Assembly: GCF_004009905.1 (NCBI RefSeq)
Contig: NZ_ML136871.1
Location: forward strand, 1-64,000
Source: Lactobacillus xujianguonis
GTDB taxonomy: Bacteria; Bacillota; Bacilli; Lactobacillales; Lactobacillaceae
DNA length: 64,000 nt
Direction of reading: 5' to 3'
Every line of letters starts with the position of its first letter. Position 1 is the first letter of the stretch. This document shows positions 1 to 64,000 of this stretch, in pieces. The translations under genes were made by a program, and so were the position numbers. Below the pieces are notes generated by a model that saw nothing but the letters and a program-made list of their open reading frames with translations, was not told the origin of the DNA and did no database searches.

Positions 1-149
1 ATTATAAAACTAAGCTTACAAAAATTATAGATTTGCAGGCTTATTTGTCATACTTTCGTTTAAAAATAAATCGACACAATTTTAATTAAGTCGTTAAATT
101 ATACAAAATAATAAAGCAAAACATACGATGATGCTTGACTTTACGTAGA

Positions 150-176
150 AAATAAGCTGCAAGTTTGCAGCTTATC
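150..176 (-). terminator. Rho-independent terminator of the PPDK-regulatory gene
   Basis: An 11-bp inverted repeat (ATAAGCTGCAA and its complement) with a very short loop sits just past the stop codon at 189. Read on the minus strand it is followed by a short T-rich run. The rest of 1-188 is AT-rich, and I see no gene in it. Confidence 0.7.
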
Positions 177-188
177 TAAGGTAATTAG

Positions 189-1022
189 TTAATTATGATC
201 TTCATAGCCCAAGTGATCCATAATCAAAGCAGCAGTTTCTTCGATTGAACGGTGGGCAACGTTAATGACAAAGCAGCCTAATTTCTTGTACAGTTTTTGA
301 GCTGCTTCAAGTTCTTTATTGATTGAATCCATATTAGAGTAGATAGTGTCAGGATTCAAACCGTAGGAAATCATTCTTTGACGACGAATTTCATTCAAAA
401 CAGATGGATCGTTAGTCAAACCGATAATCTTCTTCGGATCAATTTCATAAATTTCCTTAGGAATATGAGTTTCTGGAACCAATGGTAAGTTGGCAACTTT
501 CAAGTTCTTATTAGCTAAGAAGAGTGAAAGTGGCGTCTTTGAGGTTCTTGATACTCCGAGTAAAACTACATCAGCTTCTAAGAAGCCTTTAGGATCCTTA
601 CCATCATCATACATAACTGCGAATTCCATGGCTGAAATTCGGTCAAAGTATTGGGTGTTTAATTTATGTTGGGCACCAATCTTTTCAATTGGTCGCATCC
701 CCGTAATTTTAGCAACAGCTTCAACAGAAGGAGAAAGCACATCCACATATTGCGCATTATGTTCACGAGCAAACTTGATGATTGGCAATTGCAATTCATC
801 TTTAACTAAACTATAAATGATGACTAAATCTTGGTAGTCTTCAATTTCTTTTAGTGCTTCTTCCAGCTTCTTCTTATCGGTGATAAAAGGATAGCGCTGA
901 TATTTTACTTTGGCATCTGGAAACTGTGCTGCTGCAGCAGTCGCATTGTTAAAAGCAGTATCGCCGGCTGAGTCAGAAATAACGATCACATTAACTTCTT
1001 TTTTGTCTTTTGTATCTGGCAT
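189..1022 (-). CDS. Pyruvate, phosphate dikinase regulatory protein family (PPSR, YqfL-type), 277 aa
   Basis: This family is a bifunctional ADP-dependent Ser/Thr kinase and Pi-dependent phosphorylase that controls pyruvate phosphate dikinase in plants and bacteria. The N-terminus carries the VIVISDSAGDTA motif. The centre carries the P-loop-like GVSRTSKTPLS, which is the family hallmark. Length (about 270 aa) fits. I placed the start at the ATG at 1022 (MPDTKDKK) because an AGAGGTG ribosome binding site precedes it; the open frame extends to 1097 but that stretch has no site. The gene stands alone, with a terminator behind it and divergent rpsU in front. No dikinase gene is visible here, so the substrate in this organism is unknown. 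Family assignment is firm. Confidence 0.9.
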   Translation of the reverse strand: MPDTKDKKEVNVIVISDSAGDTAFNNATAAAAQFPDAKVKYQRYPFITDKKKLEEALKEIEDYQDLVIIYSLVKDELQLPIIKFAREHNAQYVDVLSPSVEAVAKITGMRPIEKIGAQHKLNTQYFDRISAMEFAVMYDDGKDPKGFLEADVVLLGVSRTSKTPLSLFLANKNLKVANLPLVPETHIPKEIYEIDPKKIIGLTNDPSVLNEIRRQRMISYGLNPDTIYSNMDSINKELEAAQKLYKKLGCFVINVAHRSIEETAALIMDHLGYEDHN

Positions 1023-1145
1023 TCTATGCACCTCTTTCTGCCTTAAATTATACCTAAATTTCATGTAAATTGAAATCGCTTTAACCAGTTTAATCACTCT
1101 TTCTAGTCCTTTTTAAAAATTAGTTCAAAAAAATTCCAAAAGCTA

Positions 1146-1173
1146 TTGACCGAGTTCTAAGGTTTGCTATAAT
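1146..1173 (+). promoter_or_regulatory. Promoter of rpsU
   Basis: TTGACC at 1146-1151 and TATAAT at 1168-1173 are separated by 16 bp, and TGC precedes the -10 hexamer (extended -10). It lies about 50 bp before the rpsU start. Confidence 0.75.
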
Positions 1174-1222
1174 TTAATTAAACGTATGGCGTAACGCCAA
1201 GAAATGGAAGGAGGGATCACAC

Positions 1223-1399
1223 ATGGCTAAGACAATCGTTCACGAAAACGAGTCTATTGATGATGCTCTTCGTCGTTTCAAGCGTTCCGTTTCTAGAAGT
1301 GGTACCTTACAAGAATACCGTAAGCGCGAATTCTATGAAAAGCCTAGTGTTCGTAGAAAGCTTAAATCAGAAGCTGCACGCAAGCGTAGACATTATTAA
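1223..1399 (+). CDS. rpsU: 30S ribosomal protein S21
   Basis: A 58-codon reading frame begins with [16 protein letters not shown] and ends in a basic RKRRHY tail. Length, the central [12 protein letters not shown] segment and the Arg/Lys content are those of bS21, a late-binding small-subunit protein near the anti-Shine-Dalgarno end of 16S rRNA. A strong ribosome binding site (GGAAGGAGGG) stands 8-10 bases before the ATG. It has its own promoter and terminator and sits directly before yqeY, an arrangement common in Firmicutes. The frame is short and is easily missed because a longer overlapping frame runs over it. Confidence 0.97.
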
Positions 1400-1409
1400 T
1401 AATAAAGAG

Positions 1410-1437
1410 CTCACGTCTTATCAACGTGAGTTTTTTT
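1410..1437 (+). terminator. Terminator of rpsU
   Basis: A perfect 7-bp stem (CTCACGT / ACGTGAG) with a 7-base loop is followed by seven T. Confidence 0.9.
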
Positions 1438-1471
1438 ATTACATTAAAAGATGTTATCGAGGAGCTAAGTC

Positions 1472-1480
1472 TGCTATAAT
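1472..1480 (+). promoter_or_regulatory. Extended -10 promoter of the yqeY-phoH operon
   Basis: TGCTATAAT lies 37 bp before the yqeY start. The -35 region is poor (TGTTAT at 1452-1457), so the extended -10 probably carries the promoter. Confidence 0.6.
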
Positions 1481-1517
1481 TTCTGTGTAGGCTTATTTTG
1501 AGAAAGAAGGAAGAAAA

Positions 1518-1961
1518 TTGAGTCTATCAGAACAAATCATGGCTGATATGAAACAAGCCATGAAGGAAAAAAACAAGATTAAATTAAACACGGTGCGGAT
1601 GATCAAATCAGCACTGATGAATGAAAAAATCCAACTCGGTCATGACCTGAATCCTGATGAAGAATTAACCGTCCTTAACCGTGAAAAGAAACAAAGAGAA
1701 GAATCAATCGAAGAATACGAAAAGGCTAAGCGTGAAGACTTAGTTGATGAAACTAAGAAGGAATTAGCTGTTGTTGAAAGCTACATGCCTAAGCCTTTGT
1801 CTAAGGAAGAATTAGACGCAAAAGTTACTGAAGCAATAAAAGAAGTTGATGCTAAAGGTAAGTCTGACTTTGGTAAAGTAATGAAAGCTTTAATGCCGAA
1901 GATTAAAGGACGTGCTGATGGTAAAGAAGCTTCTGCATTAGTTCGCGAACACTTGAATTAA
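1518..1961 (+). CDS. yqeY: GatB/YqeY domain protein, 147 aa
   Basis: This is the stand-alone YqeY family, related to the C-terminal tRNA-binding domain of GatB (aspartyl/glutamyl-tRNA amidotransferase). Its own role is not established. Hallmarks are an N-terminal helical segment (DMKQAMKEKNK...NTVRMIKSALMNEKI) and the C-terminal MPKIKGRADGKEASALVREHL motif. The start is TTG at 1518, supported by an AGAAGGAAG ribosome binding site 8 bases upstream. It lies between rpsU and phoH, the usual Firmicute neighbourhood, and probably heads the phoH-ybeY-era-recO transcript. Confidence 0.9.
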   Translation: MSLSEQIMADMKQAMKEKNKIKLNTVRMIKSALMNEKIQLGHDLNPDEELTVLNREKKQREESIEEYEKAKREDLVDETKKELAVVESYMPKPLSKEELDAKVTEAIKEVDAKGKSDFGKVMKALMPKIKGRADGKEASALVREHLN

Positions 1962-1984
1962 GCAAGAGAAGGAGCGGGAGTTAG

Positions 1985-2959
1985 TTGGCTCAAACCAGTT
2001 TTATTCCTAAAAACCCAGAGAATATTCAAAAGTTGGTTGGCGTGAATGACGGCAACTTAAGATTATTATCAGAAGGCTATGACGTCTCTGTTACTGACAC
2101 GGGCAATGAAATTGTTGTTGCTGGTGCTAATGATGACGGCATAAAGAAGGTTATTGAAGTTCTGAAGGCTTTAGACAATGTTGTGAATACCGGCGTTAAC
2201 GTTGGTGCGCCCGATGTTGTTAGTGCCATGAAGATGGCTGACAAAGGTACGACTGAGTACTTTGCTGACCTGTATAAGAAGATTTTAATTCGGGATGCTA
2301 AAGGTAGACCGATTAGAGTTAAGAATATGGGACAAAAGCGTTATGTTGAAGCTATCCAAAAAAATGACGTGGTCTTTGGAATTGGACCTGCCGGTACTGG
2401 TAAGACATTTTTAGCAGTTGTTTGTGCAATTGCCGCCTTTAAGAAAGGTGAAGTTTCGCGGATCGTTCTCACTAGACCAGCGGTTGAAGCAGGGGAATCA
2501 TTAGGATTCTTACCTGGGGATTTAAAGGAAAAAGTTGATCCATATTTGCGGCCAATTTACGACTCTTTATATGCCATTTTAGGCACTAATACTACTGACC
2601 GGTTAATGGAACGTGGGACAATTGAAGTCGCTCCTTTAGCTTACATGCGAGGAAGAACCTTAGATGACGCTTTTGTTATCTTGGATGAAGCTCAAAATAC
2701 TACCGACGCGCAAATGAAAATGTTTCTTACGCGGTTGGGTTTCAATTCAAGAATGATCGTTAATGGGGACATGACCCAAGTCGATTTACCAGGGAGACAA
2801 CGTAGCGGATTAATTGATGCACAACATATTTTAAAGAATATTGACCAAATTAAGTTCATCAACTTTTCTGCAAATGACGTTGTTCGTCACCCAGTAGTTG
2901 CAAAAATTATCAATGCTTATGAACAAAAGGATGTAAATAAGAAAAATGGATCCAATTGA
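1985..2959 (+). CDS. phoH: PhoH family ATPase, 324 aa
   Basis: Cytoplasmic P-loop ATPase of the PhoH/YbeZ family, linked to RNA metabolism and usually encoded beside ybeY. The Walker A motif GPAGTGKT is near residue 135 and the Walker B motif ILDEAQNTT near residue 232. An N-terminal KH-like segment occupies roughly residues 20-75, as in the longer Firmicute members. The start is TTG at 1985, preceded by GAGAAGGAGCGGGAG. The stop overlaps the ybeY start by 14 bases, so translation is probably coupled. The family function in vivo is not settled; an RNA helicase or RNase-associated role is the usual proposal. Confidence 0.92.
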   Translation: MAQTSFIPKNPENIQKLVGVNDGNLRLLSEGYDVSVTDTGNEIVVAGANDDGIKKVIEVLKALDNVVNTGVNVGAPDVVSAMKMADKGTTEYFADLYKKILIRDAKGRPIRVKNMGQKRYVEAIQKNDVVFGIGPAGTGKTFLAVVCAIAAFKKGEVSRIVLTRPAVEAGESLGFLPGDLKEKVDPYLRPIYDSLYAILGTNTTDRLMERGTIEVAPLAYMRGRTLDDAFVILDEAQNTTDAQMKMFLTRLGFNSRMIVNGDMTQVDLPGRQRSGLIDAQHILKNIDQIKFINFSANDVVRHPVVAKIINAYEQKDVNKKNGSN

Positions 2960-3470
2960 GGTTACCTACAACGATGAAGTCGGTTTTTTGAGAGATGAAA
3001 AACGTGATTGGCAAGACTGGATTATGCGTTTGTTGCTACTTGCTAAAAAAGAAATCGGCAAAGAAAACAACTTAGAAATGAGTATTAACTTTGTTGATGA
3101 AGATCGCAGTCATGAAATCAATTTGAAGTATCGCGACAAAGATCGACCAACTGATGTAATTTCTTTTGCCATTGAAGATGGGGAAGATTCATTAGATATG
3201 GCCGCTTTTGCGGCTGATCCTGAATTTCAGGAAGACATTGGTGACTTGTTCATGTGTCCCAAGGTGATTCAAAGACATAGCGTGGAATATGGCACCGGCT
3301 TTGACCGTGAATTTGGCTATACGATTGTACATGGCTTTTTGCATTTGAATGGTTACGACCACATTAAACCAGACGAAGCAAAAGAAATGTTTGGTATCCA
3401 AGGCAAGGTCTTAGAAGATTACGGTTTGCCACTTTATCCAGATCAATTAGATGTAGGCAGAGGTAAATAA
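2946..3470 (+). CDS. ybeY: Endoribonuclease YbeY, 174 aa
   Basis: YbeY is a zinc-dependent endoribonuclease that acts in 16S rRNA 3'-end maturation and ribosome quality control. The metal-binding signature [11 protein letters not shown] is near residues 125-135, and the family block RPTDVISFA is near residue 61. Length is usual for Firmicutes. The ATG lies inside phoH; the nearest Shine-Dalgarno-like stretch (AAAGGA at 2925-2930) is about 15 bases away, so coupling to phoH is likely. Its stop overlaps the era start by one base (TAATG). Many Firmicutes have dgkA between ybeY and era; here there is none. Confidence 0.96.
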
Positions 3471-4378
3471 TGGAGCAAGAAAAAGATTTTAAGTCAGGTT
3501 TTGTGGCCTTAGTAGGTCGTCCTAATGTTGGAAAATCCACTTTGATGAACCGCTTAGTCGGTGAAAAAGTTGCGATTACTTCTAACAAACCCCAAACTAC
3601 TCGTAATCGGATTTCTGGTATTTATACTGGAGACGATATGCAAGTAGTCTTTGTTGATACTCCAGGGATTTTTAAACCACATTCAAAATTAGATGACTAT
3701 ATGGACAAGGCTAGCTTATCTAGCTTGAAAGATGTTGATTTAGTCATGTTTATGGTTGAACCTGAAGAAATGGGCAAAGGCGACCAATTTATTCTTGAAC
3801 AACTCAAGCAACTTGAGGTTCCAGTCTTTTTGGTTATTAATAAAGTTGACCAAATTCACCCTGACAAATTATTACCTTTAATTGATTCATACCGTAAATT
3901 AAACAATTTCAGTGATTATCTACCTGTTTCTGCTACCGAAGGAATCGGTATTCCTGATTTGTTAGCTGCCTTACATAAGTATTTACCTGCTGGACCACAA
4001 TATTATGCTTCTAATCAAATTACCGATCGACCAGAATATTTTGTTGTGGCTGAACTGATTCGTGAACAAATCTTGCAACTGACTTCGCAAGAAGTACCAC
4101 ATGCTACCGCTGTTGCAGTCGATCGGATGAATCAGCGCATTAAAGGTAAATTACAGATTGAAGCAACCATTTATGTTGAACGTGATGGCCAAAAGGGCAT
4201 TATCATCGGTAAAGGTGGTAAAATGTTGAAACAAATTGGCATTAACTCTCGTCGGGCAATTGAAGATTTACTCGGAGAAAAGGTTAATTTGCGTCTTTGG
4301 GTCAAAGTCCAACATAATTGGCGCTCAGATCCAAGCTTTTTGAAGTTGATCGGATACGACAAGAGGGATCTTAGCTAG
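3470..4378 (+). CDS. era: GTPase Era, 302 aa
   Basis: Essential ribosome-assembly GTPase that binds the 3' end of 16S rRNA. G-domain motifs are all present: G1 GRPNVGKS (16-23), G3 DTPG (about 64), G4 NKVD (about 124) and an SATEG-type G5. The C-terminal KH domain shows the [15 protein letters not shown] core near residues 242-256. Length is typical. It overlaps ybeY by one base and abuts recO (stop at 4378, ATG at 4379), so these are one transcript. Confidence 0.97.
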
Positions 4379-5134
4379 ATGGCAGGCGAACTAAAAGAAG
4401 TTCAAGGCATCATTTTTAAAAGACAAAAATATAAAGAAGCAGATTTATTAGCCAAGATCATGACCAAAGAAGATGGCATTATCACTTTGGTTGTTCGTGG
4501 TGCTCTACGTCCTAAATCAAAACTAGGCGCTGCAGCCATGAACTTTTCTTATGGTACTTATGTCATTTATACTAGCGGTCATGGCTTAAGTAATCTGCGC
4601 ACTTACAAAGAAGTAAAGCAATTCGATAGTTTATATAATGACCTAACTAAGAATGCTTATGCTTCTTTTATTTTGGATTTAATTGATCATGCCTTTATCG
4701 AATATCAACCATTGGGTAAATATTATGATTTGGCACTCTTTGCCTTAAATAAGATTAATCAGGGTGTTGATAGTGAAGTTATTACGCAAATCGTACAGAT
4801 GCAAATGCTCGCCGCGTTTGGGGTAGAGCCTAATTTGCGCAGCTGCGTTTTATGCGGAAAAACGCAAGGCATTTTCGATTATTCGATTAAACTAGGGGGC
4901 ATTGTTTGCAGCGATCATTTTCGTGTGGTCAATAGCCGCTTACATTTAACGCCTAAAGCCGTAGCGGTTTTAAGAACAATTGGTTTAATTCCCCTTAATC
5001 GGTTAGGCAAAATTAAACTAGATCCAGCTTTAAAAAAAGAAACGCGACAAGCGATTGATCGAATTTATCGAGAAACTTTAGACCTTAATCTCAAGACTAA
5101 AAAATTTTTAGATGAGTTAAAATTTTTTAAATAG
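4379..5134 (+). CDS. recO: DNA repair protein RecO, 251 aa
   Basis: RecO works with RecR and RecF to load RecA onto SSB-covered single-stranded DNA and anneals complementary strands. The N-terminal OB-fold begins with the typical [18 protein letters not shown]. The middle holds the zinc-finger-like CVLCGK...CSDH cluster near residues 156-180. The ATG directly follows the era stop codon. It is the last gene of the yqeY-recO run; the glyQS T-box leader begins just downstream. Confidence 0.95.
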
Positions 5135-5179
5135 TTAAAACGCTAGTTTTACTTGCCATCGTGTGGTAAAATCAATGGT

Positions 5180-5360
5180 GATTTGACAAAGATGAGGAAT
5201 TAAGAAAAGTACTAGTTTAGCGAATGTCGGCTGGTGAAAGGACATCTAGGAAAAGGCACCTCTAGTCAAGCTAATTAAGAGCAGGAAGGACACTTCCTGA
5301 ATTAGGGTGGAACCGCGATAATAATTCGTCCCTATGCAAAATTTTGCATAGGCTTTTTTT
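5180..5360 (+). promoter_or_regulatory. Glycine T-box riboswitch with terminator/antiterminator, controlling glyQS
   Basis: The antiterminator core AGGGTGGAACCGCG lies at 5304-5317. Its TGGA (5308-5311) can pair with the UCCA end of uncharged tRNA-Gly. In the Stem I 3' side, GGC at 5255-5257 followed by A is the specifier codon for glycine; the flanking TCTAGT pairs with ACTAGT on the 5' side. The terminator is a near-perfect palindrome (CCTATGCAA...TTGCATAGG, 5331-5352) followed by T residues to 5360. The leader is compact, like the Bacillus glyQS T-box. A possible -10 (TAAAAT) is at 5167-5172. Confidence 0.95.
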
Positions 5361-5389
5361 ATGGCCTAGCGCAGGAAGGAAATTAGAAA

Positions 5390-6307
5390 ATGGCAGACAA
5401 GAAATTAAACATTCAAAATATGATCTTCAAGCTCGAACAATTCTGGTCTTCCAAAGGTTGTATGATTATGCCTTCATATGACGTGGAAAAGGGTGCAGGT
5501 ACGATGAGTCCTTACACTTTTCTTCGTGCCGTTGGACCAGAACCATGGGCAGCTTGTTATGTAGAACCTTCAAGAAGACCTGCAGATGGTCGTTATGGTG
5601 AAAACCCTAACCGGTTATTCCAACACCACCAGTTCCAGGTTGTAATTAAACCAGCTCCTAAGGATATTCAACAATATTACTTAGACAGTTTAAAGGTTCT
5701 TGGAATCGATCCATTAGAACACGATATTCGGTTCGTCGAAGATAACTGGGCTAACCCATCAATGGGTTGTGCCGGTGTTGGTTGGGAAGTTTGGCTTGAC
5801 GGCATGGAAGTTAGTCAATTTACTTACTTCCAAGTTGTTGGTGAACTTGATGTTAAACCAACTATGAGTGAAATTACCTATGGGGTTGAACGTCTTGCTT
5901 CATATATTCAAGATGTTAACTCAGTCTTTGACCTTGAATGGGGTAATGGTGTGCTTTACCGTGATATCTTTAAGCAACCTGAATATGAACATTCTAAGTA
6001 TGCTTTTGAAGAATCAAACCAAGAACAATTGCTTAAGTTCTTTGATATTTATGAAGACACGGCTAAGCGTTTGCTCAGTCAAAACTTGGTTCACCCAGCA
6101 TATGACTATATCTTGAAGTGTTCACACACTTTCAACTTACTTGATGCTCGTGGTGCGGTTTCAGTTACTGAAAGAGCTGGTTACTTATCAAGAATCAGAA
6201 ACTTAGCTCACGAAGTAGCAGTTAAGTTCGTTGAAGAACGTGAAAAGCGTGGCTTCCCATTACTTAAGAATGCTGAAGATAAGAAGGCGGGGGTTGAAAA
6301 TGGCTAA
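5390..6307 (+). CDS. glyQ: Glycyl-tRNA synthetase alpha subunit, 305 aa
   Basis: Catalytic subunit of the bacterial alpha2beta2 glycyl-tRNA synthetase; it forms glycyl-adenylate and charges tRNA-Gly. The sequence runs through the family blocks [29 protein letters not shown]-like, [17 protein letters not shown] and [14 protein letters not shown]. Length is typical. A GCAGGAAGGAAAT ribosome binding site precedes the ATG at 5390. It is under the glycine T-box, and its last codons overlap the start of glyS. Confidence 0.98.
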
Positions 6308-8366
6308 GGATTATTTATTCGAAATTGGAACTGAAGAAATGCCAGCTCACGTTGTCACTCGCAGTGTTAACCAATTAGCTGACAGAACTCGTAAGTTTTT
6401 AAAGGAAAATGGTTTAAGCTTCAAAGATATTAAGACTTATTCAACCCCACGTCGGTTGACCATTTTAGTTGAAGATTTAGCTGAAAAACAAGACGACATT
6501 GACGAAGTTAAAAAAGGTCCAGCAAAGAAGATTGCTCAAGATGCCGATGGTAATTGGACTAAGGCTGCTCAAGGTTTTGCTCGCGGTCAAGGAATGACCA
6601 CTGACGACATTTACTTTGAAGAACTTAAGGGCACTGAATATGCTTATGTTCATGTGCAAAAAGAAGGTAAGAAGGCCAACGATATTTTACTCGGCATGAG
6701 CGAAATCATTAAGGCCATGACTTTCCCAACCAAGATGCGCTGGGATTCAAACGACTTTGAATTCGTTCGTCCAATTCACTGGTTGGTTTCATTATTCGGT
6801 AATGATGTCATTCCAGTTAAGATTTTAGACATTACTGCAGGTCGTAAGACCCAAGGTCATCGTTTCTTAGGTGATTCAGTTGTTTTAGCTAGTGCTGATG
6901 ACTATGTTGATGCTTTGAAGGATCAATTTGTCATTGTTGATGCTAAAGAACGTAAAGATATGATTGTTAACCAAATGAAAGAATTGGTTGACAAGAACAA
7001 CTGGCAAATTAAGGAAGATAAGAACTTACTTGAAGAAGTTACAAACTTGGTTGAATATTCAACTGTTTTTGCTGGTTCATTTGATGAAAAGTACTTGCAA
7101 ATCCCTGATGAAGTTTTGATTACTTCAATGAAGGACAACCAACGTTACTTTGAAGTTTATGACCAAGATGGTAAGTTAATTAACCACTTCATCGCTGTCC
7201 GCAACGGTAACAAGAACTTCTTAGATAATGTCATTTCAGGTAACGAAAAAGTTTTAGTTGCTCGTCTTGATGATGCTCAATTCTTCTACGATGAAGACCG
7301 TAAGTACCCATTGAGTCACTTCGTTGACAAGATGAAGAACGTTTCCTTCCACGACAAGATTGGTTCAATGGCAGAAAAGATGAAGCGGGTTCAAATTATT
7401 GGGGACTACTTAGCTAAACGCTGGAATTTGCCAGAGAACGTCGTTGCTGACTTTGATCGTGCTAGTGAACTTTACAAGTTTGACTTAGTAACGCAAATGG
7501 TTGGTGAATTTGCGGAACTTCAAGGGGGAATGGGGATGCACTATGCTCGCCTTGCCGGTGAAAATGAAGAAGTTGCTGTCGCTATCAAGGAACACTACAT
7601 GCCTGTTACTGCTGAAGGGGCTTTGCCAGAAACAACTGTTGGTTCACTTTTGTCCGTTGCTGACAAGCTTGATACCATCATCACTTTCTTTGGTGCTGGC
7701 ATGATTCCAAGTTCTTCAAACGACCCATACGCTCTTCGTCGTTACGCTTACGGTATTGTTAGAATTTTGCTTAATGAAAAGTGGTCTTTGCCATTTAACG
7801 CTGTTTTACCAGAAATCGTTTCATTGATTGACGGTAAGACTCCTGCTAAATTGCCTAAGCAAGGCGAAGAAGATGAACAAATCGCTTTATTCATCCGTGA
7901 CCGGATTAAGCAATACCTACAAAAGAACAACTTCAAATACGATATTATTGATGCTGTTCTTGCTTCAAGTCAACAAGATCCAAGTCAAATCTTAGCTGTG
8001 GCTAACGTTTTGCAAGAACACCACGATGATGCAGAATTTAAGCCAGTAGTTGAAAGTTTGACTAGAATTGACAACATTTTGAAGAAGGCTAAGTTCAAGG
8101 GTCAAGTTGAAGTTGATGAAAGCTTATTTGATGACAACAGTGAAAATGAACTTTATGCTGGTGTCCAAAACTTACAAGCTGTTGAAGATTTAGCTGACTT
8201 GTACCAAGGCTTTGTTCAATTACAACCAGTGATCGACCAATACTTCGACACTAACATGATTATGGCTAAGGATGAAAAGGTTAAGAATAACCGTTTAGCT
8301 CAATTGAGTAGTGTCAGTCAATTAGCTGATCGCTTAGGAGACTTAAGCCAATTAGTTATTAAGTAA
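6300..8366 (+). CDS. glyS: Glycyl-tRNA synthetase beta subunit, 688 aa
   Basis: The beta subunit carries the tRNA-recognition part of the alpha2beta2 glycyl-tRNA synthetase. It opens with the family start [16 protein letters not shown] and contains the blocks [34 protein letters not shown] and the HD-like [13 protein letters not shown] region near residue 445. The ATG at 6300 overlaps the glyQ stop by 8 bases; GCGGGGGTTG provides a ribosome binding site. The open frame extends further upstream, but homology begins at this ATG. Codons are strongly biased towards highly expressed usage. Confidence 0.97.
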
Positions 8367-8387
8367 TAAAAAGAATAGGTGATTCAA

Positions 8388-10193
8388 ATGGCTGGGAGAA
8401 TTTCCGAAGACTTTATCAACGAAGTTCGCAGTAGTGTGAATATTGTTGATGTGATTAGCCAATATGTGTCACTAGAAAAAAAAGGCAAAGACTATCTCGG
8501 TCTTTGCCCTTTTCATCAAGAAAAGACACCCTCATTTACAGTTAATGAAGAAAAGCAGTTTTTTAAATGTTTTGGTTGCGGCAAAGGTGGCAATGTTTTC
8601 AAATTCTTGATGTATAAGGATAACTTAACTTTTCCTGAAAGCGTCCAAGAAGTGGCGGAATTTGCTCATATTCCAATGCCCAATAATTACAGTAAAACTG
8701 CGGTCAAAGCTAATCCGTTAATTGAGCTTCATCGTGAAGCCGTAAACTTTTATCATCGAGTTTTACTGTCAACTAAAGCCGGTGAAAGAGGGATGCAATA
8801 CGCGGAGAAGAGAAAGTTAGATCAGGATACTTTAGAACATTTTCAAATTGGTTATGCGCCAAAACAGGATAATTTGCTGTTAACTTACTTACGCGGCAAA
8901 AAGTTTGATGATGACTTGCTAGCTAAGTCTGGTTTATTTGTGCAAAGTAAAGATGGTAGATTGTTTGATCGTTTTCGGGATCGGCTCATGTTTCCGTTAG
9001 CGAATGAAAATGGTCAAGTAATTGGTTTTTCTGGACGGCGAATTTCTGATGATAAAACCGAAGCTAAGTACATGAATAGTCCAGAAACAGAAATTTTTAC
9101 GAAATCGAAAGTCCTGTTTCACTTTGCGGAAGCCAAAAAGGCAGCTCGTGAAGAAGGGCATCTAGTTCTTTATGAAGGTTATATGGATGTAATTTCTGCT
9201 TATAAGGCAGGAGTTAAATCAGGTATTGCTTCCATGGGAACTAGTTTAACCGATCAACAAGTCTACATGTTGCGCCGAGTAACATCAGAAATCATCATTA
9301 ATTATGATGGGGACGATCCAGGAGTTCACGCTGAAGAACGGGCAGCCAGAATGTTTGAAAAAGCTGGCGGTTTTAAGTTAGGAATTGTCGTTTTACCAGA
9401 AAAGCTGGATCCTGATGAATACGTTAAAAAGTTTGGTGCCGAGAAGTATCAAAAGGAAATTCAAGGTGCCTTATCGCCGATAGATTTCTTTTTACAAAGA
9501 ATTGCTAAGAAGTTTAACTTAAACAATGATCGGGAGAAGGTTACTTTTCTTGATGAAGCAGTTAAAGAGATTGCGCGGGTAAGTAATCCAGTTGAACAAG
9601 ATCTTTACTTAGAAAAATTAGCCCGCGAGCAGAATGTTTCAAAAGATTCTTTAAAAGCAAATCTATTACGAGAACGTCGTCGACAAAATCGTGCTCGCCG
9701 CCATCAAGGTAAGGCGATCACTGAAAAAACTGATCTCCCAGAAAGTACAGCAATTCCGACTATTACTACTGAAGATCCAGCGCAAATTAGATTATTGTAT
9801 CTCTTTATGCATTCAGAAGAAGCTAGAAATTATATGTTAGAAAACAAATTTCTGTTTCCTGGTGATAAATATGCTGAAATTGCTAATTTATGGTTAAAAT
9901 TTATTGAAACTCATGAAAAAACTGATACAAATAGTTTTTCTGATTTTATTCCTGACCAACTTCAAGGTATAATAGTAAATGCTGAAATGACAAAGATGCC
10001 CCCGGATTCTTCTCCCCGGGAAATCATCGAGATCGTTGAATCATTGCGCCGGCGTAGTATCGATTCTCAACTGAAACAGCTGCAAAGTCAAATTATGGAT
10101 GCGCAACGTAGGCAAGACAATGATACAATAATTAAGTTGACACAACGGATTTTGGAGTTAAAGAGAACCCGAGATAAGAAGGAGGCTTTTTAG
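8388..10193 (+). CDS. dnaG: DNA primase, 601 aa
   Basis: DnaG synthesises RNA primers for replication. The N-terminal zinc finger uses C40, H43, C61 and C64 (CPFH...CFGCGKGG). The RNA polymerase/TOPRIM core follows, with EGYMDVI near residue 265 and NYDGDDPG near residue 306 as metal-binding motifs. The C-terminal helicase-binding domain ends in a charged helical segment. I chose the ATG at 8388 (AATAGGTG ribosome binding site); a GTG at 8379 is in frame but close to that site. The gene overlaps rpoD by one base. The glyQS-dnaG-rpoD order is a Firmicute macromolecular-synthesis operon without its own rpsU. Confidence 0.97.
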
Positions 10194-11311
10194 TGGCAGA
10201 AAAGAAAGCAGTAAAGACTGAAAAACCATCTTTGGATAAAATGGTTAAGCAAGTCGTTAAGGATGTCAAAAAAGACAAGTCAATTACTGAACAAGAATTC
10301 ACTGATCGTTTGATTAAGCCATATAATTTGCAAGGTAAGGCAGTTGACCAACTCGTTCAAGAATTTGAAGACAACGGCATCAGTATTGTTGATAAGAATG
10401 GTGATCCTTCACAATTAGCCTTAAAGAAACAAAAAGATGTTGAAAAGGCTGAGTTGAAGAACATGTCAGCTCCTTCTAGTGTAAGAATGAATGATCCAGT
10501 CAGAATGTATTTAAAGGAAATCGGTCGAGTTCCTTTACTTAATGCTGACCAAGAAATTGCCTTAGCTAAACGAATCGAAGCAGGCGATGAAGAAGCTAAA
10601 CAAGAATTAGCTGAAGCTAACCTGCGTTTGGTTGTTTCCATTGCTAAGCGCTATGTTGGACGTGGAATGTCATTTCTTGATTTAATTCAAGAAGGTAATA
10701 TGGGGCTGATGAAAGCCGTTGACAAATTTGATTACCGTTTAGGTTTCAAATTCTCAACTTACGCTACTTGGTGGATTAGACAGGCAATTACGCGTGCAAT
10801 TGCCGACCAAGCTCGGACAATCAGAATTCCCGTTCACATGGTTGAAACGATTAACAAGTTGATTAGAATTCAACGTCAATTGTTACAAGACTTAGGACGT
10901 GAACCAACTCCTGAAGAAATTGGTGCCGAAATGGATATGCCAACTAACAAAGTGCGTGATATCTTGAAAATCGCTCAAGAACCGGTTTCTTTGGAAACAC
11001 CAATTGGTGAAGAAGACGATTCTCACTTAGGTGACTTTATCGAAGATAAAGATGCTACTAGTCCTGAACAACATGCTTCATATGAAATGTTAAAGGAACA
11101 ATTGGAAGAAACTCTTGATACTTTAACTGATCGTGAAGAAAATGTATTGCGGTTACGTTTCGGCCTTGATGATGGTCGGACTCGCACCTTGGAAGAAGTA
11201 GGTCGTGTCTTTGGCGTTACTCGTGAAAGAATTCGTCAGATTGAAGCTAAGGCTTTACGTAAATTGCGTCATCCAAGTCGGTCTAACCAATTGCGTGATT
11301 TCTTAGATTAA
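10193..11311 (+). CDS. rpoD: Primary sigma factor SigA (RpoD), 372 aa
   Basis: The housekeeping sigma-70 factor. Region 1.2 begins at [16 protein letters not shown]; region 2 contains the core-binding and melting helices ([32 protein letters not shown]); region 4 ends with the helix-turn-helix [20 protein letters not shown] that reads the -35 box. Region 1.1 is short and lysine-rich, as in other Gram-positive SigA. The start is GTG at 10193, overlapping the dnaG stop (TAGTG) with AAGGAGG a few bases before it. A strong terminator follows. Confidence 0.98.
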
Positions 11312-11314
11312 CTA

Positions 11315-11340
11315 AAAAAGCTGCCAAACGGCAGCTTTTT
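11315..11340. terminator. Bidirectional terminator between rpoD and the M23-like gene
   Basis: AAAAAGCTGCC and GGCAGCTTTTT enclose a 4-base loop, giving A- and T-tracts on both sides. It serves the two converging genes. Confidence 0.9.
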
Positions 11341-11353
11341 TGTTTGCATTAAT

Positions 11354-12019
11354 TTATTGCACTTCTTGCGGTGTTCCTTTCAGGTTGTCATTAATAATTT
11401 TCATTGGATTTAACCAAGTACCATTATCTTTCCACCAATTACCGCATGGATCACCATGTTTATCGATATAATCCTTATCAGTTTTGGTAATCCCGAGGTG
11501 AATATGTGATCCAGTTAAACGACCAATTTTCTGGCCCAATTTAACCTTTTGGCCTTTTTTAACATAGATATCAGTAATGCTAAGGAAACCTTCTTGATAG
11601 ATTTCAACGTAGCCGTCAGGACTGATTACCCAGACATAGAGGCCCATTCCTGTCCGGTAGTGCACGCGGTGAACAGTTCCAGTATGAACTGCTAACACAG
11701 GGGAGTGACCAACTTCGGAAAAACCAAAGTCATAACCATCATGGAAGTAACTTTTTGGCTTTGTCCGTCGTAAAATATCGGTTTGACCATATTTTTGACC
11801 ACTCTTAAACTTGATTTTCTTTTCGTATAAACGCTTAAAAGGGTATCCCCAAGTTACTGGATGAGTCTTCTTTTTCTTATGATGGTGATGATGGACTCGG
11901 CTGACGGTGCCTTGTTCATAGTCAAAATTTTGATGACCATGCCATAATAGGTAAGAAGCAATACCGCAAATAATCAACAAGGTAATCAGAAGGAGAAACG
12001 AACTCTGCTTATTTTTCAT
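11354..12019 (-). CDS. M23-like (LytM fold) membrane-anchored cell-wall protein, 221 aa
   Basis: Residues 8-26 form one hydrophobic segment, a signal anchor placing the rest outside. The M23 domain spans about 90-180. Zinc ligands are visible: H93 and D97 in HDGYDFG, and H174 in GSHIHLG, with H172 as the usual catalytic partner. The other catalytic histidine (Y-x-H-L) is replaced: Y141 is followed by Q-E-G-F. Activity on peptidoglycan is therefore uncertain. A linker at 43-51 reads HHHHHKKKK. The ATG at 12019 immediately follows the stop of the Nudix gene, so the two are co-transcribed. Role in wall remodelling is inference. Confidence 0.82.
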   Translation of the reverse strand: MKNKQSSFLLLITLLIICGIASYLLWHGHQNFDYEQGTVSRVHHHHHKKKKTHPVTWGYPFKRLYEKKIKFKSGQKYGQTDILRRTKPKSYFHDGYDFGFSEVGHSPVLAVHTGTVHRVHYRTGMGLYVWVISPDGYVEIYQEGFLSITDIYVKKGQKVKLGQKIGRLTGSHIHLGITKTDKDYIDKHGDPCGNWWKDNGTWLNPMKIINDNLKGTPQEVQ

Positions 12020-12463
12020 TTAAAAAAGTTCATCTCGCTTTCCATCAAGAATACGTTCGCTTAAATTTTGATCAAAATAAATCGGTAAATCGCGATCAAA
12101 GTTATAAGCTAATTTGTGTTGAAGTAGTTGCTTTTTAGTCATCCAGGTTAATTTCCCTTCCTCAGAAGGAGTTACTTTACCTGAAAACTTAGTAGCTACA
12201 TAGAAAAAGACCAAGTAGCGTTCGTGATTATGATCATAGAATTGCTTAACGCCTACTAGCTTTGGATCGGCAATGGTTAAGCCTGTTTCTTCTTTAATCT
12301 CACGAATCACTGAATCGTGAAAAGACTCGTGAGCTTCGACATGTCCGCCTGGAAAAGTTAAACCGGGCCAGACCGGATCATTACGATCAAGGACAAGGAT
12401 TTTGTTCTGAGCTTGAATCATACACATATTTGTAAGAGTTACGGGTTCAGTACGTTTACTCAT
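12020..12463 (-). CDS. Nudix hydrolase (MutT/8-oxo-dGTP diphosphatase-like), 147 aa
   Basis: The complete Nudix box GX5EX7REUXEEXGU is present: GGHVEAHESF...REIKEETGL near residues 39-61, giving the Mg-binding glutamates. The protein is one compact domain. Substrate cannot be read from the sequence; members of this kind hydrolyse nucleoside diphosphate derivatives such as oxidised dGTP. It is the upstream gene of a two-gene minus-strand unit with the M23-like protein and is divergent from trmK. Confidence 0.88.
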   Translation of the reverse strand: MSKRTEPVTLTNMCMIQAQNKILVLDRNDPVWPGLTFPGGHVEAHESFHDSVIREIKEETGLTIADPKLVGVKQFYDHNHERYLVFFYVATKFSGKVTPSEEGKLTWMTKKQLLQHKLAYNFDRDLPIYFDQNLSERILDGKRDELF

Positions 12464-12571
12464 AATTTACCAGCTTTCTATTTTTCCATTGTAACAAAGT
12501 TTGCTTGTAATAATTCAATTTTTTCTTTAATATGTTAGAATTTGATTAATCTAAAAAATAGTGAGGGTAAA

Positions 12572-13249
12572 ATGAATTTACGTTTAAATACTTTGGCCAA
12601 GATGGTGGATCCAGGCAGTCGGGTCGCTGATATTGGCACCGATCATGCTTATTTACCAATTGAATTAGTTGAAAAGGGACAAATTGATTTTGCTGTGGCT
12701 AGTGATGTAGCAGAAGGACCCTTAGAGAATGCCAGAGAGGATATCCAAGCGGCCGGTTTTGCAGAAAAAATTGCAACCCGTTTAGGCCCAGGCCTCAGCA
12801 CAATTACCGCCGCCGACAACATCGATACGGTCGTGATTGCCGGAATGGGTGGCAAATTAATCAGTCAAATTTTAAATGATGCCTGGCTAAAAGGACAACA
12901 TTTTCCAACGCTGGTTTTAGAACCTAACGTTGGTGAGGAAGAAGTCCGCAGCTGGCTGATGATTCATGGTTATGAAATTATTGCCGAAGATATAATGGCT
13001 GAAGCAGGTCACAGCTATGAATTGATCAAGGCTAAATTCGTAGGCAAAATTCTTCCTTTGACTGAGACGGAGTTGATGTTTGGACCGCTAATTTTGCAAA
13101 ACAAGAATGAGGTCTTTTATCAAAAATGGTCCAGTCAAGCAAAATATTTCGAAAAATTGATCACTAATTTGAATAAGGCCAAAAATAAAGATCTTGAGCG
13201 GATTAATCGTATTCAAGCTAAGATAAAGATGATTAAGGTGAAAATATAA
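12572..13249 (+). CDS. trmK: tRNA (adenine(22)-N1)-methyltransferase TrmK, 225 aa
   Basis: SAM-dependent class I methyltransferase that makes m1A22 in tRNA. Motif I is VADIGTDHAYLPI and a later block reads VIAGMGGKLI, both family signatures; a C-terminal coiled region (residues ~190-225) is rich in K and E. The start at 12572 follows a GTGAGGG ribosome binding site; a longer frame upstream lacks one. The stop overlaps the next gene by one base. The trmK-Nif3-like pair is the usual Firmicute arrangement downstream of sigA. Confidence 0.93.
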   Translation: MNLRLNTLAKMVDPGSRVADIGTDHAYLPIELVEKGQIDFAVASDVAEGPLENAREDIQAAGFAEKIATRLGPGLSTITAADNIDTVVIAGMGGKLISQILNDAWLKGQHFPTLVLEPNVGEEEVRSWLMIHGYEIIAEDIMAEAGHSYELIKAKFVGKILPLTETELMFGPLILQNKNEVFYQKWSSQAKYFEKLITNLNKAKNKDLERINRIQAKIKMIKVKI

Positions 13250-14046
13250 TGACCCAAGTTAAAGATATTGTAGGTCGATTAAGACAAGATTTTCCTGAAG
13301 AAATTGCCAGTCAGGGCGATCCGGTAGGGATGCAAATTGGCTCAATGGAAAATAAAGTTACTAAAGTCATGACTACTCTAGATGTGCGTCCGCAAGTTGT
13401 TGATGAAGCTATCGCTAAAGGTGTGGACTTCATTGTGAGTCACCACCCAGTAATGTTTCGTCCAGCGCGAAATTTAGACTTCGCTGATCCGCAAAATGCA
13501 ATGTACGGCAAATTAATTGCTAATGGTATTACGGTTTACTCAATCCATACCAACTCCGATAAGGCACAAGATGGTTCCGCTGATTGGCAGGCTGAAGAAT
13601 TAGGCTTAACTGATGTTGAACCATTCGCTCCTGACGATGACGAGATTGCAATTGGGCGTAAAGGTAAATTGCCAAAAACAATGAGTGCCTATGATTTTGC
13701 TTATTATGTTAAGGATAGGATGAAAATCAAGATGGCGCGCTTAATTACAGCAGATAATGATCAACCAATTTCTACGGTTGCCTTTATTTGCGGTGACGGA
13801 GGTAAGTACTGGCATCGCGCTGTTGATGAAGGTTTAGATGCCTTTATTACAGGGGATGTCTACTACCATGTTGGTCATGATATGATTTCTTCAGGTTTAA
13901 CCGTAGTTGATCCAGGTCACTACACCGAGAAGTTGTTTAAGTACAAAGTTTTTGATCGGTTAAAGAAGTGGAATCAAAAGAATAATTGGCAAGTTGGCGT
14001 GGAATTATCAGAAGTTTCAACCAACCCATTTCAAGATTTGTTTTAA
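13249..14046 (+). CDS. Nif3-like dinuclear metal-centre protein, 265 aa
   Basis: Member of the NIF3/YqfO family, hexameric proteins with a two-metal site; sometimes called GTP cyclohydrolase 1 type 2-like, though function is unproven. Metal-ligand motifs are SHHPVMF near residue 64, HTNSDKAQDG near residue 101, and GDVYYHVGHD near residue 206. This is the short form without the PII-like insertion found in the roughly 370-aa Bacillus protein. It is translationally coupled to trmK (one-base overlap). Confidence 0.9.
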   Translation: MTQVKDIVGRLRQDFPEEIASQGDPVGMQIGSMENKVTKVMTTLDVRPQVVDEAIAKGVDFIVSHHPVMFRPARNLDFADPQNAMYGKLIANGITVYSIHTNSDKAQDGSADWQAEELGLTDVEPFAPDDDEIAIGRKGKLPKTMSAYDFAYYVKDRMKIKMARLITADNDQPISTVAFICGDGGKYWHRAVDEGLDAFITGDVYYHVGHDMISSGLTVVDPGHYTEKLFKYKVFDRLKKWNQKNNWQVGVELSEVSTNPFQDLF

Positions 14047-14064
14047 TTAGCAAAGGAGAGAAAA

Positions 14065-15306
14065 ATGGAATACCCAACCTTATTACCAAGATTTTTAAAA
14101 TATGTTAAAGTCAACTCTCGTTCAGATGAACACGCAGATCGTTTTCCTTCAACTGAAAGAGAAGAAAACTTCCAAAAACAAGTAGTTATGAAGGATTTGG
14201 AAGATTTGGGTTTAAGTGATGTTCACTATAACCAAAAGTCTGGTTGTGTAATCGCTGAAATTCCTGCCAATATCGATTACGACGCACCTGTCATGGGCTT
14301 TTTGGCACACTGTGATACAGCAGACTTTAACTCAGAAAATGTTAAGCCACAAGTTCATGAAAACTACGATGGTGAAAGTAAGATTCAATTGGGTGACTCA
14401 GAATTTTACCTCGATCCAGAAGTCTTTCCTAACTTGAAGAATTACAAGGGTCAAACCATTATTACCGCTTCAGGTGATACTTTACTTGGAGGAGACGACA
14501 AGTGTGGTATTTCTGAATTAATGACTTTTTCTGAATATTTAATGAATCATCAAGAAGTTAAGCACGGTAAGATTCGTTTAGCTTTTACGCCTGATGAAGA
14601 AATCGGTACCGGTGCTAGTCACTTTGATGTGCCAGAATTTGGTGCTGATTTTGCCTTTACAGTTGATGGGGAAGCTCCTGGTAAGCTTGACTGGGGAACT
14701 TTCTCAGCTGCTCAATTTAGTCTTGATATTCAAGGTGTCAACGTTCACCCAGCTGTAGCCAAGGGCCAAATGATCAATGCGGTTCAAGTCGGAATCGATT
14801 TTCATAATCAATTGCCAGCCCATGATCGTCCTGAAGAAACTGAAGGCCGCGAAGGATTCTTCCATTTGATGAATTTCGATGGAACTGTTGACCATGCTCA
14901 TCTTGATTACATTATTCGTGATTTCGAACGTGATGGTCTCGAAGAACGGAAGAACTTAGTTAAAGACATTGTTAAGAAAATGAACGATAACTTTGGCACT
15001 GAACGAATTAAGCTGAAGATGAATGATCAATATTACAACATGGCTGATGAATTAAAGAAACACATGGAGATTGTTGATTTGGCTAGAGATGCTTATAAGA
15101 CTGAGGGGCTGGAAGTCAATGAAGATCCAGTTCGTGGTGGTACTGATGGTTCACAGTTGACTTATATGGGCTTACCTTGTCCAAACATCTTTGCTGGAGA
15201 AGAAAACATGCATGGCCGCTATGAATATGCGGTTCTTGAATCTATGTGGAAGACTGTCGATGTCATGCTTAAGATGGCTGAATTAAATGCTGAAAGAGCT
15301 AAGTAG
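14065..15306 (+). CDS. pepT: Peptidase T (tripeptide aminopeptidase), 413 aa
   Basis: M20-family di-zinc exopeptidase that removes the N-terminal residue of tripeptides, part of the lactobacillus peptide-utilisation set. Motifs in order: LAHCDTAD with the first zinc His and Asp, LLGGDDKCG with the bridging Asp, TPDEEIGTG with the catalytic and zinc Glu, FTVDGE, and the C-terminal GEENMHGRYE with the last His. Length is typical. A strong AAAGGAGAG ribosome binding site precedes the ATG. Cytoplasmic. Confidence 0.96.
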   Translation: MEYPTLLPRFLKYVKVNSRSDEHADRFPSTEREENFQKQVVMKDLEDLGLSDVHYNQKSGCVIAEIPANIDYDAPVMGFLAHCDTADFNSENVKPQVHENYDGESKIQLGDSEFYLDPEVFPNLKNYKGQTIITASGDTLLGGDDKCGISELMTFSEYLMNHQEVKHGKIRLAFTPDEEIGTGASHFDVPEFGADFAFTVDGEAPGKLDWGTFSAAQFSLDIQGVNVHPAVAKGQMINAVQVGIDFHNQLPAHDRPEETEGREGFFHLMNFDGTVDHAHLDYIIRDFERDGLEERKNLVKDIVKKMNDNFGTERIKLKMNDQYYNMADELKKHMEIVDLARDAYKTEGLEVNEDPVRGGTDGSQLTYMGLPCPNIFAGEENMHGRYEYAVLESMWKTVDVMLKMAELNAERAK

Positions 15307-15329
15307 TGAAACAAAATTGCTGAAAAGTC

Positions 15330-15348
15330 TGCTCTTTGAGCATTTTTT
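15330..15348 (+). terminator. Small terminator of pepT
   Basis: TGCTC-TTT-GAGCA followed by six T. The stem is only 5 bp with a 3-base loop, so strength is doubtful. Confidence 0.55.
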
Positions 15349-15438
15349 AGCGCTGCAATAAATCCCAGTGTAATAGGTTAGATAACAAGTTTATCGAATC
15401 TTTAAAAGTTATGCACTGCTAATACAAATTCTAATAAA

Positions 15439-15483
15439 AAGGCTATATTTCCTGATGCAACAAGGAATATAGTCTTTTTTTAT
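15439..15483 (+). terminator. Second terminator in the pepT-GntR intergenic region
   Basis: A long imperfect stem (GGCTATATTTCCT / AGGAATATAGTC, one bulge) around a 9-base loop ends in eight T. The remainder of 15307-15606 holds this hairpin, the small pepT terminator and the GntR promoter. Confidence 0.75.
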
Positions 15484-15533
15484 TTTTCTTTGTCAAAAAA
15501 GTAAATCGTGAAACATCTAGCAAGAAATAATAC

Positions 15534-15568
15534 TTGTCAAAGCAAATAAAATTTAGTACCATAATGGT
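15534..15568 (+). promoter_or_regulatory. Candidate promoter and operator of the GntR-ABC operon
   Basis: TTGTCA at 15534-15539 stands 17 bp before TACCAT at 15557-15562. The -10 is overlapped by the palindrome ACCAT-A-ATGGT (15558-15568), a plausible site for autoregulation by the GntR protein encoded 40 bp downstream. The operator role is inference. Confidence 0.45.
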
Positions 15569-15606
15569 GTCATAGATAAATAATACAGTAAATAGAGGGT
15601 GAGCAC

Positions 15607-15975
15607 GTGGAATTTAAAGATAATATTCCAATTTATCTTCAGATTGAACAGTATCTTTACCGGCAAATAGCTCTAGGCGAGTTAAAAGCAGGGGAGAAGA
15701 TACCGTCAGTGCGTAAGTTAGCATTGGAATTAACAGTTAATGTCAACACGGTACAGCGGGCTTTACAGCAAATGAATGACAAAGGAATTCTTTATACCAA
15801 ACGCGGTGAAGGGAATTTTGTTACCGAAAATACTGAGCTGCTGGAAGAAACCAAACAAGCTTTAATCAACAATGAACTGGAAACTTTTGTCCAAAATATG
15901 AATCGACTTGGAGTTGAAAAAGATCAGTTGATTCCAGAATTGGAGCAATATTTGAATTCAGAGGATGAAAAATAA
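15607..15975 (+). CDS. GntR-family (YtrA subfamily) transcriptional regulator, 122 aa
   Basis: N-terminal winged helix-turn-helix of the GntR type: PIYLQIEQYLYRQIALGEL, GEKIPSVRKLALELTVN, NTVQRALQQMNDKGILYTKRGEG. The C-terminal part is only about 50 residues, the small helical tail that defines YtrA-like members, which usually repress an adjacent ABC exporter operon. The start is GTG at 15607 after GAGGGTGAG. The stop overlaps the ATPase start by one base, so regulator and transporter are one transcript. Inducer is unknown; related systems respond to cell-envelope antibiotics. Confidence 0.9.
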   Translation: MEFKDNIPIYLQIEQYLYRQIALGELKAGEKIPSVRKLALELTVNVNTVQRALQQMNDKGILYTKRGEGNFVTENTELLEETKQALINNELETFVQNMNRLGVEKDQLIPELEQYLNSEDEK

Positions 15976-16682
15976 TGACAGAATTATTGACGATTAGCAA
16001 TTTAAGCTACAAGAAAAATCAAAAACAAATTTTACATGATGTAAACTTGCAACTTGATAGTGGTAAAATTGTTGCCCTTTTAGGTGAAAATGGTGCTGGT
16101 AAGACGACGCTAATGCGAATTATTGCCGGCGTGGCTAAAAATTATAAAGGTCAGGTTAGCTTGGAAGGGGAAGAAAAAGAAGTGCAGAGAAAGGCTAAAT
16201 TGTCCTTTACGGATAATCTAACTGGTTTTAGTGATTCGACGAAGATTAAAGATGTTGTTGAATTTTACATCAATATTTTCACTGACTTTGATGAAAATCA
16301 ATTTGAAGAATTAAGAAAGTTTATGAAGCTTGATCCGGAGATGAAGCTGAGTCAATTGTCACGGGGAATGAAAGAGAAGTTGATCATTGCCTTAACCTTT
16401 TCACGCAAAGCTGATCTTTACCTCTTAGACGAACCATTTAGTGGAATTGACGCGATGGCTCGTAAGAGGATTATTAACTCCATTATTTTATGGAAAGAAG
16501 ATCAAGCTACGATCCTAATTTCTGACCACTTCGTAAATGAAATTTCAGCTCTTCTTGATGAAGTAGTAGTCGTAAAAGATCACACCATCTTAGAGCACAA
16601 AACAGCTGACGAAATTAGAGAAGGCCATGAAAGTATTGAAGAGTACTACGAAGGGTTATATGCAGATGAGGAAGATGAATAA
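15975..16682 (+). CDS. ABC transporter ATP-binding protein, 235 aa
   Basis: Single nucleotide-binding domain: Walker A GENGAGKTT near residues 37-45, signature LSRGMKEK near residue 128 (variant of LSGGQ), Walker B LYLLDEPFSGID near residue 152 and the H-loop in LISDHFVNE near 180. It probably energises the permeases encoded next to it; the LSRGMK signature is typical of ABC-2-type exporters controlled by YtrA-like regulators. Substrate is not predictable. Coupled to the GntR gene by a one-base overlap. Confidence 0.92.
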   Translation: MTELLTISNLSYKKNQKQILHDVNLQLDSGKIVALLGENGAGKTTLMRIIAGVAKNYKGQVSLEGEEKEVQRKAKLSFTDNLTGFSDSTKIKDVVEFYINIFTDFDENQFEELRKFMKLDPEMKLSQLSRGMKEKLIIALTFSRKADLYLLDEPFSGIDAMARKRIINSIILWKEDQATILISDHFVNEISALLDEVVVVKDHTILEHKTADEIREGHESIEEYYEGLYADEEDE

Positions 16683-16684
16683 TT

Positions 16685-17524
16685 ATGACTTCATTTGGAA
16701 CACTTTTTAGAGAACTTTTTAAACAGAAAAGTAAAACCACTTATTTAGTATTTTTAATTCAACTAATCGCGGCGATTATCTTTGTGATTTTTGGCTTGAT
16801 CAGTGCTGGTCCTGGTTCTTATGATCATGCCATGATTGCTGGAGTAAAAGTTAATGCGCTTGTAGCTTGGATTTTAAGCATTGCTGGCGTTTTCTTAGGC
16901 CTTAGCAGTATTGCTCAGCCAGTCTACTTATTAATGACCAGCTGGAGAAACGAAAAGATCAACCGTAGTCAGACTTGGCGCTTAGTTCCTATGAGCAATG
17001 GTAAGATCTATCTTTGCAATACTTTGAGTTCATTTGCCAGTTTTATTTATTTGGCTATTTTACAATTCTTAGTTGCCCTGGTGGTTAGTGGCATTGTTTA
17101 TCTTAGCTCTAGTGATGTGAGAGCAGGGCTGGCAAAAGGCTTTAGTGAGATTGCTAAATACCATCCTGGTGACAATTTTGCATGGTTAGGACTTGTGGCT
17201 GTTTTTATAGCTGCAATATTAATTGGACTCTTTTGGTACGTAATTGTTAGTTTCTACCACTTTGTATCCAGAGCTGTAATTGACTTTTTACCTTCAGCTA
17301 ATGGCTTCTTTATCTTTGTAATTAGAGTTGTTACCTTAATCGTTGTCATTTACTTACTAGGTTTATTTTTCAATAGTTTAGGTAATTTTGCCTTTGACTT
17401 TGTTAGTGCTGGTAGTGGTAACGAAATTTGGTATACTGACTTACTCTTCCTAGTTGCTGATGTCCTTTTTGGTGGTTTGAACTATCTTTTAATCGAAAAA
17501 TTTGTTGAAGCTAAGGCTAACTAA
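16685..17524 (+). CDS. ABC-2-type permease, first of three paralogues, 279 aa
   Basis: Integral membrane protein with about six hydrophobic segments (near residues 20-42, 60-85, 113-140, 163-190, 205-235, 255-270). It carries a loop motif, WRNEKINRSQTWRLVP, between the second and third segments, which recurs in the two following proteins. The ATG lies 2 bases after the ATPase stop. No recognised family beyond ABC-2-like permease; assignment rests on membrane topology and operon position. Confidence 0.75.
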   Translation: MTSFGTLFRELFKQKSKTTYLVFLIQLIAAIIFVIFGLISAGPGSYDHAMIAGVKVNALVAWILSIAGVFLGLSSIAQPVYLLMTSWRNEKINRSQTWRLVPMSNGKIYLCNTLSSFASFIYLAILQFLVALVVSGIVYLSSSDVRAGLAKGFSEIAKYHPGDNFAWLGLVAVFIAAILIGLFWYVIVSFYHFVSRAVIDFLPSANGFFIFVIRVVTLIVVIYLLGLFFNSLGNFAFDFVSAGSGNEIWYTDLLFLVADVLFGGLNYLLIEKFVEAKAN

Positions 17525-17539
17525 GGGGAAGGTGACAAA

Positions 17540-18385
17540 ATGGGAGTTTTTAAATCTTTAACCCGCCAATTATTTGTCCAAAAGCGTCATTATGCCAATT
17601 TAGTGCTGCTCATTGAAGCTTTTGCAATTATTTTTGTATTTTTCACTTCAGTCATTACTGATCCTAAAGGGACACAGCAGTCAATTTCTAATTTCTTTAT
17701 GGGCATTGGACAAGACTGGCCAGAATTATTAGTAGGCTCTGTCATCTTATTTTCAATCTTCGCAGATATGATCTTTTGCGGTTTGCTATGTTGGCAAAAT
17801 GAACGGGTAAATAGTAGTCAATCTTGGCAACTAGTACCAGCTTCAACCAATCAGGTTTGGCTGATCAACCTATTTTCTAGTTTACTTGCTTGCGCCTATA
17901 TTTTTATTATTCAATTAGTTGTTGGTTTCTTTTCGGCAATTCCCTTTGAAATTGATCGACATCGCAATCTTTGGCTAGATCTCAAAAAGGTAATTGGTAT
18001 TGGCAACAATGATTTTTGGACAACTTTACAGACTTTAGAATTTCTAGTGGCTATGGTTTTGTTGATTTTCACAATGGTCACTTTTGTAAATTATTCTTCC
18101 AAGACTATTAGTGAAGTGTTGCCAAATGGCAATACCAATTGGATTAAACTATTGGTTTTTGCAATTGTAGCAGTGATTTGCGTTTACCTGTGCTTATCAA
18201 TTAATCACCATTTAACTAACTACTATATTCAAAACACTTATCTCGTACGTAAAAACGGTGGCGAATTTATTTATGAAAATCCAATGTGGCTAGAAAATCT
18301 TGAATTTATCGCTGGCATTATTGTTTTCGGCGGTCTAGATCTCTGGTTAGGTCACAAATATTGGGAACCAAGAAAGGATAGGTGA
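17540..18385 (+). CDS. ABC-2-type permease, second of three paralogues, 281 aa
   Basis: Same architecture as the preceding gene: about six hydrophobic segments and the conserved loop WQNERVNSSQSWQLVP after the second segment, followed by NLFSSLLACAYIF. AAGGGGAAGGTG supplies the ribosome binding site. The stop overlaps the GTG start of the third paralogue by 4 bases. Overall similarity to its neighbours indicates tandem duplication. It may form a heteromeric channel with them, which is inference. Confidence 0.75.
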   Translation: MGVFKSLTRQLFVQKRHYANLVLLIEAFAIIFVFFTSVITDPKGTQQSISNFFMGIGQDWPELLVGSVILFSIFADMIFCGLLCWQNERVNSSQSWQLVPASTNQVWLINLFSSLLACAYIFIIQLVVGFFSAIPFEIDRHRNLWLDLKKVIGIGNNDFWTTLQTLEFLVAMVLLIFTMVTFVNYSSKTISEVLPNGNTNWIKLLVFAIVAVICVYLCLSINHHLTNYYIQNTYLVRKNGGEFIYENPMWLENLEFIAGIIVFGGLDLWLGHKYWEPRKDR

Positions 18386-19240
18386 GAGTAGTGGCAGCCA
18401 TTATTAAGCAACAATTTTTGCAAAAACGAAAAGATGCTAATCTAATCTTGGTTTTACAAGTAATTGCTTTAATTTTCATTGCAATTCTAACTTTGTTCAG
18501 TCGAGATGAACATCAAATCTATTCGTCATATTTTATGTCTTCAGAATATTATTGGGAAGTTATTTTCCAAACAGCGGTTGGCATAACTTTATTAATGGAC
18601 ATTGTTTATGCAGTTTTATCATCCTATCGTAATGAAAAAATCAATTTAAGCCAAACTTGGAACTTGATTCCAGTTTCAAATGCTAAGTTATGGTTGAGCA
18701 ACATTATTTAGTACGATTTTAACTTGCATCTACTTATTCTTATTGCAAAACGTGCTAATTTTTCTAGTAGCTTTAACAAGGTTAAAGATCAAAAATCCTT
18801 TAATTGAAACACTTAATGCTTGGGGCTTTTGGCCAGGTGATGTGCACGATAGTGGAGCGGTACTATTTAAAGTTTTATTTTTATTACTTTTAGCAGTCTT
18901 TGTTTACGTCATGGTCAGCTTCGTTGATTTTTTAAGTAAAGCACTAGTTGATGCCTTGTCAGTCAAAAATACCGTCTGGATTAGATTATTAGTCATGGCA
19001 ATCATTGCCATTGTCATTGTGTACTTCGGGAGTATGATCGCAGGGCATATGACCAACTTCTTAAATGCACATATGGCTCACCAAATGAAAGGGCAGGTTT
19101 ACAATGATCCAATTTGGATGATTGATCTTGAATTACTGATTGCCGATCTAATAATTGGGGTTGTCAATTTATGGTTATTCAATAAATTTGTTGAAGCGCA
19201 GATTAATAACAAGTGGAAAAAAGACTTCTTAACTAAATGA
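18382..19240 (+). pseudogene. ABC-2-type permease, third paralogue, broken by a one-base frameshift
   Basis: The first 109 codons (18382-18711) match the two upstream permeases up to YRNEKINLSQTWNLIP...LWLSN, then hit TAG. Dropping one base near 18703 restores the frame through LFSTILTCIYLFLLQ, which aligns with NLFSSLLACAYIF of the second paralogue, and continues in the downstream frame to the TGA at 19238-19240. The joined product would be about 285 aa, the same size as its paralogues. The start is GTG at 18382 or GTG at 18391. It could be a real inactivation or a sequencing error; no obvious slippery homopolymer is present. Confidence 0.8.
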
Positions 19241-19257
19241 GGTTAGGAAGCCTTTTT
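19226..19257 (+). terminator. Terminator at the end of the ABC operon
   Basis: TTCTTAAC pairs with GTTAGGAA (one G-U pair) around the stop codon of the third permease, followed by a short T run at 19253-19257. Moderate strength. Confidence 0.5.
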
Positions 19258-19312
19258 GTTATATACAATTGTATAGTGAAAACCTGTTGTTACTAAATCA
19301 TTCTCAAAAAAG

Positions 19313-19345
19313 ACAAAAAAAATAGCCCGGACTTTGTCCGGGCTA
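19313..19345 (-). terminator. Strong terminator of the 61-aa gene
   Basis: A perfect 10-bp GC-rich stem (TAGCCCGGAC / GTCCGGGCTA) with a 3-base loop; read on the minus strand it is followed by a run of eight T. Confidence 0.9.
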
Positions 19346-19353
19346 GTAAATAA

Positions 19354-19539
19354 CTAAGCATTAGCTGACATGTAATCATAAATCTGATTAACTTCTTCGT
19401 CAGTAAACATACCATCGCCAGTTTTCATTGCATGTACTTTTTCAACTGAAAGGTGACTAGCAAAAGCTAAATCAGTATCATTAATATGATGTTTTACTTG
19501 GTAATCAATGATTGCATCTGATAAATCTTCTTGATTCAT
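19354..19539 (-). CDS. Small conserved-looking hypothetical protein, 61 aa
   Basis: I do not recognise a characterised family. The protein is acidic and probably all helical; the stretch LAFASHLSVEKVHAMKTGDG followed by TDEEVNQIYDYM resembles a degenerate helix-turn-helix. A good ribosome binding site (AAGGAGAGA) stands before the ATG and a strong terminator follows the stop, so the gene is very likely real and expressed on its own. Similar short proteins occur in lactobacilli (LBP_cg2779-like), but I am recalling that without a search. Function unknown. Confidence 0.75.
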   Translation of the reverse strand: MNQEDLSDAIIDYQVKHHINDTDLAFASHLSVEKVHAMKTGDGMFTDEEVNQIYDYMSANA

Positions 19540-19588
19540 TGTTATCTCTCCTTACACTTTAATTTTAACATTTTAATTTGATTAAAGC

Positions 19589-20155
19589 TTAGAAAACTCT
19601 CCATTGATTTAATGGCCAGTACCTTAATTTGACTTCACCAATAATCGCTGAACGCTTAACAAAACCAAAGTAACGGGAATCTTTGGAAACATCACGGTGA
19701 TCACCCATTACAAAATAAGAATTCTTCGGTACTCGTCGACGCAAGGTAAAGTTGTTAGTATATAGCTGTCCGCCCTTAGTCGCTTTTTTAGCTAAACTAT
19801 TGTTTAAATAGGGCTCAGAAACGTGCTTACCATTGATATATAGTTTATCATTCTTAGAGGTGACCATATCACCCGGCAGACCAATTACTCGCTTAATATA
19901 TAAGGCATTCTTTTCATCAGGGGCCTTTAAAATGACAATATCATTTCTTTTTAGATCAAAGTGCCGTACTGCAATTAAGCGATCATTATTTTCAAAAGTC
20001 GGCTGCATTGATGGCCCTGAAACAGTTTCATTTGAAAAGACAAAGGTGAAGAGGCAGTAATAAATCCCACTTAGAACTGCCAGCATAATCACAAATTCTA
20101 AGATAAAACTGCCTATGCCTTCATCATCATTTTTCTTTTTTCTATTTTTTGCCAT
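19589..20155 (-). CDS. lepB: Signal peptidase I, 188 aa
   Basis: Type I signal peptidase that releases secreted proteins at the outer face of the membrane. One N-terminal membrane segment lies at about residues 17-36. The catalytic Ser is in GPSMQPT near residue 54, the catalytic Lys in IKRVIGLPGD near residue 93, and the conserved MGDHRDVSKDSR block near residue 150. Length is typical of Gram-positive SipS-like enzymes. AAGGAGAAAT precedes the ATG. It is a single-gene unit divergent from the methyltransferase-like gene. Confidence 0.95.
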   Translation of the reverse strand: MAKNRKKKNDDEGIGSFILEFVIMLAVLSGIYYCLFTFVFSNETVSGPSMQPTFENNDRLIAVRHFDLKRNDIVILKAPDEKNALYIKRVIGLPGDMVTSKNDKLYINGKHVSEPYLNNSLAKKATKGGQLYTNNFTLRRRVPKNSYFVMGDHRDVSKDSRYFGFVKRSAIIGEVKLRYWPLNQWRVF

Positions 20156-20241
20156 AAAATTTCTCCTTATTTATGCTGTCTTTTATTATAACTGATTTTC
20201 AGCTTACTGAATGGTAAAATCATTATTAAGGTAGATGAACG

Positions 20242-20985
20242 ATGACAAAGTATTTAACAAAATTAAACACATTAATGCAAGAACTGCAGGTGCCAGAAAT
20301 CAGCCACCAAGTCAAAGAGATTAATCAAATAGTGACGGCAGTTGCTGAGAAAAAGGTAATTGCAAATCAACCTGCAAGGTTAGGATTATTACCAGATGAA
20401 GCTGCAGAATTGGAAAAGCAATTAACCCCCGCTAAACAAAAACAGTTGAAAGTAGTAGATCATTTATTGAACAGTGTCCGGCAATATCTTTCACTTAAAT
20501 ACGGTATCTGGTCGCTGCCTAATATGCAGACTGCTAATTTAATTCAAAAAGAATTAAATGTCGAATCAGCCTTGGAAATTATGGCGGGGAATGCTTACTG
20601 GTCTATGGCCCTTCATGAAACTGGAATTAAAGCGGTCGCAACCGATTCACTTGAATGGGCTAAGACGTCTGCTACAGGTCGAGAGACCTTTTTTCCGGTG
20701 GAGGATTTAGAAGCGGCTGCAGCAATCAAAAAATATGCTGGCGCTGACTTAATTCTTTGCTCATGGTCTCCGAATTTTGGGCATAGTGATTTAGACGTGG
20801 TCGATTGTTGGCGCAAATATTCACCCCAAAGCTATTTGCTTTTTATTGGTGAACGAGACGGAGCAACAAATACGCCGGAATTTTGGCAAGAGATGCAATT
20901 TAAACATTCACCTGCTATCAGAAAGATCAATCAGTCTTTTGTTAGCTATGATTTTATAGAGGAAAAGATATACGAGATCGATTAG
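20242..20985 (+). CDS. Putative SAM-dependent methyltransferase-like protein, 247 aa
   Basis: Residues 109-135 look like a class I methyltransferase fold: motif I variant ALEIMAGNAYW (E112 to G116), an acidic residue at D135 ending strand 2, and a motif IV-like DLILCSWSP at 169-177. The first 100 residues are helical and hydrophilic. Substrate is not recognisable, and the usual GxGxG loop is reduced to A-G-N, so SAM binding is plausible but unproven. The next gene starts 2 bases after its stop; both may be transcribed with the rRNA methylase gene. Confidence 0.55.
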   Translation: MTKYLTKLNTLMQELQVPEISHQVKEINQIVTAVAEKKVIANQPARLGLLPDEAAELEKQLTPAKQKQLKVVDHLLNSVRQYLSLKYGIWSLPNMQTANLIQKELNVESALEIMAGNAYWSMALHETGIKAVATDSLEWAKTSATGRETFFPVEDLEAAAAIKKYAGADLILCSWSPNFGHSDLDVVDCWRKYSPQSYLLFIGERDGATNTPEFWQEMQFKHSPAIRKINQSFVSYDFIEEKIYEID

Positions 20986-20987
20986 AT

Positions 20988-21959
20988 ATGAATTGGAAAA
21001 AGATTTTTTTAATATTCGTAGTTTTTCTGACTTTTCTTGGAACTGGTAGTATTCTATCGAATGTCCAATCAAGAGAAGCTGATCAGCTACTTGAAGCTCA
21101 TGGCTTAAGTAATAACACCAGACAATTGCAGGTTAATAGTAATAAAAGTGTTAGTTCGTTCTTACAATATTTAAATCAGTATTTTAAAAAGAATAAGATT
21201 CAGTTGCACTTAGATAATAAAAATGAGCAAGAACAAATCCTGGTATGGGCAAATCGGAATATCATTCCTTTGCCTACTGAATCTGGTAAATATTTTTCAA
21301 TTGATGACTTTTCTGGTCGAGTTTCTTTTGCGGTTCTAGGTGCAAATTCTAAATACAAGACGCTAAAAGTTCAAGGAAATCAATACTTATTGAATCATGG
21401 CCACTACTATACCGTAATCGGCGAACTGAAGAATTTTAAACAAATTGAGCGTAATAAGTATTATTTGTCAACAGGTATTGATCAACCAACTGCCAAGAGT
21501 CAATTAAAGAACTACCGGATTGTGATTGATTCTTCACCAAAAGTGATTAAAAAATTAGCGCGGCATTATCATACTAAGGTAAGTACACCAGAATTTGTTA
21601 AACAACACCAAATTAAGCCATTTTCAGTTGTCAATGAGATTATCTTAATTTTGCTCTACTGGATTGTTGCCGTGATTGCTAATTTATTAATTATGATGAT
21701 GCAGAAGCGGCAAATAACCCACCTCAAGGGCAAATTACTACGTAACTGGGTAATTAATCGCAGCTTGCGTTTAATCTTGATAGAGGGCTTATTATGCGTA
21801 ATTGCATTCCTAATTTTATGGTGGAAAGCCTTCTTTAAGGCACCAGACCATTTGATCTTACTTTTATTCTTGAATTGGCTAATAGCTGTCATTGCTTACT
21901 TATTTGCTTGGTATATTTTCAAAAGAAAGGGACAAAAAGTTGTTAAACCTACCAACTAG
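20988..21959 (+). CDS. Membrane protein of unknown function, 323 aa
   Basis: I do not recognise the family. One hydrophobic segment at residues 6-23 is followed by about 190 mostly hydrophilic residues, probably outside the cell, and then three hydrophobic segments near 218-240, 257-278 and 287-308. The C-terminus is basic. This layout (TM, large external domain, TMs) resembles FtsX/MacB-type permease subunits or bacteriocin-associated membrane proteins, but no diagnostic motif is visible. The last 20 bases overlap the start of the RNA methylase gene. Confidence 0.65.
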   Translation: MNWKKIFLIFVVFLTFLGTGSILSNVQSREADQLLEAHGLSNNTRQLQVNSNKSVSSFLQYLNQYFKKNKIQLHLDNKNEQEQILVWANRNIIPLPTESGKYFSIDDFSGRVSFAVLGANSKYKTLKVQGNQYLLNHGHYYTVIGELKNFKQIERNKYYLSTGIDQPTAKSQLKNYRIVIDSSPKVIKKLARHYHTKVSTPEFVKQHQIKPFSVVNEIILILLYWIVAVIANLLIMMMQKRQITHLKGKLLRNWVINRSLRLILIEGLLCVIAFLILWWKAFFKAPDHLILLLFLNWLIAVIAYLFAWYIFKRKGQKVVKPTN

Positions 21960-23355
21960 TTTTAAAGAAAAATTTGAAAAACTTTTAGGCAAAGATGAAG
22001 CTGCTAAAATGTTTGCAGCAATAAATCAGAACACTAAAAAGGCTTATCGGGTTAACCCGTTAAAGGCGATTCAACAAGTTAGTTATGATCAAGATGAAGC
22101 AGTTCCTGATCTTGATAATGCCTATTATGGCGAAGTTAACGGTCAGGATCCAGAATGGGTAAGCGGCACGGTCTACTCGCAGGATCCTGCAGCCATGTTT
22201 CCAGCAAAGATTGCCAAAGTTAAACCAGGAGAAAAGGTCTTAGATCTTTGCGCTGCTCCAGGAGGTAAGAGTACTGCATTAGGACAAGCGTTAAAAGGCG
22301 AGGGCGTATTAGTCGCTAATGAAATCTCCGGCACTCGCGTGAAGGCTTTACGTGAAAATATCGAGCGATGGGGGATTAGCAATGCTTTAATTACTAATAA
22401 CGATTCAGAAACTTTGGCTAAGAATTTTCCTGATTTTTTTGACAAAATCGTCGTTGATGCCCCATGTAGTGGGGAAGGGATGTTTCGTAAGAACCCCGAT
22501 GCAATTAACTATTGGTCACCAGAATATATTTTAACCTGTCAAAGTCGGCAAAAAGAAATCTTGCAGCAAGCGGTCAAAATGTTAAAGCCGGGTGGAAAGT
22601 TGATTTATTCAACTTGTACTTTTTCTCCTGAAGAAGATGAAGAAATTGTCGCTTGGTTAGTTGAACAGGAAGGCTTTAAGGTTTTGCCAATTCCTGAAAT
22701 AACTTCAACTAAAATTAGTCACGGTCATCCAGAATGGACTAACAGTAATTTAGTTGAATTAAAAGAGACTTTACGTTTTTGGCCTCAAGATAATGTTGGC
22801 GAAGGACAGTTTGCGGCTATCTTACAAAAGAGTGGCGAACCAGCTATGGTGAATGAGAAAAAAGTTAAGAAAAATATGAAAAATAAGAAAAAGCAACATA
22901 ACAAACTAGCCTTAACAGTAGATGAACGCAAATTGGTTGGGGAAGTTCTGGATCAATTTGATTTACCAATTGCTTTAAAACAGTGGTCAAAACAGGCTTT
23001 AGTACGCCAGGATCATGTTTTCATTCCTGCATTAACTGATGAAAGTAAGTTACGCGGCTTAAAGATTGTTAATAATGGGCTAGAATTGGGCTTACTTAAG
23101 AAAAAGCGTTTGGAACCTAGTCATCAACTAGCCGAAGTTTTAGGTCAAGTATCACAGACTCGGGTTGTTGATTTAGCACAACGGGAAGACTATTTAAGTT
23201 ATTTACATGGAGAAACCGTTAAGGTTGATACTAACTTAAAGGGATTTGTGCTAGTGAGTTATCAAGATTTAATTTTTAGTTTTGGTAAAGTCACAGGTCA
23301 AAAAATCTTAAAGAACTTTTATCCTAAAGGATTGCGTATTCTAAAGAAAAACTAA
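21940..23355 (+). CDS. 16S rRNA m5C methyltransferase, RsmF/YebU-like (NOL1/NOP2/Sun family), 471 aa
   Basis: SAM-dependent RNA cytosine-C5 methyltransferase. Motif I: VLDLCAAPGGKST near residue 104. The two catalytic-cysteine motifs are DAPCSGEGMF (near 173) and YSTCTFSPEEDE (near 226). A C-terminal PUA-like region follows a lysine-rich linker near residue 315. I place the start at TTG 21940 (MLNLPTSFKEKF), since AGAAAGGGAC lies 8-15 bases before it and homology begins there; the frame is open further upstream inside the membrane-protein gene. Target in Firmicutes is expected around C1404/C1407 of 16S rRNA. Confidence 0.92.
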   Translation: MLNLPTSFKEKFEKLLGKDEAAKMFAAINQNTKKAYRVNPLKAIQQVSYDQDEAVPDLDNAYYGEVNGQDPEWVSGTVYSQDPAAMFPAKIAKVKPGEKVLDLCAAPGGKSTALGQALKGEGVLVANEISGTRVKALRENIERWGISNALITNNDSETLAKNFPDFFDKIVVDAPCSGEGMFRKNPDAINYWSPEYILTCQSRQKEILQQAVKMLKPGGKLIYSTCTFSPEEDEEIVAWLVEQEGFKVLPIPEITSTKISHGHPEWTNSNLVELKETLRFWPQDNVGEGQFAAILQKSGEPAMVNEKKVKKNMKNKKKQHNKLALTVDERKLVGEVLDQFDLPIALKQWSKQALVRQDHVFIPALTDESKLRGLKIVNNGLELGLLKKKRLEPSHQLAEVLGQVSQTRVVDLAQREDYLSYLHGETVKVDTNLKGFVLVSYQDLIFSFGKVTGQKILKNFYPKGLRILKKN

Positions 23356-23357
23356 CG

Positions 23358-23391
23358 TAAAAAGATCTGGGAATTTTCCCAGATCTTTTTA
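23358..23391. terminator. Bidirectional terminator between the rRNA methylase gene and fni
   Basis: AAAAAGATCTGGGAA pairs with TTCCCAGATCTTTTT; A- and T-tracts flank it on both strands. It lies between two converging genes. Confidence 0.92.
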
Positions 23392-24405
23392 AATTAATTG
23401 TTCAATCTCAGTTTTTAATGGTAAATCAAAATAAGATTTAATTTTTGTGACTTGCTTTATTTCAGAAACACCGTAAACCGCAAACAAAGCCGCTAATTGT
23501 TGTTGCCAATTTTTGATCATTTGTAATAAATAATCCTGATCATGTTCAGTTAAAGCTTGTAAAAAAGTATTAGCTACTCCAACAGCTTTTCCGCCTAAGA
23601 CCAATCCCTTTAAGACATCAAGGGGATTTCTAACACCACCAGAAACTATAAAGTTGACAGCTTCTTTTTGCGCCATGAGAGCAGAAATAACGGTCGAAAG
23701 CCCCAGTTCTTCTAAGTAGGACAAATCAAGCTGATTACGAGAATTTTCGATTTCAGCAAAATTTGTACCACCTTTGCCTGCTACATCAAACCAAGTGAAG
23801 CCTTCATTTTTTAGGTGATGAATCGTAGCTTGATCTAAGCCAAAACCCACTTCTTTAATGATCACTGGAACAGTGACTGTTTGGCGAATTTCTTGTAAAT
23901 TTTCTAACCAAGTAAAATTCCGATCGCCTTCAGGCATTGCAATTTCTTGCACGGTATTTAAATGAATTTGCAAGGCGTCAGCTTGTAACTGCTCAACTAT
24001 TTCTTTAGATGAAGAGGCTGGAGTGGCCGGATTAACATTAGCAATAACGATCCCATCTGGATTAGCCTCACGAGCAACATCAAAGCTTTCTAGTTGGTCT
24101 TTTTCTTTAACCAAAATACTTGCTGAACCTAAGGCTAAAGCAATCTTCGTTTTACGTGCTACTTCTCCTAAAGCGCGATTAATTCCTAAAGACTTAGTTG
24201 AACCGCCAGTCATGGCATTAATAAAAAATGGGGCAGCAACTTGTTTACCAAACAGACTTGTCTGAATACTATTCAAATCAACCTTAGTTTCAGGAAGAGC
24301 AGGGCGCAACAGTTGCATCTGATCAAAACTATTGCTTTTCTTTTTATTAAAAAACATCTGAGCTAATGCCAGATGTTCTTCTTTTCTTTCAGATCTTTTA
24401 GACAT
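23389..24405 (-). CDS. fni: Isopentenyl-diphosphate delta-isomerase type 2 (FMN-dependent), 338 aa
   Basis: Converts isopentenyl diphosphate to dimethylallyl diphosphate, the last step of the mevalonate route. The N-terminus SKRSERKEEHLALA, FINAMTGGS, ALGSAS, QIHLNTVQE and FDVAGKGGTNF are type 2 isomerase blocks that bind FMN and substrate. The start at 24405 follows an AGAGG site; the frame is open up to 24447, inside the upstream mvaK2 gene. It is the last gene of the four-gene mevalonate operon. Confidence 0.95.
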   Translation of the reverse strand: MSKRSERKEEHLALAQMFFNKKKSNSFDQMQLLRPALPETKVDLNSIQTSLFGKQVAAPFFINAMTGGSTKSLGINRALGEVARKTKIALALGSASILVKEKDQLESFDVAREANPDGIVIANVNPATPASSSKEIVEQLQADALQIHLNTVQEIAMPEGDRNFTWLENLQEIRQTVTVPVIIKEVGFGLDQATIHHLKNEGFTWFDVAGKGGTNFAEIENSRNQLDLSYLEELGLSTVISALMAQKEAVNFIVSGGVRNPLDVLKGLVLGGKAVGVANTFLQALTEHDQDYLLQMIKNWQQQLAALFAVYGVSEIKQVTKIKSYFDLPLKTEIEQLI

Positions 24406-24418
24406 AAAAACCTCTGTT

Positions 24419-25501
24419 TTAATGGGCGAAGTTAATTTGATGAACATGGAAGTTCAATGGTAGAATACCATTCTTTTGCCATTCTTGCTCTAAAGCAGCA
24501 ACATTCGTCTTCTCGTCAGTAATGACAATTCCACAATCACCGTTACCAGCGCCAGATGTTTTTGCAGCACCACTAAATTTTTCGGCAATGTTAATTAACT
24601 TAGTTAGGCGAGGGATTTCGATAGCGATATGATTAATCTTCGCAAAATGTTGTAACAATTTACGGTTAATCTTAATTTGTTCTTGAATTAGGGCAATGTT
24701 ACTCTTTTCAAACCCTTCAACCATCTTCAAAACGCAACGACGAGAATTTTGTAAGAAAGTTTGATATTCAGTCTCTAAAGCATCCTTATTTGCATTAGTT
24801 TCATCTACCAGGCGAGAAGTAGAAGCGGGCTTTTGACTCCAACCGATCATTAACTTCATCTTTTTTGGTGGAGTTAAAAGTTCAATCTTTAAATCCGGCC
24901 AAGCTTCATTAATCACACTTGAAAGTGATTTAGTAGCTAATTCATGTTCAAGCCACTTTTTATCAAAGGTTTGGTAGGCTAGCCAGCCACCATAAACACT
25001 AGCAGCAATATCACCAGCTGAACCATTACCTTGGACAGAATAGTGTGAGATAGCAGAAAGTTTATAAACTAATTCATTGCTAAATTTAACACCATAGAAC
25101 CGTAAAATGGCTTTAACAGTGGCAACAGTGACAGCGGCGCTTGAGCCTAAACCATATTTCTTACCATCAGCAGAGTCTAAATCTGAATTAACATGTAAAT
25201 CATAAACATTCATCTTGATGTGTTGTTCAAGACAGTATCTTTCAGTATAAGAAATAGCCGATAAAATATACTCAAATGGGTTATCACGATTATCAATTAC
25301 CATTCTTGAGCCTTTACGAACCCAATGAATTGAATCTTGTGAATACTGTTTGGAGTGAATTAAACCTGTACCGGTCTTATTTTCTGAAATTGATACACGA
25401 ACGAATTGATTTACGGCAACCAAAATAGCAGGGCAATTTGGTTCTAAAACTGCATATTCACCGGCAATATATAACTTACCGGGAGCTTTTTCTACTATCA
25501 A
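24419..25501 (-). CDS. mvaK2: Phosphomevalonate kinase, 360 aa
   Basis: GHMP-family kinase that phosphorylates mevalonate 5-phosphate. Motif 1 is PGKLYIAGEYAVLEP at residues 5-19, motif 2 GLGSSAAVTVATVKA near residue 120, and motif 3 KTSGAGNGDCGI near residue 315. Length and position between mvaD and fni fit Gram-positive cocci and lactobacilli. The gap to mvaD is 40 bases and to fni 13 bases. Confidence 0.95.
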   Translation of the reverse strand: MIVEKAPGKLYIAGEYAVLEPNCPAILVAVNQFVRVSISENKTGTGLIHSKQYSQDSIHWVRKGSRMVIDNRDNPFEYILSAISYTERYCLEQHIKMNVYDLHVNSDLDSADGKKYGLGSSAAVTVATVKAILRFYGVKFSNELVYKLSAISHYSVQGNGSAGDIAASVYGGWLAYQTFDKKWLEHELATKSLSSVINEAWPDLKIELLTPPKKMKLMIGWSQKPASTSRLVDETNANKDALETEYQTFLQNSRRCVLKMVEGFEKSNIALIQEQIKINRKLLQHFAKINHIAIEIPRLTKLINIAEKFSGAAKTSGAGNGDCGIVITDEKTNVAALEQEWQKNGILPLNFHVHQINFAH

Positions 25502-25541
25502 AGAATTTAATCCTCTAATCTATTAAGCTTTCAATCTACGA

Positions 25542-26504
25542 TTAGTCCAAATAAGAAATACCTGGACCAAAACTTGCATTCACTATCTTAACATTATTAA
25601 ATTGCGACTCAAAGTTTTTTTCGATATCTTTTACATTTTTTAAGGGTGTTAGTATTTTAACATTTGGTCCAGCATCAATTGTGTAATAACATTCAATTCC
25701 TTGTTTTCTTAATTCATGCACTAATTTAATTGCCTTAATTGTATTAGGTTCAAAATACGTAAAGCCAGGTTGTGCCGTTAAATTAATAGCATGCATTTCG
25801 TTAGCGTTTAATTCAGCTAATTCTCCTAAACTAGTAAAATTATTAGCTTCAATTGCTTTAACCATTTCTTTTAATTCAGCATCATTGCGCTTAATCCACG
25901 GAGTAAAGAAAGGTGAGGATTGTGCATCCTTCATCCCTTGCGTAGAAGACAACTTCTTGGGCTGTTGATTCAATTCAACTGCTAACAAATGCAAATCCAT
26001 TTTTGGCGTTTCATCAATCGCATAAGCATATGAACTCTCATCGTCTGTCCCTTTTTGCCAAATTGCAAAACCGCCAAAAACCGAGCGACTAGCAGAGCCG
26101 GATCCTAATCGAGCTAAGCGTGATAATTCTTTCGGCGTAACTTCTAATTGATAAAATTTGCAAAAAGCAGCTGCTAAGGCCGCAAAAGCCGAACTTGAAG
26201 AAGCAAGACCAGCAGCAGTGGGCACATGATTAATTGAATGGACTGAAAGTGGATCATGAAGGTCAAACTTTTCTTGTAAAAGCGTAAGATAGTTAAAAAC
26301 TCGTTGAGCAGCTTGACCACTTTGTTTTTGCCCATTTAGATAAAATTCTGAATTCTCTTCAGCTCTTTCAATAGTTGTGTCAGAATAAAAAGCATCTAAA
26401 GTCATTGAAAGACTAGACATTAAAGGTAAGCGTAACTTAGCATCAGCTTTACCCCAGTATTTAATTAGCGCAATATTTGTATGCGCCCGTGCGGTTGCTT
26501 TCAT
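25542..26504 (-). CDS. mvaD: Diphosphomevalonate decarboxylase, 320 aa
   Basis: ATP-dependent decarboxylation of mevalonate diphosphate to isopentenyl diphosphate. The protein opens with ARAHTNIALIKYWGK, the family N-terminus; the GHMP loop is AGLASSSSAFAALAAA near residue 110; SGSASRSVFGG near 150 and the catalytic-Asp region YTIDAGPNVK near 281 follow. The ATG lies 3 bases after the mvk stop codon. Confidence 0.96.
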   Translation of the reverse strand: MKATARAHTNIALIKYWGKADAKLRLPLMSSLSMTLDAFYSDTTIERAEENSEFYLNGQKQSGQAAQRVFNYLTLLQEKFDLHDPLSVHSINHVPTAAGLASSSSAFAALAAAFCKFYQLEVTPKELSRLARLGSGSASRSVFGGFAIWQKGTDDESSYAYAIDETPKMDLHLLAVELNQQPKKLSSTQGMKDAQSSPFFTPWIKRNDAELKEMVKAIEANNFTSLGELAELNANEMHAINLTAQPGFTYFEPNTIKAIKLVHELRKQGIECYYTIDAGPNVKILTPLKNVKDIEKNFESQFNNVKIVNASFGPGISYLD

Positions 26505-26507
26505 TGA

Positions 26508-27416
26508 CTATATCTCCTCAATCCAATAATTACTAATTAATTCTTTGCTTGCCGCAGCAATCTTTTCAGCTTGCTCAGGACTAGTGCAAAGGGCAATAAC
26601 GATACCACCTAAGCCGCCACCAGATAATTTGAAACCTAGAGCATGATTTGCCAAAGCAATTTCTCTTAATTGATCAATCTTACTCGTTGATAAGCCAAAA
26701 CTGGCCAAGATCTCTTGCGCTTGGTTAAAACAACTTCCAACTGCGGCTTGGTCTTGTTTAAGCCAAGCTGCTTGAGTTTGATCAGCTAACTGGCCTAATT
26801 GAGCTAATTTTTCTTTAGCAGCTTGAGTTTGATCATATTGCTGACGAACTTTAGTAACAGCTTCTTTAGTATTGCCCAACTGCCCAGTATCCATAATGAG
26901 TAAAGTCCCATTTAATTTTGCAGACAACTTTTTAGGACCATCTTGTTTATTAAAGAAGACTAGGTAATCAGAATTAACCGTCGCCGCATCTAAGCCAGAA
27001 GCCTTGCCGTGATTGATCATTTCTGCATGATTAGTAATTGCCATGATCTCTGCTTCTGACAAATTTAACTTAAAATAATCATTCATGGCATTAGTTGTAC
27101 CTAGAGCAACGGTAGCACTAGAGCCAAAGCCTCGTTCCATCGGAATTTCACCGGTATAAGTAATCTTTAAATTAGCATCACTATTAGTTTTTTGGAGCAT
27201 AGTTTTGACCACATATTTAAGACCATCATATTCAGCTGGTGCTTCAAAAAAAGGACCATGATATTTTTGGGTATCCATCCACATTTTTTCACTGGCTTCA
27301 ACCGTGGTCTTAATATGTAGTGACTTAATTGGCAAGCAAAGGGCATTGTAGCCATAAACAACAGAGTGTTCACCAATCAAGATCACCTTACCATGAGCTA
27401 AATAACTAGACTTCAT
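26508..27416 (-). CDS. mvk: Mevalonate kinase, 302 aa
   Basis: GHMP kinase that phosphorylates mevalonate; first gene of the operon. Motifs: HGKVILIGEHSVVYG near residues 7-21, the glycine-rich GFGSSATVALGTT near residue 93, HGKASGLDAATV with the catalytic Asp near residue 136, and LSGGGLGG near residue 264. I place the start at 27416 (MKSSYLAHG). The open frame begins at 27458, but its extra 14 residues come from the 21-bp tandem repeat. AAGGATGG at the repeat border is the likely ribosome binding site. Confidence 0.95.
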   Translation of the reverse strand: MKSSYLAHGKVILIGEHSVVYGYNALCLPIKSLHIKTTVEASEKMWMDTQKYHGPFFEAPAEYDGLKYVVKTMLQKTNSDANLKITYTGEIPMERGFGSSATVALGTTNAMNDYFKLNLSEAEIMAITNHAEMINHGKASGLDAATVNSDYLVFFNKQDGPKKLSAKLNGTLLIMDTGQLGNTKEAVTKVRQQYDQTQAAKEKLAQLGQLADQTQAAWLKQDQAAVGSCFNQAQEILASFGLSTSKIDQLREIALANHALGFKLSGGGLGGIVIALCTSPEQAEKIAAASKELISNYWIEEI

Positions 27417-27424
27417 TTTTATTC

Positions 27425-27469
27425 CATCCTTAATCACTAATATTTCATCCTTAATCACTAATATTTCAT
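27425..27469. repeat. 21-bp tandem duplication in the mvk leader
   Basis: CATCCTTAATCACTAATATTT at 27425-27445 is repeated exactly at 27446-27466, followed by a further CAT. Read on the minus strand, each copy contains an AAGGATG that resembles a ribosome binding site plus ATG, immediately before mvk. Confidence 0.95.
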
Positions 27470-27516
27470 GAATAATACTCCTATGCTAAAATATAGAAAT
27501 AAGGAGTTACGAACAA
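27464..27516. promoter_or_regulatory. Overlapping divergent promoters of mvk and rexB
   Basis: Minus strand, for mvk: TTGTTC (27516-27511), 17-bp spacer, TATTTT (27493-27488). Plus strand, for rexB: TTTCAT (27464-27469), 17-bp spacer, TAAAAT (27487-27492), preceded by TGC. The two -10 elements occupy the same bases, so the promoters should compete. Confidence 0.5.
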
Positions 27517-30500
27517 ATGATCAAAATTATTACAGGAAGACAAACCGACCCATTACAAGAAAAAATTCTGGAACAGGCAGTAGCAAACTACAAGCAACAT
27601 CCAGAATATGAAACTTTTATCATTGTCCCAAATCACATTAAGTTTACCACAGAAATTAAGGCAATAAACAAACTTGCTATCAGTGAACAAAAAACAGTTA
27701 CTTCTGTTAAGAATCTGCAAGTGCTCTCATTTTCGCGGTTAGCTTGGTATTTCTTAAAAGATGCTGAAGAGGGATTACCAACCCAGCTTGATGATGCGGC
27801 GGGAGCAATGCTCTTAGCTAAAATCATTAGTCAGAAGAAAGATGAATTACTACTATTCAGAAATGTTACAGTCAATTCTGGTTTAGTTAAGCAGCTTTAT
27901 AACACAATTCTTCAATTTCACAGTGAAAATGTCGATTTTGATGACTTCAACCAAACTAATCTAACCGTTGAAGCTAAGAATAAAATTCACGATTTAAGAA
28001 TTATTTATTATGAATTCATGGAACAGATTTCGGGGAAATTTTCAACTAAAAATGAAGTTGAATTGCAATTAAACACAATTTTAAATAAACGAGATCTGTC
28101 TAAAATGAGTTTTTACTTTACTGACTTTTCTCACTTTACGCCGCAAGAGAATTTAACCTTGCAACTATTAATGCGTCACGCTAAGGACGTTACTTTTGCC
28201 TTTAAAACAAAAGTTGGCAGTATCAATCCTAATACTCAAGCAGGAGAGTATGACTATGTCATTCAGCAAACGATTAAAAAGATCACTGACTTCTTAGATG
28301 CCCAAAAATCAGAATATACAGCCACAGCTTTCCCTGTTGCCCCTAAGCAGAGCAGTAGAGAAGTATTAAACACGGTCTGGATTAACGGTAACATTGCCCC
28401 TAATCGTGACTTAAAACAAATCCAATTAATTAAAGCTGACTCTCGTTATGCAGAAGCTTATTTTGTAGCGCGGACGATTTATCAACAAGTGGCCCTGAGC
28501 AACTACCGCTACAAAGATTTTTTGATTTTAGCACCTAATCTTCATGAATATGAAACTTATTTAATTCCAATTTTACGACAAAACAAAATTCCATTCTTTA
28601 ACGACCTACAACAAGAGATGAAATACCATCCCTTAGTTGTTTTGATTGAAAATATTGCGCAGTTAATCAAAAGGCCATTGCAAACGCAAAATATCATCAC
28701 TATCTTAAAAACTCGTCTACTAATTCCGTCTTGGTATCAAGATGAGGCCGCATATTTACACGATGTCGATGAATTAGAGAACTTTGTGCTTGCTCATGGG
28801 ATTAACCACCAATATTGGCATAAAAACTTTGACGACTATTTGACTGCAGAGGTTATTCGTTTAGATAAAATGCCCGAAGAAGTGGCTAAAATTGATAAAT
28901 TACGCAATTTCATTATTACTAAGCTAACTAAACTGCTTAAGGAATTAAAAAATGAATCTGACAGTCGACGGGCATTAACAATTTTCTTTAACTTTCTAAC
29001 TGATAACGGTGTGCCTAAACGACTAGAACAATGGCGCGATGTCGCTAACGACTATGGTGATTTACAACAAGCACAACAACCTGAACAGTTGTGGAACTTA
29101 TTAATTCAGCTGCTAAGAGATTATCTCTTGATTAATCCTAAAGAATTTGAAATTAACGGCTTTTTTGAGATGCTCAATACTAGCTTTAGGGAAGCCAATT
29201 TCTCGCAAATTCCGTCAACACTCGATGCAGTCAACCTTTCAGAAATAGGGATGGTCCAAAACAGTGGCTACAAGCAAGTTTTCATTATTGGCGCCAACAG
29301 TGGTAATTTACCTAATATTCAGAAGACACCTAGCTTTTTAAGTTCAGAAAACTTGGAAAAGCTGTCTCAAGCCCTTAACAATCATGCTTCTCTTGAAGAT
29401 GCGCAAAAGTTAAACAACTTAGATCAAAACTATCAATTTGGTTTGGCGCTGGCGTTAGCTGAAAAGCGAGTTTATCTTTCTTATCCAGTTTTAAATGCTG
29501 CTAACGAACAACTAGAGCCTTCACTATACTATGAACGGTTAAAAGCTTTAGGAGCAAACGAATTAACGCAACATGATTTACCTGAAAGAACTCAAGATAT
29601 TTTATCGTTTATTACTAATTCAGACGCTAGTCTTGGTTATTTAGCATATTTAAATACAATTGAGCCATCTAAAGCGGTGACTGAATTACTTGCCATCACT
29701 AAAAAACACATCCCAGAAAAGACTGAAAAAGTGCTAGCAGCTAGTGATTTTGACAATACGCCTAAAGATCTCGGCCCAGACTTGGCGCAAAACTTGTATG
29801 GTCAAAACTTAAATTCATCGGTCTCCCAGCTAGAAACTTTTTACCAAAATTCTTATGAGTACTTCTTAACTTATGGTTTACGCCTGCATCGCCGCTTCGA
29901 AAACGAATTAGATGTGATTCAAGCTGGAAATTATTTTCACGAAACCTTTGATCGTTTAGTTAAAGAGTTAAACCAGCAACATTTAGATTTAGCCCAAATC
30001 AATCAACAAGAATTAGGACAACTATTGATAACTGCGCGGCAAAAGATGCAAGAAGAAGGGAAATATGCGCAATTAATGACTGATCCTTTCAATCAATTCT
30101 TATTCAAATGTCTTGATCAAACTACATCTAAAGTTGCTTATAATTGGCACCGCAGTTTAAAGCAGACACCATTAAGAGCTAAATATTCAGAACTTAGTTT
30201 TGGTTTAGGTGAAAAGGTCCAAGGCTTAAGTCTTGAGGTGCCAGATCTAGCTGGTAAACACGTGGTAGACTTGCGTGGAAAGATGGACAGAGTAGACTTA
30301 GCACCGATGACAGAGCATAATCAAGTTTTAGCCCAAGTTATCGACTACAAATCTTCTGCTAAGAACTTTGATTTAGGCCTGTTTTATCATGGAATAGCCT
30401 TACAGATGGTTTCTTATCTTGATGTTTTAAGCCGTAATGGAAAGTTCTTTGCAGGGCAGCAGGAATTATCCTTACTAGGGGCCTTTTATCAAACAGTAAC

Positions 30501-30996
30501 TAGACAACTTGAACGATTAAACAGTAGCAGTTTATTTGACGCTCATCTTAATCTGAAAGAAAGTGCGATTGATAGTAAGCCACAACTAATGTATACCGGT
30601 CTAATTGCAAATGATCCTGAATTGCTAGATGAAGCTGAACCTTTATTAAATGGTTCTCACTCAACTTCATCGCAATTATATAAACAAGTTAAAACTAAGA
30701 AAGATGGGGATTTTAGCTTGCCTAAAGATCGCAACTTTAGTGAAGACGAAATTAAGCTTTTACTTGATTACGATGAATATCTCATCAAAGAAGCATCCCA
30801 TCAAATTTTGTCAGGTAAGATTGAATTAAACCCATACCGATACGGCAAGAGCAAGAATGCTTTAACCTATTCAGATTATCGTGATATTTTCTTCTTTGAT
30901 GCCATGCTGAGACAAAATCAATATCATGAGATTGATAAATTATCGAAGAAAGAATTACTAACCCAAATCAAAGCTAAACTACAGAAAGAGGATTAA
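27517..30996 (+). CDS. rexB: ATP-dependent (deoxy)ribonuclease subunit B, RexB/AddB type 2, 1159 aa
   Basis: Partner of RexA in double-strand-break processing. The opening [14 protein letters not shown] is the RexB start, in which the AddB Walker A motif has degenerated. The C-terminal PD-(D/E)XK nuclease shows VIDYKSS near residue 945. In AddB type 1 an iron-sulfur cluster is held by four Cys, one in an SxLExYxxCPF block; here that block reads [14 protein letters not shown] and the protein has almost no Cys (one seen, in FKCLDQ), so no cluster. Length is typical. AAGGAGTTA precedes the ATG. rexA follows 6 bases after the stop. Confidence 0.93.
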
Positions 30997-31002
30997 CAAG
31001 CA

Positions 31003-34000
31003 ATGCCTTTTACCAAGGAACAAGAACAAGCAATTAATGATCGCGGACATGATATTTTGGTGTCAGCTTCTGCTGGTTCAGGAAAGACTACAGTTTTAGT
31101 TCAACGCGTGTTAAAACAAATTTTATCAGGAACAAGTGTTGATCAACTATTAGTGGTCACCTTTACCAAAGCTGCCGCTGAAGAAATGAAAACCCGGATC
31201 AAAAATGAATTATCACAGGCTTTAAAGCAGGCTGACCAAAATCAGGATTATTTACGCGAACAATTAAATCAAGTTGATACTGCCAATATTTCTACTATTG
31301 ATGCTTTCTGTTTAGATGTGATTCATCGTTTTTATTACGTAGTCGATCTTGATCCCAGTTTTAGCATTTTGACTGATGAAACACAAGCTGCCTTATTAAA
31401 AGAGCGAGCTCTAAAGGAAATTGAAGCGGAAAAACTAACTGCCAAGGATCAGAATTTTATTGATTTTTACCAGAATTTTGCTGGTGATCGGGATGCTGAC
31501 GCTGCCCGCAACCTATTATTAGATTTGTACGACTTTGCCATGGCTCGTCCCAATTATCAACGTTGGTTAACCAAGTTGGCCCAAAGTTATGAAATAGGGG
31601 ATAAAGAATTAGTTCAAACCAGGCTTTGGCAAGAGAAAATTAAGCCATATTTAGTCACCACCTTTAGTGACTTGCAAAGTAAAGTACAAAAACTACTTGA
31701 TATCCCCATCATTGAAACCAAAGAATTAGCTAAGGTAAAGGATAATTTTGCCAGCTTTTCGCAAAAACTTGATTCTTTTGTGACTGCTTTAAAAACTGAT
31801 CAAAACTACGATCAGTTGCAGTCTTTATTGCGCAATTGCCTTTTTCTTGGTCGCTACAGCAAATCAAAAAAGTGGGATGAAGATCTCATTGAATTCTATG
31901 ATGAAAGTCAAGCCTTGAAAAAAGAAGCTAAAGATCAAGTATTTGAGACTTTTACTTCTTTCTTTGCTACTAGTGAAAAAGAACAAGTTGAATTAATGAA
32001 AAAAGGACAGCGACTGATGATGACCATCAGCCGAGCAGAACAGGATCTAATTGATCGCTTTAATTCATTCAAACGTGCTGAGAACCTGCTTGATTATAGT
32101 GATATGGAACAGTTAGCTTTCAAGATTCTTAGTCAAGATACCTCGACTTCTCAAGTAGCACGCGATTTTTATCAAAACAAATTCAAAGAAATCCTAGTCG
32201 ATGAATATCAAGATATTAATGCCTTGCAAGAAAATATTATTCAATTACTGAAAAAAGAGCACCAAAACACTCTCTTTATGGTGGGGGATGTTAAGCAGTC
32301 AATTTATGGTTTCCGTCAAGCTGAGCCAAGTTTATTCCTGAAAAAATATCATAATTACGGTAATGATGATCTTGCTACTAAACGCATCCTTTTATCAGAT
32401 AATTTCCGTTCCACAGAAACTGTCGTTGACTTTGTGAACGATTCATTTAATCCAGTTCTTAGTCGTGATTTTGGAGGAATTGATTATCAAAAAGAGGGTC
32501 GACTTATCTATGGCGCCTCCTATTATCCAAAGCATCTGGATAAAGCTAGTGAAATCATTTTTCACGAAAAACAAAGAACTAGTAGTGATAATGATGATGA
32601 CGAAAAAGACGATTTAGATTTTGCCGAAATTCAGATGGTTATTGCCCGCATCAAGCAATTTAAAGAAGAAAAATTGCAAGTTTATGATGCACACTCCCAC
32701 GCTTTACGTGACTTTAGATACAGTGATATCGCAATCTTAACGCGAAGCCGGAGTGACAACTTGCAGATCATGCAAGAATTTGCTAAAAGCAAGATTCCGT
32801 TATTTGTTACTGATGCAGCCAATTATTTTCAGACTTTTGAACTAACGGTCATGATGGATTATCTGAAAATTATTGATAACCCAGATCAAGATATTCCTCT
32901 AGTTGCAGTTTTGCGCTCGCCATTATTTAGCTTTGATGAAGTAAAATTAGCCCAAATACGAGTTAATAGCAAATATACCAGCTTCTATAATGCCTTACTT
33001 GCGTATGTTGGCAAAAGGGATGCTTTAAGTAAAAAAGTCGGTGATTTTTTAAATCAACTAGAAGATTTGCGTAATTTTGCTAGTAACCACCGGATTTCAG
33101 AATTAATCTGGAGCATTTATGAACGCACTAGTTTATTAGAAATTATGACAGCTTTACCGAATGGGGAACAAAGAAGAGTAAACCTGGAAGCTTTATATGA
33201 ACGAGCTACTTCATACGAAAGTGCCGGCTTCAAAGGATTGTATCAATTTATCAATTTTATTAATCGCATGCGTCAAAGTAAAAAAGATTTGGCCCAGCCA
33301 TTATTAACTAAAGAAGCGGGAAACAGTGTCCGCTTAATGACCATTCACGGTTCTAAGGGACTTGAATTTCCAATTGTCTTTTATGTTGGGCTCGAGCATA
33401 AGTATCAAATGCGTGATTTAAGGCAGAATTACATCATTAACGACAACAATGTTGGCTTAACAATCAAACAACCAGAATATCGCGTTGATTCCTTAGTTAA
33501 AGCGATTGGAAATGTCGAAAAGAAGGGACAAATTCTTAAAGAAGAAGCCAGAATTCTCTATGTTGCTTTAACTAGAGCAAAGCAAAAGCTTATCTTAGTT
33601 AGTGATATCAGTAATTTGGCTAAAAAGATCCAAACTTGGTCCGCTGCCTTAAATAATCAAGGCAATTTACCTTTGGCTACAAAATTATCAGCCACTAGTC
33701 CTTTAAGTTTTATTGGACCTAGTCTTGATTTAGGCCACCATTTAACACAGAAGATTTCAGAAATTGATAGTGAAATTGATCAAAACGAAAAAGTTCTATA
33801 TATTAAATATGATGAAGCATTAACCATCACGACAGACGAAGACAAAACTGATGATGTGAATGAGCAGCAATTTGATTTATTAACTAAAACAGTCAACCAA
33901 CTTTATGACTTCAGATATCCATTTAAAGATGCTAGTCAAACTACGGCTTATCAGGCGGTTTCAGAGATTAAGCGTGCTTTCAACGATCCAATTGTTAAGG

Positions 34001-34620
34001 AATTAGAAAATGCGCGCTTAGATGCTTCTACCAATCGTTACTTACAGCCAATTGATACAAAACCTAACTTTTTATTTGAGACTAAGTTTACTGGGGCTGA
34101 AATGGGGACGGCTACTCACCTTCTTTTGCAGTATTACGATTATACTGGAGCAGGGGATGAAGCAAGTTTAAAGCAAGAGATTCAAACTTTAATTGATCAT
34201 AAGAAACTTAATCCAGAAATAGTTGACAGCATTTCGTTAGATGAAATTGAATGGTTCGTTCATAGCGACTTTGCTAAAGGCTTTTGGGAACATCCCGACC
34301 GACTTAAACGAGAAGTTGATTTTTCAAGCTTACTTGCAGCTAAGACTTTATTTCATAATTTTAGTGATCCCAATGCTAAGATCCTGGTTCACGGGACAAT
34401 CGATGGGTATTTCATCACAAATGATGGTATTATTTTGTTTGACTACAAAACTGATCACGTTGATCAAGCTCATTTGGAACTGGCAATTAATAAGATAAAG
34501 GCTAAATACACTGGTCAGTTGCGGCTATATGAACAAGCCTTAAATGAATTTAGCTCACAAAAAGTAATTGGAAAATACTTAATTTTACTTGATGCTAAGA
34601 AAATTGTCGCCGTCGATTAG
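31003..34620 (+). CDS. rexA: ATP-dependent helicase/nuclease subunit A, 1205 aa
   Basis: UvrD-like superfamily 1 helicase fused to a nuclease; with RexB it resects DNA ends to a Chi-type site for RecA loading. Walker A SASAGSGKTT is at residues 21-30; motif II LVDEYQDIN near 398, motif III GDVKQSIYGFRQ near 428, motif V/VI TIHGSKGLEFP and YVALTRAK in the second half. The C-terminal nuclease carries ILFDYKTD near residue 1145. Length matches the AddA/RexA family. It is part of the rexB-rexA-dinG run. Confidence 0.97.
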   Translation: MPFTKEQEQAINDRGHDILVSASAGSGKTTVLVQRVLKQILSGTSVDQLLVVTFTKAAAEEMKTRIKNELSQALKQADQNQDYLREQLNQVDTANISTIDAFCLDVIHRFYYVVDLDPSFSILTDETQAALLKERALKEIEAEKLTAKDQNFIDFYQNFAGDRDADAARNLLLDLYDFAMARPNYQRWLTKLAQSYEIGDKELVQTRLWQEKIKPYLVTTFSDLQSKVQKLLDIPIIETKELAKVKDNFASFSQKLDSFVTALKTDQNYDQLQSLLRNCLFLGRYSKSKKWDEDLIEFYDESQALKKEAKDQVFETFTSFFATSEKEQVELMKKGQRLMMTISRAEQDLIDRFNSFKRAENLLDYSDMEQLAFKILSQDTSTSQVARDFYQNKFKEILVDEYQDINALQENIIQLLKKEHQNTLFMVGDVKQSIYGFRQAEPSLFLKKYHNYGNDDLATKRILLSDNFRSTETVVDFVNDSFNPVLSRDFGGIDYQKEGRLIYGASYYPKHLDKASEIIFHEKQRTSSDNDDDEKDDLDFAEIQMVIARIKQFKEEKLQVYDAHSHALRDFRYSDIAILTRSRSDNLQIMQEFAKSKIPLFVTDAANYFQTFELTVMMDYLKIIDNPDQDIPLVAVLRSPLFSFDEVKLAQIRVNSKYTSFYNALLAYVGKRDALSKKVGDFLNQLEDLRNFASNHRISELIWSIYERTSLLEIMTALPNGEQRRVNLEALYERATSYESAGFKGLYQFINFINRMRQSKKDLAQPLLTKEAGNSVRLMTIHGSKGLEFPIVFYVGLEHKYQMRDLRQNYIINDNNVGLTIKQPEYRVDSLVKAIGNVEKKGQILKEEARILYVALTRAKQKLILVSDISNLAKKIQTWSAALNNQGNLPLATKLSATSPLSFIGPSLDLGHHLTQKISEIDSEIDQNEKVLYIKYDEALTITTDEDKTDDVNEQQFDLLTKTVNQLYDFRYPFKDASQTTAYQAVSEIKRAFNDPIVKELENARLDASTNRYLQPIDTKPNFLFETKFTGAEMGTATHLLLQYYDYTGAGDEASLKQEIQTLIDHKKLNPEIVDSISLDEIEWFVHSDFAKGFWEHPDRLKREVDFSSLLAAKTLFHNFSDPNAKILVHGTIDGYFITNDGIILFDYKTDHVDQAHLELAINKIKAKYTGQLRLYEQALNEFSSQKVIGKYLILLDAKKIVAVD

Positions 34621-34651
34621 ATATAATTAGATGATGAAGGGAGAGATGCAC

Positions 34652-37453
34652 ATGGCCCAGATTTTTGCTCAAGATACTTTTGCTGTAGTAGATCTAGAAA
34701 CTACTGGCACCCAACGCGAAAATGATAACCATATCATTCAATTTGGCTGTGCAATTATCAAAAATAGGAAAGTTGTTAAAACTTACTCCTTTATGATTAA
34801 TCCTCACCGTGAAATACCATTATCAGTGCAAAATCTTACCGGAATCCATGATGAAGACGTTAAAAACGCTAAGGATTTTGACTATTTTGCGCCTAAACTT
34901 ACCGCTATTTTAAAAGATGCAGTTTTTGTGGCCCATAACGTTGACTTTGATTTTCCATTTTTAAATTATGAATTAGTCCAACACGGTTATGAAGCACTAA
35001 CTAATCGCGCAATTGATACTGTGGAATTAGCTAAGATTGCTTTTCCCACTTTACCTTCCTACAAGTTAAGTGATCTTACATCCCAATTAGCAATTAAGCA
35101 TTTAAATCCGCACAAAGCGGATTCTGATGCTTATGGAACTGCTATTTTATTATTAAAGATCTTTGAGCGTTTAGAACAGCTGCCACAAGCAACTTTGAAT
35201 ACATTAAGTTCACTTGCTCAAGGATTGGTACGAGATACGTCCTGGGTGATTACCACAATTGCAAATAATTTACGACAAAAAAAGCGGCCGCTAGCTAAGA
35301 ATTATATGCAAGTCAGAAATATCGTGCTTCAAAAGCAAAATAATCAAGTCGATTCTAGCAGCGATAATAATCATCATTTTCCTGAAGAAGATGAAGCCAA
35401 AAAACAGCTTTTCAAACGGCACTTAAATTATCGTAAGGCACAGGTTGCTTTAATTAATCATCTTCATCAATTCATTACTGACCCTAATCAACGGGCCATG
35501 TTAGTTGAAGCGCCTAATGGGACGGGGAAGACTCTCTCATATCTTTTTAGCTATGCTTATCAACTTTATTCAAGTCGCAAATTAGTCATCGCCACTCCCA
35601 CAAAAGTCCTTCAAGAACAGATTCTTCAACATGAAATCCCACAGGTGCTGAAGATTACTCAGCTCGATTTAAAAGCTGAAGTGGTTAAATCAAGTAGTCA
35701 CTACATTGACCTAGATGGTTTTGTTCAGAGTTTGTTTAACGGGACGCCAAATAAGCCAACTTTAGTTTTACAAATGCAGATTTTAGTATGGTTGACTGAA
35801 ACTAAAACTGGGGATTTAGACGAATTGCAGCTGACTAGTTACAAAGCACCGTTGTTCGTGCAGATCTCTCATCCAGGGGATGCTCGAGTAGGTAGTAAAT
35901 TCGCTGAAGCAGACTTCTGGAACTTGGCACGTGCTCGGCAAGAAGCAGCGGATATTTTAGTAACCAATCATGCCTATTTAGCTAACCATTACATGGACAC
36001 AATTTGGGGACAAAATCCTTACTTAGTAATTGATGAAGCCCACCGTTTTACTGATAACGTCATTACTTCTAGAAATGACTCATTACAATTTGAAGCACTG
36101 TGGGGTACATTAAGCCACTTACGTAATTTGCTATATTATGCCGATGATGGTGTACAAGTACAATTTTCAGAAAACGTTGATTTGAACTTCTTGTTAAAGA
36201 AATTAAATCCTGAAATTCTCGAACTGATTAATCAAATTAATAATTTACAGAAAATACTTTACAACCAACGGCAAAACTCGATTAATCAAACAATCTTAGC
36301 CAATGGTAATTTGGAATTGAGTTTTCAAGGAAAAGGACTATTCCCTAAAAATAGTTCCTTCCTTGAAGGATTAAATAAATTTGTAAAGCAATTGGAACAA
36401 GTCAGAGATGAAACTAATCAAATTCTATTTTATTTGTATCAAAATGAAGATATTTCTGGCTTTCAAGAATTATTAAATGAGATTACCGACCAGATTGATC
36501 GACTTGATTATTATTCAGAAAAAAGTTACCAATTAACTGACTTGATTAGTAGTGATAGCTTAGATCAAGAAGGTTTCATCCTAATGATTACTAGCCCTGA
36601 GGATCCTTTAAGTACAAACCTGCATTGGCTGATGCTTGATGTTTCTGATGAATTAACTCAAATTTATTCTCGCTTTGATCACTTGCTCTTTGTCAGTGCC
36701 ACGATGACAACTAATGGCAATTTTAAGTACATTATTAATCGTTTGGCTTTAACTGATCTTCATCCCGAAACTTACATTGGTAAGAGTACCTTTAATTTCA
36801 AGAAGCACTTGGAAGTTTTAGCTGTTAAAGATTTACCAGGACCAAATAGCGAAGAATATGACCAGGTTCTACAAAAAATTATTAGCCAAAATTTGGAACA
36901 CAAAGATCATGTTTTAGTACTGATGACTAATTTAGAGAAAATTAGGGAACTATTTACCGCGATTATCAATGAGCCGGCACTAAAAGATTTTGAAATTTTA
37001 GCTCAAGGACTTTCTGGTTCAAATAACCGAATTGCTAAACGCTTTAGTATTGCCAAAAGAGCAATTATTTTAGGTGCAGACAGTTTCTGGGAAGGAATTG
37101 ATTTTCATAATTGTAAAATCAACGTTGTAATTGCAACTAAGCTTCCCTTCGAGTCTCCAGATCAACCAGAAGTAAGGCTAAGACAGAAGAGCTTAGAAGA
37201 TCAAAAGCTTAATGTTTTTCAAAATGATAGCTTACCTCGGGCCTTGATTCGGTTTAGACAGGGAATGGGACGGCTGATTCGCGGAGAAAAAGATCATGGT
37301 CAATTTGTGATCTTAGATTCACGTCTATGGACCAAAGATTATGGTAAAGTATTTCTGGATGTTATTCCGGTAAAAGTTGAACAAGTAAAGCAAAAGGAAT
37401 TAAAACGTAAGTTAGATAATTATGATCAGAGACGACACAAGACAAACCATTAA
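34652..37453 (+). CDS. dinG: DinG-family exonuclease/helicase-like protein, 933 aa
   Basis: The N-terminal DEDDh 3'-5' exonuclease domain (about 1-170) has VDLETTG, AHNVDFDFPFL and the late HKADSDAYGT. The XPD-like helicase part has Walker A EAPNGTGKT near residue 287 and DEAH at VIDEAHRF near 467. No cysteines lie between those motifs, so this is the Gram-positive DinG without the iron-sulfur cluster found in E. coli DinG; the Staphylococcus homologue is reported as a nuclease rather than a helicase. I use the ATG at 34652 (MAQIFAQ) because AAGGGAGAG lies 6-14 bases before it; earlier in-frame ATGs overlap that site. Confidence 0.93.
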   Translation: MAQIFAQDTFAVVDLETTGTQRENDNHIIQFGCAIIKNRKVVKTYSFMINPHREIPLSVQNLTGIHDEDVKNAKDFDYFAPKLTAILKDAVFVAHNVDFDFPFLNYELVQHGYEALTNRAIDTVELAKIAFPTLPSYKLSDLTSQLAIKHLNPHKADSDAYGTAILLLKIFERLEQLPQATLNTLSSLAQGLVRDTSWVITTIANNLRQKKRPLAKNYMQVRNIVLQKQNNQVDSSSDNNHHFPEEDEAKKQLFKRHLNYRKAQVALINHLHQFITDPNQRAMLVEAPNGTGKTLSYLFSYAYQLYSSRKLVIATPTKVLQEQILQHEIPQVLKITQLDLKAEVVKSSSHYIDLDGFVQSLFNGTPNKPTLVLQMQILVWLTETKTGDLDELQLTSYKAPLFVQISHPGDARVGSKFAEADFWNLARARQEAADILVTNHAYLANHYMDTIWGQNPYLVIDEAHRFTDNVITSRNDSLQFEALWGTLSHLRNLLYYADDGVQVQFSENVDLNFLLKKLNPEILELINQINNLQKILYNQRQNSINQTILANGNLELSFQGKGLFPKNSSFLEGLNKFVKQLEQVRDETNQILFYLYQNEDISGFQELLNEITDQIDRLDYYSEKSYQLTDLISSDSLDQEGFILMITSPEDPLSTNLHWLMLDVSDELTQIYSRFDHLLFVSATMTTNGNFKYIINRLALTDLHPETYIGKSTFNFKKHLEVLAVKDLPGPNSEEYDQVLQKIISQNLEHKDHVLVLMTNLEKIRELFTAIINEPALKDFEILAQGLSGSNNRIAKRFSIAKRAIILGADSFWEGIDFHNCKINVVIATKLPFESPDQPEVRLRQKSLEDQKLNVFQNDSLPRALIRFRQGMGRLIRGEKDHGQFVILDSRLWTKDYGKVFLDVIPVKVEQVKQKELKRKLDNYDQRRHKTNH

Positions 37454-37919
37454 ATTCGTAATTGGAGTAATTATAGCTGCGATAGTTTTTTATCTTGCTA
37501 GCATTTTTGTTTTTTATCGTGCGGGTACGCCTAGCCGCGTGAATGATCAAAAAATTACCCAATTAGCCCAGCAAAAGACTCCAATCAAAGTTGTACAAAA
37601 ATATTATCACTTAGACCGCGGCGTAAATAGTTATTCTCTCAAAGGAACCAATAGTCGCGGGGAAGTTTATTACTTTATTTATTTGCCACACTCTCAACAT
37701 GCTTATTTGTATTCCGGAAAAAGAGGAGTTAGTGCAAGTAAGGTGAGAGATAGCTTTTCTCAAAGACATGCTGGTCAAAAAATTACCGCGGTAAATTTGG
37801 GCTGGTATGAAGGAAAGCCTGTGTGGGAAGTTAGCGCCAAGAACGCAGAAGGTAATTTAGCTTTTGCCTTATATGACTTTAAAAATGGAAATGAGTTAAA
37901 CTCAGTCGATAATTTATAA
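37422..37919 (+). CDS. YpmB-like membrane-anchored protein (DUF5590), 165 aa
   Basis: One N-terminal hydrophobic segment (residues 10-31) anchors a soluble domain outside the membrane. The domain looks like two PepSY-type repeats, with regularly spaced YYHLDRG..., VYYFIYL and GWYEGKPVWEV strands. It begins inside the end of dinG (32-base overlap) with no clear ribosome binding site, suggesting coupling. In Bacillus subtilis ypmB lies between dinG/ypmA and aspB-asnS, so the position supports the family call. Function is unknown. Confidence 0.75.
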   Translation: MIRDDTRQTIKFVIGVIIAAIVFYLASIFVFYRAGTPSRVNDQKITQLAQQKTPIKVVQKYYHLDRGVNSYSLKGTNSRGEVYYFIYLPHSQHAYLYSGKRGVSASKVRDSFSQRHAGQKITAVNLGWYEGKPVWEVSAKNAEGNLAFALYDFKNGNELNSVDNL

Positions 37920-37925
37920 AAACTT

Positions 37926-37934
37926 TGGTATGAT
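37926..37934 (+). promoter_or_regulatory. Extended -10 promoter candidate of asnS
   Basis: TGGTATGAT lies about 40 bp before the asnS start with no good -35 upstream. Confidence 0.4.
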
Positions 37935-37971
37935 AGTGACAGTATAAAGTTAAAAAGGTGGATAGGATTTT

Positions 37972-39270
37972 ATGACAGAATTGATTTCAATTAAAGATTC
38001 TTCCAAACATGTTGATGAAGAAGTAAGAATGCACGTTTGGTTGACAGATAAACGTTCAAGCGGAAAGATCATTTTCTTACAATTACGTGATGGTACCGCA
38101 TTTTTCCAAGGTGTTATTCGTAAAAATGATGTTTCTGAAGAAGTATTCGAAACAGCTAAGACTTTACGTCAAGAAGCAAGTTTTTACATTACAGGGACTG
38201 TTCACAAAGATGAACGTTCTCACTTTGGCTACGAAATTCAAATTACCGACCTTGAAGTAGTTTCAAACAATGAAGGCTACCCAATTGGTAATAAGGAACA
38301 CGGGGTTGACTTCTTACTTGATCACCGTCATTTATGGTTAAGATCTAAGAAGCCATTTGCAATCATGCAAATCAGAAACACCATGTTCAAGGCAACTGTT
38401 GATTTCTTTGAAAAAGAAGGCTTCATTAAGTTTGATGCCCCAATTTTCATGCACTCAGCTCCAGAAGGTACTACTCAATTATTCCACGTAGACTACTTTG
38501 ACCATGATGCTTACTTATCACAATCTGGTCAATTATATGGTGAAGCTGGTGCCATGGCTTTTGGTAAGATCTTTACCTTTGGTCCAACTTTTAGAGCTGA
38601 AGAATCAAAGGGCCGTCGTCATATGACTGAATTCTGGATGATGGAACCTGAAATGGCTTGGATGCACCAAGATGAATCATTAGACTTACAAGAAAGATAC
38701 TTGGCTTACATGGTAAAACAAGTATTAGACAAGAATGAATATGAATTGAAGATCTTAGGCAGAGATCCAGAAAAGCTTCGTCCAACTACTGAAGGTAACT
38801 TCGTTCGTTTACCTTATGACGATGCTGTTAAGATGCTTCAAGAAGCTGGTCGTGACTTTAAGTGGGGCGATGACTTTGGTGCTCCAGATGAAGGTTACAT
38901 TTCTGAACAATATGACCGTCCAGTCTTTATCGTCAACTATCCAACCTCAATCAAGCCATTCTACATGAAGAAGAATCCAGATAATCCTAAGGAATACTTA
39001 TGTGCTGATGTAATCGCTCCTGAAGGTTACGGTGAAATCTTTGGTGGTTCAGAACGTGAAGGTAACTACGAAGTTTTGAAGCAACAAATTCTAGATGCTG
39101 GTCTTAACCTTGAAGATTACCAATGGTACTTAGACTTACGTAAATTTGGTGGTGTTCCTCACTCAGGCTTTGGTATGGGCTTTGAAAGAACAATTGCTTG
39201 GGTATGTCACCTTGATCACATTCGTGAAGCTATTCCATTCCCAAGATTGATCAACAGAATGCAACCTTAA
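37972..39270 (+). CDS. asnS: Asparaginyl-tRNA synthetase, 432 aa
   Basis: Class IIb synthetase. The N-terminal OB-fold anticodon-binding domain ([20 protein letters not shown]...) spans about residues 15-105. Class II motif 2 is [23 protein letters not shown] near residue 200, and motif 3 is the C-terminal [12 protein letters not shown] near residue 402. The leader carries no T-box that I can see; the gap to the upstream gene is only 52 bases. A terminator follows, and dnaD starts shortly after, as in other Firmicutes. Confidence 0.97.
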
Positions 39271-39291
39271 TAAAAATAGTTATAACTATAT

Positions 39292-39330
39292 AAAAAGAGT
39301 CTGGAAAATAACTTTCCCAGACTCTTTTTT
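39292..39330 (+). terminator. Terminator of asnS
   Basis: AAAAAGAGTCTGG and CCAGACTCTTTTTT form a stem with a single bulge possible towards the loop, followed by six T. It lies directly before the dnaD ribosome binding site. Confidence 0.85.
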
Positions 39331-39344
39331 GAGAGGGTGACTTT

Positions 39345-39989
39345 ATGAAGTATAAGGATTATCGTAATATTGGTTTTACTACTTTACCCAATGGACTGAT
39401 TGCTTATTATTCGCAAATCGGAATTACTGATGCACAAATGTTGTTAATTTTGCAACTGGAAGCTTTTGCTCAAAGAGATGAACTTTTTCCCGCAAACGAT
39501 AAAATCGCAGCCAATACAAATTTCTCGGCTAACGAAGTTGCTGCTTTAATTCAGCAACTAATTGATCAAAAAGATTTAATTATTGAACAAACAACCGATA
39601 GTCAGGGAAAAATTGGCAATCGCTATAATTTAGATAATTTATACGATAAATTAGAGCAATACTTAGATTCGCATATTCTGGTCAAGAGCAAGAAAAATAA
39701 TGAACCAGCTAAAGTAGCCGATGACTTAGAAAACAATCCGTTAAATCGTCTTTCACGACAATTTGAAGTGGAATTTGGTCGCTACTTAAGTCCGATTGAA
39801 CGAGAAGAGATCGCTTCTTGGCTAAGTGCAGATCATTATAAACCTGAAATTATCGAGTTAGCTTTACGAGAAGCGGTTCTTTCACAAGCATATAGTTTAA
39901 AATATGTGGACCGGATTTTACTAAACTGGCAAAGACATAATTTAAAAACAAGTACAGAGATTAAGAATTTCTTACAGAGGAATCGTTAA
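39345..39989 (+). CDS. dnaD: DnaD domain replication-initiation protein, 214 aa
   Basis: DnaD helps load the replicative helicase at oriC and at stalled forks in Firmicutes. The N-terminal winged-helix domain (residues ~20-110) carries LPNGLIAYYSQIGITDAQMLL; the C-terminal DnaB_2-type helical domain (about 140-210) includes NRLSRQFEVEFGRYLSPIEREEI and YVDRILLNWQ. AGAGGGTGAC precedes the ATG. The nth gene begins at the next base after its stop. asnS-dnaD-nth order matches Bacillus. Confidence 0.94.
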   Translation: MKYKDYRNIGFTTLPNGLIAYYSQIGITDAQMLLILQLEAFAQRDELFPANDKIAANTNFSANEVAALIQQLIDQKDLIIEQTTDSQGKIGNRYNLDNLYDKLEQYLDSHILVKSKKNNEPAKVADDLENNPLNRLSRQFEVEFGRYLSPIEREEIASWLSADHYKPEIIELALREAVLSQAYSLKYVDRILLNWQRHNLKTSTEIKNFLQRNR

Positions 39990-40625
39990 ATGGTAGCAGA
40001 AAAATTATTAAGTGATCAACAGGCGCGTGAAGTCCTAGAGCGCATCGATGCCATGTATCCGGAAGCAAAAAGTGAATTACATTGGGATAATAACTTTCAT
40101 TTGTTATGCGCCGTTTTAATGAGTGCACAAACAACTGATAAAATGGTTAACCGGGTAATGCCTAAATTTATGGCAGATTATCCTACACCGGCAGCCTTAG
40201 CCCAAGCACCAATTGCTGAAATTGAAGATCATATCAAACAAATTGGTTTATACAAATCAAAAGCTAAGCATTTGAAAGAAACCGCTCAAATCTTAACTAA
40301 CAAGTATCATGGTAAAATTCCTCAAGATAAAAAGACACTAATGACTTTACCTGGAGTAGGAGAGAAGACTGCAAATGTTGTTTTAGCTGAAGGCTTTGGC
40401 GTACCTGCAATAGCTGTTGATACTCATGTCTCACGGATTTCTAAGAAATTTCATATTGTGAATGCTAAAGCAACACCACATGAAGTCGAAAAAAGGTTAG
40501 AGGAACTTTTACCCAAAGACAAGTGGATTCATACTCACCATGCTATGATTTTCTTTGGCCGTTATACCATGCCAGCAAGAGCTAAAGATGAAGACCCATA
40601 TTCTTATTTACCACCGAAGAAATAG
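39990..40625 (+). CDS. nth: Endonuclease III-like DNA glycosylase lacking the iron-sulfur cluster, 211 aa
   Basis: HhH-GPD glycosylase/AP lyase for oxidised pyrimidines. The helix-hairpin-helix is LPGVGEKTA with catalytic Lys at K126; the catalytic Asp is D144 in IAVDTHVSR. In most homologues the C-terminus carries C-x6-C-x2-C-x5-C; here the end is FFGRYTMPARAKDEDPY and contains none of them. The only Cys is C40, inside the core. Length is about that of the family minus the cluster loop. The start directly abuts the dnaD stop. Activity is expected, since both catalytic residues remain. Confidence 0.93.
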   Translation: MVAEKLLSDQQAREVLERIDAMYPEAKSELHWDNNFHLLCAVLMSAQTTDKMVNRVMPKFMADYPTPAALAQAPIAEIEDHIKQIGLYKSKAKHLKETAQILTNKYHGKIPQDKKTLMTLPGVGEKTANVVLAEGFGVPAIAVDTHVSRISKKFHIVNAKATPHEVEKRLEELLPKDKWIHTHHAMIFFGRYTMPARAKDEDPYSYLPPKK

Positions 40626-40627
40626 TC

Positions 40628-40665
40628 AAAAAAACGCTTGGAAATTAAATTTCCAAGCGTTTTTT
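40628..40665. terminator. Bidirectional terminator between nth and ponA
   Basis: ACGCTTGGAAA pairs with TTTCCAAGCGT around a 5-base loop; seven A precede and six T follow the stem. Confidence 0.93.
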
Positions 40666-40672
40666 ATCAATA

Positions 40673-42970
40673 TTATTCTTTATCTTTTTGTCCTTTATTA
40701 TCCGAGTTTTCGGTTCGACTAGAATTAGTGTTAGCTGATGACTGCTGCGAACTTGAAGATTGAACTCGACTAGATGATTGCCGATTATCTGCTCGTTCAT
40801 TACTACTTGATTGAGTCGTTGAACCGCTGTTATTTACTGCTGAAGAATAATTGGTATTATTAGTTGCACTACTTTGATGATTAGTGTCACTTTCTTCATC
40901 ATCTTCGTCGTAACTAGCAGAATCATCGCTAATACCGGCTGGCGCATGTCCTCTTACAAATAATTGCCAAACACCATTATTACCAGTCGCAACTTCTGGT
41001 GGATTAGAATTCTTAACAATCCGAGCACGGATAACTGAAGATGGCTTTTGCCAATTTAGATTTGGCTTATTACGCATTAAGTAAGTCATCATACTCTTAT
41101 ACATCAATTGGGCAGATTGTTGACCGATACCTGCAATTGTCCCATCTTTCAGATTGTCATATCCTGTCCAAATTCCTAGTACATAACTTCTTGTGTAACC
41201 AACAAACCATGAATCTTTAGGTGTGGAATTGTAAGCAGGGTACTTAGCCAAATCCTGTTCTGAATATTTAACCGTCCCAGTTTTACCAGCTTGGTAAAGA
41301 TCAGGAATTTTTGCATGAGTCCCAGAACCTGATTTAATTACACCTTTAAGCATATCAGTAATCATGTATGCGGTAGATTTCTTCATTACTCTTACACCGC
41401 CAGAATCATAATTACGAGTTAAACCATCAGGAGTTTCGATCTTAGAAACAAATTGTGGCTTGTGGTAAATCCCATCGTTAGCAAAAGCACTGTAAGCACC
41501 AGCCATTTGTAAACTTGAAGCATTAGCCCCAATCGCTACGGACAAGCCTGAATCAGCTGGAACATTGACACCCATTCGTCTAGCAAAAGCAGAGGCACGT
41601 TTAACACCTACTTTAGCTAAAGTTTTAACTGCTGGCACATTTCTTGATTGCTCCAATGCATACCGCATTGTCATATCGCCTTCGTACTTATTATCCCAAT
41701 CATACAATTGAATATTAGTACCAGGGTAAACATACTTACTATCGTCTAAAATCTTCGCAGTTGACCAGTTTAAGTATTGAATCGCTGGACCATAATCAAG
41801 AACAGGTTTAATTGATGAACCAGTCGAGCGACCTGTTTGAACGGCCCGGTCAAGTCCTAACTGAACTGATGGCAAGTGCCGACCACCTAAAATAGCAACC
41901 ACATGACCATTAGTAGGATCTACAACGGTAGCACCAATTTGCATCTTATCATTTGTAAAGGGAACAGAACCGTCATTAGCCAGTTGGTAAAGCTTATTTT
42001 GTGCTTTTTGATTGATATTGATCGTAACTTTCAAATTATCGTTGTAAGGATCAAAGCCCTTAGCTTTGACCTCGTTGATTACTTCTTTGATATATGGATC
42101 GTCAATCTTTCTAACTTTTGATTCACTATCAGCTCTACGTTTCCGCAAACCATGTTTAATACTTTCTTTGACAGCCTGATCATATTGCGCATGTGTAATC
42201 TTATGATTGTTAAGCATTGCCTTTAATACGATATCCCGGCGATATTTTGCCTTGGCAGGATATAAGTATGGATCATAGATTACTGGAGCGTTTGGCATTC
42301 CTGCTATCAAAGCTGTTTGTGCCAAGTCTAATTTTTTCAATGGTTTATTATAGTAATAATTAGCAGCGGTTCCCATGCCATAATTACCATAATTCATAAA
42401 GACCTTGTTAATGTAAAACTCCAGAATTTGGTCTTTACTGTATTCACGTTGAACCTTCATTGCAATCCAGGCTTCTTGGGCCTTACGCTTTAAAGTCCGT
42501 TGCGAAGCAGCGGTGGAGAAAGCCGTTAACTTAACCAATTGCTGAGTAATAGTCGAGCCACCAGCTGCGATACTATTACTTTTAGCGTTAGTTAACAAGG
42601 AAGCGATAATTCTAACTGGATCAACACCAAGTTTATCTTGATAAAAACGCTTATCTTCAACAGAAACAATGGCATTCTTTAACTGAGTTGGGATTTGATC
42701 ATTTTTAACATAAATTCTTTTTTCAGAACCTAAAGATAATAAAAATTTGCCATCAAGTGTGTATAAACTTGATGTTTTACCACTTTGAAGTTGATCTTGA
42801 CTGACATTTGGAGCATCTTTGGCATAGTAAGCAAACAGCCCAATTCCTGAAACAACAACCAATAAGATGATTAAGAAGAACCATTTAATAATTCTTGACC
42901 AAATATGCCGCGATGGTTTTCTCTTATGATAATTACTACGAGATTCTCTTTGCATATTTCTATTTGCCAT
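40673..42970 (-). CDS. ponA: Class A penicillin-binding protein 1A, 765 aa
   Basis: Bifunctional peptidoglycan synthase. A basic cytoplasmic N-terminus precedes one membrane segment (residues ~27-49). The glycosyltransferase domain has VEDKRFYQDKLGVD with the catalytic Glu and GGSTITQQLVK. The transpeptidase domain has the SxxK motif in TGSSIKP (near 384), SRN (near 436) and KTGT (near 563). The last 75 residues are a Ser/Asn/Asp-rich low-complexity tail (SSATNNTNYSS...), probably exposed at the wall. It overlaps recU by 11 bases, the conserved recU-ponA pair of Firmicutes. Confidence 0.96.
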   Translation of the reverse strand: MANRNMQRESRSNYHKRKPSRHIWSRIIKWFFLIILLVVVSGIGLFAYYAKDAPNVSQDQLQSGKTSSLYTLDGKFLLSLGSEKRIYVKNDQIPTQLKNAIVSVEDKRFYQDKLGVDPVRIIASLLTNAKSNSIAAGGSTITQQLVKLTAFSTAASQRTLKRKAQEAWIAMKVQREYSKDQILEFYINKVFMNYGNYGMGTAANYYYNKPLKKLDLAQTALIAGMPNAPVIYDPYLYPAKAKYRRDIVLKAMLNNHKITHAQYDQAVKESIKHGLRKRRADSESKVRKIDDPYIKEVINEVKAKGFDPYNDNLKVTININQKAQNKLYQLANDGSVPFTNDKMQIGATVVDPTNGHVVAILGGRHLPSVQLGLDRAVQTGRSTGSSIKPVLDYGPAIQYLNWSTAKILDDSKYVYPGTNIQLYDWDNKYEGDMTMRYALEQSRNVPAVKTLAKVGVKRASAFARRMGVNVPADSGLSVAIGANASSLQMAGAYSAFANDGIYHKPQFVSKIETPDGLTRNYDSGGVRVMKKSTAYMITDMLKGVIKSGSGTHAKIPDLYQAGKTGTVKYSEQDLAKYPAYNSTPKDSWFVGYTRSYVLGIWTGYDNLKDGTIAGIGQQSAQLMYKSMMTYLMRNKPNLNWQKPSSVIRARIVKNSNPPEVATGNNGVWQLFVRGHAPAGISDDSASYDEDDEESDTNHQSSATNNTNYSSAVNNSGSTTQSSSNERADNRQSSSRVQSSSSQQSSANTNSSRTENSDNKGQKDKE

Positions 42971-43595
42971 TTAATCTTTTCCTATCTTTAATAAAATGAT
43001 CAACAGCCTCTATATAAGGTAAAGTAGGGTGAAATCCACTTTTAATTTCAACTGAATGATCTTCTATTTCTTTTAAAGTCAACGAACTTTTATTCTTTGT
43101 TTTCCAAGCTTGGATGACAAAACTAGCAGGAGTAACAAAATAACGATCTAAACTAGTAAAACCGATGATTGTAAAACAAATTCCTTGTTGTTTTAAGCAC
43201 TCATCAAGGTGATAGATTTGGTGTTCATGAAAGTTTTTCAATGGAAAATTAGTTTTATTTTTTGTTTCCTTAGCTTCAAAATCCAAATAATAACCTTGAT
43301 AAACACCATTATAGTCAGTTGTCGAAGCTTGCCTAAAGTAAGCTTCTCTGATTACAGCCTTAGACCTTTTTGGATAATCAACCTTGACAATTTGAATTGG
43401 CGTAGGCTTCTTATGAACAACGGCAATTTCTTCACTAAGATAATACTTATTAGACTCATTAATTTGTTGCTCAAGCGTCATCCCACGATCAGAAAAGTTA
43501 ACACCTTTCTTATGGTGATAAGAACGTTTTAGAGTTGGCTTCTTTTGCACTGGTTTTCTAAATGCGGCCAGGCTACCGCTAGGATATTTGACCAT
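42960..43595 (-). CDS. recU: Holliday junction resolvase RecU, 211 aa
   Basis: Resolves four-way junctions and modulates RecA in Firmicutes. The nuclease core reads STTDYNGVYQGYYLDFEAKET with the acidic and Lys catalytic residues of the PD-(D/E)XK fold near residues 85-104. The start at 43595 (MVKYPSGSLAAF) has an AGGAGTG site; the open frame runs to 43673 without further support. The C-terminus overlaps the ponA start by 11 bases. Confidence 0.96.
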   Translation of the reverse strand: MVKYPSGSLAAFRKPVQKKPTLKRSYHHKKGVNFSDRGMTLEQQINESNKYYLSEEIAVVHKKPTPIQIVKVDYPKRSKAVIREAYFRQASTTDYNGVYQGYYLDFEAKETKNKTNFPLKNFHEHQIYHLDECLKQQGICFTIIGFTSLDRYFVTPASFVIQAWKTKNKSSLTLKEIEDHSVEIKSGFHPTLPYIEAVDHFIKDRKRLNGK

Positions 43596-43667
43596 CAACT
43601 TCACTCCTGTTAGCATTATAACAATAAAGACACGGTTTTTGAACAAAAGGGGGGGACGTTTTGCGAT

Positions 43668-44231
43668 ATGCAACGCTTATGGATTACTGGCTACCGTAGT
43701 TATGAATTGAATGCCTTTAGCGATAAAGATCCAAAAATTACGGTTATTAAGTACGCACTAAAAAATTATTTAACTAATCTTCTGGAAGATGGGGAACTAG
43801 ACTGGATTATTACCGGTGCCAATTTAGGCGTTGAGCAGTGGGCAGCAGAAGTCGGGTTAGAGTTGCGCGAAGAATATGGTGTTCGTGTCTCCGTCATGAT
43901 TCCATATGAAAATTTTGCTGATCGCTGGAACGAAAACAATCAAGCTAAATTCCTTAATTTAAAAGAAAAGGTTGATTTTTTCGCTTCTACCTCCAACTTA
44001 CCTTATAAAAATCCAGGTCAATTACGTAATTATCAAAACTTTATGGTCCTTCATACTGACCGTGCCTTAATGATCTATGATGAAGAACATCCTGGTAAAC
44101 CAAAGTTTGATTACAATTTAATAAGAAAATATCAAGAAGAAAAGGACTATACCTTAGATTTAATCGATTTTTATGATTTACAAGATGCAGCAGAAGAATA
44201 TGCCGAAAATCATCCCCAGAAAAAGTTTTAA
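43668..44231 (+). CDS. ypsA: YpsA family protein (DUF1273, SLOG superfamily), 187 aa
   Basis: Small Rossmann-like protein opening with [15 protein letters not shown] and carrying [18 protein letters not shown], a nucleotide-binding-like glycine motif near residues 43-62. The family is conserved in Firmicutes, usually beside gpsB, and has been linked to cell division and filamentation, but its ligand is unknown. The ATG at 43668 follows an AAAAGGGGGGGACG stretch. It diverges from recU with a 72-base gap. An A/T-only hairpin overlaps its stop codon (44221-44237). Confidence 0.88.
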
Positions 44232-44277
44232 ACTTTTCCTTAAACCCTAATATCTAATTCCATGTTGCGAGCGTTTT

Positions 44278-44286
44278 TGCTAAAAT
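44278..44286 (+). promoter_or_regulatory. Extended -10 promoter candidate of gpsB
   Basis: TGCTAAAAT lies 30 bp before the gpsB ATG; TTCCAT is 17 bp further upstream. Confidence 0.45.
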
Positions 44287-44315
44287 AAAAATGAATGTAA
44301 AGGAGTTGTCAGTAA

Positions 44316-44729
44316 ATGGCAAATTTAAATGATATTAAATTATCTTCACAAGATATATTAAAAAAACAATTTAGAAGTAAAGTTAAAGGATATGATCCGG
44401 ATGAAGTCGATACTTATCTAGATCAAATCATTTCTGATTATGAAACTTTCCATCAAATTATCGAAGATCTATATGGTCAAATAGGTAATTTGCAAAGAGA
44501 ATTAATGGACGCCCAACAAGAACAAAAGAAGGCTGCTCCAGTTGAAAAAGAAGCTGATGAAGTAAGAACATATACTCCAACCAAGAGACGGATGCCTGTT
44601 CATCAATTTAACGATGAAGAGGAGAATGAACAAGGTGAAATCTCAACTAATATGGCAATCATTCAACGAATTTCAACTCTTGAACGAAAAGTTTATAATC
44701 TTGAACAACGAGTTTATGGATTAAAATAG
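44316..44729 (+). CDS. gpsB: Cell division protein GpsB, 137 aa
   Basis: DivIVA-like cytoplasmic adaptor that shuttles penicillin-binding proteins between septum and side wall. The N-terminal membrane-binding coiled-coil domain shows ILKKQFRSKVKGYDPDEVDTYLDQI at residues 14-38. A variable linker rich in acidic and charged residues follows, and the C-terminal oligomerisation helix reads NMAIIQRISTLERKVYNLE. AAAGGAG stands before the ATG. Its place between ypsA and rnpB matches Bacillus. Confidence 0.95.
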   Translation: MANLNDIKLSSQDILKKQFRSKVKGYDPDEVDTYLDQIISDYETFHQIIEDLYGQIGNLQRELMDAQQEQKKAAPVEKEADEVRTYTPTKRRMPVHQFNDEEENEQGEISTNMAIIQRISTLERKVYNLEQRVYGLK

Positions 44730-44736
44730 TAAGTTT

Positions 44737-44745
44737 TGCTATAAT
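44737..44745 (+). promoter_or_regulatory. Promoter of rnpB
   Basis: Extended -10 TGCTATAAT, nine bases before the expected 5' end of the RNA. No convincing -35. Confidence 0.7.
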
Positions 44746-44753
44746 GGCTAATA

Positions 44754-45140
44754 GTGTAAATTTTGAGCAGTCGCGGTTAGCTTTTGCTAGCTGAGGAAAG
44801 TCCACGCACGCACAAGCTGCGATGCTTGTAGTGATCGTATTCAGCTCAACAAGCTGGAGAATATTTTTTTAATATGACGGCGGAAAAAGTGCTAAGTCTT
44901 CGTGATATGCATGACTATCCTGAAAAGTGCCACAGTGACGTAGCAAAATTGGAAACAATTTTGGTGGAACGAGGTAAACCCTGCGAGTGTGCAACCCAAA
45001 TTTGGTGGGGGCGTCTCGACCTAAGAAAATGAACTAAAGGTCGGATTATTGCTCTAAGCAATAAAGATAGATGGCTGCTAAAGATAATTTTTGCCGAAGA
45101 TTATTGGAACAGAACGTGGCTTATAGAAATTTACACTGGC
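44754..45140 (+). ncRNA. rnpB: RNase P RNA, type B
   Basis: Catalytic RNA of RNase P, which removes tRNA 5' leaders. The universally conserved GAGGAAAGTCC lies at 44793-44803, and near the 3' end ACAGAACGTGGCTTATAGA matches the other conserved core. The 5' GTGTAAATTT (44754-44763) pairs with AAATTTACAC (45127-45136) to form helix P1. Size (about 385 nt) fits the Bacillus-type form. Exact ends are estimated from P1. Confidence 0.95.
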
Positions 45141-45142
45141 AG

Positions 45143-45178
45143 AGAGTTGAGCTTCTTTTGGAGTTCAACTCTTTTTTT
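45143..45178 (+). terminator. Terminator of rnpB
   Basis: AGAGTTGA pairs with TCAACTCT around a 14-base loop, followed by seven T. Confidence 0.88.
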
Positions 45179-45204
45179 AGAGGAAATTATAAGAGAGAGT
45201 TTAA

Positions 45205-46338
45205 ATGAAAAAATATCAACTTTATGCAACGATGGGCGCTGGCTTTGAAAGTGTAGTTGCTAAAGAACTACAGAGTTTAGGCTATCAAACCCAAACTGAA
45301 AATGGTCGTGTCTTCTTTGAAGGAAGCCAAGCTGACATTGTTAAAACCAATTTATGGTTACGTACGGCTGATCGCATCAAAATTTTATTAAAAGAGTTCA
45401 AGGCGATGGACTTTGATACTTTATATAATGAAGTCTACAGCTATGATTGGGCTGAATTATTGCCAGTGGATGCTAAATTTCCAGTTCAAGGACGGGCAGT
45501 CAAATCAAAGTTGCACTCAGAGCCTGACGTTCAATCAATTGTTAAAAAAGCAATTGTTGACAAAATGGTTGACCAGTATCATCGTCGCGGCTTTTTGCCA
45601 GAAACAGGCAGTGAATATCCACTTGATGTCCATATCTACAAGAATCGAGCTCGTCTATCTTTAGATACAACGGGAGCCAGTTTATTTAAACGTGGTTACC
45701 GGGTTGAACATGGTGGCGCACCTTTAAAGGAAAATTTTGCTGCTGGTTTGTTAAGACTAACACCATATAACGGAACACATCCGTTAATTGATCCGATGAC
45801 TGGTTCTGGGACTTTAGCAATTGAAGCTGCTTTGATTGCTAAAAATATCGCTCCAGGAACTTGGCGCAAGTTTGCTTTTGATAATTTTGATTGGTTTGAT
45901 CCACAACTTCATCCAGCCGCAGTCGAAGAAGCTAAAAGTTTAGTTAAACCACTTGAAGCACCTATTTGGGCTAGTGATATTGATCAATCTATTTTGGAAG
46001 TAGCTAAACTGAATGCCCATAATGCTGGTGTCTTGCAGGATATTCGCTTCAAACAAGTAGCAGTGAAAGACTTTGCCACTGATCTTAAAAATGGAATTAT
46101 TATTGCTAACCCTCCTTACGGTAAGCGACTAAAGGACCGCGAATCTGCGGAAGTTCTATACCGGCAAATGGGAGATGTCTTAAGTCCAATGATCAGCTTT
46201 AGTCAGTATTATTTGACAGCTGATCCTAATTTTGAAAAATGTTTTGGCGCAAAGGCAACTAAGAAGCGCAAATTATTTAATGGTAATTTACGAGTAGATT
46301 TCTATCAATATTGGGCAAATAAAAATGATTACAGATGA
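45205..46338 (+). CDS. THUMP-domain class I rRNA (guanine-N2) methyltransferase, YpsC/RlmL-like, 377 aa
   Basis: N-terminal ferredoxin-like plus THUMP RNA-binding region (residues ~1-160: GAGFESVVAKELQSLGY, then RIKILLKEF). The methyltransferase part has DPMTGSGTLAIEAALIA near residue 195 as motif I and IIANPPYGKRL near residue 300 as the NPPY catalytic motif for exocyclic amine methylation. Length fits the Firmicute protein that follows rnpB. The ATG at 45205 is preceded by AAGAGAGAG. The last 14 bases overlap the metallophosphatase gene. Confidence 0.92.
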   Translation: MKKYQLYATMGAGFESVVAKELQSLGYQTQTENGRVFFEGSQADIVKTNLWLRTADRIKILLKEFKAMDFDTLYNEVYSYDWAELLPVDAKFPVQGRAVKSKLHSEPDVQSIVKKAIVDKMVDQYHRRGFLPETGSEYPLDVHIYKNRARLSLDTTGASLFKRGYRVEHGGAPLKENFAAGLLRLTPYNGTHPLIDPMTGSGTLAIEAALIAKNIAPGTWRKFAFDNFDWFDPQLHPAAVEEAKSLVKPLEAPIWASDIDQSILEVAKLNAHNAGVLQDIRFKQVAVKDFATDLKNGIIIANPPYGKRLKDRESAEVLYRQMGDVLSPMISFSQYYLTADPNFEKCFGAKATKKRKLFNGNLRVDFYQYWANKNDYR

Positions 46339-47557
46339 TCTCAATCCTGAAATTTGGGTAATTTCAGATACACATTTAATAGCGGACAGTATGCACGATA
46401 ATGGGCAAGCTTTTTCTCGAATGCAGAAAACTAGCCAAGGTAAGGATCTTTATTATCAAGAAAGTGTCCTCAGGGCTTTTTGCAAGATGGCACAAGAAAA
46501 AAAGCCGGCTGCCATTGTCGTCACTGGGGATGTAACTTTTAATGGTGAAAGAGTTTCTGCAGAAAAATTTGCGGAAATTTTTAAGCCCTTAAAAGAGACC
46601 AAATTATTAGTCGTGCCAGGAAATCATGATATTTTTGACGGCTGGGCACGCGACTTCCGTGGTAAAAAGCAGTTCTTTGCTGGAGAAATCAGTCCGATGT
46701 TTTGGAAATCAATTTTTTCTAAGACTTATCGTTTAGCTGAAAGCAAAGATCCTAGTTCATTGGCCTACAGCGTTCAGCTAAATCCACAATATTACTTGAT
46801 CATGGCTGATTCTAATTACTATGGCAAAGAAGAAACAACAGAAGCCCCACATACTAGAGGTGGAATTAGTAAAGACGAATTGAAATGGATCGAAGGGCAG
46901 CTTAAATATGCTAGTCAACATCAATTGCGGCCAATCTTGTTCATGCATCATAACCTTTATGCTCATAATCCAGCCGTTGACAAGGGTTATGTACTTGATG
47001 ATGCGGTGGAAGTGCGTCGTTTGTGTGCCCGTTTCAATGTTAAGTTGGCCTTCTCAGGTCATATTCATGCCCAAAACATTATGGGACCACAAGGTACGAC
47101 ACCAACTACGGAAGTTGTAACGTCTAGTTTTTGTTCAAACGATCAAGGCTATGGAGTGGTTAGATTACACAGCCGGCATATTACTTACGTCAGAAAGAAC
47201 TTCGATATGCGGCCGTATCTGACCGATGAAGAAAAGCAAAACTACACTTTGATGCATTTCCATAATTATCTAGAAAACTTACAATTAGGGTCAATTGCAG
47301 CTGATTTAATGCAAAGTGACATTAGAAAGTATCATAATGATATGGACTTAGTACGGGAAATGGGGCACTTATTCGCTCAAATGAACTATAACTATTACAC
47401 CGGTCATAATCATATGAAGCCGGCAAAATTAGCCAAGATTCACAGTACTGAAGCTTATAAGACTTTAATCAAACAACATCCCGAATATCGTCTTTATTTA
47501 AAGACACTTTATGACACAAGTGATCACTCTAATTTACAAGTAAAAATTCGCTATTAA
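46325..47557 (+). CDS. Calcineurin-like metallophosphoesterase, 410 aa
   Basis: All five metallophosphoesterase motifs are present: VISDTHL (residue ~9), VVTGDVTFNGE (~64), VVPGNHDIF (~97), FMHHNL (~200) and FSGHIHAQN (~240), giving a two-metal active site. No signal peptide is evident, so it is probably cytoplasmic. A helical C-terminal extension of about 110 residues follows the catalytic domain. Substrate is not predictable; relatives cleave phosphodiesters. It overlaps the upstream gene by 14 bases and shares the transcript. Confidence 0.88.
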   Translation: MITDDLNPEIWVISDTHLIADSMHDNGQAFSRMQKTSQGKDLYYQESVLRAFCKMAQEKKPAAIVVTGDVTFNGERVSAEKFAEIFKPLKETKLLVVPGNHDIFDGWARDFRGKKQFFAGEISPMFWKSIFSKTYRLAESKDPSSLAYSVQLNPQYYLIMADSNYYGKEETTEAPHTRGGISKDELKWIEGQLKYASQHQLRPILFMHHNLYAHNPAVDKGYVLDDAVEVRRLCARFNVKLAFSGHIHAQNIMGPQGTTPTTEVVTSSFCSNDQGYGVVRLHSRHITYVRKNFDMRPYLTDEEKQNYTLMHFHNYLENLQLGSIAADLMQSDIRKYHNDMDLVREMGHLFAQMNYNYYTGHNHMKPAKLAKIHSTEAYKTLIKQHPEYRLYLKTLYDTSDHSNLQVKIRY

Positions 47558-47566
47558 GGTGAGACA

Positions 47567-47911
47567 ATGAAAAAACATTTTCTATTGTTAGGTAAAGCTG
47601 GACTCATTTATTTTTCTTGGTTGTTTATCTTGCTCTTTATAGGGCTCATCTTAGCCTATGAAGGAACAGCAAAAATAAATTGGTCTGCAATTATCATCAT
47701 TGTAATTTTTCTAGGGCTACTAATTTATACTTGGTTTGCATCTTACTGCACTACGCAAGTTCTCAAATTGCCTTATCGTGGAAAGCTTAAGCTCAAACAA
47801 AAGGCAAAGATCATCTGGCAATGGAAATTTTGCCAAATTAATCAGTTAAAAGTTGATGATTTCCATACTTTTTATTACTTAACACGGCTAACAAAAAAGC
47901 AAGTACAGTAA
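47567..47911 (+). CDS. Small two-TM membrane protein of unknown function, 114 aa
   Basis: Two hydrophobic segments (residues ~9-31 and ~38-60) with a short polar turn, followed by a basic cytoplasmic tail of about 50 residues. No motif is recognised. It starts 9 bases after the metallophosphatase stop with AAGGTGAG as ribosome binding site, and its stop lies inside the terminator. It is likely a real gene of the same operon, but its function cannot be inferred. Confidence 0.65.
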   Translation: MKKHFLLLGKAGLIYFSWLFILLFIGLILAYEGTAKINWSAIIIIVIFLGLLIYTWFASYCTTQVLKLPYRGKLKLKQKAKIIWQWKFCQINQLKVDDFHTFYYLTRLTKKQVQ

Positions 47912-47927
47912 TGTACTTGCTTTTTTC
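47893..47927. terminator. Bidirectional terminator between the membrane-protein gene and degV
   Basis: AAAAAAGCAAGTACA and TGTACTTGCTTTTTT enclose a 4-base loop; the stem includes the last codons and stop of the upstream gene. Confidence 0.92.
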
Positions 47928-48850
47928 TAATCTTCAACAGGCTTAGAAGTAATCCCTTTGATGAGTTCATCATTTTCATCAAAGTAAGAATCAAGATCAC
48001 GACACCAAATCATAGCGATGGTGTGTTGCCCAACGTGAACGCCAACTACGGGTCCAATAATACTTTGATAGAACTTAACTTGTGGGAACTGCTTCCGATA
48101 ATCTTCCTGCCATTCTTTTTGTCGTTCTTCATCTAACGCATCAAAAATTGTGGCTTGAATTGGATAAGACATATCTGCTGTCAAACGAGCAAAATCTTTT
48201 TGGATATGCTTATAAGCGCGCCGATATTGCCGTTCCTTAGCAATAGCAGAAATTTTGCCTTGATCTTGCACATCCATTGACAAAATTGGCTTAATTTTAA
48301 GTAGGCCACCGACAAAACTAGCTGCATTTGATAAGCGCCCGGTCCGTTTCAAATGATTTAAGTTATCAACCATAAATCTGACATCGGTTGTATTACGTAA
48401 ATCCTCAAGATCATGCATGATTAAATCAAGATCTGCACCTTTAGCTACGAGTCTTGCTGCTAAAATTGCAGCATCAGCTTCTCCCGCACAAGTAATCTTG
48501 CAATCAAATGGATGAATCTTAATTCTTTTTTCTTCTTGAGCTACACTAGTAACCGTACTATAAAAACTAGATAATCCACTAGATATTGTAACGATAATTA
48601 AATCAGTGTAACCAGCTGCAACGTATTTATCGACATACTTTTGAACTTCACCAATTGAGGGTTGCGAAGTGGTTGGTAATTCTTTAGCACTAGCTAGTTT
48701 TTCATAAAATTCTTCATATCCGATATCTATTAGATCGCGATAAGTTTTATCACCCCAAATAATTGGAATCGGAATTACATCAATGTGATATTTTTCTTGT
48801 TGCTCTTTAGTTAAATATGCAGAACTGTCCGTTAAAACGGCTATTTTCAT
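47927..48850 (-). CDS. DegV family fatty-acid-binding protein, 307 aa
   Basis: DegV/FakB proteins bind an acyl chain and present it to the FakA kinase for incorporation into phospholipid. Family blocks: VLTDSSAYLT at the N-terminus, TTSQPSIGEV near residue 58, ISSGLSSFYSTV near 87 and FMVDNLNHLKRTGRLSNAASFVG near 159. Length is typical. It is a single-gene unit divergent from fhs and has a paralogue in this window at 58799-59677. Confidence 0.9.
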   Translation of the reverse strand: MKIAVLTDSSAYLTKEQQEKYHIDVIPIPIIWGDKTYRDLIDIGYEEFYEKLASAKELPTTSQPSIGEVQKYVDKYVAAGYTDLIIVTISSGLSSFYSTVTSVAQEEKRIKIHPFDCKITCAGEADAAILAARLVAKGADLDLIMHDLEDLRNTTDVRFMVDNLNHLKRTGRLSNAASFVGGLLKIKPILSMDVQDQGKISAIAKERQYRRAYKHIQKDFARLTADMSYPIQATIFDALDEERQKEWQEDYRKQFPQVKFYQSIIGPVVGVHVGQHTIAMIWCRDLDSYFDENDELIKGITSKPVED

Positions 48851-48914
48851 ATCTTTACCTCCGTTTATTCCTTATATTATATTTTATGTTAAAGCAACTG
48901 GAATAGTAAATCTT

Positions 48915-48923
48915 TGTTATAAT
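48915..48923 (+). promoter_or_regulatory. Promoter candidate of fhs
   Basis: TGTTATAAT (extended -10 form) lies 107 bp before the fhs start, leaving a leader of about 100 bases in which I see no known riboswitch. Confidence 0.45.
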
Positions 48924-49030
48924 TAATTAGGAAATTTTTACAAAAGAGGGACCTAAATTCTAAAATATTAACATTCAATTCAACCATTTTGGCCTATTAC
49001 CAGATTATTAGAGAGCTGAGGTAAATAAAA

Positions 49031-50707
49031 ATGAAAACAGATATTCAAATTGCACAAGAAACTAAAGAATTACCAATTAATGAAATTGCAGCTAAGGTTG
49101 ATTTAAATGCTGATGATTTAGAACCATACGGTTACGATAAAGCGAAGATTAATTGGCAAGCCATTAAACGAATTAATCAAAATAAGCACTTAGGTAAATT
49201 GATCTTAGTGACGTCAATTTCTCCAACACCAGCCGGCGAAGGAAAGTCAACTATTACCATTGGGTTAGGGGACGCAATTAATAATCAACTGCACTACAAG
49301 ACGATGATTGCCTTACGCGAACCTTCAATGGGACCAGTTTTTGGTCTTAAAGGCGGAGCAACTGGAGGCGGAATGGCTCAAATTATCCCAATGGAAGATA
49401 TTAACTTACACTTCACGGGTGATATGCATGCCTTAGCTTCCGCAATTGATACTTTAGCTGCTTTGGTTGATAACTATCTTTATCAAGATAATAGCTTAAA
49501 CTTAGATCCTAATCGGATTCTTCTTAAGCGGGGATTAGATGTTAATGATCGTGCTTTAAGAAAAATCACTGTTGGTCAAGGCTCTAAGTTTAACGGTATT
49601 GAACACCCAGCTAGTTTTACCATTACCGTTGCTAACGAATTAATGGCTATCTTATGCCTAGCAACAGATATTAATGATTTAAAGAATCGAATTGGGAATA
49701 TGCTTGTTGGCTATACTAAGGATGACCAACCAGTTTTGGTAAAACAATTAGGCTTTCAAGGTGCAATTGCCGCATTGTTAGCTAATGCGTTAAAACCTAA
49801 TTTAGTTCAAACTCTTGAACATACCCCGGCATTAGTTCATGGTGGTCCATTTGCTAATATCGCCCATGGAGCAAATTCAATTATGGCAACTAATTTAGCC
49901 TTGCACTTAAGTGACTATACCTTAACAGAAGCTGGTTTTGGTAGTGATTTAGGTGGACAAAAGTTTATGGACTTTGTTGCTACTAAATTAGCTAAAAAGC
50001 CAGATGCCAGTGTAGTAGTTGCTACAGTTAGAGCACTTAAGTATCAAGCAGAAGGCAACACAGGCCATCTTGATCAAGAAAACCTACCTGCCTTACGTAA
50101 AGGCTTTGCTAACCTTAAGCAACATATGAACAATATGCGCAATTATAATGTTCCCGTAATTGTTCTAATTAATCGCTTCGCTACTGATACTGAAAACGAA
50201 TTAGCTTTGCTTAAAGAATTAGTTGAAAAAGAGGGCATCCCTGCTCGAGTTGTTAACTATCACGATGTCGGCTCAAAAGGCGGTATCGAAGCAGCACAAG
50301 CCGTAGTTGATTTAGCTAATTCAAATCAAGCTGCATTAAAGCCTAGTTACAATGAAGATGATGATGTCAAAACCAAAATTGAAAAAGTCGCTAAGAAGAT
50401 CTATCACGCTGCCAACGTAGAATATTCCGCAAAAGCAGAACAACAAATTGCTGAATTACAAAAACTAGGTAAAGACAAGTTACCTGTTATTATTGCTAAA
50501 ACGCAATATTCATTTACTGATGATAAGAAAGTCTTAGGCGCACCTGAAGGCTTCACACTTCATGTTAAAGGCATCACCCTTAAAAATGGAGCAGGATTTA
50601 TCGTGGTAACAACTGGACATGTTTTAGATATGCCAGGTTTGCCAAAACATCCGGCAGCATTAGATATTGACGTTGATAATAACGGTAAAATTAGTGGTTT
50701 ATTTTAG
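49031..50707 (+). CDS. fhs: Formate-tetrahydrofolate ligase, 558 aa
   Basis: Makes 10-formyl-tetrahydrofolate from formate, ATP and THF for purine and fMet-tRNA synthesis. The P-loop [11 protein letters not shown] is near residue 66. Downstream are [20 protein letters not shown] and [13 protein letters not shown], both family signatures. Length is typical. The gene ends 6 bases before lspA. A leader of about 100 bases precedes it. Confidence 0.97.
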
Positions 50708-50713
50708 AAAATT

Positions 50714-51184
50714 ATGCAAGCATTATATTTAATTATTTCCTTAATCGTTGTGATAGCTGATCAAGGTTTAAAATACTTTATCCTCAGCAATTACCAAGTA
50801 GGAGAAGTTCATCAAGTTATTCCAGGGATTTTATCCTTCAATTATTTGCAAAATAATGGCGCTGCTTGGAACATCCTTTCTGGACAAATGTGGTTCTTTT
50901 ATGCAATTAGCGTTGTTGCTATAGGTGTTTGTCTATACTTTTTATTTAATAAAAAGTATAGTGAGCCATTGTTTGATGTCGGCATTGCCTTAGTATTAGG
51001 CGGAATTAGTGGTAATTTCATTGATCGAATTCATTTGAAGTATGTAGTTGATATGTTTCAATTGGATTTTATTAATTTCAATATTTTTAATATTGCTGAC
51101 GCAGCAATTACAGTTGGAATAATTATTATTTTTATTTACTTACTATTTTTTGAAGAAAAAGAAAAGCACAATAATGACCAATAA
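50714..51184 (+). CDS. lspA: Lipoprotein signal peptidase (signal peptidase II), 156 aa
   Basis: Aspartic protease with four membrane segments that trims lipoprotein signal peptides after lipidation. The catalytic Asp residues are in GNFIDRIHLKYVVD (near residue 101) and FNIADAAI (near 121). The end overlaps the rluD-type gene by 11 bases. The lspA-rluD pair matches the Bacillus order just before the pyr operon. Confidence 0.95.
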   Translation: MQALYLIISLIVVIADQGLKYFILSNYQVGEVHQVIPGILSFNYLQNNGAAWNILSGQMWFFYAISVVAIGVCLYFLFNKKYSEPLFDVGIALVLGGISGNFIDRIHLKYVVDMFQLDFINFNIFNIADAAITVGIIIIFIYLLFFEEKEKHNNDQ

Positions 51185-52082
51185 ATATGTTTTAACTGTC
51201 AAAGACTCATCAATACGTCTTGATAAATATTTGGCTAGTGAATTGTCAGACCTATCTCGTACTCGAATTAAAGAGCTAGTTAAAGAGAATAATGTTCTCG
51301 TAAATGACAAATCGGAAAAGGTTTCTTATAAAGTTCAAGTGGGGGACGAAATTAAGGTAACTGTTCCAGCTTTAGAACCCTTGGCCGTTGAGCCAGAAGA
51401 TATTCCTTTAGACATTATCTATGAAGATGATGATGTCATTGTGGTTAATAAGCCGCAAGGGATGGTAGTTCATCCGGCTGCGGGACATCCCAACCATACT
51501 TTAGTCAATGCGCTACTTTATCATACGCGTGATCTGGCTCAAAGTCCGGAAGGTTTTCGTCCTGGAATTGTTCACCGGATTGATAAAGATACTTCTGGTT
51601 TATTGATGATTGCTAAAAATGCACCAGCTCGTGAATCTTTAGAGGATCAATTAGCTCACAAGACTAACAAGCGTCTATATTTAGCAATAGTTCATGGTAA
51701 CTTTTCAGAAGAAGCCGGAACAATCGACGCTCCCATCGGACGTAATCCTTTTGATCGCAAAAAGATGGCAGTGGTAGAGAAGGGCAAATCAGCTGTAACT
51801 CATTTTAAAGTATTGGAACAATTTAAAGATTACAGCTTAATTCAATGTCAATTAGAAACTGGCCGCACTCATCAAATTAGGGTTCATATGGCTTATATTG
51901 GGCACCCTGTAGCAGGAGATCCGTTATATGGTCCGCGTAAAACGCTGAAAGGTAACGGACAATTTTTGCATGCTGCCGTGCTTGGGTTTAAACATCCTAA
52001 AACAGGAGAGTGGCTTGAATTCAAAGTTGATCCACCGAAGATTTTTGAAGAAAGACTAGCTGAATTAAGAAAAAGCAAGTGA
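51174..52082 (+). CDS. RluD-type 23S rRNA pseudouridine synthase, 302 aa
   Basis: An N-terminal S4 RNA-binding domain (residues ~8-75) precedes the RluA-family catalytic domain; the catalytic Asp lies in GIVHRIDKDTSGLLMIAKN near residue 140. C-terminal blocks LETGRTHQIRVHMAYIGHPVAGD support the family. I use the ATG at 51174 (MTNKYVLTVKD); the open frame starts at 51150, but homology begins at the later ATG. The carA-like gene starts 4 bases after the stop, so they share a transcript. Related to Bacillus YlyB. Confidence 0.92.
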   Translation: MTNKYVLTVKDSSIRLDKYLASELSDLSRTRIKELVKENNVLVNDKSEKVSYKVQVGDEIKVTVPALEPLAVEPEDIPLDIIYEDDDVIVVNKPQGMVVHPAAGHPNHTLVNALLYHTRDLAQSPEGFRPGIVHRIDKDTSGLLMIAKNAPARESLEDQLAHKTNKRLYLAIVHGNFSEEAGTIDAPIGRNPFDRKKMAVVEKGKSAVTHFKVLEQFKDYSLIQCQLETGRTHQIRVHMAYIGHPVAGDPLYGPRKTLKGNGQFLHAAVLGFKHPKTGEWLEFKVDPPKIFEERLAELRKSK

Positions 52083-52086
52083 TTTT

Positions 52087-53142
52087 ATGAAACGTTATTT
52101 GATTCTAGAAGATGGAAGCTCATTTCCAGGAGAGGGCTTAGGAGCCACAATTATCTCTACTGGTGAGTTAGCAATTCAAACGGCGAATTTTGGTTATCAA
52201 GAAGCGTTAACTGATCCTACCAACGCCGGCAAAATTCTCTTTTTTACTACACCGATGATTGGTAACACCGGTATTAACGCTATCGATTATGAAAGCGTCA
52301 ATCCAACAGTTAAAGGAATTATTGCTAATGACGTAGCTACGAATATTTCTCAAAGCAGTGACTTTCAAGATTTAGATTCTTTTTTAAAAGAAAAAAATAT
52401 TCCTGCGATTTTTAATGTTGATACGCGTGCACTCGTTCATCGCTTAATGAATGAAGGAACTGTCAAGGCTTCAATCATGGATACCAATGATGAACATGCT
52501 TTTGATCAAATCAAAGCTTTGGTTTTACCTAAGAACAAATCAGCAACTGTTTCTACCAAGAATGCCTATGCTGCTCCTAATGTTGGTAAAACCGTAGCGG
52601 TAATTGATTTAGGATTGAAACATTCAATGTTAAGAGAATTATCGCTTCACCAAGTTAATGTCACGGTATTACCATATGATGCCACTCCAGTCGATATTGA
52701 AAACTTGCGACCAGATGGAATCGTAATTTCGAATGGTCCTGGTAAACCTGAAGAAGTAATGCACTCACTTAAGCCAATTTTAGATACTTATTATGGTAAG
52801 TATCCTATCTTAGGAATTGGTTTAGGCTTCTTAGTTCTCGGTGACTACCTAAAACTAGAATTAGTCGATTTACCTCAAGAATTTAACGGAATAAATTATC
52901 CCGTAATTGAACAAAATTCTAATCAAATTTGGCAAACAGCGATGGATATCGATCAGTTAGTACTACCAGAGAGTGTTCAAATTAACATGAATCAAGAATA
53001 TTTTGATCTACATACTGAATTATTGGCAGGCTATACACTTGAAAAAAAGAAGTTAATCGCGACTGCCTTTAATCCGGAAGGGGCACCGGGAAGTTTAGAT
53101 GCTGTTAAAATCTTTAATCAATTTTTGGATATGATGGAGTAA
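52087..53142 (+). CDS. carA: CarA-like protein (carbamoyl-phosphate synthase small subunit), glutaminase site lost, 351 aa
   Basis: Full-length relative of CPSase small subunit: LEDGSSFPGEGLGA, the N-terminal DTRALVHRL block, and a class I amidotransferase domain with SNGPGKPEE (215-223). The nucleophile motif, normally GICLGHQ, reads GIGLGFL (243-249): Cys is G245. The catalytic-His motif, normally HPE, is N329-P-E331. Only the Glu of the triad remains, so glutamine hydrolysis is not expected. The frame is intact and ordinary in codon use. It begins 4 bases after the rluD-type gene and ends 4 bases before the carB-like gene. No PyrR attenuator, pyrR or other pyr gene is adjacent. Probable pseudoenzyme. 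Confidence 0.9.
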   Translation: MKRYLILEDGSSFPGEGLGATIISTGELAIQTANFGYQEALTDPTNAGKILFFTTPMIGNTGINAIDYESVNPTVKGIIANDVATNISQSSDFQDLDSFLKEKNIPAIFNVDTRALVHRLMNEGTVKASIMDTNDEHAFDQIKALVLPKNKSATVSTKNAYAAPNVGKTVAVIDLGLKHSMLRELSLHQVNVTVLPYDATPVDIENLRPDGIVISNGPGKPEEVMHSLKPILDTYYGKYPILGIGLGFLVLGDYLKLELVDLPQEFNGINYPVIEQNSNQIWQTAMDIDQLVLPESVQINMNQEYFDLHTELLAGYTLEKKKLIATAFNPEGAPGSLDAVKIFNQFLDMME

Positions 53143-53146
53143 CGAA

Positions 53147-56100
53147 ATGCCTTTAGAAAACGATTTAGACAAGATTTTAATTATCGGTTCAGGTCCAACT
53201 TTAATTGGTAGCGTTGCCGAAATGGATTTATTAACTACAGATGCGATTAGTGCTTTAGTTGAAGAAGGGATTCAAGTTGTTTTAGTTAATCCTAATCCAG
53301 CAATGATTTCAACTGATCGTCGTTCAGGAGTAACTGTGTATCTAGAACCAATGACGTTAGATTTCTTAAAAAGAATCCTGCGTATGGAAGAACCAGATGC
53401 AATTATGACTGCCTATGGTTCAACTACCGGCTTAAAAGTTGCTCATAAACTGATTCAAGATGGTATCTTACAACAAATGGGCATTAAGTTACTTACTTTG
53501 AATCCCCGAACTCTAGCAATGGGCAACCAGCAAAAACGAATTGATTTCTTTACCAAATTAAAGATCGATGTCAATAAATCTTGGCAATTAGCTAAAAATG
53601 CGCAAATTGATTTAAAGGCAAGTCTAGCGCATTTACAAGAAGACGTTAGTTTTCCAATCTTAGTTACCAAGTATCATCGGTATGTCCACAATGACCATCA
53701 AGTCATGCGCAACATTGAAGCTTTAACCACTTACTTCCAACAAGAAAGTAAGAATGATTCCTTTTCATGGAAAAATTATCGCTTAACTGAAGATTTATCA
53801 GCATGGGAAGAAGTAGTGGTTAACCTAATTCGCGATCGGGACGGTAATATTGTCTTTCTAAATTTTGCAGATTCAATTGAGCCGGTAGGGATCAATTCTG
53901 GTGATTCTGCCATTGTGATGCCTGCTTTCACTTTAAATAATGATCAAATTCAGGAACTGCGAGCAATTGGTAAAAAAATAGCAGATAGCTTAAATGTTCT
54001 TGGAATTCTGAATCTACACTTTGCTGTTAAACATCACGGCACCCATCTGCGGATCAAAGTTTTATCAATTAAGCCACGACTAACTAGAAGTGCTGTTTGG
54101 ATTCAAAAAATTGGTTTATACAGTATTGGTTACATTGTGGCCAAAATTGCGATTGGCTATACCTTAAACGAAATTACTGACCCTGAATCAGGCCTAAAAG
54201 CTGCAGTTGAGCCGACTTTAGATACAGTTTCAATTAAAATGCCTTATTGGTCTTTAGCCGAATCAGGTTACAATCATTATCAATTAGGTAATCGCATGCA
54301 AGCCAGTGGCGAAGCAATGGGAGTGGGCCGGAATTTTGAATCTGCCTTTTTAAAAGGCCTTCAATCGACCTCTGATATTGATTTTGCCTGGAAAGTTTTT
54401 AATAAAGAATTGGCTAAAGATGTTGATGAAATTTTAAACGATTTAACTCACCCTGATGAAATGCATCTCATTAAACTTTTAGCTGCTATAGCTAAGGGCA
54501 TTAGTTATCCAGAATTATTTGCGGCTATTTCATTGCATCCCATTTACTATCAAAAATTGCAAAACATCATTCAAATTGGTCAGCAAGTTATTGATAGTGA
54601 AGAACTTACAGCAGAATGTCTACTTAATGCCAAAAAGTATGGCTTTTCAAATGAACTGATTGCTAAATTACGAGAAATTAGTTTAAACGAAGTCACACAA
54701 AAATTAGCTGAAAATCAGCTTCAGCCCTCATACTTGCAACTGGATGGTAGTGCGGGTGTTTATAAGCCAAACGTTCAAACATTTTACAGTGCTTATGGTG
54801 TCCAAAATGAAGTCACACCATTGCAGGCCAACAAGAAAGTTTTAATCATTGGTATGTTGCCTTTGCAAGTTTCTGTAACCAGCGAATTTGATTACATGAT
54901 TGCTCATGCAGCAGAAACTTTACATAATGAAGGTTATGCCACTATTCTTTTATCAAACAACGATGAATCAGTTGCCGCAAACTATAAAATGATTGACCGT
55001 GTCTATTTTGACGCAATTACAGTAGAAAATATTGTCGCAGTTGCTAAAAAAGAACATGTCAAAGATATTCTATTGCAATTTTCTGGTAAAAAAGTTAGTG
55101 CGCTCAGTGAGAAATTGATTGAAAACGGCTTGCATATTTTAGGTCGTGAAGATGTCGACCTTAGAGAGCGAATTAATGTACTATTAGCTACTTCCACAGA
55201 TGAAATAAAACGTGTTCCTTCATTGATTACGACAAAGCGAGAAAAAGTTAAGCAATTTGTTGACAAATTTGGCTTTCCAATTTTGATTGGCGGTTTTAGC
55301 AAAGATGTTAAACAAAAATCAGCGGTTGTTTATGATATTCCAGCGATCAAGAAATATCTTGAAGAAAATCAATTAGAACAAATCAATATTTCGCGCTTTA
55401 TTGAAGGAAATAAATATGAAGTCACCGCGATTTCTGATGGTCAACACGTTACTATTCCAGGAATTATTGAACACTTAGAACAAACAGGTTCACATGCTTC
55501 AGACTCCATTGCTGTCTTTAAGCCGCAAAATCTGAATCCAGAAAAACAAAAAGAACTTGCTCAAGAGTCCATCAAGCTTATTAAGCAATTAAATATTCGT
55601 GGTATTTATAACCTTCACTTTTTGAAAGTAAGAGACACGCTATATTTATTGCAAATCAAGCCATATGCTGGTCATAATGTCGCTTTTCTCTCAAAATCAG
55701 TTGGCAAAGATATTACTGCTTGCGCTACTGAAGTTATTGCCGGACGAAATTTAGCTGATCTAGGTTATAAAGAAGAACTTTGGCCAAGCAACAATTTCAT
55801 TCACGTTAAAATGCCAGTCTTTTCTTACATTAATTATTCAAGTGACAACACTTTCGACTCTAAGATGAAGTCTTCTGGCTCCGTAATGGGGAGAGATACA
55901 CAATTGGCTAAAGCTTTATATAAAGGATACGAAGCTAGTGATCTTCATATTCCGAGTTACGGGACCATCTTTATTTCTGTTCGTGATGAAGATAAAGCTC
56001 GAGTTACTCAATTAGCACGTCGCTTTGATCGCTTAGGCTTTAAGCTAGTGGCTACTGAAGGAACAGCTAATATGTTTGCGGAATCAGGGATAACTACTGG

Positions 56101-56332
56101 AGTAGTAGATAAAGTACATGATAATCCCAAGAATTTATTAGATAAAATTCGACAACACAAAATTGTCATGGTTGTAAACGTCATCAACTTATCTGATGCA
56201 GCTAGTTCAGATGCTATTCGCATTCGGGATCAAGCGCTCTACACACATATTCCAGTGTTCTCAAGCATTGAGACAGCTGAGTTAATTTTAGATGTCCTAG
56301 AGTCATTAGCTTTAACAACTCAACCAATTTAA
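53147..56332 (+). CDS. carB: CarB-like protein (carbamoyl-phosphate synthase large subunit) with both ATP-grasp sites degenerate, 1061 aa
   Basis: The CarB layout is complete: two ATP-grasp halves and a C-terminal MGS-like allosteric domain (939-1061). In the first half the loop after FPILVTK (169-175) lacks the glycines of the usual PSFTLGGTGGG block; the Q/E/N metal positions are H291, S307 and K309. In the second half FPILIGGFSKD lacks the Arg, and the positions are H824, Q836 and K838, with Y840 for Arg. By contrast K950, T970, T973, K989 and N1011 match the E. coli effector residues K954, T974, T977, K993 and N1015 (recalled), a constant offset of four. Catalysis looks lost while effector binding is retained. 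Intact frame, coupled to carA. Confidence 0.9.
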   Translation: MPLENDLDKILIIGSGPTLIGSVAEMDLLTTDAISALVEEGIQVVLVNPNPAMISTDRRSGVTVYLEPMTLDFLKRILRMEEPDAIMTAYGSTTGLKVAHKLIQDGILQQMGIKLLTLNPRTLAMGNQQKRIDFFTKLKIDVNKSWQLAKNAQIDLKASLAHLQEDVSFPILVTKYHRYVHNDHQVMRNIEALTTYFQQESKNDSFSWKNYRLTEDLSAWEEVVVNLIRDRDGNIVFLNFADSIEPVGINSGDSAIVMPAFTLNNDQIQELRAIGKKIADSLNVLGILNLHFAVKHHGTHLRIKVLSIKPRLTRSAVWIQKIGLYSIGYIVAKIAIGYTLNEITDPESGLKAAVEPTLDTVSIKMPYWSLAESGYNHYQLGNRMQASGEAMGVGRNFESAFLKGLQSTSDIDFAWKVFNKELAKDVDEILNDLTHPDEMHLIKLLAAIAKGISYPELFAAISLHPIYYQKLQNIIQIGQQVIDSEELTAECLLNAKKYGFSNELIAKLREISLNEVTQKLAENQLQPSYLQLDGSAGVYKPNVQTFYSAYGVQNEVTPLQANKKVLIIGMLPLQVSVTSEFDYMIAHAAETLHNEGYATILLSNNDESVAANYKMIDRVYFDAITVENIVAVAKKEHVKDILLQFSGKKVSALSEKLIENGLHILGREDVDLRERINVLLATSTDEIKRVPSLITTKREKVKQFVDKFGFPILIGGFSKDVKQKSAVVYDIPAIKKYLEENQLEQINISRFIEGNKYEVTAISDGQHVTIPGIIEHLEQTGSHASDSIAVFKPQNLNPEKQKELAQESIKLIKQLNIRGIYNLHFLKVRDTLYLLQIKPYAGHNVAFLSKSVGKDITACATEVIAGRNLADLGYKEELWPSNNFIHVKMPVFSYINYSSDNTFDSKMKSSGSVMGRDTQLAKALYKGYEASDLHIPSYGTIFISVRDEDKARVTQLARRFDRLGFKLVATEGTANMFAESGITTGVVDKVHDNPKNLLDKIRQHKIVMVVNVINLSDAASSDAIRIRDQALYTHIPVFSSIETAELILDVLESLALTTQPI

Positions 56333-56334
56333 TT

Positions 56335-56371
56335 AAAAAGCATGAATCATGTTGGATGATTCATGCTTTTT
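56335..56371. terminator. Bidirectional terminator between carB-like gene and rqcH
   Basis: GCATGAATCAT pairs with ATGATTCATGC around a 5-base loop, flanked by five A and five T. Confidence 0.93.
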
Positions 56372-56372
56372 C

Positions 56373-58064
56373 TTATTCAACTTTCTTTTGCATAACTTCT
56401 TTTTCTTCAGGAGTAACTTCAATAGAATTTTGACCTGTATAAATGACAAACCCAGGTTTAGCACCGTTAGGTTTCTTTACTCGCTTATCCTGAACATAGT
56501 CTACTGGAACATGCGCTGAAAGCTTTCCTTTTGAGAAAAATGCGGCAATTTCAGCTGCTTCTTTGATATCTTGTTCAGAAGGGTGGTCATCACGTAAAAC
56601 TACGTGTGAACCAGGCATATTCTTAACATGGAACCAATAATCTGTCTTATTAGCTTTTTTCAAAGTTAACCAGTCATTTTGATAATTATTTTTACCTACT
56701 AAAACTTCTTTGCCCGAAGAGAGTTTAAACTTATTTAAATTCTTTTCGGTAATTTTTTTGCGTCGAACATTCTTTTTAGGCTTTTTAATATAGCCTTGAT
56801 TTTCTAGTTCATCATTAATTTGATCAATATCTTGCGGATCCGCATTGTCTATTGCCGTTTGAATTGAATCAAAGTAAGCTAAATTTTCTTCAGCAATCTT
56901 AATTTGTTCATTAACGTGTTTGATTGAGTCACGTAATTTTTTGTACTTAGTAAAATACTTCTGGGCATTGCGGGCAGGCGAAAGAGCTGGATCCAACTTA
57001 ACTTTGAGTAAATTATTATTGTCGTAATAATTTGGAACTTCAACTTCAGTCATTCCTGGTTTTACTAGATACAAATTAGCATTTAAAATTTCCCCACGAA
57101 TACGGTATCCCTCGGAATTTTCAGCCAAATCAAGTTGCTTTTTGAGTTTAACAATCTTTTTAGATAATTTCTTTTGCTCGTTTTTGACTACTTTTTCGAC
57201 TCGTGCGGCTTTTTGCTTAACCCAGTCACGATTGGCCTGATACTCATAAAATTCGTCTAAGCCTTTGTTTAAATCCGAATTAGAGTCTTCTTTAATCATA
57301 TTTAGATGATAGGGAAGGTAAGGGAAAATCTTATGCTTATTCTTATTAGTTAATAATTCAAAAGCTTTGGGATTTTCGAACTGATCAAAAAAAGTCTTAA
57401 AAGAATCAAATGAATATTCATCTTCTAAATATCCAAGTAATTCCATTCGATCATCGCGATCAAGACCTGAAATTTTATTTACTAACGTTGCCGGATCAGA
57501 ATTTTCTTTCTTTAACTGCTCAAATTCATTTTTAGACAAAGTTAGACCATTGATTCCTGGCTTTAGCGGTGGTAACTCATACTTTGCTTTAGGAAGTAAA
57601 ATACGAGCTCGATTCTCATCAGGATTAATCCGTTTTAACAAATCGATAATGTGATTAGTATGTTGATCATAAAGAATAACATTACTATGCCGACCCATTA
57701 ATTCCACTGACAGTACTAATTCAACTTCATCACCAAGTTCGTTGCGATTACTGAAATGAAAGTTAATTATTCGATCTACTCCAACTTGCTCAATAGATTG
57801 TAAAACGGATCCTTCTAAATATTTTCTAAGCACCATCACAAAGGTAGGTGCTTTATCTGGATTAGCAATAGTTTGCTCAGTTAAATACACTCTTGGATAT
57901 TGTGCATTTACGGAAATTAAAAGCTGATAATTTTTACGATTCTTTCTAAAAACTAAAACCAAATCTTGACTGAATGGTTGATAGATTTTAGATAAACGGC
58001 CCTCAACAAGAGTAGGGGCTAAGTCAACTAATAAGCTATGGATAAATAAGCCATCAAAAGCCAT
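56373..58064 (-). CDS. rqcH: Ribosome quality-control protein RqcH (NFACT family, also called FbpA), 563 aa
   Basis: Binds stalled 50S subunits with peptidyl-tRNA and adds C-terminal alanine tails. With the start at the ATG at 58064, the NFACT-N catalytic dyad falls at D97-R98 (VGVDRII), the position known from Bacillus, which supports this start over the TTG at 58067. Long coiled coil around residues 260-420, and a C-terminal NFACT-R domain with DYWFHVKNMPGSHVVLR near residue 473. Older annotations call it a fibronectin-binding protein. GAGGTG precedes the ATG. Confidence 0.95.
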   Translation of the reverse strand: MAFDGLFIHSLLVDLAPTLVEGRLSKIYQPFSQDLVLVFRKNRKNYQLLISVNAQYPRVYLTEQTIANPDKAPTFVMVLRKYLEGSVLQSIEQVGVDRIINFHFSNRNELGDEVELVLSVELMGRHSNVILYDQHTNHIIDLLKRINPDENRARILLPKAKYELPPLKPGINGLTLSKNEFEQLKKENSDPATLVNKISGLDRDDRMELLGYLEDEYSFDSFKTFFDQFENPKAFELLTNKNKHKIFPYLPYHLNMIKEDSNSDLNKGLDEFYEYQANRDWVKQKAARVEKVVKNEQKKLSKKIVKLKKQLDLAENSEGYRIRGEILNANLYLVKPGMTEVEVPNYYDNNNLLKVKLDPALSPARNAQKYFTKYKKLRDSIKHVNEQIKIAEENLAYFDSIQTAIDNADPQDIDQINDELENQGYIKKPKKNVRRKKITEKNLNKFKLSSGKEVLVGKNNYQNDWLTLKKANKTDYWFHVKNMPGSHVVLRDDHPSEQDIKEAAEIAAFFSKGKLSAHVPVDYVQDKRVKKPNGAKPGFVIYTGQNSIEVTPEEKEVMQKKVE

Positions 58065-58263
58065 CAAATCACCTCAAAAATATACTTATATTATTATACC
58101 AATTAATTTACGGAGATTGAAGTGCTTTGAATGCAATGATACCGACATGTATTAGCTATATCTTATCTATAAGTATTAACTAAATATACTGTTTCACACT
58201 AAAATTAAAGGCGACATTGTTTCACGAAAAGCCGTCGCACGTATTATCAAAATAAGCTTAAAG

Positions 58264-58272
58264 TGCTATAAT
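58264..58272 (+). promoter_or_regulatory. Promoter of the MarR gene
   Basis: TGCTATAAT (58264-58272), with TTATCA 17 bp before the hexamer. The intergenic region 58068-58310 also contains TGTTTCAC twice and a GCGAC/GTCGC inverted repeat (about 58211-58238), possible operator sequence. Confidence 0.6.
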
Positions 58273-58310
58273 ACATTTGTATTTTTACTTTGGAGAAAAG
58301 GTGATAGCAT

Positions 58311-58724
58311 ATGGATGTATTACTATTCAGCGCCGTGGCTGACAATATTAAAAAAGAAATAAATCACAAATGCGGTTTAAATCTTTCACAAACTCGATTA
58401 TTACTATATTTTGCTGAGAATGATAATAGTCCGCTTACAATGGGACGCCTGGCAGAGGGACTGAATATTTCATTATCTACTTTGAGTCGCCAATTACAAC
58501 AAGCAAGAACCAAAAGTTACATTGAAATTGTTAGATCTGAAAAAGATTCTAGTAAAAATGTTAAATTGAATGAGGCTGGAATCAATAAAGTCAAAGAACT
58601 GCAGGGCTTTTTAATTCAAATAGAATCTAATTTGTTCTCTTCCTTAACTAAGCACGAATTATCTTCATTTACTAAGGAATTAGAAAAAGTAGTTGAATAT
58701 TCTAATGCAATGGAACTCGCTTAA
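58311..58724 (+). CDS. MarR family transcriptional regulator, 137 aa
   Basis: Winged helix-turn-helix of the MarR type: NLSQTRLLLYFAENDNSPLTMG, then LAEGLNISLSTLSRQLQQARTKSYIEIVRSEKDSSKNVKLNE gives recognition helix and wing. Dimerisation helices at both ends. It is followed by a degV-type gene with its own promoter, so a role in fatty-acid uptake control is possible but not shown. Its stop overlaps a terminator stem. Confidence 0.88.
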   Translation: MDVLLFSAVADNIKKEINHKCGLNLSQTRLLLYFAENDNSPLTMGRLAEGLNISLSTLSRQLQQARTKSYIEIVRSEKDSSKNVKLNEAGINKVKELQGFLIQIESNLFSSLTKHELSSFTKELEKVVEYSNAMELA

Positions 58725-58753
58725 TCGTTACAATTCGAACTAGGCGAGTTTTT
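58714..58753 (+). terminator. Terminator of the MarR gene
   Basis: AACTCGC pairs with GCGAGTT across a 23-base loop, followed by T residues. The long loop makes it moderate. Confidence 0.55.
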
Positions 58754-58754
58754 A

Positions 58755-58763
58755 TGCTATAAT
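58755..58763 (+). promoter_or_regulatory. Promoter of the second degV gene
   Basis: TGCTATAAT, 36 bp before the start codon; no clear -35 hexamer. Confidence 0.6.
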
Positions 58764-58798
58764 TGCCTAGACAAATTCAAAAATAAAGGGGTTATATA

Positions 58799-59677
58799 AT
58801 GAAGATTGCATTAGTAACTGATAGTACTAGTGTCTTAACAGCTCAAGAAGTTAAAGAAAACAATGTAATCGTGATGCCGATTCCAGTTATTATTGGGAAT
58901 AAAGAATATTTAGAAGGTGTCAATATTACTTCTGAGCAATTATTCGAGACTCAAAGAAATGGTGCTGAATTCCCTAAAACTTCTCAACCAAGTATGGGAA
59001 AGATGATTGAGCTTTACAATAAATTACATGAAGACGGATATGAAGCAATTATTGATATTACTTTATCCAGTGGTATCTCTGGTTATTACCAAACTCTACA
59101 GAATATTGCAAAAAACAATCCACAATATCATTTATATCCATATGATTCAAAGATGACAGTTCGTTTGCAAGGTTATTTAGTTTTAGCAGCCGCAAGAATG
59201 ATCAAAAACGGCTTAGCACCAGAGCAAATTATCAATCATCTTGACAAAATCAGTAAAACTATTAATGAATTTTTTGTAGTTGATGACTTAAAAAACTTAA
59301 GTCGCGGTGGTCGTCTAAGTAATGCAAGTGCTTTTATTGGTACTATGCTTCATATAAAACCCTTATTAACCTTTGAAGATGGTAAAATTATCGCATTTGA
59401 TAAGATTCGCTCTATGAAACGCGCGGTTACTAAGATCGAGAATCTAACCTTACAAAAAACAGCTGGATTAGATTATAAAGATAAATTAAGATTATTTGTT
59501 TTTCATTCAAATGATTCAGTTCAAGCGCAGCAAATCAAGGAATTCTTAACTACTAATTTTCCAAATATGCCAATAGATGTAGCTGAATTCAGTCCTGTAA
59601 TTGCGACACACTTAGGTGAAAAATCAATTGCGATTGCGTGGATGATTGATATTGATAAGATTGATTTAACTAAATAG
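58799..59677 (+). CDS. DegV family fatty-acid-binding protein, second copy, 292 aa
   Basis: Same family as 47927-48850: LVTDSTSVLT at the N-terminus, KTSQPSMGKM near residue 59, LSSGISGYYQTL near 87, and FFVVDDLKNLSRGGRLSNASAFIGT near 157. It is 15 residues shorter than the first copy and clearly diverged, consistent with different acyl preferences as in FakB1/FakB2 (inference). An AAAGGGG site precedes the ATG. It may be controlled by the MarR protein upstream. Confidence 0.9.
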   Translation: MKIALVTDSTSVLTAQEVKENNVIVMPIPVIIGNKEYLEGVNITSEQLFETQRNGAEFPKTSQPSMGKMIELYNKLHEDGYEAIIDITLSSGISGYYQTLQNIAKNNPQYHLYPYDSKMTVRLQGYLVLAAARMIKNGLAPEQIINHLDKISKTINEFFVVDDLKNLSRGGRLSNASAFIGTMLHIKPLLTFEDGKIIAFDKIRSMKRAVTKIENLTLQKTAGLDYKDKLRLFVFHSNDSVQAQQIKEFLTTNFPNMPIDVAEFSPVIATHLGEKSIAIAWMIDIDKIDLTK

Positions 59678-59678
59678 G

Positions 59679-59719
59679 AAATAAAAGGTGAGTCTTAAAT
59701 GATTTGCCTTTTATTTTTT
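59679..59719 (+). terminator. Terminator of the second degV gene
   Basis: AAATAAAAGG pairs with CCTTTTATTT across an 18-base loop, then T residues. A 16-codon hydrophobic frame begins in the loop; see rejected items. Confidence 0.6.
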
Positions 59720-60890
59720 GCTGTTTTAGCTATAACAAATTTATTATAGAGTTTGAACTGCTGCTTTGCAATATAACTAAATAGTTATTAGCAATGAGTA
59801 GCATTTCTACAATAGGTGATTAATACTTCAAATATGCAATAACAAAAGTGTTATATAGCTTTTCCAAGAAGACTTTAGCGATCCAGCTATGCATCCTGAT
59901 ATTTTATTTGCTAAATTAGGCATTGTTTTGGTATGATAAATTCTTATTTAGTCACTTAAAGAAAATCAAACTGTTGATTCTCAAATATTCAAATTTGCTC
60001 AAATTATTTCTAGTAAGTTTTATATTTTGAAATTCAACAAATCAAATATTCGAATTATTATTGTAAGTTTAAAAAATAGTTGTATAGTCTGATTTTAATA
60101 TGTTTCTCATTAAAAGAGGCACTTTAATCAAACCTGTGTTCTAAATACTTTAGTAAGTAATTTTAGCTTATTGCTGATTGTTTGTATCATTTAAATAATC
60201 AATACTTGCTTTTTAAGTTAAAATATTAATCTTTTAGAGCTAAATATTTTTCAAATTGATTCTCTTACGTGTATATTCGTTTAAATCTTTTTTTAATAGC
60301 CTGAATGATTATCAATATCAATGTGCGGCAGAAAGTATTCAATTAAAATTATCAACTATCAATCATTTATAAATTTAAAGGCGCTAGAATCGTCGTCTCA
60401 GCATCAGCAAAACGTTTTTAACTAACTAGACGTCTAAAAGTTTTTAATTGCTGACAGTTTCTTAAAATGACTTCAACAACAAATTGATTACAAGTCATAG
60501 ATCTTACTACGCATACTTTAAGCTTCTTTGCTGAAATCGGTTATTACTTTACATAATATATATTATACGAAGATATAGCGAACACCAAATTCCTATTTCC
60601 TACTTCACTTTCGCTGCATAAGATTTGCTATTTTTAAACACTTTTATAAAATCTAAGAATATCTATGAGTTTTAAGTCTAAAAGTTTAACAATGATAGTT
60701 TATAGTACTATAATATCTAGGTAAATAATCTATATGAAGACGAATTCTCTGATATTTCTCATATAAATTAGTATATCGCTATATAATTTCTTATACATAT
60801 TTATATACTAGTAGTCAATTTCATTAAAATAATCTATTCAGTTTTGCTTCGTTTTTATATAGTCTATATTTATAATATTATAACTTTTTT
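59720..60890. other. AT-rich 1.17-kb region without an intact gene
   Basis: No frame of useful length on either strand and no recognised RNA. Two stretches still look like coding remnants: 59865-59935, reading roughly as EDFSDPAMHPDILFAKLGI, and 60301-60372, reading roughly as LNDYQYQCAAESIQLKL. Neither has a start or an upstream site. The right part contains TATAGTACTATA and several TATAAT boxes, for example 60871-60876 before the Xre gene. It could be a decayed locus or a long regulatory leader. Confidence 0.6.
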
Positions 60891-60911
60891 GTGAAAGGGA
60901 TTTATCGCTTC

Positions 60912-61265
60912 ATGAATATTAATCTAGGAGAAGAAATTTCACGTCGTCGTCGTGAACAAAAATTAACCCAGGAGGATTTAGCGGAATTAAGTGATCTTTC
61001 AGTAAATTTCATTTCTAGACTGGAAAGAACAAAAGATCAAAATATCAGTATTCAAAAGCTAGATGCTATTGCTCGCGCACTTAATACTACTACTCCTGAG
61101 CTAATTAATAGTGCATATCGTTTTAAGAAGGTAAAATCAGATGGTCCAAAGGACAATACACCTATCTTTATTCAAAAAGTAGTAAACGAATTACGAAAAC
61201 TACCTAAAGGTCAGGCAGAACGTGTCTGCAAATCTTTGATTGTCATTCTTAAAGAAATTGATTAA
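60912..61265 (+). CDS. Xre-type helix-turn-helix regulator, 117 aa
   Basis: The N-terminal HTH_3 domain (residues ~3-60) reads GEEISRRRREQKLTQEDLAELSDLSVNFISRLER, with the Xre recognition helix. The C-terminal half is short and basic-helical (FIQKVVNELRKLPKGQAERVCK) and resembles no sensor domain I recognise. I place the start at ATG 60912; GAAAGGGA (60892-60899) is 12 bases upstream, and an in-frame GTG at 60891 would add seven residues. It is monocistronic, with a long AT-rich region before it, and target genes are unknown. Confidence 0.82.
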   Translation: MNINLGEEISRRRREQKLTQEDLAELSDLSVNFISRLERTKDQNISIQKLDAIARALNTTTPELINSAYRFKKVKSDGPKDNTPIFIQKVVNELRKLPKGQAERVCKSLIVILKEID

Positions 61266-61306
61266 AAAATAAGATGTAACTCTTCAAAAGTTACATCTTA
61301 TTTTTT
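61264..61306. terminator. Bidirectional terminator between the Xre gene and the cyclophilin gene
   Basis: AAATAAGATGTAACT pairs with AGTTACATCTTATTT around a 7-base loop; A- and T-tracts flank it. Confidence 0.93.
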
Positions 61307-61901
61307 AATTGCTGATTTCAATCTTCTCGATGATTACATCTTCAAGCGGTTTATCTAATTTATCTTTTTTAACTTTGGCAATTTCATCAACAACATCCAT
61401 ACCTTCAATTACTTGACCAAAAACAGTATGCCGGCCATCAAGCCATGGGGTTCCTCCCTGCTTGTACGCCTTGATTATTTCTTTAGGATAGCCAGCTGGC
61501 TCCATTTGTTTAATGTATCTTTTAGGCATATTTTTGTTTTGGACAATAAAGAATTGACTGCGGTTTGTATTAGGACCCGCATTGGCCATTGATAAAGCAC
61601 CACGTAAATTAAATAATTGACGTGAGAACTCATCCTCAAATGGATGACCCCAGATACTTTCGCCACCTGTGCCATCACCTTTAGGATCCCCGCCTTGAAT
61701 CATAAAGTCACTAATTACTCGATGAAAAGTCGTCTTATCATAATAATGCTTTTCGGCTAATCTTACAAAGTTTTCGACTGTCATTGGTGCAAGCTTTTCA
61801 AACAATTGAATCTTAATATCACCATGATTAGTTTTTAAAACAGCTTTAGGACCTTCAGCCTTTTCCAATTCTAATTGTGGATATACTACTTTTTCTATCA
61901 T
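61305..61901 (-). CDS. Peptidyl-prolyl cis-trans isomerase, cyclophilin type, 198 aa
   Basis: Cytoplasmic cyclophilin. Active-site blocks: TTFHRVISDFMIQGGDP with the catalytic Arg near residue 60, SMANAGPNTNRSQFFI near 108, and LDGRHTVFGQVIEGMDVV near 160. I place the start at the ATG at 61901 (MIEKVVYPQL) because ATAGGAGAAAG precedes it; the longer frame to 61949 runs through the ppaC terminator. No signal peptide. Confidence 0.94.
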   Translation of the reverse strand: MIEKVVYPQLELEKAEGPKAVLKTNHGDIKIQLFEKLAPMTVENFVRLAEKHYYDKTTFHRVISDFMIQGGDPKGDGTGGESIWGHPFEDEFSRQLFNLRGALSMANAGPNTNRSQFFIVQNKNMPKRYIKQMEPAGYPKEIIKAYKQGGTPWLDGRHTVFGQVIEGMDVVDEIAKVKKDKLDKPLEDVIIEKIEISN

Positions 61902-61916
61902 ACTTTCTCCTATAAA

Positions 61917-61949
61917 TAAAAAATGACTAGGATGATACTTCCTAGTCAT
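61917..61949 (-). terminator. Terminator of ppaC
   Basis: ATGACTAGGA pairs with TCCTAGTCAT around a 7-base loop; on the minus strand a T-run follows. Confidence 0.88.
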
Positions 61950-61973
61950 CTCTTCTTCTGAAAAATAGTTTAA

Positions 61974-62909
61974 TTAATTTTCAAAAGCTTCTGTCAAAGG
62001 TGGAACTACTTGCTTCTTTCTTGAAACAACGCCTGGTAACTTAACTTCTGAATCAGTCAACTTCTTACCAAATGCTTTTTCAAAGGTTGCTTTGTTATCA
62101 TCGCTACCAACAACCAAAGCTTCAGAATCTGAATCCAAAATATTGGTAATCAAAAGCATAAACATGTCATAGCCATCATCCTTAGAAGAATTTTCCATTG
62201 CCTTTAAGAAAGCATCCTTACGTTCTAAGGCTTCTGGTAAATCAACAACGTTGATTTGAGCAACACGAACATTGTTGCCATTCAAGCTAAAGCTCTTAGC
62301 ATCTAAATCAATCAATTCTTCTTCTGACTTAGAAGCAATATTAGTACCCGCCTTAAGCATTGCAAGACCATATTCTTGATAATCAACGCCAGCGATTTTA
62401 GCTAAAGCTTCAACAGCCTTCTTATCCTTATCAGTAGTAGTTGGTGACTTCAACAATAAGGTATCTGAAATAATTGCAGAAAGCATTAAACCAGCTAATT
62501 TTTCTGGAATTTCAACGTTTAATTCGTTAAACATTTCCCACATTACAGTTGAAGTACAGCCAACTGGTTCTGCACGATAGTAAAGTGGATCTGCAGTATT
62601 AAAGTTCATAATTCTGTGGTGGTCCACAACGTGAGTAACTTTAACTTGATCAATGTCTGAAACACTTTGTTGAGGTTCATTATGATCAACCAACATAACA
62701 GCCTTTACTTCATTTGCTGCTGTCTTAATAACTCTTGGAGCTTCAAAACCGAACTTCTTTAAAGCATATGCAGTTTCATCATTAGGTTCACCCAAAGCTA
62801 CAGCTTCAGTATTATAACCTAACTTATTTTGCAAATATGAATATGCAATAGCTGTTCCGATGGCATCAGTATCAGGATTTTGGTGACCAAAAATTAATTC
62901 TTTTTCCAT
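61974..62909 (-). CDS. ppaC: Manganese-dependent inorganic pyrophosphatase (family II), 311 aa
   Basis: DHH-family enzyme that hydrolyses PPi and pulls biosynthetic reactions forward. Motifs: [14 protein letters not shown] at residues 7-20, [11 protein letters not shown] near 72, and VVDHHRI near 93 (the DHH motif). The C-terminal DHHA2 domain ends with the [10 protein letters not shown] substrate-binding block near residue 297. Length is typical. GTGAGGAA precedes the ATG, and a good promoter lies upstream. Confidence 0.97.
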
Positions 62910-62972
62910 TAAAATTCCTCACTTTTTTATTTAATATAATGTACTTTATATCACGTTTTTTGTACATCTTCG

Positions 62973-63001
62973 ATTATAGGATATTTTCTATCGGTAGACA
63001 A
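62973..63001 (-). promoter_or_regulatory. Promoter of ppaC
   Basis: On the minus strand TTGTCT (63001-62996), a 17-bp spacer, and a perfect TATAAT (62978-62973), 64 bp before the start codon. Confidence 0.8.
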
Positions 63002-63023
63002 CTTTTTAAGTTCTCTATCACAC

Positions 63024-63051
63024 TAAAAAAAGGCCGATCAATGATCGGCCT
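63024..63051 (-). terminator. Terminator of the LysR gene
   Basis: AGGCCGATCA pairs with TGATCGGCCT with a minimal loop; a T-run follows on the minus strand. Confidence 0.88.
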
Positions 63052-63057
63052 AAAAAG

Positions 63058-64000
63058 TTATCTATCTTGTAATCTACTTGAATAGTCTTTTTGTTTCAAA
63101 AAATCTGCCCAAGCTGTCAGCAAGTTTTCGATTCTTGGAATTTCCATCTTACCTTTTCTGTAAACTAAGGAAATTTCAAAGCTCTTGCTGTTTTTAAGGA
63201 ATACCGGTGTTAATGAGATCTTTTGCTTATGGGCTTCATAATAAGATTTAGTAACAAAGGTATCTAAATCTGAGTTTTCTGCAACTTTAACCAGATCACT
63301 CGTTGAAGAAAATCTCATTGGAATGATTGGTTTATTCTTCTTTCCATAGACATCGTCCATTAATTTAGAAAGGTAGAAGGTCTTAGGATATGCTACCCAC
63401 TTTCTCTTGGTAAAGCGTGAAACTGGATAGGTTTCATTTGCATCTACTGTATCTTTATGGGTTAAGACAACCATTTGGTCTTCATATACTTCAGAGTGAT
63501 CATATTGCTGTTGCAAATTGATGTTGTTACGCTTAGTAGTATCAGGTAAGTACATAATAGCGATATCAATCAAGTTATTATCCAATTGTTGCCACAATTC
63601 ACGCCGATTAAAACTATTTACATCAATCGTAACATCAGGGAATTCTTTATTAAATTCAATCAAGAACTTACGGAAAATATTTAAATCAAGATTTTCAAGG
63701 ATCCCAATTGAAATACTTCCTTTATCGGCCTGTGTAAATTCTTGAATATCATTAACTACAGAATTAATTGTCCCTAATAATTCAACTGCAGCAGTTTCCA
63801 TTTCTTTACCTGCTTCAGTCAAATAGAGCTTCTTGCCCATTTGCCCAAATAATGGGACTCCAATTGCGTGTTCCAACTTCTTGATTTGCTGGGTTAAAGC
63901 TGGTTGCGTAATTCCCAAAATTTGCGCAGCTTGAGTATAGTTCATCGTATCAATCAACTGCAAAAAGTATCTTAATGATTTTGCTGAAAGTATTGTATCT
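63058..64000 (-). CDS. LysR-family transcriptional regulator, 5' end beyond the window
   Basis: The N-terminal winged helix-turn-helix is partly visible: SAKSLRYFLQLIDTMNYTQAAQILGITQPALTQQ is read up to the window edge in one open frame, so the start codon lies beyond 64000. A TTG at 63963 is not a credible start because the DNA-binding domain extends upstream of it. The C-terminal effector-binding domain (about 200 residues: ISIGILENLDLNIFRKFL...) is complete. Target and effector are unknown; the neighbouring ppaC is in the same direction but has its own promoter. Confidence 0.88.
   Translation of the reverse strand, partial: DTILSAKSLRYFLQLIDTMNYTQAAQILGITQPALTQQIKKLEHAIGVPLFGQMGKKLYLTEAGKEMETAAVELLGTINSVVNDIQEFTQADKGSISIGILENLDLNIFRKFLIEFNKEFPDVTIDVNSFNRRELWQQLDNNLIDIAIMYLPDTTKRNNINLQQQYDHSEVYEDQMVVLTHKDTVDANETYPVSRFTKRKWVAYPKTFYLSKLMDDVYGKKNKPIIPMRFSSTSDLVKVAENSDLDTFVTKSYYEAHKQKISLTPVFLKNSKSFEISLVYRKGKMEIPRIENLLTAWADFLKQKDYSSRLQDR

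Follow-up and report, generated by a model that had tools for sequence, protein, structure and literature searches.

In the analysed stretch of Lactobacillus xujianguonis DNA (64,000 nucleotides; hereafter the window), two adjacent genes, carA' and carB', encode a version of carbamoyl-phosphate synthase (CPSase) that very probably no longer works as a CPSase and is kept for a different function. The fuller statement, that in Lactobacillus carA'B' persists as an inactive CPSase heterodimer serving as a regulatory or scaffold complex that senses nucleotides, is evenly balanced between right and wrong. The observation is wider than the earlier note, which described the small subunit: CarB' also appears dead, the genes lie at the pyr-operon locus, and dead CarA is common family-wide. 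The two genes and their altered sites are:

52087..53142 (+): carA', CarA-like small subunit of 351 aa, dead by sequence, with the Pfam domains CPSase_sm_chain and GATase
52819..52821 (+): carA' codon 245, by alignment a Gly where the catalytic Cys (E. coli Cys269) is expected
53071..53073 (+): carA' codon 329, by alignment an Asn where the catalytic His (E. coli His353) is expected
53147..56332 (+): carB', CarB-like large subunit of 1061 aa, both ATP-grasp sites apparently dead, predicted fold kept
54065..54073 (+): CarB' residues 307-309 (S, I, K), covering the positions of the site-1 metal ligands Glu299 and Asn301
55289..55291 (+): CarB' Gly715, replacing site-2 Arg715
55652..55675 (+): CarB' residues 836-843 (Q836, K838, Y840, H843), a fixed alternative set for site-2 Glu841/Asn843/Arg845/Arg848

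The frame at 52087-53142 on the forward strand is open over 351 codons with a single stop, at its end, as the earlier note had it, and the motifs read as described there: residue 245 is Gly within GIGLGFL, HPE has become NPE with Asn at residue 329 (within NPEG), and SNGPG is intact. Cys269 and His353 are presumably the catalytic pair of E. coli CarA, Cys269 also appearing in the title of entry 1c30. A PDB alignment pairs G245 with the GATase-motif Cys and N329 with the active-site His; E. coli entry 1a9x chain B has Asn at the active-site His position in this same alignment. The window's CarA' contains zero cysteines, so neither a shifted nor a substitute nucleophile is possible elsewhere in the fold. 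An identical Gly/Phe/Leu/Asn/Glu set occurs in all 43 genus rows fetched (43 of the 59 dead CarA found) and in 54/54 rows of a second set, comprising the 53 loci L143-L195 from the best 80 of 86 relatives in a species scan plus the window; the two sets share some species. Because this set recurs throughout both, the motif changes are not chance.

CarA' matches CPSase_sm_chain at 130.2 bits and class I GATase at 65.5 bits, both above the Pfam cut-offs, and scores 423.3 bits with the equivalog model NF009475 (cut-off 221) and 267.8 bits with TIGR01368 (cut-off 307.35). It lacks the catalytic Cys269 and His353 required of the small subunit of a glutamine-hydrolysing CPSase. Judged by its residues, CarA' should be unable to hydrolyse glutamine, leaving it some other role or none, as had been proposed. 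Another role is favoured, because a canonical carA lies elsewhere in the genome, intact orthologues occur genus-wide and dN/dS is far below 1. A supposedly new conserved linker in CarA' (residues 129-152) was discarded: its residues also occur in most of the canonical rows from this locus, and the contrast arose from the six rows of the other canonical lineage.

Both ATP-grasp sites of CarB' are altered in the same 54 genus rows (L143-L195, from the best 80 of 86, plus the window). At site 1, the Arg169 position holds Thr in 30 rows, Ile in 16, Ser in 3, Ala in 2, and Val, Lys and Asn in 1 each; the Glu299 position holds Ser (26), Thr (17), Ala (6), Asn (2), Gly (2) or Asp (1), and the Asn301 position Lys (44), Arg (7) or Thr, Asn and Ser (1 each), with His at the Gln285 position in 54/54. 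At site 2, Arg715 is replaced by Gly in 54/54. One row has a gap at each of the remaining site-2 positions, where the others show His (51) or Asn (2) for Gln829, Gln (53) for Glu841, Lys (53) for Asn843, Tyr (52) or Phe (1) for Arg845, and His (53) for Arg848. Canonical CarB keeps the E. coli residues at these site-1 and site-2 positions (Gln/Glu/Arg/Glu/Asn) in 16/16 comparison rows; we take these residues to have the ATP-site and metal-ligand roles assigned to them here. E. coli Arg129 was rejected as a test position, the alignment giving Glu there in 16/16 canonical rows. On this evidence CarB' lacks the metal and ATP ligands of a CPSase large subunit at both ATP sites. Because the site-2 replacements are nearly fixed across the genus and the site-1 replacements mostly drift, except for His at Gln285, it looks as if site 2 has been put to new use and site 1 given up.

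Such a pattern could also mark a neofunctionalised enzyme, in which the rebuilt second ATP-grasp pocket carries out another reaction or accepts another substrate. The pocket would comprise Gly715 (54/54), His824 (51/53 rows with a letter), Gln836 (53/53), Lys838 (53/53), Tyr840 (52/53) and His843 (53/53), with His776, Glu778 and His783 retained, and the site-2 replacement set is common to L073 and L074 as well. We nevertheless consider a new catalytic activity unlikely, as CarB' has lost both Glu841, an acidic metal ligand, and the neighbouring Asn843 with no substitute metal site identified, and other genera did not build the same site-2 set. In the row L090 (genus code g22), CarB has an apparently intact site 1 and a destroyed site 2, and might be a half-active bicarbonate-dependent ATPase.

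The domain layout of CarB' is complete, with two pre-ATP-grasp/ATP-grasp halves, the oligomerisation domain and the MGS domain all present; it scores 674.1 with TIGR01369 (cut-off 1027) and 706.9 with NF003671 (cut-off 599). Its predicted structure (pLDDT 84.7, pTM 0.87) resembles E. coli CarB over its length with a TM-score of 0.87. The CarA' model is weaker (pLDDT 74.4, pTM 0.55); its best matches are CarA chains at a whole-chain TM of 0.48-0.51, and its predicted GATase half fits single-domain GATases with a target TM of up to 0.83.

Dead CarA is retained almost throughout the genus. It is present at 60-100% identity in 59/61 genus genomes, and the two genomes without it are only 76% and 59% complete. 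Its frame has no inner stop in any of the 59, so the broken copies that the earlier note had set against its reading do not appear. The species scan covered one genome per species with two peptides conserved in the dead form; its best 80 of 86 relatives are no census. In 80/80 of these loci the Cys position holds Gly and a CarB-like gene is present. Matches include L. johnsonii, L. jensenii, L. delbrueckii and L. kefiranofaciens. Rows L143-L195 (53) comprise Lactobacillus species, MAGs and one record labelled Faecalicatena absiana; rows L196-L222 (27) are from Holzapfeliella, Companilactobacillus, Schleiferilactobacillus and two MAGs labelled Lactobacillus. CarB' is full length in 51/53 of L143-L195, the others being L188 (797 aa), which ends with its contig, and L143 (966 aa). 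Another row, L035, has a CarB' of 966 aa with a frameshift in the MGS region and the remainder in another frame; L143 has the same length, and a sequencing error is possible. The record titled Faecalicatena absiana (L185) has a Lactobacillus-like carA'B' locus whose CarA and CarB are 67% and 57% identical to those of the window, as in the L. delbrueckii row L179, and is possibly contamination or a mislabelled genome.

The genes carA'B' are under purifying selection. Median pairwise dN/dS (Nei-Gojobori; rows L185, L187 and L188 dropped) is 0.106 for CarA' (108 pairs) and 0.122 for CarB' (107 pairs), pairs that share rows and are not independent; these values are far from the dN/dS near 1 that the earlier note had set against its reading. 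For neighbouring genes, in the subsets of these pairs where each was found, the medians are 0.087 for RluD (92 pairs), 0.051 for Fhs (67) and 0.059 for RqcH (75). In closer pairs (22 for CarB'), dN/dS stays at 0.03-0.14 in each domain; CarA' and, within CarB', the MGS and N-terminal regions have the lowest values and the oligomerisation domain the highest. With catalytic residues lost, and frame and selection kept across species, the pair qualifies as a pseudoenzyme.

Constraint within CarB' has shifted toward its allosteric domain:

55958..56329 (+): MGS-like domain (allosteric), the best conserved part of CarB', containing K950, T970, T973 and K989

Mean identity in CarB' is 0.70 for the MGS domain and 0.53 for ATP-grasp 1 (41 genus rows; L035 and L062 dropped), whereas in canonical CarB the MGS domain is the least conserved (0.57-0.64) and ATP-grasp site 1 reaches 0.82-0.84 (7 and 11 rows). 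Compared with canonical CarB, CarB' has the higher mean column entropy in every domain but MGS, where its value is 0.78 against 1.20; a Mann-Whitney comparison with the other columns gives p 1.9e-27, a value overstated because alignment columns are not independent. Among the domains of CarB', conservation and constraint are both weakest in the oligomerisation domain.

The residues of the putative effector pocket are likewise kept. Lys954 and Thr974 are presumably UMP/IMP residues of E. coli CarB, in addition to three others. Section 9 of PMC6245113 ties Thr977, Lys993 and Ser948 of E. coli CarB to UMP/IMP. All five positions (S948, K954, T974, T977 and K993) are unchanged wherever a genus row has a letter; outside the genus set, Lys993 is lost in L082, L083 and L090. 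On the ornithine side, to which we take Glu892, Glu783 and Asp791 to belong, the Thr1042 position is Ser in CarB' and Thr in canonical Lactobacillaceae, the Glu892 position is Met in CarB' and Ala in canonical Lactobacillaceae, and Glu783 and Asp791 are kept in 54/54 genus rows of CarB'. Many CarB-like proteins of other genera are short (796-865 aa), and seven of nine tested, the seven having been chosen for being short, lack an MGS match. Because many forms in other genera have no such match, MGS sensing is not the family-wide role.

The pair occupies a locus that holds the pyr operon in other genera and is marked there by lspA-rluD:

50714..51184 (+): lspA, upstream of rluD
51150..52082 (+): rluD, 4 bases upstream of carA' and possibly on one transcript with it; its true start may be an inner ATG

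Gene order in the genus is (fhs-)lspA-rluD-carA'-carB', then rqcH in the loci printed. The rluD-carA' and carA'-carB' gaps are mostly a few bases, with L173 as an exception (2166 bases before carA'). Two genes, which we take to encode DegV-like proteins (window 47927-48850, reverse strand, and 58799-59677, forward strand), flank the fhs-lspA-rluD-carA'B'-rqcH block, one on each side. A promoter scan gave 16 sites against 27.9 in shuffles, and PADLOC returned no match that would indicate an antiphage role.

In other genera, the same locus carries one of two arrangements: a pyr operon whose CarAB is canonical, or a CarB-like gene accompanied by a dead CarA. Among 28 family rows, 17 have Gly and 11 have Cys at the catalytic position; L073 and L074, from sister genera, have Gly as well, and 20 further rows add 16 Gly and 4 Cys, one of them (L242) from the same genome as L098. 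No other residue occurs at this position among the family rows examined, which were picked among window-protein matches at E 1e-72 or better in 160/251 family genomes. At least one Gly-for-Cys CarA is present in 24/30 of the Lactobacillaceae genera looked at, the window's genus included; as 30 of 40 genus codes were covered, this is no census. Canonical CarA at this locus has PyrR-PyrP-PyrB-PyrC upstream in 14/14 rows, a fifteenth (L087) lying elsewhere with PyrB-PyrC, and PyrB and PyrC are absent from the dead locus in 35/35 rows outside the genus. CPSase death therefore accompanies the loss of pyrB and pyrC. In 30 of these 35 rows PyrR immediately precedes the dead carA; L073 has PyrP alone and four have neither. 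Downstream of the dead operon region in L225 lies a THF riboswitch aptamer (L225:12662-12761, forward strand; Rfam RF01831, 76.8 bits).

A second, canonical carA does exist in the window's own genome (C2:131603-132658), directly after pyrC, with carB next to it and pyrB and pyrR adjoining. It belongs to the same family as CarA' (36% identity) and keeps GICMGHQ and HPD, whereas CarA' is without both catalytic residues. Across the genus, a second CarA (30-38% identity) is present in 41/61 genomes, with Cys and His in 7/7 of those read, and PyrB exceeds the model cut-off in 40/61, all among the 41; the sole second-CarA genome lacking a full PyrB match, G043, has PyrB in pieces. Canonical genus CarA (L034, C2 of the window's genome) groups with L089, L239 and L240 (genus code g31) and not with the old-locus CarA, so the active pyr operon of the genus may have been regained by transfer.

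Dead CarA is kept without a second CarA and without PyrB above the cut-off in 18/61 genus genomes. Two of the 18 have PyrB matches below the cut-off, at 177 bits with an inner stop in G014 and 158 bits in G038, possibly a PyrB remnant or a divergent carbamoyltransferase. PyrR (E 1e-10) has no match in 8 of the 18, 6 of the 8 being 93-99% complete. Since these 18 pathway-less genomes keep CarA', and 8 of them have no PyrR match, the dead pair is not solely a modulator of the pyrimidine pathway or of PyrR.

These counts bear on two further explanations. That carA'B' is a partner of PyrR or PyrP in uracil-responsive control is suggested by the position of PyrR between rluD and dead carA outside the genus set, in the 30/35 rows above and in 26/27 scan rows outside L143-L195 (best 80 of 86), and by PyrR-element RNA at gathering score in 3/13 dead loci scanned (L073, L074 and L086), as at canonical L232. 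The window's own locus (L033) shows no such RNA at gathering score, neither gene lies between rluD and carA' in 53 scan rows (L143-L195, best 80 of 86; L187 has no RluD within its stretch) or in 43 other genus rows, and PyrR is unmatched in 8 of the 18 genomes that lack a second CarA, making this partnership distinctly unlikely. A regulatory decoy, in which CarB' mixes into canonical CPSase oligomers or CarA' competes for the active enzyme, would fit the coexistence of dead and second CarA in 41/61 genomes and the presence of an oligomerisation domain. It is improbable, given the 18 genomes that keep dead CarA with neither a second CarA nor PyrB above the cut-off, and given the low conservation and constraint of that very domain.

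A decaying pseudogene, or one kept only through operon polarity, is very improbable: the catalytic residues are gone, CarB' is frameshifted in L035 and of equal length in L143, but 59/61 genomes show no inner stop in CarA', dN/dS is 0.03-0.14 (unless selection acts on the DNA otherwise), the MGS domain is more conserved than in active enzymes and the predicted fold is kept. Hardly credible at all is an ammonia-dependent CPSase with the glutaminase alone lost, as in mammalian CPS1, which has lost its glutaminase Cys and uses ammonia with working ATP sites; both ATP sites of CarB' appear dismantled, and their residues exclude this for the Lactobacillus form.

The dead state likely arose at least twice with the same Cys-to-Gly change, as judged from the phylogeny of CarA. 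In a tree of 68 rows, thinned so that, for example, L043, L057, L060, L062, L067, L068, L070 and L094 are left out, the dead row L231 falls inside canonical rows (98/93) and at least 3 state changes are needed. Grouping all 42 dead rows in a single clade is rejected (p 0.024); without L231, a long row, one clade is not rejected (p 0.47), and a 58-row tree lacking L231 places 29 dead rows on one side of a branch with weak support (42/76). At least two origins are likely rather than certain because the one-clade rejection rests on L231. Between them, the 42 dead rows use all four GGN codons for this Gly. In a quick tree of flanking genes, from which six family rows were excluded because they had too few genes (five had only RluD) and in which L089 was kept with two, dead and canonical genera are interleaved; a count of 7 changes on this tree was set aside, as L094 was counted dead there but is canonical.

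Both states also occur within one genus and within one genome. Within genus code g23, L232 has a canonical pyr operon and L231 has a dead CarA with pyrB and pyrC gone; in L231 a CarB-like frame of 643 aa is followed by genes resembling pyrF and pyrE by eye, possibly an early stage. Genome G070 carries a dead CarA (L086, 72% identical to canonical L079) alongside a canonical CarA (L087).

The preferred reading of carA'B' as a non-catalytic, nucleotide-sensing complex can be set out in steps. The carA'-carB' pair would be the remnant of a pyr-operon CPSase that once lay between rluD and rqcH. By sequence, with essential residues lost at the glutaminase and both ATP-grasp sites, the pair can no longer make carbamoyl phosphate, and purifying selection keeps it, also in species without a detectable pyrimidine pathway. 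The fold and strict pairing suggest that CarA' and CarB' still form a CPSase-like heterodimer. The MGS domain of CarB' may bind an effector that carries phosphate, with UMP or a nucleotide like it as the probable ligand, and the signal may pass through the rebuilt, conserved second ATP-grasp pocket to a putative partner. Because many forms in other genera lack an MGS match, any family-wide role must lie in CarA' and the N-terminal half of CarB', and we infer that the nucleotide-sensing part is limited to Lactobacillus and its two closest sampled genera. A broader and more tentative proposal, somewhat doubtful as it stands, is that the pyr-locus CPSase of Lactobacillaceae turned more than once, always by the CarA Cys-to-Gly change, into a non-catalytic complex whose own role outlives pyrimidine synthesis: a regulatory pseudoenzyme class, acting as a nucleotide sensor in Lactobacillus. 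If so, active CarAB would already have a hidden second role in these bacteria.

Compared with known systems, carA'B' shares with E. coli CarA/CarB (1jdb, 1a9x, 1bxr) the two-subunit order, domain layout, predicted fold and MGS UMP/IMP residues, and differs in lacking the catalytic Cys/His, the usual metal ligands and the ATP-site Arg at both ATP sites. Mammalian CPS1 has also lost its glutaminase Cys, but its ATP sites work, whereas those of CarB' appear gone. In Pseudomonas putida, an inactive dihydroorotase is reportedly needed for ATCase assembly, according to a title cited in PMC6022934; like carA'B' it is a dead pyrimidine-pathway enzyme, kept there as a structural partner. That protein serves an active ATCase, whereas carA'B' appears dead in both subunits and survives without a detectable pathway.

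No description of a degenerate or pseudo-CPSase in lactobacilli was found in the open-access literature, a scope that leaves out most subscription journals. Excerpts of PMC3582564 describe pyr-operon genes as conserved among many lactobacilli and discuss CO2 need, and a dead copy is not mentioned in those excerpts. In the excerpted part of PMC5453994, carA/carB of L. acetotolerans are reported with pyrB/pyrC, a record not assignable to the dead copy.

The finding matters for annotation, as the naming models NF009475 and NF003671, both scoring above cut-off, take carA'B' for carbamoyl-phosphate synthase, and genome-based reconstructions could credit pathway-less lactobacilli with a CPSase that is absent. 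An enzyme with three active sites, apparently dead at every one, retained genus-wide and with selection on its effector domain, would offer a natural case for studying the non-catalytic roles of allosteric enzymes.
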